Part shown: positions 1-64,000 of the stretch, in pieces
Position numbering within the stretch: position 1 is the first letter of the stretch
Layout: each line of letters begins with the position of its first letter
Source of the DNA: Daphnia carinata
Lineage: Eukaryota > Arthropoda > Branchiopoda > Diplostraca > Daphniidae
Assembly: GCF_022539665.2 (NCBI RefSeq)
Contig: NC_081333.1
Coordinates: forward strand, 3,286,001-3,350,000
Length of the DNA stretch: 64,000 nt
Reading direction: 5' to 3'
Position numbers and translations under genes: made by a program
The notes under the pieces: generated by a model
The model's database searches: none
The model's input: the letters and a program-made list of their open reading frames with translations, nothing else
Told to the model about the DNA's origin: nothing

Positions 1-49
1 AAAAGAAAAACAACCATTAAACATATCAACTGTTGATCATGTAACTTAC

Positions 50-1319
50 ATGACTCATAGATTCAACTTCTGGTGGAAGCTTGGGAAAGGACATACAAAT
101 TGCAGATTAAAATCATTGTATAAGGCTCTTGAATGATAAACGAGCACCTGTACAATGTTGCATTGTTGATAGTTGTGTTCCCAGTACATGAAAATCCTTT
201 CCTATTGGATAAAATTTTTTTTTTTAGATTAGACATGGTTGGCAAAAAGCAGGAGAAATGCTTTGTCATAAATTCAAAACTATTTGAAGAAAAATCCTTT
301 CATACCTAAAGAGTCCATGTATGATGTTCATCTCTGCAATGGCAGCAAAATTAAAACATCTTTAGGGCCATTTAAGTACCCAGTTTCCCCAACACTCTGA
401 ACGTAAAGGACAAGTTGTTCTTTAGACAGAGAAGCAGAATTATTTGAGGTTTCTAGCTGTGACAGAACTATAAAGGATTGCTGTTGTACTGGATTTATTA
501 ACACAAGATGGTACTTCTCATTAGACAATGTGCATACTCTATTACTTTACCTCATACCTTAATGGTAATGCACTCTCAGTGTTTTTTCATCTGTAGGCTG
601 ACTCTTCCATCCTGTAACACTTCCAGACTTGATTTGATCCCCCATTAAATTCTGTGAATGCAAAATAATAGCATTAAAAATACTTTTTCAATAGACATAA
701 AACCGAAAAGTACCTAATCCATGTTTCATGTTGAACTTGTGCCATATCTTGGTTTCCGTACCACACCCATTTTCGGCCCAAATACGGTCCCACAATTTGT
801 TCACTTCCTTCACTGCATGGGCTTATTACTAACAATTCTTTTTGTGCAGCACTAACAGAATTTAAATTTAACACACTGTCAGGTGGTAGACTGAATAACT
901 AAACAATATATAATTGTTTGTTAAAATTCTATACTTATTTTGAATTCTTATTTGAAAAGTTTAGGTACCTGACTGTGTTCGCCTAATGCCAATTCATCCT
1001 CATGTTCAGTTAGAGAAGAGTTTTGAAAAACCTCCTTCACTGTTTGGAAACTGTTCCGTTCCAATTTGTTCTTTTCCCCTAGCTGAGCTTGTAGACTCAA
1101 ACTTTGAGCTACAAAACACAAATGAATAAAAGCAAATAAATAGAATCATTATGTATTAGGCCTTACCATCCTTAGCTTTCCTGTTATCTAATATTTTGTG
1201 CTGTTGCAATAATTGAGCCTGCAGGTCCATAATTTGATCTAATAAACAATAATTAATAATTCAAAACAAATATAATAATGTTTATACTTACCATCCTTTT
1301 GTTGTATTATCTTTTCCAT
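50..1319 (-). pseudogene. Unidentified coiled-coil protein gene, 5' part, with apparent frame lesions; continues off the left edge
   Basis: I do not recognise the family. Exons read from right to left are 1292-1319, 1167-1238, 969-1108, 714-898, 551-627, then about 303-516, 148-201 and 50-79. The first four join in consistent phase and give a heptad-rich coiled coil followed by a region containing PYLGRKWVWYGN. Exon 551-627 stays in frame only if its A6 run (minus strand) had five A residues; as written the frame ends at TGA. A similar extra A in the A5 run near 1320-1324 separates an upstream ATG (MENNAWLEEQ) from the coiled-coil frame. Near 303-330 the reading ends either at TGA or, if a 46-nt intron is removed, at a TAG touching a good donor; yet the next two exons (148-201, 50-79) are open in matching phase. 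Either assembly homopolymer errors or a decaying gene would explain this. I lean towards errors for the two A runs. Confidence 0.5.
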
Positions 1320-1639
1320 TTTTCAATTGTTCCTCCAGCCACGCGTTATTCTCCATCCACGCTACTGAACTAACTGCGAATGGCATCCAATGGACTAATA
1401 ATGAGTCTGAAGATTGCCTAAAAAAAGAAAAAAGTGTGATTTTTTTTTTTTTGGCGAAATTTTTTTTTTTTTTTTATGTAAAACGGATTGCCATACTTTG
1501 ATTGTTTTATTTATGAACTGCAAAACCAACAGGAAAACTGATATTGTTTTTGAAATAAGCATTAAATTTTGATTAAATTCCACGAGTTTTTTAGATTTCC
1601 AAGAGATGTCAAACAAAAGTGGGAAGGCTGCGATTCATT

Positions 1640-2450
1640 TTTCAAGTTCATTTTTGCATTTTTTTTTTGAAATATTCGTAAAAAACAGAGGGTGCGCTAA
1701 GAGGTCGGACAAATAAGCCCGACCCTCTATGTGTCGGGCTTATGTTTCTAGCCAAACATTTTGACAAAACTACTTGAAATTCAATGCAAAAATAAACAGT
1801 TATTTTAAAACTATATTGAATATTGGGCTGTAGCGTTCAAACCACAAACCCAATGCAAAAATAAACTTGATTTTCGTGGTTTCCATTCAATTAAGAATCG
1901 AAATCATGTATTTTAAATGAAATTTAAATTTTGGCCAAAAATGAAAAAGTGGAAAGCAAAAATAAACTTGATTTTCATGATTTCCATAATCAATTTTAAC
2001 GATGATTTTGATTCGAAATCAATATTTCAAAAACCATAAAGTGCAAAAATGAACTTTTTTCATGATTTCCATTCAATTTTGAATCTAAATCATGTATTTT
2101 AAGTGATATCTATATTTGGGCCAAAAATGAAAAAGTGGGAAGGCTTATAGCCTTCTCACTTTTGTCAAAATCGGCCGAAAACGAAATCTCACGGAATTGG
2201 ATGAAACTATACCGAATCAATCAAAATTTAACGGTGATTTCGATTCTGTGATTGGTTTTGTCGCTAAGTCAACCGTTTTTGAAATAAATGAAAACAAAGT
2301 GTTTTTTTACTTGTTAGCGCACCATTTGTTTTTTACGTTTATATCAAAAACTATAAAGCCAATGCAAAAATGAACTTGATTTTCGTGATTTCCATTCAAT
2401 TTTGAATCGAAATAATATATTTTAAGTGAAATTTAAATTTTGTAAAATTT
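1640..2450. repeat. Foldback dispersed repeat, related to the repeat at 34.8-35.8 kb
   Basis: Positions about 1640-1835 match, in reverse complement, the stretch around 34990-35240, including the AAGCCCGA/TCGGGCTT hairpin. The remainder, about 1850-2450, matches 35215-35640 in the forward direction. It contains several diverged copies of a unit with the motif GCCAATGCAAAAATGAACTT followed by ATTCAATTTTGAATCGAAAT. Two hairpins stand out: 1713-1743 (10-bp perfect arms ATAAGCCCGA/TCGGGCTTAT) and about 2131-2163 (AAAGTGGGAAGGCT pairing with AGCCTTCTCACTTT, one mismatch). There is no coding capacity, so it looks like a non-autonomous mobile element or its rearranged remnant. Confidence 0.75.
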
Positions 2451-2991
2451 TGTAAAATTAGGTAGTTTTTGGTTTGCCTAGTTTTCATCGCCATCGCTAG
2501 ATGGCGTTTGCTTTCCCTCCAAGTTAAACATTTTCATAGAAATCTTTAAACAATGCAAACTTTATGACGGTGTGGCCCTTACTTTGGCACAGGTGTAATG
2601 GAACGCAAATTATGGCAAGTAACTGTGTAATTTTACATAACGCTGTCCAACAAGTGTGACATAACATGTAGCAATATGCCGTATAGTAGAGTACAGGTAA
2701 ACAATGAAACTTTAAGGTAGAGGTAACGTAAATCTGAATGCCGAAAGCTCTTGAAAGAAGAAAATATATTTTCGTCGTAAGTTGAGGAAATGCATACTTC
2801 ACCTCGATTGACCCTTGCGTTAGCAGTGACCACGCCAACGCGTTCTTATTGCATCAAATGTGTATTGCAACTCTAATAGAGTACAAGATTTGTCAAGATA
2901 ATATTTAGCCATCTCACTCATCACACTAAAAGATTACATATTCATTAAATTATTACAAAACAGGAAACCTGCAGTTTGGCTAAATGCAAAC
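2451..2991. other. Intergenic spacer, nothing recognised
   Basis: An open frame of about 100 codons exists on the minus strand (2524-2838), but it has no domain, no supporting splice sites and an unusual mix of Cys, Leu and aromatic residues. I treat it as chance. Confidence 0.5.
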
Positions 2992-2997
2992 TTTATT
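2992..2997 (-). terminator. Polyadenylation signal AATAAA adjoining the stop codon of the CUB gene
   Basis: The minus strand reads TAAATAAAG at the end of the CUB gene: the stop TAA shares its last A with AATAAA. If used, the 3' UTR would be only about 15-30 nt long. Confidence 0.55.
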
Positions 2998-4873
2998 TAG
3001 ATAACAATGTTCTGAAATCTGTTGGTGGAAGCTGGACACGGTTCTTGCTGATAGGTTAAACAAAAACCTAAATTGCCCTGTTCTCCCTCGCCGGCTTCCA
3101 ATCCGTTAGTGAAGTAACGTAATTCAAACGGCACGGACCTCGCTGAAAAAGGTAGAAATTTAAAAAACAAAGCAACAAAACAATTTGCATTCTCGAACAG
3201 ATGTCTTGAAACAAAATCTAATCAACTTACTAAATACTGGTGTTGATCTGGTTTCGGCATTGATGCTGTTAAAGGCGCTGCCGCACAACCGAGCGGCACA
3301 AACGGCTCCGTTCGATTTAATAGCCTGACCTCGTATATCCGAACCGCAAGGTATCATTAAATAATCCGCGGTACAAGCTGCATCGACTCCGGACGCAACC
3401 GTAGTAGCCCCAGCCGTCAAAGCGCCTGAGATGGAGAATCCGAGTCCCGGTAAATTGACCTGATCAGGACACGCGTTGTACTGCATTTCGCAGAAATCCT
3501 GCAAAATTAACGCGTGCAATATTTTTAATCAACAATATTTCTTGGGGAAAATTGTTACATTTGTTTGTGTTTAACTTACAGATTCTTGTCGGATGCAAAT
3601 TGTATAATCTTGGAACGAGAGTTGTCGCGCCGTGTTGACGCCTCTGGCTTCGAAAAAGAAGTTGAACGACCTTAACACGCCCACACTTCCGGTAAAATAC
3701 TGCAAACATCCCGGGGGTGCTGAAACGATTAGAATTTGACAATTTTTTTACTTTGGGTTTGAAGCAGGAAAGGTTTTAAAAAATCATGAAAGAAAAGGAC
3801 GAAATCAAAAATAATGAATGCATTTGCATACCTGCGAAACCTTCGTTGCAAGGGATTTGTGACACTCGAATCTTCCAATTGCGGGCTGACATCACGCCAG
3901 CAACCAAATTACTTGTAATCATGGTCAGCATGATGGGTTGTGTACTGTTATATCCGATATTCAAATACACTATAAGATTCAATCGGGAAACCGGTTAACG
4001 AACCAATGCATATTTTATTTTTAATGAACTCTTTTATCAACATACTATGCTGTCCAGCGTTGTCACCGCAAATGACAGGTACCGGTGACGTGGTACCGGT
4101 TACCACAAAGCTATCCGCGACGCAACGATGTTCCACCGGTTCCGGTTGGGCAATCGAAAATGCCTCGAAATCCAGCCTTGAAAATAAATTATCATAATCA
4201 GGGAGATTGTAAGTTACTTTCTAACACTGCTCTTTTGTCTTTTCTTTTTCTTGTCGCTAAAAAAAGTGCTAAAACTATTTTCTTAGTAATACCGGAGTTG
4301 ACAAATGTTGGGTGCTAGTCGATTAACAGTGGTGTAACATTGCCCTGCAGCTGTATACGATGCCGGATAACCCTGATTGACGAAATACGTGTTATTGGCG
4401 TAAATAACACCCTGGCATGTTTTTGTGGCTAGAAAAACAAAATAAATAAATAAAAAGGCATTTTGTTATGTCGAACAATTATCCGAATGTTTTGACAGGT
4501 ACGACTTACTGACGCAACATAATCCAAATCCCCTGCCACAAGAACCTGAGATGTTGCCACGGAAAGCAAAGCATTCGGGGTAAGAGAGACATGTACCAAT
4601 GTCACCACTCAATGCCCTGCAAGCTCGGTTGTTGTTGATAACAGTATCGAATAAGCCGAAAACTGTCCTTGGGCCAAATTCAATATGCAAAAAAAATCAA
4701 TAGATTAATTAAGATTTCAAATTAGTTTTAGAATTAAAAGTGTTACATTTTCCATCGCGAATGTCCCAGGCTGGATTCAATGAAGTGTTGGAATTGGACA
4801 ACGTGATTTCCGATGTAACGAAAGGCAAGAAGATGACGGTAGACAATAGCAACTGGACCACGGCCGCCAGCAT
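2997..4873 (-). CDS. Secreted CUB-domain-type protein of the arthropod CUB-like family
   Basis: Eight exons: 4747-4873, 4510-4662, 4293-4428, 4046-4176, 3832-3969, 3580-3719, 3231-3498 and 2997-3142. All junctions are GT-AG and in phase, giving 412 aa. The N-terminus is a hydrophobic signal peptide (MLAAVVQLLL...). Next comes a short Cys-rich module ending in GFGLCC (about residues 60-93), then CUB-like segments with motifs seen repeatedly in arthropod proteins of this type: NICQLR.DF, PVICGDNAGQH, W.I.VSQIPC, GCLQYFTGS, NFCEMQY-like, and the terminal GFCLTYQQEPCP. The many paired cysteines fit an extracellular protein. Its role is unknown; CUB modules generally bind proteins or carbohydrates outside the cell. 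An in-frame ATG 54 nt upstream is possible, but the chosen one starts directly at the signal peptide. A degenerate relative lies just upstream (5004-5135). Confidence 0.88.
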
Positions 4874-5003
4874 CTTTGAATGGAGATTGACCTGCGAATG
4901 CCCGACAGAATGGAAAAGAAGTTGCATTTAAAGGTTTTCCTACTCGCAATAACTTCCGCCTCGACCGCTGGCTATGCAGGAAAATATGCAAATCTCAGAT
5001 CCG

Positions 5004-5135
5004 TTACTGAGTTGTTCGTAACGGCTCGAAAGGTGTAACTTCCGCCCCGATCGACGCAGTCGCTCCACATTTGATAGCCACGGCCTGATTGATCCGTTGA
5101 GAAGCTGTGTATTCCGGAATGTACGACAAATACGT
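5004..5135 (-). pseudogene. Possible relic of a second CUB-type gene
   Basis: One minus-strand frame reads YLSYIPEYTASQ... and ...KCGATASIGAEVTPFEPLR before a stop. It resembles the penultimate part of the intact neighbour (DYLMIPCGSD ... CGSAFNSINAE ... VPFELR), with lost cysteines and no signal peptide or flanking exons. The similarity is weak and judged by eye. It may be the remnant of a tandem duplicate. Confidence 0.35.
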
Positions 5136-5807
5136 TACAGTATAATTAGAGCAGGGTCAAGAAGTCCAAGACAAAAGAAAATCTAGAAGAAAAACTAGAA
5201 CGTAAGACTTTTGTTTCCTCTCTCGCATAAAGCCACACAAGACGGAGAAGAGGCAAGAGAGATCCGGGTTGCATTCACTGTGATTTCAGATAGTTTTTAA
5301 ATTTTTCTTGTTGTCCTTTCACATTTAAAAGGTAGCAATAAACAAAACATTAAATAGTTGTTCAACATTTGGCGGTGGGTCGATGGGGAAATAGCTGAGA
5401 ATATTATCATATGTTAGTGTAAAGAATGCCCTTCTGATTCTAAAAGGGCTCGTGGTTAAGACATTGACACCGTACCAAGGCTAGACGTGATAACGAGATT
5501 TCCTTCCTTTTGGTTCGTGAGGTGAACTCAGAGAGATTCAAAGGATAAATGAACACAACAAAAAGAGAGGTAAATGGAAGATCAACAATTGTTGCAAATT
5601 GGCATTGGCCTTCTGCTTAGCGTAGAAAGCAGAACAATTGCACCGTTACTATAAAACTAAAGAGACATTTGTGTGCGAAAGGGTTGAATTGCCTCTGGGT
5701 CTAGAGATTTTGAATAGCTATATCTTACATGACAGGCGTGTTGTTGGGTCTCGCATGTCCAACAGCTTAGCTACAGATATCCACCTACTTGTCTACTAGA
5801 CTCCTTG
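5136..5807. other. Intergenic spacer
   Basis: No coding exon, RNA gene or repeat recognised. It should contain the 3' UTR of CUEDC2 (minus strand). Confidence 0.5.
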
Positions 5808-7031
5808 TCAATGGAATCGGTACTGGCGAGCTGGTTTAAGCGTGACGAACGTTTTTTTGGCCTCTTCTTTGTTTGCCTCGGTTTCCTCCTTGATTTCAGT
5901 GTAACGTTCCCCTTTTATTGTCACCACCTTGTTGTCTAAATATCGCACCATCTTCTTAGGTTGCTTTTAAAAGAAATAATATTCTTGACTCAACATATTA
6001 TTAGATTTAAAAACTCTAGTTACAGTTTTGACTGGAGGAGGCCTGTGCTCACGTTGATCATCATCTTGGTCAATGTAAGAATACTTTTCAATAATCTTCT
6101 TCTTGAGTGTAGTATCATTAACTGGTCTTGTCTTGTGCAAAGAAGTTGTCTAGCATACCAGTACTTTGCAATAGATATTTCACAAAAACACTTTAAAAAA
6201 TACCTCTGGGTTAGAAAGGGATTCCCCTGTTTCCTGCCTGTGGAGAACAAGTTGCACTGCTTCTTCAACACAACTATTTGACAGTGAAAGACAATGAGTG
6301 GCCTCTACAAGAGAAATTGATGGGAACATCTCCAACAAAAGACGAACATCATCTGTTTTCTCAAACTCCTAAGGACAAAAAGAACCGATTTTATTACAGC
6401 AAAAAAAGTAAAAAGTAATAAGCTTTATCACATAAAACAAAATAGACACAGCACTTACCTGGAAACCCGACTGTGACGAGTCACTTGTGCTTGCATCGCT
6501 AGATTCTGAGACTCTAGGAGACAATCTGTCTGCTTTTATCACTGCTGGAGCAGGGAACATTAATCCAACATCCGTCGTGACCTTCAAGCCTTTTGAATCT
6601 TATCCAACAAAAGGAAACCGTGTTATCATACACCTACAAACTACATAAACAATCAAGGTACCTTCTTTAGATTTTGAGAGTTTAGATGATAGCTCAAAGA
6701 TCCAGTGACAAATGACAGTGTGTGGGATGGAAGCAAAATCAGGAAAATATGCAGTGAGCATCTCACTGAAAGATTCTACATCAAATATATCTTCCTGGCA
6801 CAAGTCAGATCCAATTTCTTCTAAAATGCTCACCACATAGCTTAAAACAATTTCATCAATGTAACTAAAATGGAATAAAATACAAAACAATAAGTTACTC
6901 CCATTTCTCAAAATATACTTGACAGAAATAATTAAGGGGTTAAACCTCAGGTTGGCCTGTGGAATGTTGTCTTTAAGAAATACCAAGAGAGATTCTTTTA
7001 CTAAAACTTCTTGGTCTTCCACGCAACTCAT
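5808..7031 (-). CDS. Cuedc2: CUE domain-containing protein 2 (CUEDC2)
   Basis: Six exons: 6946-7031, 6662-6864, 6459-6598, 6204-6368, 6024-6149 and 5808-5963, all in phase, giving 291 aa against about 287 in human CUEDC2. The N-terminal region carries the family pattern [18 protein letters not shown]...[20 protein letters not shown]. The ubiquitin-binding CUE segment is around residues 145-195 ([20 protein letters not shown]...EEAVQLVL). The conserved tail [24 protein letters not shown]...[13 protein letters not shown] is complete. In vertebrates the protein binds ubiquitin and modulates cell-cycle and NF-kappaB/steroid-receptor signalling; the role here is inferred from homology. The start is the first ATG, with the encoded order matching the human protein. 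Nothing appears broken. Confidence 0.95.
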
Positions 7032-8638
7032 GATTCAATCAATAAGATGAAAAATGAGATTCGATTTCGGACGAAAATTGAAGTGGCTGGTTCAGTTTTT
7101 TAATGCGAGATAACAATACACGAAGTTTACCAATACAATTGTTTATTTTAAGGTTTTAAAATAGACGAAACTCTTCGGAACTCTTTCAGAGACAGGGGAC
7201 AGTGTCGAACGAAAAAATATTGACATGGGAGTGTGCATGTTGCCAGATTTTGGAGGGAGTTTGGGATTTTGGGCTTATTTACTTCGTTATCGTTATACCA
7301 AGGTTACACAAAAGTCACCGAGTGTGGGTATGAATTATTCACTATTCCAGATCATCATCAGTAACTTGCTCATCGACCCATACAAATTTGTGACAAGTGT
7401 ACCGTGTGTCGTTGTCTGATTGTTTTAGTTAGAATGGAAGCTACCAACTCTGACAGGTACGGGTAGAGATGAGGTATAGAAGGCTTTAAAAACAATAGTT
7501 ATGCAAAAGTTCAACTTAAGAAAGCACCATTTCTTTATAAGCAATCAATCAAGTAATTCCCAACAGGAGCCAAGTAGGGCTTACAAGATCAACCAGCCTG
7601 CTCAAAGGACCATAAGCTTTTACACAAACAGCTACAAGGCATTACCAGTTAAGACCTGTCAATTAGACCATGTTTGATCTTGTCAGGTTTTAACCTAAAT
7701 TTACCATTTCAGATGGGTTGTCTATGCTCTACTTTATAAGATAAATGTCTAATACTAAAAACCTGTTGACAGAAAGAAAAACAAATCCATTCGACCTGGT
7801 CGTTTAACGAAAGTTACTTGATTGTAAGAAAACCTCGCGGCATGACCCAACCCTTGTAGCTATTTTAGCATGCAAAGTTCAAATTTACCGACTTCATGGT
7901 TCCGTAACATATGCAAACCTTTACAATAGGCAATATTTTTTATTTTACAATATCCTTGAATGGAGTTTTATCTTACATGCCTCATGATTACTGTGCGGAA
8001 TATTTTTTTAGAAAGAAAGTCTAGAACAAATTACATGTCAAGAGCAAAAAATTGATTAGATTCGAAATTTTTTAAACATGCCCTTTAGAAGTTTTTTACG
8101 TATAACTAAGCAGGTGAATTTTATCAAAATAGCAAAATCCCCGCATGTTTTCTGTTACACGATTAGTGAAAGTTTAAAGACAAAAGAAAACTTGTCAGTA
8201 CCTAAAATGGGAATTTAGGGACAGACATTCGCACAGTTTAAGTGTCCGATGACGAATTTTTTAATGCCAGCTTTCCACGCCTTTCAAGCGAAATTTATTG
8301 GGAGCTTACAGAAAGTTTTTTATCTCAGGAGAAAGCATTAAACCCCTGCTAAACCCTGAAGGTAATTACTATTTTATAGGCAAATAAATCAAGTTTTTTT
8401 TTATAAGACAATATTCTAATAGCACATAACGATAAATTGAATGACTTCAACTTAAAAAGCTAAATTGTCTGCCACGTCATTTGATCCTTACAAAATCCCA
8501 AAGTAAACGACGCATATGTACCAGAAAAAATTTTCATTTATTTTTATTTTATGTATAAACAAAAGGGGAAAGTATAAGACTAAAAAAAAACGTGGGATGT
8601 TTGAGAATAGATTTTTCTGTTTGTTTGTTTGTTTTGTT
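7032..8638. other. Intergenic spacer between CUEDC2 promoter and the 3' end of the protease homologue
   Basis: AT-rich sequence. The first about 100 bases should hold the CUEDC2 promoter; near 8535-8555 the minus strand has AATAAA-type signals for the protease homologue. A 64-codon plus-strand open frame (7225-7419) has no supporting features and is treated as chance. Confidence 0.5.
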
Positions 8639-11600
8639 TTAGCGTCCATAACCGGCTCCAGCCCCAAATTGGGTCTGGAATTGCTGCTGATTTTGGAAAG
8701 CCGAGTTGGACTGTTCGACAAGACTGGCTTCGGGCTTGAACATTTGCTGCTGCATCCAAGGAGCGACTGCCATAACGTCAGAATAAACTCCCGGCTGTTG
8801 TTGATTGCTGCACCCCACCGACCAAGACGACAAGCCGATTAGGACGTGACTGCCGTCGGGACGTACGCAGACCAGTGGAGATCCTCCATCGACCTGGTGA
8901 ATGCATAACATATACACATTTAAGTAGCTAACTCATATCCCTATAATACTTTCGGAAATTTGCATAATTTTTGTAGTTGGTGACTCACCTTGCATGGGTT
9001 AATGCTGTTTTGGGTAGAAGCACAAGTGAAACTCTTATGTAACTTAAAATATTTGCCTAAATGGCTGCTTTGCAGTGAGTTTTGGCAATCTTCGTTGCGC
9101 ACAACACTAACCTGGACCTTATTCAAAACACCGCTTTGTAAACCTGCCAATGCCATTTGCATACCATTAGCCATGTAAATTTGTGGTAAAAAAAAAAATA
9201 GGATGACGTCTGAATCGAATTGAAACATATTCCATCTCAAATTAGACGGCACATACCAGACAAAGTATCGTGACCCCATCCGGAGACGACGCATTGCGAA
9301 ACTTGGGGCTCGGATTGCGTTGGAAGACAGATTGGAGCAATATGTGCTTGTCCCGAAGGTGCGGCTGCAGCTAGCATGAGAACGGCTGTGTCGTGGAAGA
9401 GAGAACCTTCGGCGAAATCAGGATGACCGACGACAGCTGTCACGGGAATTTCATAATGCGGTAGAGGTTCATTAGTAGTGCCTACATGCTGTTCGCCAAG
9501 TCGCACAATCAGGTTAGAAGGGATAGTCCTGTAAAGCCAAACATAATTTTAAAAATTAGACATTCGTTTCTAAACACACGGACGTTTCATTTTATCTTAC
9601 CCCTGGACACAGTGGAACGATGTAGCGACAAATTTCGATCCGATAAGAGCACCGGAGCAAGTCATGGATCCGTTGACATTGGCAATCATGACATGCCAAG
9701 GAAATTCTCCTAACGCAGCTTCGCCATTGCCAAGTAATTGAGAAACGGGTCTGGAGATACCGCATTGATTTTCCAAAACTTGGCTAGCTGGCGCAGGCGG
9801 AGGCGGTGGTGGGGGGATGAAGGATTGTTCAACCACAGGTTGCGTTGTTGGTGGAGGAAGAACGACAACGGGTGGCGGAGCCACAACGGCTGGCGGAGCC
9901 ACAAAGGGTTCAATCGGAGGAGGCAAATAAGATAATGAAGGGGCTTCAACTGGCTGTACTGGTGGTGGAGGTGGTCGTGTAGTAGGCGGTTGGGTAGGAG
10001 GTGGAGGTGGTAGTTTACAGCAGACACCAGCCTGGCCATCTTCGGGGTTTTGGCATCTCTAATGAATAGAAACAAATGAGCGTATTGAATTTTTAGTTTG
10101 AAATTAAACTGTTGTCTTACAGCGTTTGGACTGTTGTCGAAGGGTTCGAAACGACCACCACAAACGTGAGCTGGGATGCATTCCTGGGTAGGAAGGCATT
10201 GAATGTACGGTGGTTGAGTAGGGGGTGGTGGAGGTGGAGGCAAATAAGAATCAGGAGGTGGTACTATTACGGGTTCAATGGGTGGTGGTGGTTTAGTTGG
10301 CGGTGGGGTAGGAGGTGGTGGTCGATTGCAGCAGACTCCAACCTGATAGTCGACAGTCTGACATCTCTGTAAAAGATAAACGTTTAAATGAAACAAATTA
10401 CATGAAGCTAAACAAAAATGGATCAATGTTTTCTTTTACCGCGTTTGGACTATCATTAAACGGTTCGAACCGACCACTGCACACGTGAGTTGGAACACAT
10501 TCTTGGGTTGAAAAACATTGAATGTATGGCGGTTGAGTTGGGGGTGGTTGCGTTGAGGGAACATAAGGGACAGTAGGAACTGTTGGTACGGGTTGAACAG
10601 GTGGGGCAGGAGATTGCGGCTGAATTTGTTCTTGGACAACTGGTGCCACAGGAGGCATGCCCGGCATGGGCATACCAGCTGGCCAAGGATCGTTGTACAA
10701 CGGATCGCGACAGCAGAAACCAATTTGATTGGTTTCCACATTCAGACACGACTAAATACAAGGGATTTCAATCAAAAAAAGTGAAACGTTTTGTAACAAT
10801 TCAAAACCTAACTACCATCAGAGGTGTACGATAGGGTTTCAACTGCTCAGAAAGGAAAACGGGCTTGTCAATCATAACACCGTCGATGCTGCAATACTCT
10901 TCCGGTACGCATTTCAATGCTGCAGCGCAACCGGGATACGGTAAAGAATTGGCTGGTACGGCTGGTGGGCCTTGTGCCACTCTTAATTTGTTTTAGAAAG
11001 AAGCGCAAATGAAGATGCGAACAAGTTTAAAAAACGAGATACGTACGAAGCTTGTGTTGGTGGAGCAGCTGGTGGAGGTGGTGGTCTAGTTGGAGCTGGT
11101 GGTGGAGGTTGGGTGTTAACCGGCGGTGGCGGGGGAGGTTGGTACGTTGGCGGTGCTGGGGTATAAACCGGTGGAGGAGACGGGGTATAAACGGGTGCAG
11201 GTGCGGGGGTGTAAACGGGTGCAGGTGACGGGGTGTAAACGGGTGGGGGAGCGGGAGTGTAAACTGGTGCAGGTGCTGGTTGGTAAACAGGTGGAGCAGG
11301 TGAGTAAGCGGGTGGTGAAGTTGGTTGATAAGCGGGTGGAGTCTGAGCCAAAACGGGTGCCGTCACCGGATAATAAACCGGTCTCCTCGTAGTGGTTGTT
11401 GGCGCTGGTGGATAGTATATCGGTGGCGAAGATGGCAAGTGAACCGAAGGGTATGTCGATGGCGGGGATGGATGTTGAGCCGGTGATGGATAATACACAG
11501 GCGACGAGGATGGTGTACATCCACCGGAGCAACCCACAACTTGTTGGTTCTGAGCTTGCGGTGAAGGTGGATAATAAGTAGCAGGAGGTTGTTGTACCAC

Positions 11601-12503
11601 CGGTTCCGGCCTTGGAGGGGCGTCCTGGCAACACACTTCGATTCCGGAAGAACCGCAAGGTCGGCCGTAGTTCATCAACTATTATTCAAAAATGAAAATG
11701 TACCATTTGCAATTCATCCACCATATTTATAAATGACTCATTGTTATCGTGTCTTGATCAATCGGCATTCCCCAACCCGAACACGTTAGCTGAATTCCTT
11801 AAGGTGTTAGGGAGGAGGACAATAACCGGTTTGAAAAAAAAAAACCAAAGGTAACACGAATAAATTACCTCGTCGATTGACGGTCTCTGCGAGGTGTGGC
11901 TCGAGGTGGATGCAAGTGAGATGACGCCATTCCTGCAAGATTGGTAGTGGACGCAAGAAAATCGACGCGGGCAATCGATGCCTTGATGGGTGGAGCACGG
12001 ATGGCCAGGTTTTTGCCAGTAATGATTGCAACAGCTACCACCTCCACTGCTGCTGATGGACGGCGATGCCGCAGGTGCGCTAAATAACGGAGAACTGCAA
12101 GCTTCGCCGCTGCATCCGGCGACCGATGCGTACGTCTGCCCCGGTTTACCACCGGATGAAACACCTTGATTTTGACCCGCCCCTTCGCTAAACGGCGATT
12201 GTGAACCTTGCCACCAATAATGTTGTTTCTGCTCGTTGCGACCTGCTTCGAGTCAGTTTGCAATCAACATCGATGGAGGTCTATAAAAATTTTTTAAATG
12301 GAGTTAATTGTGAAGTCGAGACACTTACCTGAACGACTCGGTTGGATTCCCAATGAATCGTAGCTGGATGCGCTGAAGGCTGGTTCGAAACTGGAACCGA
12401 CCACTGCATTGTACGAAGTGTGAACCTGGCCGCGAGGTTTACATTCAATCAAAACACAAATGGATATCAGGAGACAGGTGAGTGTCATCAAATGACAAAC
12501 CAT
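8639..12503 (-). CDS. Secreted clip-domain serine protease homologue with proline-rich linkers (scarface/masquerade-like), catalytically inactive
   Basis: Ten in-phase exons: 12329-12503, 11869-12242, 11047-11678, 10816-10981, 10440-10751, 10121-10366, 9601-10058, 9257-9528, 8989-9143, 8639-8893; 1014 aa. Order: signal peptide (1-22); a first Cys knot split over exons 2-3 and ending EVCCQD; a Pro/Tyr-rich low-complexity region with repeats like PAPVYTPSP; three further clip-like knots (ALKCVPEEYC...GFCC; CFSTQECVPTHVC...GVCC; CLPTQECIPAHVC...GVCC) joined by polyproline; then a trypsin-like domain. In that domain His is kept (SFHC in place of AAHC) and Asp is kept (HDTAVL), but GDSGGP is VDGGSP, so the catalytic Ser is Gly. 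It should be a non-enzymatic cofactor or matrix/adhesion protein, as known for insect Masquerade and Scarface. A TATA/initiator promoter and an untranslated first exon (donor near 12603) precede it. Confidence 0.92.
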
Positions 12504-12683
12504 CCTAAATATTTTATAAGGGCAATAAAAAACGAAACATGTTTAGTTCGACTCTGGTACGATGTCATCCGAATTATTTTTAATCCATCAGTTCAAAAAG
12601 TTACCTGAAAGATTGAAGAAATCGGGAGGGAAAATGAGCGGACCAGACACTAGGAATGGAGAAGACGTAAGAACTAAACCCAA

Positions 12684-12720
12684 ACTGAAGGAGCCCAGGA
12701 GTCTGACTGGGCTTTAAATA
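12684..12720 (-). promoter_or_regulatory. TATA box plus arthropod initiator of the protease homologue gene
   Basis: On the minus strand TATTTAAAG starts at 12720 and TTCAGT (initiator) spans 12689-12684, with the putative +1 A at 12686. This is the canonical TATA-to-initiator distance. Downstream, an untranslated exon ends at a GTAAC donor near 12603, and an acceptor (ATATTTAG) lies one base before the ATG at 12503. Confidence 0.7.
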
Positions 12721-12898
12721 CCTGTGCATGCGAGAGGCTCTCTGATTGAGCCCACCTTGACGGTTAGCTTATATGTACCATATACATTATTTTTTCTTCT
12801 TTTCTTTCTTGTTCTCTCTCAGTCTTCCCTGAGCCAAAAGCCACCTCCTTTGCCCGCTAGCGTTTGTTTCTCTCCATCTCCTCATTCGTTTCTTTCGT

Positions 12899-14581
12899 TC
12901 ATACGCGTAGGTGTTCGTCTTGTTTAGGGGGCTTTTCATCATGCAACACCATCCACAAAATCACGAGATGACCGGGAATATTCACGTACCTATAGGCTTG
13001 ACTTGACACATAAAACAAGAATCTTTAGAAAAACATTACAAACCAGAAATAGGTGGAATGTTGTCTAAGGTCAATGTACACGTTTGGTCGTTGCCGAAGT
13101 AAATGTTACACCTAAAAAGAAAAATTATGGAACTTCTTTGCGAAGACATAATCTGCTATCACGGCTATTTATCTTCGCATAGACAAGTACTGCCATTAGG
13201 GACGGAAAAGCCCGAGAGTACAGTTACTTAAAAGTGCCGGGAAGTAACGAAAAAACAAAAAATAACGTCAGTGGGAGCAAAGATATGCCGTGTCACGGGC
13301 GTCTAAAGTTCACGAACACCGCGTCTTTAGTACCTGTGGATGTCCACGAGCACCAGACGCACGCATACATCATAAAAAAAACATGTTTTGCTTTTTTTTT
13401 TATACCTTTTTCTTTCCATCACCTTGCGGTATTTGAGGTTTTGTTTGAAGCTCCGTGTGTCTGGATGAATTGGGTCGTCGCCGATGTTGTCCGAGGGAAT
13501 GAGATTTTCGCCTTGACGACAACTATTAATCTGGCAAGGAATGAAGAATAATTCAAAAACCACTGTGACGCAAAATGAAATTTACTTTGATTCGCTTGGG
13601 GTATTAGAAATCATTGGCGAAAAAAACGTGATGGATCGCACGATCCGGGATCGATCGAAAATGGCGTGAGCAGATAAGGATAAAAATTCGCCTCGCCCTG
13701 TGCCCATATTGAGAATCTGAAAAAAGCAAAAATAAAGAAAAAGACGGGAACAAAGAAATGGCCTCCTCCCATGTTTCACGAGTTTTTCAGTTTGGATCTT
13801 AAACAAAGTATAAATATATATATTTGTACCATCCTTCTGGAACAAAAGAACAAAAATAAAAGCTATTGTTTGCGCATTCGTTCTCTTAATATGGGGTTTT
13901 TGTCGGTCCGATTCACTATATTAGCACTGACGTCATCTCATAACGTACGTGCTTCCCCAACACGAGTGGTTTTTACTCACGTTTTGTTTGACGCAATCAT
14001 TTTTTGAGCGACATTCTTTGTTCAACAACGACCCGCATGGCCAACCGGAAACTAACATATGACAGCTTACAATTGTATGATACTCGTATGAAGAACAATC
14101 ATTTCTGAGTCGCAAAATTTTAATTTAGACCTTGAAACTGGACGATGCCAAAAATAAGAAAAGCGTTTTGCTAACACACCCACGAAAGAAAAACGAAAGG
14201 TCCTCTTCCCAAGACCAAAAATGGAGGGTTCAATTGAAGTTGACTTGCCAAAAGAAATGGTAAGATGGATACGCCTTTTTATGAAAATAGTTCTACGCAT
14301 TTTTGTTTTGTTCGTTTTCCACAAAAACCAAATCGAGTAGCAGTTTTTTTCCCAGCTCGTCACATTACAATGATTAATGATTCGGTGGCGCTGAATTCAT
14401 CCACGAGAATGCTGCAATGTTGACATGCGAGGGAGGGTTTCACGCCAACGAAGAGACGGATGTCTGTACACTACACAATCGACCTTACCCTCAGAATGAA
14501 AAGGAAGGAAAACAAAATAGTAAGTTACCAATCTCATTGGCAATGGAGGACGTTTCGGATGAGTAGGGCGTCGTGAGAACA
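12899..14581 (-). CDS. Tentative cysteine-rich multi-exon gene, 3' part; family unknown
   Basis: I do not recognise it. Seven short open segments, each flanked by splice-like signals, chain in consistent phase: 14529-14581, 14444-14483, 13981-14065, 13586-13716, 13423-13530, 13044-13111 and 12899-12996 (stop). Readable pieces include TTPYSSETSSIANEI, CHMLVSGWPCGSLLNKEC, RSKNDCVKQN, CNIYFGNDQTCTLTLDNIPP and AYRYVNIPGHLVILWMVLHD. Paired cysteines suggest a secreted product. Two exons (13586-13716 and 13423-13530) are open in a second frame as well, so the protein there is uncertain. The 5' end was not settled: an ATG at 15408 starts a signal-peptide-like run (MLVFFSICLFLA) and open pieces lie near 14960-15020, but their phases do not all join and one frame has an internal TGA. 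It may be a real fast-evolving gene or a decayed one. Confidence 0.42.
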
Positions 14582-15776
14582 CTCAGCCCGGAAGGTTAAA
14601 TTCATTTACGATCATGCCCACAACGACAATCAGCTATGAGGAAGCTCTGAACATAATGCTAGTTAAGAGAACATGTCAACATTATGAAGGAAACAACCGA
14701 GGCCGCAGCACTCACGTTCAATCGAGAGACAAACAAGGCCTGTGGTTCTTTATTTAAAACTGGACCTAGAAAACGTGAACGAGTCTATTACAGGGGCGTC
14801 GTTATGATACTCACGAGACAGGGTCATTCAAAATGGCCGTTGGAAGAGCCAAAGATTTCGATCATGAAGCATGACTTTGTTCATTTTCTCGTTTTTCCCT
14901 GTGGCTGGATACAAACTGACAGATGTTGATGTGATGACAGTCAATTCCTACCAGCAAAAACCAGATCCGGGTTTCATCTTCTTCACACATTCTTTTTGAC
15001 ACTGCTTGGATGTTGGCCAACTAAAGGGAAAGCTTGAATGATCCGACGTGTATTAGCAAATCTTGGCGCGTCGTTGCCAGAAAGAAAGTGAAACCCGTCA
15101 CTGGCCTAGAAAAAAAAACAGGAATAGCAAAAATGTGCAAACAAAAAGGAGAAAACAAAATAACAATAACAAAAAAACGGAAAATACTAATCAATAATAA
15201 ACATCTTGCGTAGTAGTGGCGGCACGAGCTGCTTTCTATGGACGACACTTGGCTAATCGCCCAAGTTCAACAATGTGTGAGTCATCTCAAGGACGAATTG
15301 CAGTTACCACCATCTATTACAAATTAACATCAAAACAAAATGGGCGATGGCTGATATTGTTTTTGTATTGTCTGCAAGAAACAAACAGATGGAGAAGAAG
15401 ACCAACATGTTCACGAAAGAAGGAAGAAACAAAAAAATGATGATGGAACTAAATTAATTAAATGAGATAGAGCATAGATTGCAAGGAAGAAAATAGAATT
15501 TTAAGACGGCCAAGACCATTTCAGAAAAGTAATCAACCACACAGCCAAGAGCAATCAATTGCACTTGGGGTTTATATTCTTTTTATTATTATTATTCTTT
15601 TTTTTTGTAAAGGTGGATTTTGCCCTTCCTTCGTTTAAGAGACACCAACAAAAAAATCGTGTTTAAATCTCTACCAATAATGGAAACAAATCTGTAAACG
15701 GATTCAAGGAAGCGAGCGGTCCGGATAAAATGCTGTTCTCCATTAGCGCCTTATTATTTAATTTTTATGCAATAAG
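14582..15776. other. Spacer with possible 5' exons of the tentative cysteine-rich gene
   Basis: Candidate pieces on the minus strand: the start ATG at 15408 with hydrophobic leader, an exon containing SKQCQKECVKKMKPGSGFC near 14951-15020, and one reading NKEPQALFVSRLN near 14720-14770. They could not be joined without a stop or an implausibly short intron. Otherwise no feature. Confidence 0.35.
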
Positions 15777-18440
15777 TTAATAACCGTAACGATCCTGCAG
15801 AATGATAACAAATATCATCGTTAGTTACTTCAATAACACAACAAAAAAACACTTCCGATTGTTAACCTGTATGCTGCTAGCGAAATCGTTAGCCAATGAG
15901 GAGAGTTTGCTGGCCACTTTCGTAACACCCTGGCGAACACTTTCCTTCACTTCGTCCAAGTCAGGCGTCTTTAAAAACGAAAAGAATCGATTAGAAAGCA
16001 GCTGCATAAAAACAAGCAAATGGCATTACCTGGATGTTGTACCCAGCTCCGGCTGAGTTTTTAGAACGTCCACTGTTGGAATTGCCAGTCCCGAAATAGT
16101 CAGCAGACGAGATTCCCGACGAGCCTTCAAATCGTGACAAGTTTGTCCTTCGTTCGTACTGCAATTATTAAACCAAGCATTCCCATCATGGTCAAACAAG
16201 AAATGTTATTTTTTTTAAAGCAATAATACTTACATCAGCACTGCCGGAATCCTGGAAATATTGGTCAGATGAAATGGCTTTGGCGCTGCCGAACTTCTTT
16301 TGCGCTTCCCCACTGTCGGAGGCGCCAGAAGAAAATTCCTTTGTTTTCGTAGAAGAGCCATACGTTGAGCTGGATGATTTGCCACTGGTAGTGGATGATC
16401 CATAGTTCGAACTCGAGGAAATAGGACCTCCGAACGCGGCCGCGCTTTGAGACGACTTAGAAACAGGGGCGAAATCGCTCAACATGTCCCAATCCGAGTC
16501 ACGACTTGATTTGCTGCTTCCCCCGCGAGTCAGCAAATCATCAAGTCCGGAATTTCTGAGAAAAAAAACGTGATTCGCGGTTAAAAACATAGCTCAAATC
16601 GACTACTTAAAAGGAGAAATCCTCCTACTTGGAGTAGAACGAATTAGAAGATTCTTCAGCCACTGCAAACGTTTTTCGGTCCAATGAAGCCAAAACGGAC
16701 GCACTCGAGCTACTAGTGAAGGCCGAAGAATCTTGTTGAATAATGGCCATGTCACTTATGGCGGAATGACTGATATTTCTACACAAATGGAAAGGACCTG
16801 ACGTGCTGTTTTCTATTATTATTATAAATGTACTTACCTCGGGCCACTGTTCGCTGCCATGATTCCCATGCCCAAACGTTCCACCTGTTGCGCTTTCGAT
16901 GGATCTACCTTTTGTAGTCGTTCCGATTGTTTCTTCGACTCGAGGCTCAAATCTTGATAGGCTAGTCGTAGAGAGTTTGTCTATTTGAAATTTAAAAATA
17001 CTTTGAATAGTAAAAGAGTAGTGAAACACTTGTTGATGGAGAATTCCCAGACACATACCTGGGATTCGGTTTCTTCTGGTTTGACGTCAGCGCTTTTCTG
17101 CGAACGCATCGAGTCGGCAAGTTGAGCTTCCTTTTCAATTTCGTCAAAATTGGTATGCACTTTGGTCGCACCCAATCCTTTTTTGGCGCCCATCTGTTAG
17201 CGGAAAAGAAAATAATACGGGAAATTGATAGACGAGTGTCGGCTAACTTAATTATACCCCTGGTTTTTTCGCTGCCGGTTTGCGCTGTCCAATCAGAGAT
17301 TTTGCAACTTTTGGTTCCGCAACCTAGAAAATTGTAAAGTCATGATTTCTGAATTAAAACAGCATCAAGACCAGGAGTTACCGAGGGAGATGGATTGCTA
17401 ATAACAGCGACATTTGGTCCAGCACCTTGGCATTCTGCCTCACATTCTTTCACTTTAACGGGTTCGGTGGCCTGTTAAGTTCAGATGCAAGATATCCTTA
17501 TAAGAAAACTGTAGTTTTTTTCGTGTGTGCTAAACATATAGACTCACAACAATTTTGGGCAACAATGATCCATTTGTATTAACAGGTGTGGTATCCGGGA
17601 ATGCTTCAGTTACTGCGAAGAAATCTTCTTCCTTTTTCTCTTGGGGAGCCACTGCTTCCGTGCCTGAATCGATGTGAAGCTTGAAAAGGAAACAGAGCTC
17701 AAATGAGTAACTAAAAACATGTGGTGGAAAGAATAAAATGCAATTACTTGAGTTCCGTGAATCCTCAAAGATTGGATAGCTAGATTGGAAAGCTTTTCCT
17801 TGTACAGCATGGCTGCTCTAGAGTTGTACTTGGTCTGTGCATCCATAGTGGTGCAGTTATGCTGCCGGAAGAAAGTTGCCTACACATTGCAATACATCAC
17901 AATTATAATATATCCTTCCACACATTGTAAGGTTTCATACGGCATTGGCGTTTCCTCCGAGTTGCATGCTTCGTAATTGCACCCATGTCCATTGTGTGTC
18001 CAGCTGTGTGGAACGGACAAATGTGAGGTGGACTCCCAAATTTCTATGGACTGAAGAGCAATCGATGCAGATGAAGACTCCAAAAGTCACAGTTGACCAC
18101 GTAGGATTTTTGGCTCCACAATCAAAACATGTCTAGGAAAAAAAGTAGAATTTGAACACCCATTTCTGCTATAAAATAATTGTATGTATAGTGTCCTCGA
18201 CGCGATTAGAAAATGAACAAGCGAGCAACAGATAATTTCAAGTATTGCACAAGGCTTAACTGCCTCACCTTATTTGTGGGAATTGACCGTAACCTCTTAA
18301 AAATGGCCCTGCAATAAATCAAACAAAAATAACAATAAAAGATCTGTATCGATTCTTCTAAAAATTAAAGCGACAGAATTCAAATGATTTTTAAAGTCCA
18401 TTTACTCAATATCGGCTTTACTAGGTGCTTCCACCGCCAT
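15777..18440 (-). CDS. ArfGAP3: ADP-ribosylation factor GTPase-activating protein 2/3
   Basis: Fourteen in-phase exons: 18406-18440, 18269-18308, 17941-18132, 17748-17879, 17548-17679, 17382-17471, 17258-17323, 17059-17193, 16838-16980, 16629-16778, 16234-16555, 16030-16158, 15867-15968, 15777-15794; 561 aa against about 520 in vertebrates. The ArfGAP zinc finger is intact: CFDC at 27-30 and CIDC at 47-50 (CX2CX16CX2C), followed by the catalytic arginine (SSVHRNLG, R55). The middle is charged and serine-rich, with GLGATKV...FDEIE.EA and SRLAYQDLS-type motifs; the C-terminus has amphipathic helices ([20 protein letters not shown]) of the type that binds COPI and Golgi membrane in ArfGAP2/3. 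Function from homology: stimulates GTP hydrolysis on Arf1 during COPI vesicle cycling. It shares an intergenic promoter region of about 0.7 kb with the MTUS-like gene on the other strand. Confidence 0.96.
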
Positions 18441-19154
18441 TTTTTCTTTTGGGCAGATGATCCGATACGTCAACAAAAAACAATCGCCGAACGCTGCCAC
18501 GTGAAACAACTGCCAAACGCCTTGTGAGGAAACTATAGATCGGATAGTCTACCAATTGATACTTCTTTCTACTGCTAGCGACATCACCTATTTCGTGCCG
18601 GGTACCAAAACTTGAAGCTCTTCTATTTTCTAACCACACGCAAAGTCAACATCTCATCCCCTGTAGCCTTAAGCTATTCTGGCTCTGTTGTTCCATTCGA
18701 ACACCATGGCGCTGCAGAGCAATCGACTGGCAGCAATGGCAGATTCCAGTCTACATCTCTTTGGCATCCAACGTCGCGTGAAGAAGCCTCGTGAATCGAT
18801 TCAATCGTTTCCAGATGTTAGGATAGCTAAATAGTCAACTAAATAATGCAGATAAAGTGTCTGTCCCTTGTTGAAACGATGCCCCGTTGAAAAGGGGACG
18901 CGAGTTATTCTTTTGCTTGTTTTCTTTTTTATGGTATCGTTTTTTTACGATTGTCGAACAAAACGATCGATACGAGTTGTTGATAGAGGTTGCCAGGGCA
19001 ACCAATCGAATTATCATATGGAAACTCATCAGCTGTTCTACAAATAGAAAGTATGTTGTGTGTTGGCGAGAGCATTGTACCGGAGAGAGCTTATTTTGTT
19101 TCGTTGCTGCCGGAGGTATATCACATTTTACAACACGACGAGAGCTCTTGAACA
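18441..19154. promoter_or_regulatory. Shared bidirectional promoter region of ArfGAP2/3 (minus) and the MTUS-like gene (plus)
   Basis: 714 bp separate the two start codons, which face away from each other. Both 5' UTRs and core promoters must lie here. No convincing TATA box was seen for either direction. Confidence 0.6.
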
Positions 19155-22100
19155 ATGTCTAGTCGAAGGGAAGCAGCGTCAGCAGCAGCAGCAGTTCCTT
19201 TGAAGCCGAGCAGTGCACCTTTAGTCTTGCCCATGAACAGAGCAGTGCCCTTTCGTAGCTCCATCAAAATCAACGCTATGCGTCCGCCAACGGCACACAG
19301 CGATCGAAACGAAGTCAGTTCGCGAGTGGTTATCACCAGCAAAACAAGTGGCCTCGTATCCAGAGATCTCAGCAACAAAATGAGTTCGAAAAGCAGTTCA
19401 AGTGGCGTGACATCGTCGAAACCTTTGTGGCAGACTGTCAAATCGTTTGGTGGCCGATTGGACAGAGTGGCGCCAAGCAACAAACAGGGCAAAGAGAAGA
19501 ACAACAAGCAAGAACAAATGGCCACTTCGACTGGCACCGAATCCAGTGGCGTCTTCTCCAGTTCGGAAAATGGCAGCTTGAAAGAGTTGAATAAAGACGT
19601 TGTTACGTCCAATCGAATTCTACGTCCACCTCAGTCCTCAACTAGTCGACTAACTGCAGCCATGGCCAAAACGACGAGCAGGCTGGTCAAACGTCCAACG
19701 CCCACCGTCACCAGCACCGTTGTTGGTAAGTTAAATGGCAATCATCTTTTTTTGATAATATGTTGATTTTATGTGAGGTTAAGAAAAAAAAAAAAGGCCC
19801 TGTTTTCTTGTATTCTCTTTGAATTGCCTTCGCCACTACTGGTGGTTTGGTTACTATTTTGCGGTTTCTCATTTTTTTTTTTTTTACACGTTGGCAAACC
19901 CAACTTTTCGTTTGATCCATTTTTTTTTTTTTTTTTTGTTGAAACAACGAGCAACGGTTCATTTTATTTGCTTGTTTGTTTGAAACGCACTATCTGCACC
20001 TGAGATAAGGCAGTGGGTTAAAAGGCACTGAAAGTATTAAAAACACAAAAAAACAAAAATGGCCTGCCATTTCCTGGCTGTACATAACAACCGGATTGGA
20101 GTGGATTCACGCGTGACTGGCTTCTCTCTGCGTGTTAAGTATCAAGACGTTGGAAACGGCTCAATTCGATTAGCATAGACTCTTTTATCGATGTGTTTTT
20201 TTCTTTCCCCATCCTTTTGTGCGAAATGTTTAAAAAGATGTCGACATCACGGCAAGTTCGTAACTACGTCATTTACAGCAGGTGGTTTCTCTTCCGTCAC
20301 CTCTTCCTAGCTCTCCATTTTTGCTTTCCAAAAAAATAACACACAGTCGACCTTTTGACAGCTGATTTTTATCCGACCAGCAGATGGAAGTAGAAAAACG
20401 AGGCCGCGGGACTTTTTAAACGACAGGTTTTATTTTATTTTTGAAAACCTGTTTCGTTCTCTTTTGGCTGGAAGAAGTTCATTGCTTGGTTTTGCTTTTC
20501 GGTCACGAACGTTTGGAAGCAAACAAACCACGCCTTGGGTTACATAAAACAATTTTTTTTTATTGAGGTGCTTCGCAGGTAGAGCCGAAAGCAATCAGTG
20601 AGAGTGGACATGTTGTAATCGTATCATTTAATTCGGAAAACCACATTTACATTTTTCTTTTTCTTTGACAAACATTTTCAAGGACCTCGGTCGAACCCCA
20701 ATCAGTTTTGGTAGATGATGCGTGCGGTTCACCACAATTCGAAAAGTCCTTTTAAACTTTCGTTCAGAATATTCAAACATAGTTTGATGTAATCCAGAAA
20801 AAATGCTCCATCGGAGAGAAAGAGAATGGAACGAAAAGAAAAGCTGTAAATAGTATACAAAAATTCTATTTCCCGAACATGTGGAGGAGCAGCTCCCGAT
20901 ATCGTCCGTCCCTTTTATTTTTTTTTTGATCATTGCCGAAATTCTTGCTCTTCCTCAAATATTTATTTTTCTTTTTTCGACATCATTCAGTGGCGCCTCT
21001 TCTTCTTTTCGTTTCAAAAGAGGAGGCAACGATGCGCGGCGAGAAGAGAGAAAGAGAGAGAGAGATAGAAACGACGTCGTTCTTTTCTTTTTGTTTGCGT
21101 GGCCCGTGTGTACGTTTTTCTACTCCCGCCCACCCCCCACTCTACTACTCCCGCAGGCAGGGCAGCTCTCTCCTGGCGCTTCTCCTCGTGGTGCGTGAGA
21201 GACTCGACCGTCAGTCGAGTAAAGCGAAGCCGAGCGTACGGTCACACGAAAGAAATCAAAACAATTTTTTTTTTTTTGGCGGGATTTAAGAAATTAGTGG
21301 AATAATTTGATTGTGCGTGCGTGCGTGCGTGAGTGCAATCGTTTCCGATGTGAACTCGATGCCAGTGTGAACGTGTCCCAAACAACATGTCGAGCGGAAT
21401 AAGCGGCAATCTGTTGCATCGGCAGCAGCATTTGATTATTGCTAAACCGACCCAGCATCATTACCTGCTCTTGGTTCGTTTACCTGCGCCAGCGCTCATC
21501 CAGCAAAGGTGCACACTCCGACAAGGTAAAAACGCGCCAAATTTCGAAAAATCCTATTTTTTGCACGTGTTGAGCAACACGTATAAAAAAATGATTCACC
21601 AATGTTACATCAAAGTGAGTTTCAAATAAGGGCATACCTGGGGGGAACGCGTTTCACAATGCGATTGGTTAAAAAATATGCGACTTGAATAGCTGAACGA
21701 TTGCGGAAAAATATGGCCGTGTAACGAGCATCGAAAGCGATTGTACGGAATAAAACAAGCGCATGATATCAAGCGTTCGCGTCTCTTTGTTGGCCTTGTG
21801 ACACGAACGTCTCCATTTTTGGGTAGACATTGACATTTAGCAAACGAGGAAGAGGGAAGCAAAAAAAAAAAAGAAAGAAAAACACGGTCCATTAAATTCA
21901 TCAATTAATTCCTGGATTTTAGTACAATTCTCCTTTGATAGGAAAATAAAGGGGGGGGGGGGAGTGCTGAAAATTCACGGTTCTTCTTTAAACGAATCAG
22001 ACCGTGAAAACGGTTGCTGGCCCGATTTGGAAATGGACAAAAGGGACTCGTTGCGGTCACAAGTTTTGCTTTGTTTTTTTTTGTTTTTTTTTCGATTGGC

Positions 22101-23942
22101 TCTTCTTTTGACTCCCCTGTTGTGCGTTTGCCCATTTAGTCTTCCTATTTTTTATTCGCTTTATTTCCTATTTGATTTTATCCGAGCGATTATGGACGCC
22201 CTACACCTGCGCACTCATTTCCCTCTTCAAAACAACAGTTGAAAGCAATTGAAATTTCTCGATGGTGGGCACACTTCAACGAGTGGCGTATTGGATTTCT
22301 CTGGCCATCTCAAGGCTGTCCACTTGTATTTATTTTGTTTATCCTACGCCCCTGGAACATAAGAAATCCAATCAAAAATTTAAAAAAAAAAAAAAAAAAA
22401 AGGCTTTTTTTTTTATTTGTCTCGAATTTGGATATCAAAGGTTACCATATATTATCAAGCCCTCCAGCAAACAAAAAGAGCTGGTAGGGCTACACAGTTT
22501 TCTGCATATCACTGCCGCTCGTTGCCCATCTACGGTTATAATTGCTTTAAACTTTTTGAACGAAGACCGATGACTTGCTGGCCCTTCCAATAATTCACTG
22601 AACTCACAAAAAAAAAAAAAAAAATGTGGTGTGTTGGCGAAGCTTCTTAACTTTTTTTTTTTTTTTTTTTAATGCAACTAACCCCTACGAATTTGACGGA
22701 TTTAAACACATGAAATAGGACAGAGCATAAAAAAAAAAATTTTTGTTTGAGGCAACAAGATGGGCAAATAAGAACCGGACTCTTCAACAGTTTTTCTTGT
22801 TTGAATAGAGTCAACGGGTGGTGTAGGAGAGAGAAAAAAAAAAAAGAGGGGCGACTTTAGAGCTGGTTATCACGCGTCCAACATCACAGTTTCACCTCCT
22901 TTTTATTTTCTCTTTCCGCTGTCTCTTGAAAATCCTGAAATAAAAAAAAAAAAGAAAATCAACTAGCAAGAAACAGCCATTTTTTTTTCTGGCTTCTGGT
23001 TATTTTCGAATGTCTTGAAAATGTAAATTTTTTTTTGGGGGGGGAGGATTCAGGAAGATTTTAAAAACAAAATAAGCCCATCGTGTAGTGACGTCAATGT
23101 CTGTTTTAGCGGGGACGGCTAGAACCGAATGCAATTTTGCTAAATAAAATAAGACGTCAGCAAAAAGTCTGGAACAGGACAAAAAAAAAGCGCTTTTATT
23201 TATAGATCACGCGTGAATTTGCATCCCTTTTTTTTTAAATCCTAAAATAAAACGTGTCACACACACACGAAAACTAAAAAATTTTGTAAAAAATTTTCAT
23301 TAGAAAATTAAAAACGAAATTTTTGAAAACGGCAGGTGGGCCTGTCCAGGAATTCTCGCCCCTCTTTCTTTAGGATTGCAGAAGGTTGTTGTTTTCGTCT
23401 TTTATTTTGAAGTAGAAAGTCGAGGACTGCCCAACGTGACCGGAATGGCAAAAAGCTGTTAGATAGAGCCGAACGTTCCGAGGAGAAGGGGGAGAGCCTA
23501 TTGGCGTCGCACCTTGTACGTCTATTTACACGCATATAGCGTCGACATCATCGTTCCATCTTGTTCTTTTTTTTTTTTTTTTTTTTTTTTCTATTTCGCG
23601 AATTTCGATTTCGACTGCAGGCTGCAGACAATTGGTTCGTCCTTGATGCCATTTTCTTTGCCACCAGCATTATTTTTTTTTTTTTCCTGTGTTAAGGTAT
23701 TCCTTTTTGATGATGAAAAAAGAAAGAAAGAAAGATGTAAATGTTTCAGACTAGATAATTTATGCGGCGCGTTAAAGAAAGAACTCGTACGCTACAAATG
23801 GCTGCGCAACAGAGGACTGGATCCAAAACCATTTTTGGGAGGGGGAGAATGGCTCGCCTTCTCTTAACATGGAATTGCAATCCTTTCTTCTCTTAAAGCT
23901 TGTCCGGCTTCCCAAACAAGTAAACAAGAGATAAAATTTAAA

Positions 23943-23974
<32 letters not shown>

Positions 23975-26900
23975 GTTTAGCCTAGAAATCATTCCCAATA
24001 GTGTACGATGATATTAATGTAGAACAACACCAAAACCTAGAAACACGCGCGCCCAATGAATTTTTTCTTCGGGAAAAAAACAAACAAACTTAATGAGACC
24101 TCTTTTTTGATCGCACCTGGTGGTATCACTACGTGCGTATGAATCTGATTGTACTGATATATCTTCCTAGAAAAAAATAAAACAAAGGCAATGCGACCAT
24201 ATGTTTTTAAAAACAAGTACGACACAAAGAAATCCCTTTCTCTTTGGAAAGACATTCGTGCCGCGGGAAAAAAAAAAAAATTGAAATCACAACGTGGGTA
24301 TTCCGGCAGGAAGTAGGTGTGTGCGTGTGTTTTTGTGTATCCCCCACCTCTCTCTCTAAAAATCTATTCTTCTTTGAATTTCAATGGGGAAAAAAGAAAA
24401 TACCAAATGGAACGCCTTTTCGATACTACCGACGTCCTCCTCTTTTTTGTTATTCATACATTCAACATCACGCCATCGTTCAACGTATTGATGCGACTGT
24501 ATAGGGGAGAAAGGGGGGGGGGTGATAATGCAAACACATTGGTAAAGATCATCACTCATCGTTTGAAATTCATTTGCCCTCACCGTGAAAAGTAGCAGAT
24601 AGTAGGAAATCATTTGCATACCAACAGCAAAGATTTTTCAACGTCGTGTGAGGCATTTTTTGTTTTTGTTTTGTTTTCAAAAAAATTTGGCAGAGATGTT
24701 CGCTAAAATGTGTTTAACCGGAACTTTCAGAAACCGCCACTTTGTTTTCCTGGACAATTTCCCCCCTAAAAAAACTCCCGTCTTTTAATTAACACGGAAA
24801 TATTTTTTTTTTTTGTTTGTGCGATTTGAAAATGACTTTCGACTTTGTTTCATTGTCTGTACATCATAAAGAATCAAACAAAAGACTCGGAAAGTCCATA
24901 AAGTCATCAATTGTGGGCCAGCACTAAAAGGAGTCCGCCCCCGCCGGGCACGAAAAATAGACGTAAAATGAAAGTGAACGGTGGAAGTTGCAGGTAAAGC
25001 ATGTCTACACGAATCTAAACGTGATTGACAGCTTCATTAGGTATGTGCGCGACGTTCGTTTGTTCTTACCCGACTTCGCTTCCATCTCTGTCCCTATCAA
25101 TTTGCGTCCCCTTTCGTTTGTTCTTTTTTAACTTAAAAAAAAAAAAATGGCCGCTAGGGTCAATTAACAGCTGATGGTAAATGGGGACCTACACATTTTT
25201 TAAAAAGAACATGAAACTTGTTTTGCTCTTTTTGTTTGTTACCCAAGTCAAGGAGATCGACTTCAAAAAACGCACAGCGTACGGTTTTTTTTTGGAAAAT
25301 ATTCAGCGTCCCTCGCAGCCAAATGGTGGCCCAGATTTCGACGACCCTGAGTCTCTTTTTTTTTTTTGCATTTTTTCTTTTAATGAATTATTCTTTTCCG
25401 TCTTCTTCGCCTTCGTTGACCATAAATGCGGTACCGAATCAAACTTTGACTTCCGCTATACAGTTCGAAATATTGAAATTCCATTTTGGACACAAATCTT
25501 TTGTTCACCTCTATATATGGACATGGTTTCCCGTCACATTGGTGGAATTTCCAAAAAAAAAACCCTCTTTTCCAAGCCTCTGACATCCGCCATTGCCTGG
25601 AACCTCGAAAAAAAAAAAAACATTACGTCAATGACGTACACGGCCGACCTGAATATTTTCAGTCCGCTTATCCCTTATATTTAAACAGAATACGTACATA
25701 AGACCTTTGGCTGGACCCTAATGTTGTTTACTCACTTGTTCCATGTTATATTAGACTGGAAAAATAGATTTTGTATTTTTCGAAAGTGCTTTTCCACAAA
25801 AAAAAAAAAAAAATTAAAACCGCCAACACACAAAGCCGCCCACCAGAAGAACGGGCCATTTTCCCGGTTTTTTTGCGCCATCAGGTGGGCGGTGACTATT
25901 TTTGGCCTCGAAAAAGAAAAAAAAGAAAAGGAAAAGGCGCAACACAGACGCAAAAATCGCGCATCATCTCATACTAGAAGGAGCTATTGCCAAGTGGCTG
26001 CCGTTTTGTTTTTGGACGGCCAGAAACGAGACGGGCTCTCTTGGCATGATCACGTAAAACGACGGGGCTCTCTTTCGATAGCGCCTCTCGATGTGTTGGC
26101 GCTCTTGCGTTCCAGTTGATAGTCGGAGGCCGTCGCAGCTTGGTCGGTTCTTTAAAATTGTTGTGGGTCGAAAACAGCTGTTCTCTTTGGAAGGGTAGTG
26201 CTGGACATTCGGGTTATATTTTGTGCCCGTCGTTTCGTGTGTGAGAATTCCTTTTTGACGTCGGCTCCTCTTTTTTTTTTTTTTTTTTTTTCGGGACTGG
26301 AAAATACAAACAAAAAGAGAATCGCAGCTGTTTGTTAGAGAGGGGTGGGCAGAGCTGGCCCTGATTTTTTTGTGCCTGTGTTTTTTGTTTTTCCCGTCGC
26401 ATCCGCATGGATTTGTTGATTCTGTGTTTTATAGTCATCGCCATCATGTCCATCCTGTTGTTTTTATTCGGCTCCTGGAAATCCAGGCGGCCCAATAGCA
26501 GTTGTATTCAAGGTTGTCTGTTTTCTTTTTTTTTTTTTTTTTTTTTTTTCCTCTTGGTTCCATTGAATTTTTGTGTGGAAACGATCGATCCCTGTCGATG
26601 GTGTCGATAACGTCCAAACAAAACAAAACAAAAAAAAGGTCCAGCAAATGTTTGAATTTCTCTTTTTTTTTTTTTTTTTAATTTGCCCAGTAGATCAAAC
26701 TGTCGAACTACACAATCAAATCCACTTGCTGAAAATCCAACATCATGAACAACTCGAACAGCTCAAGCGTGAACGTAAGTGTCTCTCTCTCGTTTGTCTT
26801 GACACAATTCCCTTCCTCTTGTGACCGTCAAAAAAAAAAAAAGGGAAGCCATTTTAACTCACTCTCTCTTTATTTGGTTTTTATTTTCGCGTCACAGACA

Positions 26901-28946
26901 ACGACAAGTTCCAGAAGGAAATGACCATCGCTCTTGCCGAAAAGGAAAACCAATTCCAACAGCAGGTTACTATTACGATTATGCAAATTCCTTAAAAATG
27001 GCTGAAGGCGGGAATTTTGAAAATTCCGGTTTTGGGGAAGCAAAAAAGAAACAGAAATGAATGTCTTATTGTTTTCGATCAATCCTTTTAGTTGGAAACG
27101 AAAGAAGCGGCCTGGACAGCCGAATGGACTGCCCGTCTCGTGGACGAGCGCGCCGAGTTGGAGCGTCAGCTGGCGGAAGAGAGGGCGGCTCGAGCGGAGG
27201 CGGCAGAGGCGGCCGCGTCCTCATTGGCCGAGGAGCGAAAGTCGTGGCAGCAAAAGATCGATGCCCTCCTAGAGAAAACGAGGGGCCTGCTGGCCGAGAA
27301 AGAGCGGCTCGAGAAGAACTTCCGACAGGAAGTCGAAGTCCAAGTTCAGGTAGTCAGCCATTTGAAGCTTTCGAATTATTTCTTATCAATTTAAACTTTT
27401 TCCGAAGCTCAGTCAAGAATCCCCATTTTCTTTTTACACACACGTGACATAAAATTTTTGTGAGATAAATCCAAATTGATAAGAGCAGTTTCGGTCGGAT
27501 TGCTCAGTCGACGAGTCGCGCTAATCATTTGCGTGTTACGTTCTGTTTTGTTTGATTCAATTCAATGATGCAGGCCACAGTGTGCGAATATAACGAACTG
27601 CAAAAAGAAACGACGTCGCTACAAGCCGTCCTCGATCTTCGATGCGAAGAGGTCCGCAATTTGCGTAGCGAATTAGAAAAGGTAAAAAAAAAAAAACAGA
27701 GCCGAACATGTTAACAAATGTAGCCGTGAATAAAAACAATCGATATGTACGTAACGAATAACGCGTGTCGTGCAGACGAACAATGTCGCCAAAGAGGTGC
27801 CTTATCTCCGCGAGCGCGTCACCACACTCGGCAATATGGTGGAAGGCCTCAAAGCTCAGCTGGAACAGAAAAACCAAGAAGAAAGGTAACGCTATCAAAG
27901 TGAAATTTGATTGAGGATTTTTGAAAAAAAAAAAAAAATGTTTAAATTTAAAAAAAAATGGAAATAGACGATTGCAATCGGAAGTGAAGAGATTGGAGGC
28001 GAGCTATAAAGAGGAGGCAACTTTGGTCCAGCGGCTCTCCATGTACAACGAACAGCTTCGTTACAAGCTGCAGTCGTTGCCCAGGCGCCCGTCACCTACC
28101 CACTCACTAAACGGTACGATAGAAACCAGCCATTTTTTTTTTTTTTTTTTAATGTAATAATAAAAATGAAAAAAAAAAAAAAAAATAATAATAATAGAGG
28201 TTTCGGTCTAATTCATTTTGTGTGGTTCTTTTATTTATTTTTTTTTTTTAATGACTCGGTTTTACTAGACTGCGATCGAACGAGTCCAACTAAAAGCCAC
28301 AATCAGTCGTCGCCGTTCTCTTCGACGCCATCCGAAACGCCCAGACTCAGTCGAAGGGGCCTGCCCTCGCCCACTTTAAGGTATTTAATAAGATTTTTTT
28401 TTTATCATCGCCATTTTCATTTGTCTTCCAGAAACCCGTGAATAATTACGATTTTTTTTTTTGTGAATAAATAATAGCCCCATTATATCGGAAAACGGGT
28501 CGGGCGAGAACAACAACAACAGCATTGCCAGTTTAACGCCGGATGGTGGCGGAACAGGTCAGATTAAAAGGCGCCGTGACGCCGTCGTCAGTAGCGGGAA
28601 CGGCCACGGCCGGCGCGCGTCCGTCCAGAGCGACGTGGACGACGTTTTCGGTGCCAACACGTCAACGGAAATGGCGTCTGAATTGTCGGAAGCGGCCGCC
28701 GAGGCCGGAGGTGACGCCGAGCTGCCGACCGTTCGTGATTTCACCAAGAAACACGACTCGGTCTCCTACGTCCTCGACTTGGGTGGCGAAAATTCGCCTT
28801 CCGGCTCGGCTGGAATGCTGCCGTTAAGCGCCACCTATCACCTCGTGCCGCCCAGCTCGCCCTGGATGAGCCGCCGTAATAGCGGATTGGTCCGTTCAGC
28901 CAGTCTGCGCTACCCCCCGAATCGGCCCTTCAACGCCCATAATTGA
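19155..28946 (+). CDS. Microtubule-associated MTUS/ATIP-family coiled-coil protein, longest isoform (first exon A)
   Basis: Exons: 19155-19725 (first exon A), then common exons 26691-26774, 26898-26965, 27092-27349, 27574-27681, 27776-27885, 27968-28113, 28269-28380 and 28478-28946; 641 aa. Exon A encodes about 190 residues of basic, Ser/Thr-rich sequence suited to microtubule binding. The common part is a long coiled coil (LHNQIHLLKIQHHEQLEQLK onward), including LQAVLDLRCEEVRNLRSELE and QRLSMYNEQLRYKLQ, which resembles the C-terminal coiled coil of human MTUS1/MTUS2 (RLSMENEELLWKLH) and its following Ser/Pro stretch. A disordered tail of about 155 residues is extra. Known MTUS proteins bind microtubules and regulate proliferation; the role here is inferred. 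The first intron is 7 kb and contains two alternative first exons. An AATAAA lies at 29567-29572, about 620 bases after the stop. Confidence 0.87.
21387..21525 (+). CDS. Alternative first exon B of the MTUS-like gene
   Basis: ATG in good context (CAACATGTC), 46 codons (MSSGISGNLLHRQQHLIIAK...), ending CAA G|GTAAAA. The donor is in phase 1, the same as exon A, so it splices in frame to 26691 and gives a 497-aa isoform. A GC-richer upstream stretch with a TCAGTC initiator-like motif near 21210 could be its promoter. The peptide has no recognised domain. Confidence 0.62.
26407..26512 (+). CDS. Alternative first exon C of the MTUS-like gene, encoding a membrane anchor
   Basis: 35 codons starting MDLLILCFIVIAIMSILLFL, a strongly hydrophobic stretch followed by basic WKSRR, ending CAA G|GTTGTC in phase 1. 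It joins the common exon at 26691 only 178 bases downstream and gives a 486-aa isoform with an N-terminal signal anchor. The three first exons A, B and C share the same donor phase, which supports their being real alternatives. Its promoter would lie around 26100-26400. Confidence 0.6.
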
Positions 28947-31343
28947 ACTTTGTTTTCTTCCCTTTTTTTTTTTTTTTTTCGATGCAAACATCGAGAAGAA
29001 AACGAAAATCACTGCCGTAAAATTCATTTAAAGAAATCCGCTTTGTTCGATTGCGTTTTGATGGATAGTATTATGGGAGAAGAACTACGGCCATTCGTGT
29101 GCAGAGGGGAATATTTTTTTTTTTTTTTTTATTTAATGCAAAACATTCCGTGGAAAATAGAAAAGAGAGAGAGATAGAGATAAGTTTTAACAAAGGAAAA
29201 CAAAAAAAAAAAAATGATTTCAATCAGGAAGGTGCCAAAAAGTACGTTCAAAACGATCCATCACACTTGTGTTTTAACATGCAAATTTTTCAAAGGGGTT
29301 GTGCCGTGTGCGTTTGGCACAACTAGAAAAAAAAGGGATAGTTTGAGAAAATCGTGGAAACAAAACACAATGGCAACACAAAAAAAAAATTTGATAGTAG
29401 CTGATTTCACGATGGACACCACGTCATTTTATTTTTATTGTTATTATTTTTTACATTCATGATTCAATCACACATCACTGACGCAATAATCATCGATCGA
29501 ATTTAATTCAATATAGACATATACATTTTTTTTTAGGGATTTCTTTTTATATGAAAACGTGTGTAGAAATAAAATGTACGAAATTTTTTGTGTGCATTCT
29601 GTTTTTGTTTTGTTTTTTAATATGCAAATGAGACGGAGAGGGAAAGAGATAGAGTGCCATTATTTTATTAAGGAATGTTTGTGTTGTTTTTTTTTAATCA
29701 CGGACGTCTTCTTTTCATTATATTCACATACACACGAAACAGTTGTAGTCCGTCCAATTTTATCTTTTCTTAATTTTTTTTTTTTTTTTTACGTTGTGTT
29801 GTTATTTTTGTCTTTGCTTACATCCTTTTTCTGTTATTCAAATCACATACACACACACACACACACACATATACAGTATATATATATACAAAAATCCCCC
29901 GGTGACATATTTTGTTTGGTTATCGTCTCGTCATTTTCGGAGTTTATTATTTTTTATTTTTCGTTAGAAAATTCTGGGTGGGATAAATCTGAAAAAAAAA
30001 AAAAGAAAAGAAAAATGGTGAAATTTTAGTCTGTCACTGTCTGCGGTAATATCAACAATTCTATATATTATATATATATATATAAATTTATGTATGTAAA
30101 CAATACACGAATGTATTTGGTCAAAGAAAACGGATATGGTTGTTTGTCTTTTTTTCGTTTGTAGAATATTCCGCCAATTTCTTATTTTTTTTTTCTAACA
30201 ACAAATGAAAAAATGCCGAGTCAAATGGCAGACGACTCTCGCCAGCTTCGAGCCCGTATTTGGCAGTCCCCCTCTGGCGGAACGAACCGCTGACAGCGGA
30301 GCCCCGTATTGACTGAAACGCCAGTCTGAAATCGGTTAAGGACCCAAAGTCCTCCTAACGGAACTCAAATCACAGAAACTATTCAGTGAGCTGTAAAGGT
30401 CTTTGTATATCGAGCATTTTAACTACACGCTATGCTAGTCTTGTTCGTAAATCATTGCATTCAGAAGCAATGGAAGTGTAGCAGAAACGCTATCGGTACT
30501 GAAGCGGTATAATAGTATAAACGTCTCTGGGTGAATAAGCATAAGTATGATTCTTCTAGGTCAATGGGGAAATGACGAGTTGATGAATTCATTCTTGTGA
30601 ATGAAGTCTGCGTCACCAATGTTACGACTTGGCAGACCATACACTACTGATCCCCGTTGTTTTTTATCAAATCATTAATTTAAAGTTGTAAATATCCGAA
30701 GGCAAGAGTCTTACGTGTTACAAAAGGTAAATATCCGGAGTTTCACGGACGTGAAAAATATTCCTAACTATTTTGATTGGATCAAATCTAATTGTTTACA
30801 TGACTCGACTAGAAAAATGGAAGACATTCGCTGGCCGTGATTTACGTGCTGTTGTGTACGCCGCATAACAAAACAAACTTGAGAAAGAAACGGGGGGTTA
30901 ACGGTGGTATAGAGGAATGATGGACAAATATTTGTCAGACATTTCGTTGGTTGGCCCACGTTGCACGACAGTTAGTAATTGATTTCATAGAAAAAGCGGA
31001 AGTCGACGAGGAAAAAGAAAAAACTCAGCGTACATCTTTGTCATATGTCAACAAATAAGGGAAGTAAATAAAAATATAAAGCTTTTAAAGGAAAAAAATT
31101 GTTTTCTTCGGTCGGGAAAAAATTACGCTTACGTAGCCCGTTCATTGTGCGACGTAAAAGGTAGGGGAACACAAAAATGAATAGAGAAATATTACGATAA
31201 CCCATAGAAGAAAAAGTATTTGACCATTCCAAAGTGTTCCCTCGTCAAGTCCGTTCTTGTCGGTGCCCTCCCGCGGTGCGCAACGCGGCTCTTTTTTTTT
31301 TTTTGCCCGTTTAGCCCGACGGGTTGTCGAGACGAAGACGACG
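28947..31343. other. 3' UTR of the MTUS-like gene followed by non-coding spacer
   Basis: Contains AATAAA at 29567-29572, a (CA)n microsatellite at about 29847-29868 and a (TA)n tract near 30060-30085. No coding exon recognised. Confidence 0.5.
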
Positions 31344-31777
31344 TCATAACGCGAAAGACACGCATGACGAAAGGAAAACACATTTGAGTACCGTAATAAG
31401 AGAACATTCTTTTTCATCTCGTCTAATACAAAAAAAAAAAAAGAAAGAGGACCTTTTGTTTAAAGACGTTAAACGGGAAACATCTGACGCCATATTTTTT
31501 TTTTTTTGTTTCGTTCAAACGAAATTCCGCGTAAAAACCCTTCAATTTTTTTGTGTGGGTGGGGGGGGGGGAGTGATTTCATTAAAAAAAAAATGATTAC
31601 AATAAATTGTGAGAAATTTAACAGGAAAACTGCTGTTGCTCCAATCAAGCCATCAGCTTCATCAACAAGCTCTTTGATGGATAGGGTCTGCACTTGTAAG
31701 TCGTGACGAGCAACGACGACCAGCTGGCCGTGCAGTAGCAAGCCAAACAGCAATAATAACAAAACAGGCCCAGTCAT
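31344..31777 (-). CDS. Weak candidate: small secreted peptide gene
   Basis: An ATG at 31777 lies four bases after a good acceptor (CAAAACAG) and starts MTGPVLLLLLFGLLLHGQLV, a clear signal peptide, followed by RHDLQVQTLSIKELVDEADG. A donor at 31622 in phase 2 can join an acceptor before 31422, continuing as RDEKECSLITVLKC... to a stop at 31344, 77 aa in total. An untranslated 5' exon would lie upstream, where an initiator-like TCAGTC occurs at about 32180. The second exon is weakly supported. I do not recognise the peptide. Confidence 0.32.
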
Positions 31778-34640
31778 ATCCTGTTTTGAGCAGAGAAAAA
31801 GGCAATCCTTAAAAACTAACCGGAGAAGAAAAAAAATGTTGAATTTCTCTTCTTCTTTTGGATAAACTAACGTTACGCTTTCTTTCTCAAACGGCTCGCG
31901 TCTTTTGTTGTACGACACGAACGTAATAATAACGAGCTACTGTTGACTCTCGTGTCTTTTGTCATTTTTTTTTTTTCTGGCCAACTGAAGAGATGATTGA
32001 AATGACGTCGCACAACGTTCGCTTCTCGGCTTGCGAAAATGTGCATAAAAATTGTGAATTGTACGATGTGCCTGAGTGCTAGAACGCATTCAGAGCGTGA
32101 AACAAGGTTTCGCCTTTTGCTAATGTGCTTCGCACCGAATGATCGTAGACGAGTCAGCGAACTGCAGCCGCTCAGGGACTGACGACCGCATCGTGAATCA
32201 CAAACGACGTGAATATAGACGACCGCGTGAACCTTCTTTTTTGGCGACGACGGTTCAATACACTCACGACAATTATTTTCTTTGCAAAGGAAAAAAAACG
32301 TTTCAAATCGCAATCAAACAAATGGAAACGATCAATGGACTTTCACTTCCATTTGGCAAATCCTGAAACTCCATTGAATTTAAATACAAAGCCATTTGTT
32401 TTGTGTTTGCCCAGCAGCGGTGCGATTGTATAAATATTTGCATCGGAAAGCGACTTGAAATTAGCGACCCGTGTTTTTTTTTTTTTGTTTTGTTTGTTAG
32501 TTTCTCTTGACGGCTGTAAATTCCATCCGTAAGAGCATCAGGCCTCTCTGTTGCGCATAATCATAATCATTTAGTTTTTCTATTACAGCCGGGCTCTTGT
32601 CGGCGCATTTTTTTTATTCGACGTTTTCTACGAAGCACAAAGTCTCCTTTTCCGACGCTCGTTTACATTTCCCGTGAACCAGTTTTTTGCGAAATGCGTT
32701 TGAACAATTGAAAAAAAAAATCCCTTTCTTTTTTCTTTTTAAATACTTGCATATATAATTACAATGTTCGCGAAAAAATCCTCATTTTTTTATGACTTTC
32801 CAACTTTACATATTTAATTGGCTATAGGGTTTTCATGCAAATATAGCAACGGAGAGAAGTCACGAAACTACTACTGCCGCGCATCCCGTGATTTATTTAT
32901 GATGAGGACTCATATAGCGACGCCGGATTGTTTACTATCATCGTCTAAAAAAAAAATATAAAATTGTTTGGGGTTCTATTTAAAAACAACCACGTCATGT
33001 CAACCAACACGAACAACGGTCCGCTAGATTGATGATATACCTTTACGCAAAGGAATTACGGAATAGCTTTACACACTCTCTCGTGTATTTGAGTATTTAC
33101 AAGAAAACAGAGGGCAAAACCCTTTGCGTGACGAAGACTCCTTTGCTTTTGAGTGGCAGTTAACTTTCTGTTCTTACCTTTTGCCCTTTGTACGATTGCA
33201 ATTTATGATTTTTTTCAAAGCCATTTTTTGATTTGTTATCGCAACACGCGTAATAGAGTACGAAAGATCGGTTTTCATCCTTTAAAAAACGATTCATTGT
33301 TTATCTAAATATCTTTCACGAATCGCGGTCGAGGTAAAGAACGTAGAGCTGATGGGTAAGAAGTCACGATAGCAGCTCCCGCTCAATGACGTAGCGGATC
33401 GTGAGTAACGTTGTATATACGGAGAGTGATGGGTGAAAAAAAAAAAAGAACGTAGTCCTCATTCCGTCTGCACGCCATCTGTGCCTTATTCACGCAGAGC
33501 AGACGGACGGAGAGAGAGAGAAGCGGGACAACGATGTTTTGCATTGAATGGATTACACGCCGTCTATATACATTGCTACTGGCGAAACAAATTTTCTTGC
33601 AGCCATAAAATTGGATGAAATATGGATCTGGCAATCAAAAGAACATATAGTCCCCCCTTTCAGAAAACGATATGAATTTCCATGTAGAAGAACTAGACTG
33701 TCCTAGTTGGCCGGCTATGCTGGAACTCGTTTTAAAAAAACCGAATATTGACACACTTTTTGGCTGCTGAGCAAAATGCCCTTATAAAATATTTCGTGAA
33801 AGAATGACTTGCGGGAAAATGAGAAACAGCGGCTTCCTTTATGAATGTCATTTAACCCGTCATCAAAATTGATTTCATCCCGACGATCCGGTTGGTGCGT
33901 TTCCATCTTTTTATTGGATTGTTTCTCAATAACGAACTCTCTCTTTCACCCAACGAATCGCTGCGTTCATATAAAGAGAAAGGCGTGACATCGGCTAATG
34001 TCAACTAATAGCATCAGGGAGAAAGTGAACTCGCGATTTATTATTCAAAAAACTAAGACGCACTAATCACGTTTATATGCATACACAAAGATGCCGACTA
34101 GCAAATTCAGATGATTTCTTTTAAATGCGTCTATTGCGTTTCGCAAGTCACGTTAAAACGCACTTCGTTCTACAGCAATAAATGAAAAGTATGTCGCCAC
34201 AACATTTCGTCGTCCCCCATCACCCCCTATCTCTAATTCTTTCACCACCATTTTTTTTTTTTGGAGAAAAAAGCGCTGGAACATTCGATCATCGTCATCA
34301 GACATTTTTGCAGCTCAACTGAAATAATAACTTTCTCACAGCCGTTCCCCCCCCCCCCTCAGAGTTTAGATTGACATGATCACCTCCAAGCAGCTCATTA
34401 TCAGTCATCCCAATCTCCCGTCGAGTTTTTTTGCTGCTCATCACACAGAAATGCAGTTCAACGAAACGCGCCACAAGTCGAGAAAACGAACGGTTTTGCA
34501 AATTGGCTTTCCCTTTCACTGCCAGCCCCATAATTATTTAACATAAAATCTCAACTTACAAGAATGTAAATGAATCGAGAGAAAATGTTGGGTAACAGAT
34601 GGAAACACAAGACTCAACATGTTAATATGGAAGGATGTTA
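31778..34640. other. Non-coding spacer
   Basis: No convincing exon, RNA gene or repeat. Short open frames (for example minus 33715-33906) have no splice or family support. Confidence 0.45.
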
Positions 34641-34657
34641 TTACATATACAGTATTT

Positions 34658-34794
34658 CTCGGTAGGGATTCTGTCTTATATGAGATGATACAGGACACTA
34701 CCGACGCCGTTTTTACGATAGTTCACTTAATAGATGGCATTAGCTATTATAGGGACTCCGCACAGGTCCTATAATATAAAGAATCCCTACCGGG
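34658..34794. mobile_element. MITE-like short inverted-repeat element
   Basis: Perfect 13-bp terminal inverted repeats CGGTAGGGATTCT (34660-34672) and AGAATCCCTACCG (34780-34792), with weaker symmetry extending inwards (TTATAT.../...ATATAA and CAGGAC/GTCCT). It is about 135 bp long and has no coding capacity. I could not define a target-site duplication. Confidence 0.6.
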
Positions 34795-34807
34795 GAATGG
34801 CTTGAAA

Positions 34808-35830
34808 ATAAGCCCGACTTTTCCAGAAAAATTTTATTTTTCAAAAATGTTCAATTTAGCAATGAAACGATATGCTTTAGATTCGAAATCATCTAGAATT
34901 ACAAAAATTGACTTTGTTTTTTTATGACATCAGAAACTTTTGAAAAAAAAAAACTATTACAAAAGTTTGCGCGCCAGTACGGTATAGCGCAGTCATGCTA
35001 CAGCCCACTATTCAATATATTTTTTAAATAACTGCTTTGACGAGCAATGAATAATTTTCCTGAAAAGAGCGTTTAATTTTTAGTGTAACGTGTAATTTAT
35101 ATAAAAATTACAAGTAATTCGTCAAAATGTTTGACTAGAAACACAAGCCCGACACACAGAGGATCGGGCTTATTTATCCGACCTGTTAGCGGATCCTCTG
35201 TTTTTTACGTTTTTTTCAAAAACCATAAAGCCAATGCAAAAATTAACTTAATTTTCGTGATTTCTATTCAATTTTGAATCGAAATCATGTATTTTAAGTG
35301 AAATTTAAATTTTGGCCAAAAATGAAAAAGTGGGAAGGCTATAGCCTTCTCACTTTTGTCAAAATCGGCCAAAAACGAAATCTCACGGAATTGGATGAAA
35401 ATCGTACCGTATAATCAAAATTTTACGTTGATTTCGATTCTGTGATTGGTTTTGTCGCTAAGCCACCCGTTTTTGAAATAAATGAAAAAAAAAGTTATGT
35501 TACTTGTTAGCGAACCCTCTGTTTTTTACGAATATTTCAAAAACCATAAAGCCAATGCAAATTTTTCACTTAAAATACATGATTTCTATTCAAACTTGAA
35601 TGGAAATCATAAAAAATTTTTTTTTTTTTTTCAATTGGTCTTACAGTTTTTGAAGTATCCGTAAAAATAAACTGTTGTTGGGGCACTAACGGCAGCTATT
35701 TCAGAAAAATCAGATTTCGTGAAAAATAAAAAGCCAATTTTCACGATTCTCATTTATTTTCAAACCTATTTAACATTGCCAAATAGAAGATTTTGGAAAA
35801 ATACAAAATTTGTGGAAAAGTCGGGCTTAT
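34808..35830. mobile_element. Non-autonomous repeat element with inverted terminal repeats, second copy of the 1.6-2.4 kb repeat
   Basis: Bounded by perfect 17-bp inverted repeats, ATAAGCCCGACTTTTCC at 34808-34824 and GGAAAAGTCGGGCTTAT at 35814-35830. The motif AAGCCCGA/TCGGGCTT recurs inside as a hairpin at 35145-35171, and a second hairpin (AAAGTGGGAAGGCT with AGCCTTCTCACTTT) lies at about 35325-35358. The internal part carries two tandem copies of the unit found in the 1640-2450 repeat. The element lies directly beside the MITE at 34658-34794. No transposase is encoded. Confidence 0.7.
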
Positions 35831-38230
35831 ACAGTATATATACATACCGTTATCGAAAAACGGTTCGAACTACAGCATATTTATTAACAGCGCCCACTAC
35901 AACGTACTATAAATATACAAGACGACAATACATTTAGTAATTCATTTCAACTTCCTCCCCTAAGCATCTCTCTCCCATCACAGAAAAATTAAAAGAATTT
36001 TTCGTGTTATGGTTATCTGTCTCGATGAGTCGAGTGGAGAGGGGGGGACTCATCAGCGCGGAGACTGATGGGCGAGGCCCGCTTCTATCTCTCGTTTATA
36101 TTTAAACAGCTGCTGGTGCTTATACTTGTTACATTGGGGCGTTCGGGAGAAGAAAGCGTAGATCCTGCGGCCCACACATGACACGAAATGTTTTGAGTTT
36201 GTCGCGTACAGCTGCAACCGCTGTAAGCAGTCGGTAGCGGCGGAAGGATGTGGTTCACGAGGATATAGGCTATCCCCCAACCCATATCTTGAGTATCATC
36301 ACGCTCTTTTGACTCTCATATCCACTCGGCTGATGAATCCAAGGCCAGAGACATTCGAATTTTCAATTTCCACTTTCTTTTTTTTTTCAATGATTTTATT
36401 GTGTGATGAAATTAACCTCAATGTTTAATGTAATGGCCATATTTTTTATTATATTACCCGCAGCGAGCGAACCACCGTTATTAACCGACCCATATAGATC
36501 TCCTTATAATTTAATAAACAAATAACTAAACCAGAAAATGTGGGTCCTTTTCTTTAACGCTGTTAATCCAGACGAGGAAATACAAACAATTTTTTTGACA
36601 CATAATTATCACGTTGCACTTAAAGATATTCGCGTTTCCTTAACCAGTTATTCCCCTATAGAATTCTACGGTACATCAAGCACGAAATTGATCGTTTCAC
36701 TAATTTCGTGAAATGTCAGATCCTGAGTGAAAATTCTTACCTTCTTTCCCTAACATTTTTTTTTCTTCTTCCCCGACGTTTGATAGCGTAGAAAGTCAGT
36801 ATAATTTAGAGACCTCATTGGGGCTTATCTTATCTCGATCCGCTCATTAGCCACGGCATGAGACACTTTGTCCTTTTAACCATCCGCGATTTAGGTCGTT
36901 TAGATAATTCCCTTTTTTTATCACGCAAAGCGTCGCTACCGAATCAACCGCCCCATGTTTTAAATGTTTTATACTGCCGTCGGTTTAAAAAAATTTCGTG
37001 AAGACGATAAAGCAATGGCCATTTAAAATCCTGCGTTGAACAACAGCCCCGACAACAACGGAAAGTAGGTGACAGCCGGAAACACCTGTTGGCGGCTGTA
37101 ATGGCAGGGGTCTGCTGGTCGTTTAACGACAACGCAGGCCCCTATTATTAACAAATATAGCGGTTTACATTTGCTTACAGCTATACACCATTAGGGCCAA
37201 GTGCCCTTCGCACTCTGCGTGAATCCCAGAAACGAAGAAAAAAGGGCAATGACGTTATCAAGAGAGAAAAAATAAAACAATTACATTTTCTTGGAGGGGT
37301 TCATTCGAATTATAACGAGACCTTAATAAGCTTACCCACCTAGTTGGAAAAATCAAGGAACCGCATCACGTATGGATGAATATACCCCGAAAAAAAAAAG
37401 CGAAGAAATATAATGAGTTTGCATGGTAAGACAAAGAAAGAGCAACAAACGCATTGCGGACGTTCATAATTGAGGAAACGAAATGATGAACTGTACGGCT
37501 ATATATGCGATTGTACGATGTTGGCAAGACAAACGATGTTGTTATTTTGTGCGCAGAAAGAGAAAGAAAAAAGAGTCGACCTCGAGCTGCGGATATGACG
37601 TCATTATGACCTGCTCCCGATCGCAAAAAAAGGGGCATTACATCAGCAGCACAACGTTGGGCAGATCGTAAAACAAGGGCCCGAATGGTGGACTGTGAAG
37701 ACTTAAAAACATTCCACAGCAAGTTTTTTTCTTTTTCTTTTCACAATATGTTTTATGGGATGTAGCAAATGCCAATTGTTTCGGAAATGGAGCCCTCCCC
37801 TATATGGCTGCGTGAAATGGCCTTCGGGTAAGCGAACGAAAAAGGTCATGACACATCAATTTGTATTGGATTTTTGCAATGTACTCCAAGACCCAACAGG
37901 TCGTGGCTTGTTAGAACACGAAATGGAGTCGTTATTTTTCTTGTTTTTAGATTTGGTCGTATGCGAAATTGAAATTTATGATACCTGAATTTTTCTTTTC
38001 GAAATGCCTTTTCTATTGTTTTTGCCCGCCGTTGGAGTGCACCACTGTCCGGGTATTTTTCATCCGCCGCAAGTACTTTCCCTTTTTTTAAATACCCGTA
38101 AAACTCTTATGCATCATGATTCCGCATCCTCGCTGATTGGATTAACGGGACGAGACGTGATGCATTGGCTTTTGTCCGATTCCCCATAAAAAATCTAAAG
38201 AATAAAAGAACATATCCTGCTTTAAAAATT
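35831..38230. other. Non-coding spacer
   Basis: No supported gene. Several open frames of 60-118 codons (for example minus 36053-36280 and 37366-37722) have no ATG context, splice pattern or domain that I can defend. Confidence 0.45.
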
Positions 38231-38301
38231 GGAGTTGAGGGGGATTGAACCCCTGACTTCTCACATGCGAAGCGAGCACTCTACCACTGAGTTACAACCC
38301 C
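38231..38301 (-). tRNA. tRNA-Ala-CGC: tRNA-Ala (anticodon CGC)
   Basis: The minus strand folds as a complete 71-nt cloverleaf: acceptor GGGGTTG/CAACTCC, D stem ACTC/GAGT, anticodon stem CTCGC/GTGAG with loop TTCGCAT, T stem AGGGG/CCCCT with loop TTCAATC. Internal promoter boxes fit (TAACTCAGTGG and GGTTCAATCC). The third acceptor pair is G3:U70, the main identity element for alanyl-tRNA synthetase. There is no intron, and the CCA end is not encoded. Confidence 0.96.
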
Positions 38302-38468
38302 GTGCTGATGACGTTCCAGACGTACAGCCAATACAATTTGGATAATAATAAATCTACGTCGTGATTTGTTTCTAAATTTCAGTGTATTGATTAACATGGT
38401 AAAGTTATTTTAAGGTCCATCGAGACAAACACATCAGAAAGATATTAGGTTACATGAAGGTCGATCTT

Positions 38469-39314
38469 TTAAAGGAAAAAGATTTCGAACTCAAGCCTTT
38501 CGATTTCGACATGTTCTCCGATTATGCGACCAAGACCGTCCCTTACAGCAAGGCGAAATTCATTGCTATTCATCAGCACTTCGACATCCGCCCTGCTCCC
38601 CGATATTGGATATGAGATATCAATCACTTCCCCTCCACAGTATAAAATCCAGTTATCATTCGGTTGTTGTTCAGCTAAAATTATAACGATGTCGTCTTCA
38701 TCTGGTACGTGTCTTTGATCGCTGGTTTCAACTGATGGAGAGTGTTTGTTCCTGCGAATCGAACCGGTGATCGGATATCTGCACATGGGGCATTGCAATT
38801 TAATGCGACTCCATTTAACCAGACATTCGTAGCAAAACGTGTGACAGCAGTTTAGCCAGTATTTATCGACGAACGGTCCTAAGCAAATGGGACATTCCTC
38901 GAGACTTACCTGTACCTGTTTCCGACTGCTAGGCATCCTCTTCTTGTGGCACTTCCAACATAAAAAACCAGCGATGACCATAGCTATCCAATTGAAAAGG
39001 CTGGTACGGTCAATGATTTTGCCATCCTCAATTCCAATGAAAAACGCGGAGGCGATCTTGTATACGTAAAGGAGAATAAAGGCAAAGATGTCGGCCCTGT
39101 TGAACAGCTGGATGTCTGATCTAGCTACAGCGTTGAATGTAATACACCATGAATGATATGTCCAATCCAAAAGTCCTTGAATGATTCGATAGCATGAAAA
39201 TTCATTGATTATCAAATAAGCAAAAAGGATTTCCCAAATGACAGCCATCCATGATCTTGCAGTCATCAACGAGAGGATGAGGAAAGTAAACAAAGATTGA
39301 ATAACGTTTGCCAT
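38469..39314 (-). CDS. Membrane-anchored RING-finger protein, probable E3 ubiquitin ligase
   Basis: Single-exon gene, 281 aa from the ATG at 39314. A classical C3HC4 RING is visible: C141, C144, C156, H158, C161, C164, C175 and C178 (CPICL...NCCHTFCYECL...CPMCRYP). Before it lie several hydrophobic segments (about 6-35, 77-94 and 106-120), so the RING should face the cytosol from an internal membrane. The C-terminal 100 residues are acidic and polar. RING proteins of this layout transfer ubiquitin from E2 enzymes; the substrate is unknown. The frame is open upstream to an alternative ATG at 39500 (343 aa). I prefer 39314 because the hydrophobic N-terminus begins there. Lack of introns in an intron-rich region suggests a retrocopy or a lineage-specific gene. 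Confidence 0.8.
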   Translation of the reverse strand: MANVIQSLFTFLILSLMTARSWMAVIWEILFAYLIINEFSCYRIIQGLLDWTYHSWCITFNAVARSDIQLFNRADIFAFILLYVYKIASAFFIGIEDGKIIDRTSLFNWIAMVIAGFLCWKCHKKRMPSSRKQVQVSLEECPICLGPFVDKYWLNCCHTFCYECLVKWSRIKLQCPMCRYPITGSIRRNKHSPSVETSDQRHVPDEDDIVIILAEQQPNDNWILYCGGEVIDISYPISGSRADVEVLMNSNEFRLAVRDGLGRIIGEHVEIERLEFEIFFL

Positions 39315-39773
39315 TATTTGATAACTTATTTGAATTTTACAGCGAAAACTTGGTTGAACGGAGTTTGTTACTAAAGATGTGGTATCCGATAACGCATCAG
39401 AGCGTATACGCTTCGCACACAATGTACGTGTTTTGCATACGAAATTCAGACAAATATGTTTTTGCCATAACATTATCTGCAAACACGGTATTTTATCCAT
39501 CTATTTCAATAGCTTCCAATACAATAGAATAACCAGAAAAGGGTCGAATCGACACGAACGTCCGGGTATTGCAAGCGAAAAAAAATCTTGTTTGGAAAAA
39601 AGCGGATGGCTTGTTGTCTTGCCTGTTAGCTATACGTATCGCTCTAGAAGGGTCTCATTATTTTTTCGTAGAATTGATCGTCTATTGGCAGACCGAAAGG
39701 ATTGCAGGAAATATACCTGGGGGACCTGGATGTGATTCTTGCCCAAGGTTGCGCGGAAAAGAAAGCTTGATTG

Positions 39774-39783
39774 GGGAAAATCC
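39774..39783 (+). promoter_or_regulatory. kappaB-like site upstream of the cationic peptide gene
   Basis: GGGAAAATCC fits the insect NF-kappaB consensus GGGRDNNYYY and lies 60-70 bases before the TATA box at 39843. A single decamer is weak evidence by itself; its position before a predicted defence-type peptide is what makes it notable. Confidence 0.4.
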
Positions 39784-39842
39784 TTAAAGACTATCCACAG
39801 CTTGCTAACGATTTTCAGAAACGACCTTCACTTGTGCACTCG

Positions 39843-39850
39843 TATAAATA
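39843..39850 (+). promoter_or_regulatory. TATA box of the cationic peptide gene
   Basis: TATAAATA, 75 bases before the ATG at 39918, with an initiator-like TTCACAG about 30 bases downstream (putative +1 near 39875). Confidence 0.65.
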
Positions 39851-39917
39851 AAGCCACAAGTATCTGACATATTCACAGCAGTACAGTTCTTTCTTCGGCA
39901 TTTGACGGATTTAGAAA

Positions 39918-40421
39918 ATGACTGGTTCCTATTTGCTTGCCATTTTATTCTGCACTCAAGTTATCCTGACAGCTAACGGCCGTCCTCTTGGTGATGATGG
40001 TGAGTGGATGGATGACGTATCCCTTAATCCAGAGATTATGGGCTTAAACGATGAAGAGGATAACTCTCTATCGCGATCTGCTTCGGCCGTCGAAGACAAT
40101 GGCGAATGGGTGGACGATGTCACTGGTAACATGTTCATCATGGGCGAAGATCCTTTAAGCCAATCAACTGGATTGTCTGGTAAGTGTGAAGTATTTAAAT
40201 TTCTAGTCGAATGATTCTATAAAACGGCCTTTTTTCTGACAGACGATGTGAACGCTCGTAAGAAACGAGATGTTGGTAAGAAGATTCTGAAACTTTTGAA
40301 GAAGGCGTCCAAGAAATTGAAGAGAGACGTGATCGATACGTTGACCGTTGATCGTGAAAAGCAAAGCCCTACAAAGATTAAACTGGAGAAGACGTTGCTT
40401 CAGACTATGAAGAAACCATAG
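39918..40421 (+). CDS. Secreted precursor of a cationic amphipathic peptide (antimicrobial-like), family not recognised
   Basis: Two exons, 39918-40179 and 40243-40421, joined in phase 1, 146 aa. Residues 1-21 are a signal peptide. Residues 22-92 are acidic and contain two copies of a unit GEW(M/V)DDV...IMG at 28-42 and 62-76. A perfect furin-type site RKKR lies at 93-96. Residues 97-115 form a lysine-rich segment (about nine basic residues) whose Val, Ile, Leu and Ala fall at i/i+3/i+4 spacing, i.e. an amphipathic helix; it ends at another basic cluster, followed by a mixed 31-residue tail. An acidic propeptide neutralising a cationic helix is the usual layout of linear antimicrobial or venom-type peptide precursors, but no family match is claimed. 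A TATA box (39843) and a kappaB-like site (39774) precede it; ATTAAA lies at 40451. Confidence 0.8.
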
Positions 40422-40824
40422 AAATCAGCTGCAAAAAATTCAATGTTGTTATTAAAAAAAAAAAAAAGAGAGCATCCAAGTCTACTTTGCATTCGATTAT
40501 AATTGTTTCTGACGTTTCACTGATCGCAACCAATACAACGTCAACTGTGTCTTTTAATTCTTGTATAACGATTTATATATTTTCAAAGCTACGTTACTAG
40601 GTGTCCTATATTTCTCTTGATTAGTGTTGTCAGGTAAGTATGCGGAAAATGGTGATGACATGAAGGATGTTTCGCATTTAAGATGGCGCCACGTTCTCTT
40701 CGACCACCGGCGATTCAACCGTCTCATCGTCATGAGTGTACCTTTAAAATATCCCCAATTTGGGTATCATTATTCGCTGTGATATAACATCTTTATGATC
40801 TTAATGTAACGAAACGACGCTTAG

Positions 40825-41735
40825 TCACAAACCGTACCTTATTTGGTCTGATTCTTTTTCTGGAACATGGGCGATATTGACAGCAAACATCATCCATGTC
40901 AACTGTTGTTCGGTCAATGGACCACCGAGAAAAGCGTAAGCCGGTTCTCCCCAGCACGTAACAGTGTATGGTTCATTATCTTCCTGGCAAAACGTCTTTT
41001 CATTTACATACAAAAGTATTAACTCGGCAACTTTCGGTTTCTCCAAAATAGACGCGATCTTTGCCAACGACTTGAGGACTCTTTGGTAATTCTCCAGCAC
41101 AAACGGATCGTGCGTGTTGGATGACTTGCAAGCTCGATGGAAGTACGGATCGGCATGAATGAGAAATTTTAAATCCTCCGTAATTGGACTCATGTCCAAC
41201 GTTGGGAACATTTTGGTCCATTTTTTCTCCAGTGTTCTGATGACGTGAACATTGTCATTGGATAACAGAGCAGGGTATTTCGTTTTCCAAGGTTTTCCCG
41301 ATTTATCTCTGCCATCGAAACAATCCTTTAGACCACTAAAAGCCACTCTGTAGTTCTCGACGCAAAGTCTTGTTTGTTCGATTAGCGTCTCTTCTTTGGA
41401 TTGATACCTATTGTGACACACTTGTAGACTTTTAGATGAAGACGTATTTATGAATTTAAATGATTTACAGGTAGTGATTGCAGCGAGAACATTCTACATG
41501 CCAAAGGCTTCTGATGAAGTAGCTTCTCTTTCCTGGTTTTAAAATGGCTTCCATTCTTTCTTGCCTGAAACAAACACACCAATACTTGTTTATCATGAAA
41601 ATAGATGAAAAGATATATATACACAAGCTTTTACCATTCTCTGTAGGCAGGATTAGATGTCTTTATTATTTTGTTTTCTCCAGCACCAAGGACACTTTTA
41701 CTGAAAATATTTTGCAAAGTTTGCAAGAAACTCAT
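40825..41735 (-). CDS. Orphan protein of 266 aa, function unknown
   Basis: Exons 41635-41735, 41469-41564 and 40825-41428 join in phase 2 at both junctions. The second intron is only 40 nt, unusually short even for this genome, but without it the frame stops at once. The protein starts MSFLQTLQNIF and has no signal peptide. A Cys/His cluster (CSRCNHYLLQVCHN, about residues 57-70) might bind a metal; the rest is helical and charged, with four further cysteines (FHRACK, KTFCQE, VTCWGE among them). I recognise no family. It lies tail to tail with the cationic peptide gene (about 400 bp apart) and just downstream of the 210-aa secreted gene. Confidence 0.68.
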
Positions 41736-41927
41736 TGTCACAGTTTTATCTCTTACGTTCGACTGTCTCAAAATCTAGACTGAAAATTTAATCACTGTAT
41801 TCTAAACGTTTGACTTTCTAACTCTAAAGGCCCTAAAACAATCGTTGATTCAACGTTGCTTACAGCTAAAATAGACTATTAAAAACAAAACGTATTATTA
41901 AAAAAAAAAAAAAAACATTCTGCATAT

Positions 41928-42644
41928 TTAGTCCTCGTAATCTTCCATTTCGACGTCAGCTGATTGAGAGATTAGCCATCTAACGAAGTTAATGATGCCG
42001 TGAAAGAATCCTACTCCTGAAGGTGAAAAAATAGGCTCTTGTTCCAGTTGTTCTTTATCCACAAACATGATAATGTCGTAATCGTCGATTGTGCCTGTCA
42101 TCAGTTGGGGATCAAGTTCTTCTTCTTGAGGGAGTTCTTGCTTCTCGTGCAACGGGAAGGTTGCTGCAACTTCTTCATTCGTCTTTGTAGTTGTTGACGT
42201 TGTCAGCCTTTCTGTTGTTGTTATTGGAACACTCGTACTTTCGACCGGCAAAGCCTCTTTTTCTTTACGGCCATTGTCTAGTTTTCTAAATTTCAATCTG
42301 TGACGTAACTCGTAATACTTTTGAAAGGCTCGTTCAGACAAATCTGTAGGGATGACGTTCAACCTGTCGTGGCTTGAAGACTCGCCAATCTTGCGTACGG
42401 GTTGTTTTTCTTGGTCCATTTCCAATCGAGTGTCATCCGAATCGTTTGTGTATCGCTGTTTTAGTCGGTCTACGGCATTCCCAGATTAAAAGATAACACT
42501 GTAAAATACTCATATGTTCTATTTGATGACACAGAAAAGTTTTGGCAACTCACCATTCAGTTCTATCCTTAGAAATTCTTCACTCATGACACAGTCACAC
42601 GCCAGTATAGCCAACAAAATCAATGGCCCCATCACGAAATGCAT
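41928..42644 (-). CDS. Orphan secreted protein of 210 aa with a C-terminal amphipathic helix
   Basis: Exons 42554-42644 and 41928-42469, joined in phase 1. The first exon encodes a signal peptide (MHFVMGPLILLAILACDC). The mature part is charged and Thr/Glu-rich, with a Thr-rich stretch (about 100-120), then an acidic segment, a short aromatic amphipathic run at 185-197 (FFHGIINFVRWLI) and an acidic tail. The arrangement of an acidic region next to a hydrophobic/basic helix echoes peptide precursors, but no dibasic cleavage site directly precedes the helix. A TATA-like TATAATA lies on the minus strand around 42720-42726. No family recognised. It could be an immune or developmental secreted factor; this is inference only. 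Confidence 0.7.
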
Positions 42645-43627
42645 CGTAAACTTTGTGCTGTAACGTTTTCGGAAGCCCGTCTCGAACTCAAGCCAAACAA
42701 AAAGAGACGCACGACAACTATTATATCTTAAACTTTAAAGGACGTTTTTCCAAGTTTATTATTGTTTTCGCATTTCAATTCCATATAGAATCGTAGCTGA
42801 TATTTTTATTTCTCTGAAAAGAAAAGGTTTGGCAATAATAAAACAACATGTCAAGCACCTCTTTTGACAAACGTTTCTTAAGAAAAAAGGCAAAACAGTT
42901 CAAGGCTTCAATGTTTTCCTGTTCTCTTCTCGAAGGTTATGATTTCACAGTTGTAAATTTTGTTTTAGTCTTAAAAATAAAGGTCATTAAAAAGAGATGC
43001 ATACAAGGATCGCTAATGGCATTCATTGCTTAAGGCTATTTCTTATTTAGCTGGACGGCTTCTTGTCTTGGTAAGTACAAGGTTCTTAAGAACTTGGCGA
43101 GACAATCTAAATTGGGCTAGACGCTAACCAATATAATCAGGTCGCGATTGAAAATGACCGTCAATCCAATGGGAATTTTCTTGTTGCATTTCGTGTTCTA
43201 TTTTTAAAGCGACTCCTTTCTTCCAGTTTAACCCTATTTAAGCGACCCTGATTTGACATCCTACTCTCTCCGGAATGATTTCAAGGTTTAAAAGAAAATA
43301 AAAACACGATAAGTATTTGCCACGAGGGGAAATGCTTCTATAGGGACATGCCATGAAGGACATGTCCACACCCTCATTCCGGAATTTCAAGTCATCAAAA
43401 GACAAATCTGGAAAGCTTTTGTTTTGCAACAAAAAAAAAAGTGTATTAGTAACTTATTAGTAACTTCTTGTAACAGTATGGTGATGGAACGGTTCAAATC
43501 CCGATTTTGCGGACCCAATTAAGCTGCGTGGGAATTCATTTTAAATTACACAAATCATTAGTGGGTGATCACAGGTCAAGACACATGTCCGACCGGGTAA
43601 TCCCTAAGGCGAAAGGAGTTAAGTGAT
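42645..43627. other. Intergenic spacer
   Basis: Holds the promoter of the 210-aa gene and the 3' UTR of Hook. A tRNA B-box-like GGTTCAAATCC near 43492 has no cloverleaf around it. No gene recognised. Confidence 0.5.
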
Positions 43628-46600
43628 CTAGTTGAAGGTTTCTCTGGAACATCACAAACAAACCAACTATTAAAAAGATGTTCGAAATTAGGCAATTGTT
43701 GCTGCTACTTACCCGTGCTGATTAATGCTCGAAGTTCTTCCACGGACGGCAGCTTGTCTACTGCGTGTTAGAAAACCCTGGCCAGCCGTAGACGGGGCCG
43801 GCACTGGAGCCATCGCTTGGTTTTGGACGGCATGGCCTGAACCCAACCGTTGCTCCATGGCTTGACGTTGAAGTTGCATACCCTATTCAAAATCCGCGTG
43901 ATTAAAAGATGATATCAATGCCACTATGATGTTATTTCATACCAAATTGTAAAAGGCTGTTGTGACGAGTTGGTCCTCAGTATCGCGCATAGCTTTGTGT
44001 CTTTCGGTCTCTATTTCAAGCCGTTCAATCAATCGATCTTTCTCTCTCAGCTGGGCTTGCAAGGCGGCCATCTCCGGTGAAGCGGCCGGATTGTTTTTCG
44101 GATCCAAGGTCTTCAACACCATCTTGGCCTTTTCAATGTACCTTTTGTAACGTTCTTCCATTGCTTGCATTTCATTTTCTTTGCGGTTCAGCGTATCTTG
44201 TGCACCTTTTGTACGGTCCACTAACAAACACACGGAGATTGATTCACGTGTAACAACAAAGCGAACATCAATTATGTACTTACTTTGTTCAGTCAGCCTG
44301 TGTTCCATCTTTTCGACTTCGAGTTTCTTCTGTTGCACCTCCCTCTCCAGACTCTTGATTCGTATCTTCAAAGCCGCAACGTCCTTCGTATCAGATTGGC
44401 TTTCGGTACCGCTGCTGGAGACGGGCGATGCGACTCGACTGTTCTCCAATTGGATCTCTAGTTCCAGCACGCGCTTGGTCGATTTTCTAGACGATGGCCA
44501 TAGAAGCGAAACAACAAGAATACACACACAAAAAAAGAAATTTAGTACACCTGTTTTTAATAATTCGATTTTCAAAACAAAAAACGAATTCCTCTTTCTA
44601 AGTGCATTTTTTTTTTTTTTTTTTACCTGATTGTTTTGGTCGAAGGCGGATCGGGGACTGCGTCAAACCCTTTCTTTTTGTTCGCATTTCAAACCATCCC
44701 TCAATTTTTCTTTTTAAAAGCTAAAATCTACTTACTGAAACAAAGTTTATTGCGATTTGTGTAGCAAATGAACTACAAAAAAAGATAGGACGAGTATTTT
44801 TTTTTTTTCGTTGCAAAAAAAAAAAAATTAACACAAATTGCTGACGACTAAATCTACATATTTTTTGGGAGACACGATAGATATTGGAAGTTGGATTAGT
44901 AAATAGAGAGAAAAAAAAAAAGACCCCCCTATTTTTTGTTCCCTTAAGGTTTTTGTTTTAGTAAATATTTTCAATTCACCACCCGCCTTCGACCAGAACA
45001 ACATTTGTTTGTGCGTATTGGCAATACATGATTATAATAATATACTGGATAGCTAAAGTTAATTAGATCCTCTCTCTCTCTCGATTGACTCTCGAATCGG
45101 GTGCGCTTTCTGATCGCTACACAATTTGAGTACGTTTTCTAAACGTTTTTTTTTTTTTTTCACTTGCGAGAGGAGAAAGAAATGGACGATGGAGTAGAAA
45201 AAGATCTTGAATAAATACTGACATTAAAGCATATAAACTCTAAACAGATTGGAGTTCTCTTTTTTTTTGTTAGGACAAAATTGGGGTGGGAAGATCTTGT
45301 GAGAAAGGCCGATTTTCACGTCTCTATTGTTTGCGACGAGATTGAGAAATTGGCCATGGTGAGAACTTGTACGATATCGATAGGACCCGAATATCACAGA
45401 GAAAGCAAGGGATTCTTTCTTCCTACTTCTGTACTCGCATCTACCACACAGAGCAACATTGGAGTTCTAAAATTATTTTTGTTTTTATACGAGCACAACC
45501 CTGTTACCTGCTTTCGTTCTCAACCTTCATTTAAAAGTCTCCATTTTTTTCTTACTAGCACACAATTTTCTAGAGTAAATGCTTAAAAATAGAAAAACGA
45601 ATAAAAATTAAAGAGGAATGTCTACTATGATGGCACGTAAGGGGACCGACTTTTTAGCATCGTCGTTAATCGAAAAATCTCTCAGGGCTACATAGTTAGC
45701 TGCTAATCGACTTTGAGCGCCACGAGTTTCTATCGGGGGGGTGGTAAGACACACGCCATGAGCAAACAGATAATGTATATAGAAAAATCAATAGCGTTCG
45801 TAAATATTTAGGTCGTGAGAAAAAATTATTTTCCTCTAGTTTCAAGGGCCGCAAAGGGAAAACATAGCGTTGGCAGCGGCTTTGAACATTTTGCGCTTTT
45901 TCAACGACTTTCCGAAACTCTTCCTCGAACTCGTGTCGTCGGAATTGCGATGGGCAGAAGAGCGCGGAGTCAGCAAAAGCGATTGGGATCTATCAAATGA
46001 ACGATCGGAGCTGACGATCGTCTCACTGATGATTGAAAAAGAGGAGACCGACTCGCAATCGAACGAGGCTCTCCCATCGTGGAACGAGACGTCGATCTCG
46101 ATGGAATCGTCGGGCGGGCTACGCAACAACCCCGCCCCACTACCGCCAACGTCCTTCTTGTAAGGTAAGGCATTAAAATCGATCATAATTCCATCATCGA
46201 AATGGCTACTGTTGGGCGAATAGCGGGGCGATGAGGTGGACTCTTCGTAATGAATCGAATCACCGCCTCGATAGCCCGAGTCCGTCTCATCGCGTGGCGA
46301 CGAGTCTCTGGTGATGACGACGGCCTCCACCGGTGGCGGTGGCGGTTGATGGGACTGCGCTTGATGATAGCCATTCACTTCCATTTTGGATAAGGCTGGG
46401 TCACTTTCTCTTCGATGTGGTAGGGTGGCGAGACGGAGGAGACTGCTGCGGTCGCCTAGGCCGCCGCTCAACGGTAGCGACGTTTCTAATTGCCGGGTCT
46501 CGCTTTCAGAACTGCCCCACTTTCTATCCTGGGAACTCGTGGCCGCTGCAATACCGAAACCTAGGGCTCTGTCGTAACCGTAACTGACTGAACGGGAAAA

Positions 46601-49511
46601 TACACGAGACGGCGTACTCAACTGGGGGACAACTTGATTGCAACTGGAGCCGTCGCTATTCAAAAAGGCGTCTTTAAGGCGCTCCACGCGGCTAACGGTA
46701 ACTTTCGATTCGATAGGGGCGGACTCGTTTGGCGCGCCGGACGTGGTCAGCCGATTGTAAGAGCTCAACTGAGAGCACGACGACGATCCGTGCAACGTTT
46801 GGGAACTATTGGTGACGGCGTTCTTAGCCATGAGTGAGCCAGCGAAAACAGGTTTGCTTGCTAACTTGGCCTTGATACTAGCCACGATGCTACCTGATGG
46901 CACCAAGGGTTTGACCTGACATTCTACTAAGGATTTTCGTTGCTGGGAGACGCGACAAGTGCACCTGTTCTCGGCTTCTAGGCGACCGATGCGTTCTAGC
47001 AGACCCGCGTTGACCGTTTGCAGAACCTCCGCCTCGTCCTGGCCGCCGTCTTTCTTCTCCTTTAACAAACGGTTTTCATGTTGCAGTCTCAACAGTTTCT
47101 CTCTGCCAACAAAACAGATGGTGAAATCATAGGAATAAATTGCCCATTGCAAGCGCATGATGACATACCTAATTTCGGGCGGGATCATGTCGAGCGTGTC
47201 GACCCCAGTTGTTGAAGGTGAACCTTCTTGGGGCATCATGGCCCCATTGTTGAGTTGCGCAAACTTAAATTCTTCATTAAGTTCGATAAGCTTGTCGCGT
47301 TCAGTGACCAAACGCTACACGAAGAAGAAGAACGTTAGCATGTAAACATTATGTTGTTTACGTACATTTTAAATTTACCTCTTTTTCTAACGTCAAAGCT
47401 TCATTGCGCTCAACAACGTTTTTGAATTGCAGTTCAAACTTATCTGCGCGCCGACGTTCGTCGTCCAGCGCAGCCTGAACTTCGGCGATCTGTTTCTTCT
47501 GCAATTCCAGTTGGGATTTCCACGGTCCCAGCTTTTTCAATTCCTGAAGAAAAGAAGAGAATGAACAATAGGAAATCAAAGGTATAGAACACAAATAATA
47601 CAACGTGATTGCGTACCTCTTCCAATTCCATGTTTTGTTGGATGTATTGGCTATTCTTCTCTTCCAGTTTGCGCAACTGACGTTTCAGCTCGTTCCCTTC
47701 TTCCACTTTGCGGCGCATGCTGTCAATAGTCGACTGGGCATTTTCCAATCTAGCTGACCGCTCGCGAAGGATGTCCACTTCGTCTTTAAGGCTTCGAGTT
47801 TGTTCGGCGGCACTTTGCAGGTCATCTTGGCGCATACGCAATCTCGCCAAGTCTTGTTCAAGAGCCTCGCAACGTAGGCGGACTTCTTCCCGAGCTGTTA
47901 TTTAAAAAGGAAAACGGGACAGGGGAATGTAATTGATACACTCGTCAGGAAAATGTGGGTTTGCTTACCAGAATCGGATCTCATCAGTTCCTCGGTAAGG
48001 CGTACAATCTCGCGTTTCTGCATTAATGCCGACGGATTTCCCCCATCAGACCTATCTAAGCTTTCTAATGGGACGCCACCTGATCGCAATGACTCGACTT
48101 CAGCTTGTAAATGTTGAATCTCGTCTTGCAAAGTGGATATCTGTAACGATAGTGGCTTTGTTTCAGTGTTGTTCACGTTAAATGACGGCACACTGCAATC
48201 GAGATTACCTGTAAGTTGAGCTTCTGACGTTCTTTGGCCAATAGCTTCTTTTCTTCATTGGCTGCTTCGAGTTGTGCCATCAAATTGTGGAACCCCATTC
48301 CTGTTGTTTGACTGGGGCTTCGTCCGGCCATAACGGCCAACGAATCTGCATTAGGAACCAATGAACCACCAGCTAGCTCTTCGATTCCAGGTAGTCCTTG
48401 AATAGCAGCCATGATTCCGCGTTGGACGTCTTCCTCCATTTGGAGGATTGCCTGGATGAACTCTTCCTGGCGCTCACAGTGAACAGCACATCCCAATACG
48501 AGTTGCAACAAACGGCAGAGTTCCGCCTCATCCTCGCTCTCGCCTACAAGACAACAAGAGTTGATGTATCTACAATCACGACGAGACATGAGAGACAACT
48601 GTCACGAAAATAGCGAAGAAAATGTAGCGGCAGAGAAATGGTTGGCCCGCAAACTTTCTCACTCTTTCCAAATGTGGTCAAGGAAGGGAGGAGTTACGTC
48701 AAACTCTTTCGCGAAAGTGACAGCAATAAAACAAATATAATACAATAGCAAAATCGACTGGTAGCTTACCTATCTTGCTGACGTCTGGCATGGTGAAGCC
48801 GGATAAGCGTTGGCCCAAATGGACTTCGTAATAGTCAACAAGTCGTTCCAATACTTTTTTCCAGTTGCTAACCTTGAGTGAGGAATTGAAAAAAAAAAGA
48901 GTTAGGCAGAGCGGTCAAATCGTGCGTGCTATATGTTCAGCAGCGTGACGGCGAATGGCGATTACACAGTTTCGCCACTATTGTGTTTTCCTTGTCACAG
49001 GCATACATGATAAATAAAAAGGAAGGATGGAAGGGAAACTAGGGCTTAGATAAGAAAAAGAATGTAGGTTTTTAGGAGTCAAATTGGTATAGCTTCAATA
49101 GAGCAAATCACCAAGAGAAAGCTTATGAGTACTTCGTTTAGTCTTATGAAATATTAAAGGACATGTACAGAATTACCTTTAATATTTTGTTGGAAGCTAC
49201 ATTTTCCTTTATTTTTGAAAGCCAAGCTGCATTGAACCATGGAGGATCACTGAGGAAAAAAATGCAAAAGAAGGAACATTTACTTAAATAGCTACAACTA
49301 ATTGACACATTGCATAACCTACATTAAATTCAGCACTTTTGCTACAGTAACACTGTCACTCAAACTGGCAGCATCAGGCTGTGGTGAATCCAAATTGAAT
49401 TGATGAAGCTGTGAAAATTTAGTAATAATTAACTGGGTTGCATCATAGGGGATAACAAAGGCACTGACTTACCCATTGCAAGAGGTGGTGGAGCTGCCAT
49501 TGTGCAGCCAT
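43628..49511 (-). CDS. hook: Hook microtubule/dynein adaptor, canonical isoform
   Basis: Fourteen in-phase exons: 49473-49511, 49323-49408, 49177-49249, 48770-48872, 48209-48543, 47969-48140, 47617-47894, 47379-47543, 47169-47314, 46965-47102, 44284-44486, 43943-44220, 43713-43882, 43628-43643; 733 aa against about 720 in human HOOK1-3. The N-terminal Hook domain (about 1-165) shows LNLIDPPWFNAAWLSKI, VSNWKKVLERLVDYY and LCRLLQLVLGCAVHCE. A coiled coil follows to about residue 650, and the conserved end YIEKAKMVLKTLDPKNNPAASPE...AFYNLGMQLQRQAMEQRL...GFLTRSRQ is present. Known role: activating adaptor linking dynein-dynactin to endosomal cargo through the C-terminus. The intron between exons 10 and 11 (44487-46964) holds an alternative terminal coding exon. 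Confidence 0.96.
45842..47102 (-). CDS. hook: Alternative long 3'-terminal exon of Hook (read-through of exon 10)
   Basis: If the GTGCAC donor at 46964 is ignored, exon 10 stays open for another 373 codons to a stop at 45842, giving an 885-aa isoform that keeps the dynein-binding part but loses the canonical C-terminal cargo region. The extra tail is Ser/Asp-rich, with a polyproline patch (QPPPPPVEAV), phospho-type motifs (SSPRDETDSGYRGGD) and a basic-hydrophobic end (SLKKRKMFKAAANAMFSLC). An open frame of this length in an intron, with protein-like composition, is unlikely by chance. A minus-strand AATAAA at 44746-44751 inside the same intron could end the transcript. I recognise no domain in the tail. 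Confidence 0.7.
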
Positions 49512-50157
49512 GATTCTGCACTAGGGATTGGGAAAACAAAAAATAACAGAAATCCTAGCTGCTCTTGAAACGTTGAAGCTCTAGAGTGCTAGCGAATGCA
49601 AGGGTCGCATTACTTGAACTACGATGTAAACAAAAACAAAACAACAGAAATATTAGAGGAGATGTGTTAATGGACAAAACATGAAACGTCAACCATGAAA
49701 GGCCACCCAAGCAAGCACAAATGACAACAACGACGCGACGTAGCTCCCTCTATCTGTCACCGCAACATCTAATGAAACTTGTACTTGTTGATTTGTTTAA
49801 TATAACGAAACGATATTTTCTTGTCGTATCAGGTAAAATTGATATATTTTTTTCTTTTATTTGTTTGGTACCGAGTTGACTCGTACTTCACTTCTTTGGC
49901 CAAAAAGTACAAACTGTTTAGCTGTTCAGTGTGAAGTTATAATATGGCAACGTTGCATCAATTCTACGCTAATTGTCGAACAATTTGGTTCGAAAATGGA
50001 ATAAAGAGCGAAAAAGTAATGTTGGAATGAGACATTAAAATTGATTGCATTCATGATTACATCTCTCGTTAAAATAGACACTAGAGAGTCAACTGAATGA
50101 GAAGAATGGATGTAAATGTTTTCCATCAGTATTCTATTGCATCAGATGGGCTCTGTC
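49512..50157. promoter_or_regulatory. Spacer with Hook promoter and the 3' end of the WD-repeat gene
   Basis: Both flanking genes are on the minus strand. No TATA box was recognised for Hook. No other gene is seen. Confidence 0.5.
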
Positions 50158-53100
50158 CTATTCTTCCATGCTGGCCCCCGACGAGTAAGGAGATAAACTT
50201 GAGGATATACTTGACTTTCGACTAGATTGTTGAGATCTGATGGACACCATGAGTAAATCGCTGTCACCAGCAGGCGTGACCTTGTCACCAATTCTTTTCT
50301 TTTTGTAGTATGAAAGAACTGAACTAAGAAGACTAGTCCTTGCTGATGAAAGGCTAAACATCTGGTCACTGAAGAGGTCAAAATTTGCTTCCCTTACTTC
50401 TTTCAGTGAGGACAAAGATTTAATTCCATGCTTTTTCATCCTTCCTGTCACAGGCAAACCCTTGGGAAGCTCAATCTGACTTGGTTCGTGAAGTCTCAAA
50501 CCACAGAAAGGAGTTCCATCTTTGACATGCTTTTTCATGTCCTTCTTGCCTTCCAACTCTTTCAGCTTTATCTGATTTAATGGCACAAGCTTCGTAGCTG
50601 TTGGTGGCTCTTTGGGTAATTCCACTTCCCAGTCATATACAGGCCCGATTTCTTCTCCTGATGCTTTTGTCAAAGATTTAACACCAGCATTTTCAACTTC
50701 TTTCAGCCTCTCAGTTACAGTGATTGAATCAGCAAAGATCTTTTTCAAGTTTGCAATGAATTTATCGAAGACTTCGTCTTCTGTGTGATATCCGAAATCC
50801 AGGAGACCTTCACGAAAACAATACGGAATTTTGCTCTCTGCCCCCATTCCAGTTTCTTCAGGCTCTTCTTCTTTCGCCCTGCCCAGCAGAGCCTCGACTA
50901 TCCGGGGTCCTTGCCCGTCCTGGTTTGACTGGCTTAACTGAACGCTTGCTACTGAATCACCGCATGCGATGTATAACACACGCTCAGATGCAAGGAGTGG
51001 CCTCTGACAACCGAACTGAACTCGATCTTCCCTGTTTCCGGTGCTGAAGGCCAAGTGGATCGTGTTCAAGCATTTCCCTTCGTTAAGATCCCAGTATCGC
51101 AGCTCCTAGTATAACAACATTAACTATGTAATAACCTTTTTTTTTTTCGAGAAAAACTAACAACACTAATTTTTATGACTAATAATTTCTTTCTTTAATA
51201 CTTACAGCCTGATCGGAGAGACTCCATAGGAAATCGGATTGCTTTACCAAGCAAACTGCCGCAATAGTGGCGGCGTGCCCAGTCAAAACCATCCATGGTT
51301 TTGCTAAATGAGTAGCACTCCACGTGCGGATCATGCCGTCTGTACTGCCCGTCACAATCAAGCCCTTTTCGTCGTCATAATCAAAGCACGTTATCCCCTA
51401 CATACCAGTGAAAAAAAATTTCTCATTCTTACATTATCTGTTTTTAACAGGAATGTATTACGAACCACACTACTTACCGGGCCTGTTCGAAGAATCACTG
51501 ACGGCACAGCTACTGGATTGTCTATTCCTCCGGATTGGGGACGCAAGTGACGTATGAGTAATGACGTGGAAGAGCTCTTGCTGCAAGAAACGACACGTGA
51601 CATAGTTGGTTTTAAATCCACCTGTAACACAGGACTCTCATGGCATCCTGGCATGATGGAAAGCGTCACCATCCCGGCTTGCAGGTGCAATTCCTGTTTT
51701 ATTGTTACAATGCATAAATTGATAATTTTCAATCATTTTAGATAGTCGTACTCGCCAATAGACATGTTGAATCTCGCCATCCGCTTCTCTTTTTTTGAAG
51801 AGAGAAGTTGAAGCTTTTAAGAAACGCAGTACAAAGACGTCACCGCCGTCGTCGCCGACTCCAAGTAAAGGTTCTACTCGTTTGGCTTCAGGTACCGGAG
51901 CCATGTAAGCCAGTGACGTCGGAATATCCTTCATTCCATCAAGCCGGAATCTCTCGACAAAAGGAGTCACGACGGTAGTAAAAAAATGTAGACATCGTCC
52001 TAGAAAAATTATTTCAATTAAATATTCATTTTTTTCCCCCTCTAAAAAATTCAATTTTATTTAGCAAGCGCAAGAAATGTCTTAACTCACCGCTTGATGC
52101 CACTACTAGGGAACTGAATTCGTCCATATGAATGCAATCTGTAATCCAGCCGTTCAAGTGCGTCTTCTTTTTTTTGGTATGAAAAGTAAAGAAGAAAAAA
52201 CATATTTTTGAACGTACGTTTCATAATCCCTTTTCGTTTTTCAATACAGATGAACAAAGAACGAGGTTTTTTTTTTTCAAAAAAAAAGCGCTGCGTTTTT
52301 TTAAATATCCAAAGTGGCAAAGTTTATTTGGCCGTCACCATTTGGACCACCACTCGCGATGGACGGTGTGAAAAGGGGTGAAGTGTTTATAGGTCTATAC
52401 CTAAGCTTCTTGAGACGCATATTGAAAATCCTCACGTGATAGATATCATAAGCTCCTGCAGCTTATGCCCTATAGAGTCAATGTTTCAAGAGGACCCAGG
52501 TGTTCGTTGCTCGTTTCCCTTTTTTCATTTTAAAAAAAAAAATAATACCTTTTTTTTTTTTAAATAGCAGAGCTGCGATGAAGCGGAAGGATTGAAAATA
52601 TTTTTGCACCGCTCCGTTACTATATGCGCGAAGTTTACTGGACTGTGCTCAGAATTCATGACATTCTTTTCGCACGTTGAAAATGCAGAATGAAAAAGAA
52701 AGAAAAAAAAAAAAAAAAAGATTTTGGGTCCAAAGGCCATGGAATGCGCATTGTAATTCGACTTTTGAAGTCGATTCAGGAAAGAAGAAAAGAGAAAAAA
52801 AAAACCTTTTGACTGGAACCGGCATTGTAAGTGATGCCTGTTGAAGAAGTAGTAGCACTGGGCCTTCTGCTGCTGCCTGACGTTCTAGACGCTGCTGACG
52901 GAATTGATAATGGGGTTTTGATGCTGGCTACTGGAGCGGAGCACATACGAAGCGTGAAAGCCGCGGCCAGCTTCAAGGACAAGTCGTAGACGGCCACGCG
53001 CCCTTTGGCCGACACCATCACTAGCGAGACGGGCTGCTGTTGTTGTCCACTACCGGCATTCTTGTGATTCACAGTCATCATCCGCACAATGCTCTCCCTC

Positions 53101-53340
53101 TATACAAGTCACAAACAGAAAGAGCCAGAAAGAATTTATCCAGGAGAAAAAAAAACAAAAACAAATTCAACCTGCCAAATTGTGAAGAAAAGAAGCGCAG
53201 GTAAAGGAAAAAAATATATATAGAAATTAATGGGCTAGTAGAAGGTGACTATAGGAAAGATATTTTGATCGGTTTCTAAAGATAAAAAATACCTTTAACG
53301 GGGAGCAGCAAGTGTAGGAGACTTGCTGGTTGCCGGCCAT
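50158..53340 (-). CDS. WD40-repeat protein, subfamily uncertain
   Basis: Seven in-phase exons: 53293-53340, 52806-53099, 52091-52166, 51752-51999, 51478-51693, 51206-51397 and 50158-51105; 673 aa. Blade-like strands are visible: VMVSAKGRVAVYDLSL, HLNGWITDCIHMDEFSSLVV followed by ASSGRCLHFFT, LLGVGDDGGDVFVLRF, ITCFDYDDEKGLIVTGSTDG with MIRTWSATHL, and FLWSLSDQAELRYWDL. The last 300 residues leave the propeller and are charged and Ser-rich. This suggests a scaffold of the WDR49/WDR64 kind, but I am not sure of the subfamily. The donor after exon 2 is a weak GTTTTTTTT. The start ATG at 53340 follows an in-frame TAA and may be an internal start if the gene has another 5' exon. It lies about 650 bases upstream of Hook on the same strand. 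Confidence 0.78.
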
Positions 53341-54351
53341 CGTTGTCTGTTATGCGTGCGCCCCGACAACAGCCACCGTGTGGAGGCAACCAAATAACAG
53401 GCTTGTTGTTGCTGGGCAACGTTGGTCAAGCAAGACAAATGACAGCACTGGACAGCTAGAATGCGAGCTTTAGGGACAAAGCAACAAACAAAACACGCAC
53501 GTATACACACACACACTATTTGTTTTATTTTTAAAAAATATGTTTTTCATTCCTTTTAATATGTTGGAACAGTGTGGGAACCAAACATAGGAGGCTGGAC
53601 AAACTAGGTAAAAAAAAAAAAAACAACCGCCTGGACACATTTGTTAACTCGAGACAAATTCGATGGAATATTTGGGTATTTATCATATTCCCCTACCTTC
53701 ATAACTAACATTTTCAAATCGTTTTTAAAGAACATTCATTGCATTTTCCATGTCAACAAAGAGAACGAGGATAGGGGGGAGAACAGCTCGGGTGGTTCAC
53801 AGAACGTGCGGTGAATGCCGTAAATACCACCGTTTGTGCCTCTCATCGATCAGGAACCCCCCAAGTTCGTTCATCATGAACACATTGACGATGGATGAAG
53901 AGGAGCCTGACCAGAGTTAAATCCTCACGACCGGACGACGTACCCAAATACACAAGCGGTGGGAAAAAAGAAAAATGAAAGAATAGAACGAAACCAACAA
54001 ACGAAAAGGGCACGTCTTTCTCAGACGGAAAATGTTCCACGACGGAGGAAGGGAAAAAAAGCGTCGCACTACGTGCTACCGAGAAAGGCACGTCAGATTT
54101 CCTTCCAATTCAATAGCAAAAAAGTATTTTCTTTTTTAAAAAGGACCCGATGAAAAGAGAAAAACGTAATCACTTTTAATGTTATTTAGGTTTTTGTGGC
54201 TCCACTTCTTTAAGATATACCTGAAAAACATGCGCTACGAACCACCAACGAGGGAGGGGGGAGGATTTAGTTGTGTACAGTTGAGCTTATAATATGGAGC
54301 TTAAAGCTGTATACAATCGCCGATTGATTGAACGTCATCATTGCCACCTTA
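53341..54351. other. 5' UTR and promoter region of the WD-repeat gene, then spacer
   Basis: No further coding exon is clear. A second open frame overlaps the first WD-gene exon (minus 53295-53516), but it ends at a TAA right at the splice donor. Confidence 0.45.
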
Positions 54352-54514
54352 ATGGCCAACAATGAAAAGCACAAGCTCAGCCAGCTCCCTTATATTCGTC
54401 GCTTCATGGTGTTACTTAACCTCCCCTCGCTCATTTCTACCTGGATGGACACGGACAATGAGGACGCAAGGCCCCAGCGCGGACACATCAACATCGATTT
54501 CACGCGAGCCATGA
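54352..54514 (+). CDS. Possible first coding exon of an unidentified gene
   Basis: ATG at 54352 (alternatives at 54406 and 54445), reading MANNEKHKLSQLPYIRRFMV, then LNLPSLISTWMDTDNEDARP and QRGHINIDFTRAM, ending GCC ATG A|GTAAGT in phase 1 at a consensus donor. The composition is protein-like. TATAATAT occurs near 54289. No matching downstream exon was found before 63.4 kb, so the rest may be far away or beyond the window. Family unknown. Confidence 0.35.
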
Positions 54515-57487
54515 GTAAGTCAAAAATTGAGATTATTCTTTCCTTAAATTGTAAGGTCGCCTACTCCATTTTTTCTACACGAAAAAAAAAAAAAAACGAT
54601 GATGACAAAAGGTACTTTTGTTGTTGTTTGTGGGCCAAAAGAGCATCATCACTCCGCTATTGGAAAGGGACATTCCAGTTTATTTGTGATAGGTCTCTGC
54701 AATTATGAGAATGCGACTCATTTAATTCGCTTCGATTTTGCGGATGAATTCAAACGGGAATGTTTTCGGCACTTTGTAGTACGCAGAGGACGATGTACTC
54801 TGAAATCTGAAAATATGTCTACACTATCCAACACACAAAAAACGTTAGCCCTTTCTTTCGTCAATGTGCGCTCGACAGACGAAAATGAATAGAAAAAAAA
54901 AAGCCCAGGTATAGAACCGAGAATTTTTTTTTTTTCAAAACTATTCATCCAATTTCTCCGGATAAATAGCTCTAGGATTTTTGTTCTTTTCATGTGTGCA
55001 CTAAAAAAAAAAAAAAACCTCTAGTAGTATATAGTCCAATGTACGTCATTGTTTGCCCTTGCTAAAGTAAAGCAGACAGGCCTTCTTCTTCTCCCCCCAT
55101 CCAAAAAAAGCTACGAGAATTATAGAGCCCAGAGTCTATTTTGTGTATAGGTGTTTTTATTCCGTTTTTTCTAACAGCAGTTATCAATAGGCTTCTTCTT
55201 CTTTTCCTTGTAAACACAGTCCAAAATTTTTTATTAGTGCGCACCATACCTGGTGTGGTAGCTAAAAACAGGGTCCCCAGGTGTTTTGTAGCTGCAAAAG
55301 ATGCTGCGACCTGTTTTTTGTGTGGTCTTTTTCTTCTACTTTTATTTTTTCCCTGTTTTGTTTGAATTTTTATTTTTTTTTCCTTCTGTTTGTTGTTGTT
55401 TTTTTGTTTGTTTTTTTTGAGGGGGGAAGTAGGAGGAGAAGAGTAAACAGTTTTGGGATTCGTTCATCGTGATAAGAAAAGGAGAGCCTTATCGGGACTG
55501 GGCCATCTTTTTCTCCGCGTCGCGGATGATCGCTTAAGCAGATAAAAACTCCTTAAACGTTGATCTTCTTTTATTTCTTTTGACCCGCTATTTGATTTTA
55601 TTCTATTTATATTCTACTGTAAAACATAAAAAAAAAAAAAAGGGGGGGGGGAGAGAAAATGTTTGTCGTGATGGGGAAATCATCCATTCATTGCCCCCGT
55701 GTGGAATGATTACAACTATAGTATAAATTCCATGTCGTCTTATTAAACGCCATAAAAAAAAAAAAAAAACGAAAACATTTTCCAAGATTTCTCCTCCTCA
55801 TCTTCCACCCTCGACAGAGAATTCGTAGAAAGAACTTGCAAGGGAATTAAATGTCTTACCTGAACTCGTTACACAGCAAAAGCTCCACAAAACTCTTTTT
55901 TAGGGCTCGCATTAATTGAGTTTTACTCTTTAAAATAAAAAAATATAAAAAAAAAAGGGGTGAAGATGGACCTCTTTCGCTTATCGTCAGTTTCTCTTTT
56001 CCTACACCCCTGAAAGAAAGCGCCTTCGAATCATTGGCTAGCAGCGGTGGGTACGCCTAGTTTATAGGCTCCGAAACAGAAATGACATGGTGTACTGTAT
56101 TTTTCTTTTTAATTTATATATTTTTTTTTAAATGGATCGCTGTACAATTACAAGGTTGGAGCACAGCAGTTGAATTCGAAAAAACGAATGGGACTATCTC
56201 TTTTTTTTTTTTTTTTTTTTCTCATTTCCAATGGTTCGAAATAATGGACCTGTGGAATGTTTAAAGGCTAGCCAAAAAATACTCGCATCCATCGGAAGGG
56301 GTCGAAGCGAGCCTGCGGGGTGGGCCTCGGCCGGATGGCGGCTATCGGATTGCAGGTATCTCAAAGCAGACAACAACAGTCGAATAAGAGAGGGAGGGAG
56401 AATGGAACTGGACTCGAAGAAAGAAAAAAAAAAAAAAAAAAAAAAGGAGGAAATATGTTGTACGCTGACCTTCTGTTTTCAGCTGCCGTTTAGCTCCTCC
56501 TCCATCATCCAGCTCCGAAAAAAGATAGGCAGGGGGGCTCGTTGAAAGTGTAGGAAAGGTGGTACCCCCCCTGTTCTATTGGGAAGTGATTCTTTAGATA
56601 AAAAGAAACTTAAACATAATCAACAGCCCCAAATAGATTTTTTTTTAAAAACGCCTTATGTAGTTCCAGATAAAATCTGAAAGAAATGCGAAACACTTTG
56701 AAATCAATGAACTCCTCGACTTTCTTTTCTTAAATTTTGAAAGAAAAAAAAAAAAAAGAGAGGAGGCAGTTAAGAAATAAACCGAGTAAGGTGAATGGGC
56801 GGCCATTCATCATCAAATGGATGGCAAAGCACGGGGCATTTCCCCCTTTAAAAAAAAAACTGGGCGAACATCGTCAGCCATGCCTAACTTTCTTTCAAAT
56901 TCTATTGTGTGCACGGTAAACTAGTTGTTGTAATAGTCGGTAACATCTCGGCTCATCTCAATTTTTTTTTTTTTCCCTCAAACTACAAGACGATGATGCG
57001 GTAAATGACGTCCGACTCGCCTGTTTGTTTCAACGCACAAAACAAAGAGAAAAAAAAAAAATGAAATCCCACTGTAGTAGCAAAAAAAGGGCTAACATCA
57101 TTGTATGATATGATGATGATAGTGTCCCGAACTGGTAGAAAAAAGAAAAATATTATGTCAAAGTTGTGTGTTGTTTATAACAACAGCCGCCATTTCCCAC
57201 GGCTCCATATCGTGGCCCTCTTAGTGAAAGAGCCCTTTAGGGGACGATGTTTCTCAAACATCTTCAGCATCTTTTTTTCTTTTTATTATTATTATTATTT
57301 TCTTTTGGGGAAATGGCCGACACGACCGACAAGAACCGATCCAAAGTGGCTCTGTGCACACACAGACACATAAAAATGCCAGTTCTTTGATCGCATTCCT
57401 TCCGCTGACCGTGATCCCTTTGTGAATGTTGATGGCATTTTATAACCCAATCAAACGCAGGAAAAAAGAGGTCCGATTTCTATTCGC

Positions 57488-57519
<32 letters not shown>

Positions 57520-58455
57520 AAATACTTTACCCAATATACCCCCTCGTATTTCACAAAGTGGATGCGCCCATCCGGCGCCGTGTCGTACGTGATGTTTTTC
57601 AAAAAGCCCCACAAAAGGTGGGGGTGTGATGGGACTTTTGCTGGGTGCAGCGACTTGTTCGTGCCTCTGTGTAAGCGTCTTGCATTATGAAACATATTCG
57701 ACTCTCTTCGTTCCTCGTTTTTTTTTTTTTTGCCGACCGGAAATGGCGTTGTGCGTGGTCCGCTCAAACTTTCTCACCTCTCAGTTATATGTTACAAACT
57801 GCACTTAAATTTTTTTTTTTTCGTGTAAAAAAGCTAATGCTTCAGGAATGCGTCTTTCCAAAAACAAAATGGAGAGATTTCTTTTTTTTTTTTTTTTTTT
57901 TTTTGTATGCGTATCATCATTTGTCTCTCATCCGGAGAGGGGGGGGGGGGGAATGAGAATGAGATACATGAGGTCCATCAGAGTCTATATACTCTTCCAA
58001 CCGGATACATAAGGGCACTATCCGGCGATAAGTTTTGGCTGGGAAATCATAATGTTCTTTTTACCGTTCCGTGCTGTTTGTGGATGTTTAAAAGGCCTTG
58101 GTAAATAAGAAGAAATAAGCGGAGGCGGGGTGTGTAAGGAACGGACGAAGTATTTAAAAGATAGATTGTGGAAAAGAAAAAAAAAATGAGAGGAGCGAAG
58201 GCACGTGAGAAAAAGCGTTCCGCTGGGCCGGATCGGACACACAGGACCAGCAAGCCCGTCGTGTCATTGGCGAGTCCATCAAGCGTGAAGAACAACGACG
58301 GCCAAGTGGCACGGCCTCTAAGAAAACAAGCGGCTCCGTTCTTTTTTTTTTTTCTTCTTCTTCTTCTTTCGTTTCAAAAGACATCTATTATACACCTCGG
58401 CAAAAAAATGATTGCGCAAGTCTTAGTCAGCAGCCAAACTAAGTAGTTGTATTTC

Positions 58456-58486
<31 letters not shown>

Positions 58487-61400
58487 GGGAATATTGCGAC
58501 ACAGAAATCAGCTGACCAAAACAGAAAAAAAAATTTTCTGAATCGCGATGTTCGCCAATGGAACATTATAATATAATTTACTGCTATTTTCCACACACAC
58601 ACACACACACACATAAAGGAGCAATTGTTGTATTGCTATTCGAATCGCAGATGAAACTGTCGTAAACATCATGGTACCTTTCTTTTCCACCGCGTGTCCA
58701 ACCCAGGTGACAGCATTTTTCGAACCTTATTGTTCAACTTTTTTTTTTTTTTTTTTTATTCTTAGCAAGGGTCCCCCCCCCCCCCCCTAGTAGCGCGTGT
58801 ATACAAAGAACAGTAAGAAGGGACTGTGCCGAAAAAAAAAGCAGTACACCCAGCAAGCCACCTTTAAAATATCCCAACAACTTGATATGTATATTGGACC
58901 AGGAGGGCAGATGTCGAAGCCAAAGTAACGTTTGAATTCGGTTGTCAACCATCTGGTTCTATTTTCTAACCCGCGCTCAAAGGAGAAAGCGGGGGAGACG
59001 TACATAATTTTTTTTTTTTTTATTCGAAAGATGCATCGTGGATATTATTATTTAATAAAAAAAAAATGAATGGGTGTGGGTACACGCCCCCCCCCCCCTT
59101 GCATTGTTGAGTCGATGTTGTATATTTAAAAAAAAAAAAAAAAATGTACGTTTCTTTTTCTCGTTTGTTCCGGGATGGATTGCGAAGAAATTGAGAGGTG
59201 CACCACACGCCTTCGAACTTTGATCGCTTGTTTTTGAAAAACGAAAATCGTGTGTGCTATTACCGGTCACGCGGGAAAACAAAGACGTCCGCAAACTACT
59301 CTCTTTGTTCTTTTGTTTTGTTTTTTTTTATTTGTTGTTGCTATTTTCTAGAGAACAAAAAAAAAAAACGTGTAAGTTGTATCGTTATCGCGTGCTGATC
59401 GCATCGGCACGACATGCACGTCTTTTGCTCGTTCAAATTGCCCGCCCTTTCCCCCCCCCCTCCTGTTTCATTCACGCACAGATGTAAGAGATACAATCGA
59501 CTGCCGTTCTGTTGGGACGATGAAATTACTAGCACCCGCTTGACAGCAGATCCAATTTCAAAAATCGCTTTCAATTGTTTGTTGTTTTGTTGTTTTTTTT
59601 TCAAATATGGTTGAACATTTTCAGCAATTCAATCTCAACCTTTTGAATAGGTCTCAGGGGTGGTCTATGGCACACTCCCGGATCTCTCTTTGTCTGAGGT
59701 CTACTTTGTCAATGAACGAACAAGGACAAAGAAAAATCTCGAGATTTGATTTTTTTTTTTTTATTTTATTTTTTTTTTTCACATTTCTTTTTGTTGAAAA
59801 GAAAGCGAAGAATTTAAATGCCGGACAAAAACAAGGGACCCCGACTTCTTATATTACGAGGGGTCGCCCGCCGTGAGCGGAACATGAACGACGAGCGATT
59901 TTTACCTCCGAAAGAAAACGTCTATAAAAGAAAAAAAAAAAAAAAAAAAAGAAGGGGGAAACGATCAAAAGAGGAAATGGCCTACACACACATACACACA
60001 CACACATACGTTATTTTTTTCTGAAGCAAAAAAAGAAAAATCCAGTCACAAGAAGAATACGAAAGAAAAAAAACAAATAGAATCGAAGAAGAACCGGAGG
60101 CGGTGCGGATGCGGGCGGTTCCGCTCAGGGCCTCCCTTTTCTCACTCCTCCTCCTCCCCCCCCCCCCCCCCAAAAAAAAAAAAAATGCACGGACTATTAA
60201 ACACATACGTATTGTAAAGAAGTTCTCTTGACTTTTAGCCGGACTTCTTCATATATTTTTTTTTTTTTTTTTTTGGGGGGGGGGGGTGGTTTAGTGGTTT
60301 CGGAGAGAAAATTAAAAAAAAATGAAGATCGTGATGAAAACAAGTGGGGGGGCCAATGAAGAACAAGCGTCGGACTTCCCACGTCCTCTTCGCATTACCG
60401 GGTGCATTCCTCCGCAACGGGCCGGTCGAACACACACAAAAAAAGGGGGGGGGGGGAGACCTATTGGTTTGTCTCTCTTTCGGAAACATCCACATGCGGA
60501 AGGATCGTTAAAATGGAGGAAGAAGAGGTGGTTTAGCCGGTGGGGGGGAGGTAGTAGTAGTAGTAGGAATACAGTAGTTTGACACTGGTCATCATTTGTT
60601 AAAGCCCCGAAAAAAAAAAAAAATGAGAGCTAACGGAGTTCTTGACTCGAATTTCCAATCAGTTTCCCATGAGAAAGAAAGAGAAAGAAAATGTCCAAAA
60701 CTGGCCAGTTCCAGTTTCTGCTCGATTAATGGCAAGATATCTCTTCTCTTTGTCTGGCGTTGGTGTAGTTTATCTGCAAAAGAACTCGAAACCGGAATCT
60801 CATTTTTTTTTTTCCAGGAACATTTCTTTTTCTGATGATATTGAACCAATATCCAGAGTACGTAGAGTTTGATTCAAACTTTCCCCATTTGTTTTTGTAA
60901 TCACAAGTTCGAAATGTTTCTACCACTGTAATTAGAATTCATTTCCCCTTTTTACTCTCTCTCCGTTTGGCATAGTTTCACCGTTTAAAATGTTTTTGAC
61001 GTTATGTCTTGCTATAAATCACGACATTCCAGACATCTAAACCATTTTGCCGACGTTCCAGTTTTTTTTTGTTTTTTTTCTCCCAGAATAATTCGCATGC
61101 AACTCACGTACATCTTTTTAATAAGTCGTTTTATTTATTTATTTTTTTTTTTATAGGAAGAACTGGAAGAGGCGCCAACACGAAAAAGCGGAGAGAAAGA
61201 AAAACCACTAGTCGGTCAATCGTGACGTCCCGCAAAGTTAATTTCCTTTCGGAGGGGACGATGAAAATGGTTTGTTCCTCCTCCTCCCCTTCTTCTTCTT
61301 CCTGCGCCCATCAAGCAAGAAGAAGTAAGAAAGAAAAAAAGTATCTATATATATATATATATATTTTTTTAAAGGTATATATATATATTAATCCGACTTC

Positions 61401-63463
61401 CGGTTCTTGATGGTCAGGTGTTTTTTAGTGGTTCTCCTCCCTCATCGAGCTGAGCCTTGTGGTGGAACATTTTCTCATTTTCATGAAAGGAGACGAGCTT
61501 ATGAGGACACACAGACACAAAAAAAAAAAAAGGAAATCTCCATTTTTTGTTCTGGCCAAGAATAGAGAAGTGGACTAACCAACCCGATGGTTTGTGTTTT
61601 TTGGCCAATGGTCATATACGGATTTCCACTTCTTTTTGGCCCAAGAGGGTTCGATGACAACGTCATGACAAAAGTTTGACAGTCTTCTCTCCAGTTTAAC
61701 CTTTTTTTTTTTTTTTTAGTGCCCCTCTCTTCGTTTTTTTTTAATGAGGTCATTAACAACAATGAGCTCTGAAGGGGGTTTTGCTTCTGCCTCATTTCCC
61801 TATCCCGTTTATGCGCACGTAATTATGAGAGACATGCAGTGTAGAGGCACTTGGCCAAAAGGGAAATGAAAGAAACGGATTGTCTTCAATCTCATCTCTT
61901 TTCACGACTAGTTTATTTCGCTAATGGCGACTCGCATACGTTTTTTTAAGCTTCTTTCCGTCTCCATTCGATTGCAATAATTCCCCTACAGAGTACTTAA
62001 GCATATCTTTCTCTCTCTTTTTTTTTATTGACAGGAAAAAAAAAAAATTTTACATTCTGCTGTTTTTTTTTTGTTTTTTTTTTTATAGATTGAAAAGAGT
62101 AGGAAAAAAGGTCGGAGCTAATGGAGTTTGGCAGAACTGTCTATCCCATTTTTTAATGATTTCTCAGACTACGTAAGGTATTCAAGCCTTCCATTTGTTA
62201 TGTTAATAAAACATGCAATGTTACTAAAAACATTACAGAGACAGACACGGTCTGGCCTTTTTTTTTTTTTTACTATTGGCAAAGACAAATTCCCAATCGT
62301 TTTTACGACCCTCTGAGGGTGGAAAGGAGCATCATCAACCTGACGGTATACATTTTGTTGATTCCTTTTACCTTTTTTTTTTTTTTATTTATTTATTTTC
62401 TTTTTTTTTTTTTTGAGCTAGCAGATATCGTGAGATGATGATGATGGTAATCCAGTAGCCGACAAAAACCAGTATTGTTACGACTGCCCTGAACTCGCTC
62501 AATTAACCTATGGCTGCTGTCTACCCTTGGCCTGCTCCTGCTGTTGTTACACAAGAAATCAATCGAATCGAGGAAAAAAAAAAAAAGGGGAGTGTCGTAA
62601 GGAGCATCAGAAAACCACCAGGGCAGTATAATGTATACTACTGCAGAAGGTAGAGAAGGATCAACACACGCAGAGAACCATCAACAAGTTCGGAAAGGGC
62701 CTTTGCCTTATTATTATTTCCCCCCTTTTTTTTTTTTTCTGTGTGTTTTATTTCTATTTTTACGATTCCCTAAGACTCCCCTTTTTCTTTCCTAATTTTC
62801 TCTTGTCTTTAAAAAAAAAAAAAAAAAAAAAAAGTTTTCTAGGCGCAAGAATCGAGAAGAAAGGAACAGGAATAGAAGCTGAGGCGGAAGAAGAAAAATA
62901 TATAAAAAAAAAAGAAAAGAAAAGGGGGCCGTGAGCACGGTTGGAACCGCGGAGCCCTCGAGGCGAGTCCATCTGCTTCGGAAGTGAGTGGGAGGGCTCT
63001 CCGACACCATCAAAAACTACTCGGCAAGCAGCGAGCAGCCAGCAGGAGAGCCCGAACTGAAATACATATATATATATATATATATTTTTTAAAAAGTGGG
63101 GGGGGGGGGGGGGGGGGGGGGGGACTATACCACACCATCTATAGTCACCGTACTATTTACTGGGACTACCGTACGGTCCTCGTCAGTTGAGTCTAAGCGA
63201 CGCGAGCCGAGTGGGCTCATTCATAAGTCGGTATCGGCTCTGACAAGCCGCTGATTTTCGTCTTTCCTCTCTGAGCGTTAGACAACTCTTGATCTAAAAA
63301 CACAAGTGAAATTCAAGTTCTCTCGTTTATTTGTGGTTTTTGAAAAAAAAACATCGAAAAAGTTGTCAGAATCGGCCGCAAAATTTGTTTTCAAAGCAGA
63401 CGACTAAATCAGCAGACGACAGTCGTTTGATCACAGTGACATTTCGATCGTGGCATCATCAAC
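54515..63463. other. Long homopolymer-rich non-coding stretch
   Basis: Nearly 9 kb with no supported exon. It is dominated by runs of A, T, C or G of 9-30 bases, (CA)n near 58593-58612 and (TA)n near 61344-61364 and 63065-63085, and ends with 25 consecutive G at 63099-63123. It could be a long 5' intron or regulatory spacer upstream of the gene at 63464. Confidence 0.5.
63099..63123 (+). repeat. G25 homopolymer
   Basis: Twenty-five consecutive G residues directly after a (TA)n tract and an A5 run, about 340 bases upstream of the start codon at 63464. Able in principle to form a G-quadruplex; also a likely assembly or sequencing trouble spot. Confidence 0.9.
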
Positions 63464-63515
63464 ATGGCTGGATTAATTGCCGTCTTGTCTCTGTTGGCTA
63501 TCATCGTGACTCCAG
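63464..63515 (+). CDS. First coding exon of a secreted or type I membrane protein; gene runs off the right edge
   Basis: ATG in excellent context (CATCAACATGG) starts a 17-residue signal peptide, MAGLIAVLSLLAIIVTP, ending at a consensus donor G|GTGAGT in phase 1. A phase-1 intron right after the signal peptide is typical of modular extracellular proteins such as immunoglobulin-superfamily members; this is inference. The 5' UTR probably starts near an initiator-like TCAGTT at about 63183. No further exon is visible up to 64000, so the product cannot be named. Confidence 0.7.
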
Positions 63516-64000
63516 GTGAGTTTTTCTTTCTGTTTTTACATATTCAAATTCATTTGATTTCAAGGGGTTTCGTTATTTCACAAACAAAAAAGGGATCGTG
63601 TTCGTCATATTAAGTTTACTACCTCCCTCATGAAAAACAAGAAAGAAAGAAACCAATAAGGGCAGGGTTGAAAACGATAAGAATGAAGCCAGAAATAGAG
63701 CGATTAGCATTCCTTGTCAAAAGTCTTTGGGGCTTCGCATTCCCAATTTGACTACTCGTTTTCTTCTTTTTCTTCGTTTCCAAACTTCTTTATTGCTCGC
63801 GGTCTATTAAGTAAAACCGGATAGGTGTCAAAGGTCGCGGGTTACGGGAGTCACGATCTTCTTTTCTTTCAACTTAGGAATTCCTTCTATTCGTTCCTTG
63901 TGGCTTTTTTTTTTTTTTTTTTTTTTTGAAAGAAAAAGGAGGGTGAAACTCGAGAGAAACCACCCCACACACACATAAGAAACTGGATTACCCAAAAAAG
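63516..64000 (+). other. Intron 1 of the gene starting at 63464, incomplete
   Basis: T-rich intronic sequence with no acceptor-exon pair that I can support before the window ends. Confidence 0.5.

What the first reader, a model, noticed from the sequence alone, without database searches (positions are those of the whole stretch)
39774..40421. Undescribed cationic peptide precursor with acidic propeptide, furin site and kappaB-like upstream site
Seen: signal peptide, two copies of a GEW-DDV-IMG acidic unit, RKKR at residues 93-96, then a 19-residue Lys-rich amphipathic helix, TATA box and a GGGAAAATCC site. Known: linear antimicrobial and venom-type peptides are often released from acidic propeptides at basic sites, and insect immune peptide genes are switched on through kappaB sites. 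Inference: an inducible antimicrobial peptide of a family without a name. To my knowledge classical antimicrobial peptides are scarce in Daphnia, which raises the interest.
Basis: partly seen in the sequence, partly recalled or inferred. Interest (0 to 1): 0.85.

Follow-up and report, generated by a model that had tools for sequence, protein, structure and literature searches.

The report
Water-flea cationic peptide precursor family
A small water-flea gene encodes a secreted-looking precursor that seems built to release a short, strongly charged helical peptide from an acidic partner; it may be an antimicrobial peptide in a group where few are known, but no activity or expression data were seen.

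Summary
A two-exon gene (39918-40179, 63-nt intron, 40243-40421) encodes a 146-residue precursor: signal peptide, two acidic GEW-x-DD-V...MG units (pro region -17), RKKR at 93-96, and a 19-residue segment (+8) with all nine Lys/Arg on one helix face. It is conserved and single copy here. Unnamed orthologues exist in Daphnia magna (92%), D. pulicaria (63%) and D. pulex (62%), plus 22 similar proteins without organism name. The basic site and Lys-rich segment are present in all 5 sequences whose second exon is visible, one of them only 32-43% alike; in 21 of 25 relatives that exon is out of view. Two points change the picture: the second acidic unit (27/28 identical to D. pulicaria) is better conserved than the cationic segment (14/19), while linker (3/23) and tail (9/31) drift; and 'inducible' rests on one kappaB-like word whose conservation could not be tested. 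Best reading (0.5): a host-defence-type peptide masked by a conserved anionic prodomain, working like frog-skin or cathelicidin precursors without detected homology to them. Processing, expression and activity are not shown. Interest 0.55.

The parts
39918..40179 (+). Exon 1 (coding part): signal peptide, both acidic units, first base of codon 88
   Evidence: homologues
40180..40242 (+). Phase-1 intron of 63 nt, GTAAGT...CAG; 9 of 22 unnamed relatives read GLSGK here, as the window does if the intron is read through
40243..40421 (+). Exon 2: spacer, RKKR, cationic segment, C-terminal tail, stop
39918..39980 (+). Signal peptide, residues 1-21 (cleavage after ANG inferred by the -3,-1 rule, recalled)
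   Evidence: hydrophobic N-terminus in relatives
39993..40043 (+). Acidic unit 1, residues 26-42 (DDGEWMDDVSLNPEIMG)
40095..40178 (+). Acidic unit 2 with its C-terminal extension, residues 60-87, the most conserved part of the family
40257..40268 (+). RKKR, residues 93-96, furin-type basic site
40269..40325 (+). Cationic amphipathic segment, residues 97-115, ending in a second basic site KLKR
40326..40418 (+). C-terminal tail, residues 116-146, poorly conserved between the magna and pulex groups
39843..39850 (+). TATA box (TATAAATA), 75 nt before the ATG
39774..39783 (+). kappaB-like word GGGAAAATCC, 69 nt before the TATA box; conservation untested
40451..40456 (+). ATTAAA, possible polyadenylation signal

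Best explanation
A precursor of a linear cationic host-defence peptide. It enters the secretory pathway by its signal peptide; two acidic units (pro region -17) keep the Lys-rich segment (+8) neutral and harmless; a furin-type convertase cuts after RKKR; a second cut at KLKR and removal of the two basic residues give a 17- to 19-residue amphipathic helix (in D. pulex and D. pulicaria the sequence GKR would give a C-terminal amide) that acts on microbial membranes. Shown by computation: gene structure, single copy in this genome, conservation pattern, charge and amphipathicity. Inferred: secretion, cleavage, amidation, membrane action, immune control.
For: Basic site plus Lys-rich segment in 5 of 5 sequences with a visible second exon (window, P0001, P0003, P0004, P0020). 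The cationic segment is held (14/19 to D. pulicaria) while linker (3/23) and tail (9/31) drift. All nine basic residues of the 19-mer are on one face in the window, D. pulicaria and D. pulex. Alphafold model of the D. magna orthologue, whose 19-mer is identical: helix over residues 90-127, mean pLDDT 91 at 101-110 and 85 at 111-120. Stretch from unit 1 through unit 2 acidic, -13 to -19, in the 24 of 25 relatives with two units by a loose pattern; the 25th, P0016 with one unit, -7. The genome holds convertase P-domains (7 matches), copper-monooxygenase domains (8 matches, 7 over the cut-off) and Rel-homology domains (3 matches); matches are exon pieces, not gene counts.
Against: Acidic unit 2 is better conserved than the supposed effector (27/28 against 14/19). 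Only 7 of 19 residues of the segment are hydrophobic, rather low for a membrane-active helix (recalled). In P0020 the moment at 100 degrees is no better than shuffles (5968 of 20000 reach it); a hydrophobic strip appears only at 80-90 degrees. The second site and the amidation signal differ between species. The second exon is out of view in 21 of 25 relatives, and three near-alike ones (P0021-P0023) end at GLNS right after unit 2, which may be a stop in the intron or a true end without any cationic part. No expression or activity data. Single copy, where many antimicrobial peptides are multicopy (recalled).
Confidence: 0.5

Rival explanations
1. The acidic units are the working part: secreted G-[EQ]-W-x-D-D-[VI]-[ST]-x-N-x3-M-G modules that bind a partner (calcium, cuticle, a receptor or another protein), with the basic part as an anchor or a piece that is discarded.
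For: Seven positions are invariant over 16 copies that I picked (nine of unit 2, seven of unit 1). Against D. magna and D. pulicaria unit 2 is 100% and 96% identical where the linker is 71% and 13%. Alphafold puts short strands at 63-65 and 72-74. P0021-P0023 may lack the cationic part altogether.
Against: The cationic segment with its basic site is present in each of the 5 sequences where the second exon can be seen. The strands have low confidence (blocks near 60) and shrink to two residues or fewer in the second model.
Confidence: 0.22
2. A regulatory peptide (hormone or neuropeptide) precursor, cut by prohormone convertases and amidated.
For: Convertase-type sites and, in D. pulex and D. 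pulicaria, GKR after the peptide; single copy.
Against: No conserved C-terminal motif: KLKR here and in D. magna, KGKR in D. pulex and D. pulicaria, FGRN in P0020. Nine of 19 residues basic is unlike the arthropod hormones I can recall.
Confidence: 0.12
3. A structural or storage protein of cuticle, carapace or egg in which acidic and basic blocks serve cross-linking or mineral binding.
For: Signal peptide, acidity, variable linker. Two cuticle-type genes on C6 score weakly with the relative P0025 (E 0.006 and 0.07).
Against: Two units only and invariant Trp, Gly, Met and Asn point to a defined interaction rather than a repeat polymer. The C6 matches align over signal peptide and unit 1 but read DDSTWQEPVSG, without the DD and MG of the motif.
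Confidence: 0.08
4. An intracellular basic protein whose N-terminus only looks like a signal peptide.
For: RKKR and KKASKKLKR would also pass as nuclear targeting signals (by eye).
Against: The N-terminus stays hydrophobic although its letters change (2/21 identical in P0020; best 10-residue stretch 2.4 or more in 23 of 25 relatives, the exceptions being P0015, whose start is cut, and P0016, where the script measured the wrong place).
Confidence: 0.03

Closest known systems
Frog-skin antimicrobial peptide precursors (dermaseptin/temporin type; recalled, not fetched)
   Same: Signal peptide, acidic propiece better conserved than the mature peptide, basic cleavage site, short cationic helix, sometimes amidated.
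   Different: No sequence relation found (0 Pfam, 0 PDB); two GEW-DD units with invariant Trp; furin-type RKKR; crustacean.
Cathelicidins (recalled)
   Same: A conserved prodomain paired with a more variable cationic effector.
   Different: No cystatin-like cathelin domain: no Pfam match; the acidic units are about 20 residues each and free of Cys.
Crustacean antimicrobial peptides: ALF and crustins
   Same: Secreted defence molecules of crustaceans.
   Different: Those are Cys-rich (recalled; crustin Cys also in passages of PMC5437397). The same passages say D. pulex lacks both. The ALF model found nothing in this genome, but that search had no positive control.
HLP candidate antimicrobial peptides of fungi and arthropods, reported also from Daphnia (PMC13357843: abstract start, passages)
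   Same: Small candidates in Daphnia, predicted only.
   Different: Two helical segments with three conserved disulphides; the segment here has no Cys.

Membership tests
Linear alpha-helical cationic antimicrobial peptides (functional kind) | Net positive, amphipathic helical segment of 12-40 residues | tested here: met
   +8, moment 0.81; one-faced wheel; helix in the model of the D. magna orthologue. Weaker in P0020
Linear alpha-helical cationic antimicrobial peptides (functional kind) | Secreted, released from a precursor by proteolysis | tested here: inconclusive
   Signal peptide and basic site present in the 5 sequences with a visible second exon; cleavage itself not seen
Linear alpha-helical cationic antimicrobial peptides (functional kind) | Kills or inhibits microbes | not testable with these tools
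   Needs a peptide assay
Linear alpha-helical cationic antimicrobial peptides (functional kind) | Hydrophobic content near or above 40% (figure recalled) | tested here: inconclusive
   7 of 19 here, 6 of 19 in D. pulicaria and D. pulex, 5 of 17 in P0020
Immune-inducible genes of arthropods (Rel/NF-kappaB targets) | Functional kappaB site near the promoter, induced on challenge | tested here: inconclusive
   One GGGAAAATCC; it does not fit GGGRNWYYCC; no DNA of relatives could be fetched; no expression data
Cathelicidins | Cathelin (cystatin-like) prodomain | tested here: not met
   0 Pfam families at E up to 10
ALF / crustin | Cys-rich LPS-binding or WAP domain | tested here: not met
   0 Pfam families; the only Cys of the precursor is in the signal peptide
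Amidated neuropeptides | Gly-basic signal behind a conserved C-terminal motif | tested here: not met
   GKR in D. pulex and D. pulicaria, KLKR in the window and D. magna, FGRN in P0020

The most novel reading that the evidence does not exclude
The gene encodes an effector and its own guard in one chain: a conserved, duplicated Trp-Asp-Asp module that binds and silences a faster-drifting cationic killer peptide and stays with it after cleavage until it meets a microbe; a crustacean counterpart of cathelicidins evolved independently, and a main linear antimicrobial peptide of water fleas, in which a genome survey recovered none.
Probability: 0.2. Interest if true: 0.75.

Novelty: new member of a known kind. 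Interest (0 to 1): 0.55.

Why it matters
Daphnia is a leading model of host-parasite evolution, yet the D. pulex immune gene survey could not recover antimicrobial peptides (PMC2685406, passages). A conserved single-copy precursor with a short peptide that can be made and tested would let one ask directly whether water fleas have such effectors. The conserved acidic unit is in itself a sequence module for which I found no name.

Tried and rejected
Paralogues in the genome: protein search (only this gene); motif pattern (4 hits, two are this gene, L011 is a 601-residue acidic frame that resembles TAF1 by eye, L008 a 54-residue frame without the M-G of the motif); distant relative P0025 (two hits in this gene and two weak ones on C6, L014 and L015, both cuticle-type genes by eye). 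Rejected as relatives.

Relatives with DNA: viral contigs twice (12 and 190 stretches matched patterns, none confirmed) and genome contigs once (67 stretches, none confirmed).

Rows dropped before counting the family: P0026 (E 0.49, a 44-residue fragment) and P0027 (E 3.5); P0028 (E 9.5e-5, one unit) is mentioned apart. The 25 counted proteins hold near-duplicates (for example P0001 and P0002, P0021 and P0022).

Literature: identifiers of the three named orthologues: 0 papers. Motif and peptide letters: 0 papers. Only word searches inside papers were made: PMC10375369 and PMC6295042 do not hold the word antimicrobial; PMC9926121, PMC7825712 and PMC2981931 gave nothing on this gene. The other papers listed were not opened.

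A resemblance of GEW-DD-T to the C-terminal hairpin of protein G came to mind (recalled); the profile of the unit found 0 PDB chains, so it is only a lead. The cationic segment found one designed helical protein at E 2.6, not meaningful. Fold libraries were not searched because both models are of low confidence (mean pLDDT 65.1 and 69.4). The bacterial promoter scan does not apply here and was not used.

Full report
WHAT IS THERE. The window lies in a 108-Mb genome in 106 contigs. The gene is on the + strand: ATG at 39918, exon 1 to 40179, a 63-nt phase-1 intron with GTAAGT and CAG ends, exon 2 from 40243 to the stop at 40419-40421. The product has 146 residues. Residues 1-21 look like a signal peptide, residues 22-92 carry a net charge of -17, RKKR stands at 93-96, residues 97-115 carry +8 and the tail +2. 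A TATA box starts at 39843 and GGGAAAATCC at 39774. The upstream neighbour is a RING-finger gene on the other strand (frame 38469-39500; Pfam zf-RING_2), so the putative promoter lies between two divergent genes.

IS IT MORE THAN CHANCE. The two acidic units agree at 10 of 15 positions, reached by 0 of 2000 shuffles. The helical moment of the 19-mer, 0.81, is reached by 2 of 20000 shuffles of its own letters (0 in a second run); for the D. pulicaria 19-mer it is 0.68 and 8 of 20000. On a helical wheel the nine basic residues occupy one face and the other face has none. More important, the gene is conserved. A protein search found annotated proteins of D. magna (P0001, 92%), D. pulicaria (P0003, 63%) and D. 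pulex (P0004, 62%), called uncharacterized, and thirteen further proteins without organism name. A profile search raised this to 25 proteins with E below 1e-12, out of 27 listed; a third search added one with a single unit, P0028, at 9.5e-5. The three members with an organism name are Daphnia; for the other 22 the host cannot be told from what I have.

WHICH PARTS ARE KEPT. Window against D. magna: unit 1 19/21, linker 12/17, unit 2 28/28, spacer with RKKR 7/9, cationic segment 19/19, tail 28/31. Against D. pulicaria: 15/21, 3/23, 27/28, 5/10, 14/19, 9/31. Against D. pulex: 15/21, 2/25, 27/28, 4/10, 14/19, 9/31. The spacer figures suffer from where the aligner put a one-residue gap; the basic site itself is RKKR in the window, D. 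magna and D. pulicaria and RRKR in D. pulex. So two blocks are under constraint, the second acidic unit most and the cationic segment next. Among P0001-P0025 a pattern for the units finds two copies in 23; P0009 and P0016 show one. Over 16 copies that I picked, nine of unit 2 and seven of unit 1, seven positions never vary: G4, W6, D8, D9, N13, M17, G18; the degenerate first units of P0009, P0010 and P0016 were not among them.

THE SECOND EXON IN RELATIVES. The 22 unnamed relatives mostly stop soon after the point where the Daphnia genes splice; 9 of 22 read GLSGK there, exactly what the window reads if its intron is not removed, so their second exon is out of view. One, P0020, has an intron that stays in frame. 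It is 32% identical to D. magna with the intron letters and 43% without; BLAST gives 58% to the window protein over 42% of it. Beyond the intron one reads NRRKR, then RSLRKKLAKKLTKKF-GR-NGPFGFGF: the same design, basic site then Lys-rich segment, with 7 of 19 letters kept. I count 5 of 5 visible second exons with the design and 21 of 25 relatives untested. Against this reading, the P0020 segment is not amphipathic at 100 degrees (5968 of 20000 shuffles are as good); its Leu-Leu-Leu-Phe ladder peaks at 80-90 degrees (0.66-0.82). And P0021-P0023 end in GLNS directly after unit 2: either an early stop in the intron or proteins without a cationic part.

STRUCTURE. Alphafold on 22 relatives with the D. 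magna orthologue first gives mean pLDDT 65.1, a helix at 90-127 with mean pLDDT 91 in the block 101-110, a helix at 131-143, and short strands at 63-65 and 72-74 with low confidence. With P0020 first: mean 69.4 and one helix 87-134, which also covers intron-derived letters and so says little. The acidic units may form a small hairpin, but this is not established. The unit has no PDB match by profile and the protein none in Pfam or PDB.

HOW IT MAY WORK. The simplest account is a masked cationic peptide: the acidic region balances the charge in the secretory pathway, a convertase cuts after RKKR, a second cut at KLKR frees the helix, and the helix acts on microbial membranes. In D. pulex and D. 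pulicaria the segment ends in GKR, the usual amidation signal (recalled), and in P0020 in GR; here and in D. magna it is LKR without Gly. Candidate enzyme domains are encoded: convertase P-domains (7 matches) and copper monooxygenase domains (8 matches, 7 over the cut-off; this family also holds other enzymes, recalled). All of the processing is inference.

THE KAPPAB SITE. The exact word occurs once in the window and 293 times in the genome, against 81 for the word read backwards, a rough control. By the genome density a copy within 150 bases has a chance of 0.0004. Densities in the window, which include this very site, give 0.002 for the exact word, 0.028 for GGG followed by four or five A/T and CC, 0.041 for a generous union of definitions, and 0.16 for any GGG-N4/5-CC. 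It does not match GGGRNWYYCC, and with one mismatch allowed the window holds fewer sites than shuffles, 4 against 7.3. Rel-homology domains are present in the genome. Without upstream DNA of other species or expression data this is a hint only.

WHAT IS KNOWN. Passages of the D. [quoted passage not shown] Passages of a crustacean comparison say D. pulex lacks ALFs and crustins (PMC5437397). A 2026 paper proposes disulphide-bridged HLP peptides as potential antimicrobials, found also in Daphnia (PMC13357843, abstract start, passages). No held paper has the gene identifiers or the motif letters; most subscription papers are not in the library and supplements were not searched. The design, a conserved acidic prodomain with a more variable cationic helix, is that of frog-skin precursors and cathelicidins as I recall them; no homology to either was found.

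VERDICT. A genuine, conserved precursor family without a name in the libraries searched, most likely of host-defence type (0.5). The main surprise is the strict conservation of the acidic unit, which leaves a real chance (0.22) that it is the working part.

Noticed in passing
L005:2557-2566 (G000:C1:11659400-11659409): The same word GGGAAAATCC, here within GGGAAAATCCC, lies about 930 bases upstream of the first matched Rel-homology exon of the minus-strand Rel gene; perhaps self-regulation.
   Followed up: partly
G000, whole genome: GGGAAAATCC occurs 293 times against 81 for the word read backwards; whether it is truly over-represented needs a better control.
   Followed up: no
P0021-P0024: A subgroup of the family has a His-Asp-rich stretch (such as HSDGDGHDHH) between the acidic units, possibly metal-binding.
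   Followed up: no
P0028: A protein with one acidic unit followed by a Met/Gln/Pro-rich stretch: the unit may occur in another setting, or the reading is cut by an intron.
   Followed up: no
window 40825-41493 (-): Open frame of 222 residues just downstream, convergent with this gene, without Pfam match.
   Followed up: partly
window 43937-44662 (-): Frame matching the HOOK coiled-coil region (Pfam HOOK, E 2.5e-30).
   Followed up: no
window 38469-39500 (-): RING-finger gene divergent from this one; its first Met codons are at 39500, 39473 and 39314, so both genes may share regulatory DNA.
   Followed up: partly
L014 and L015 (G000:C6:3647375 and 3669479): Two near-alike cuticle-type genes, judged by eye from their frames, that score weakly with the relative P0025.
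   Followed up: partly
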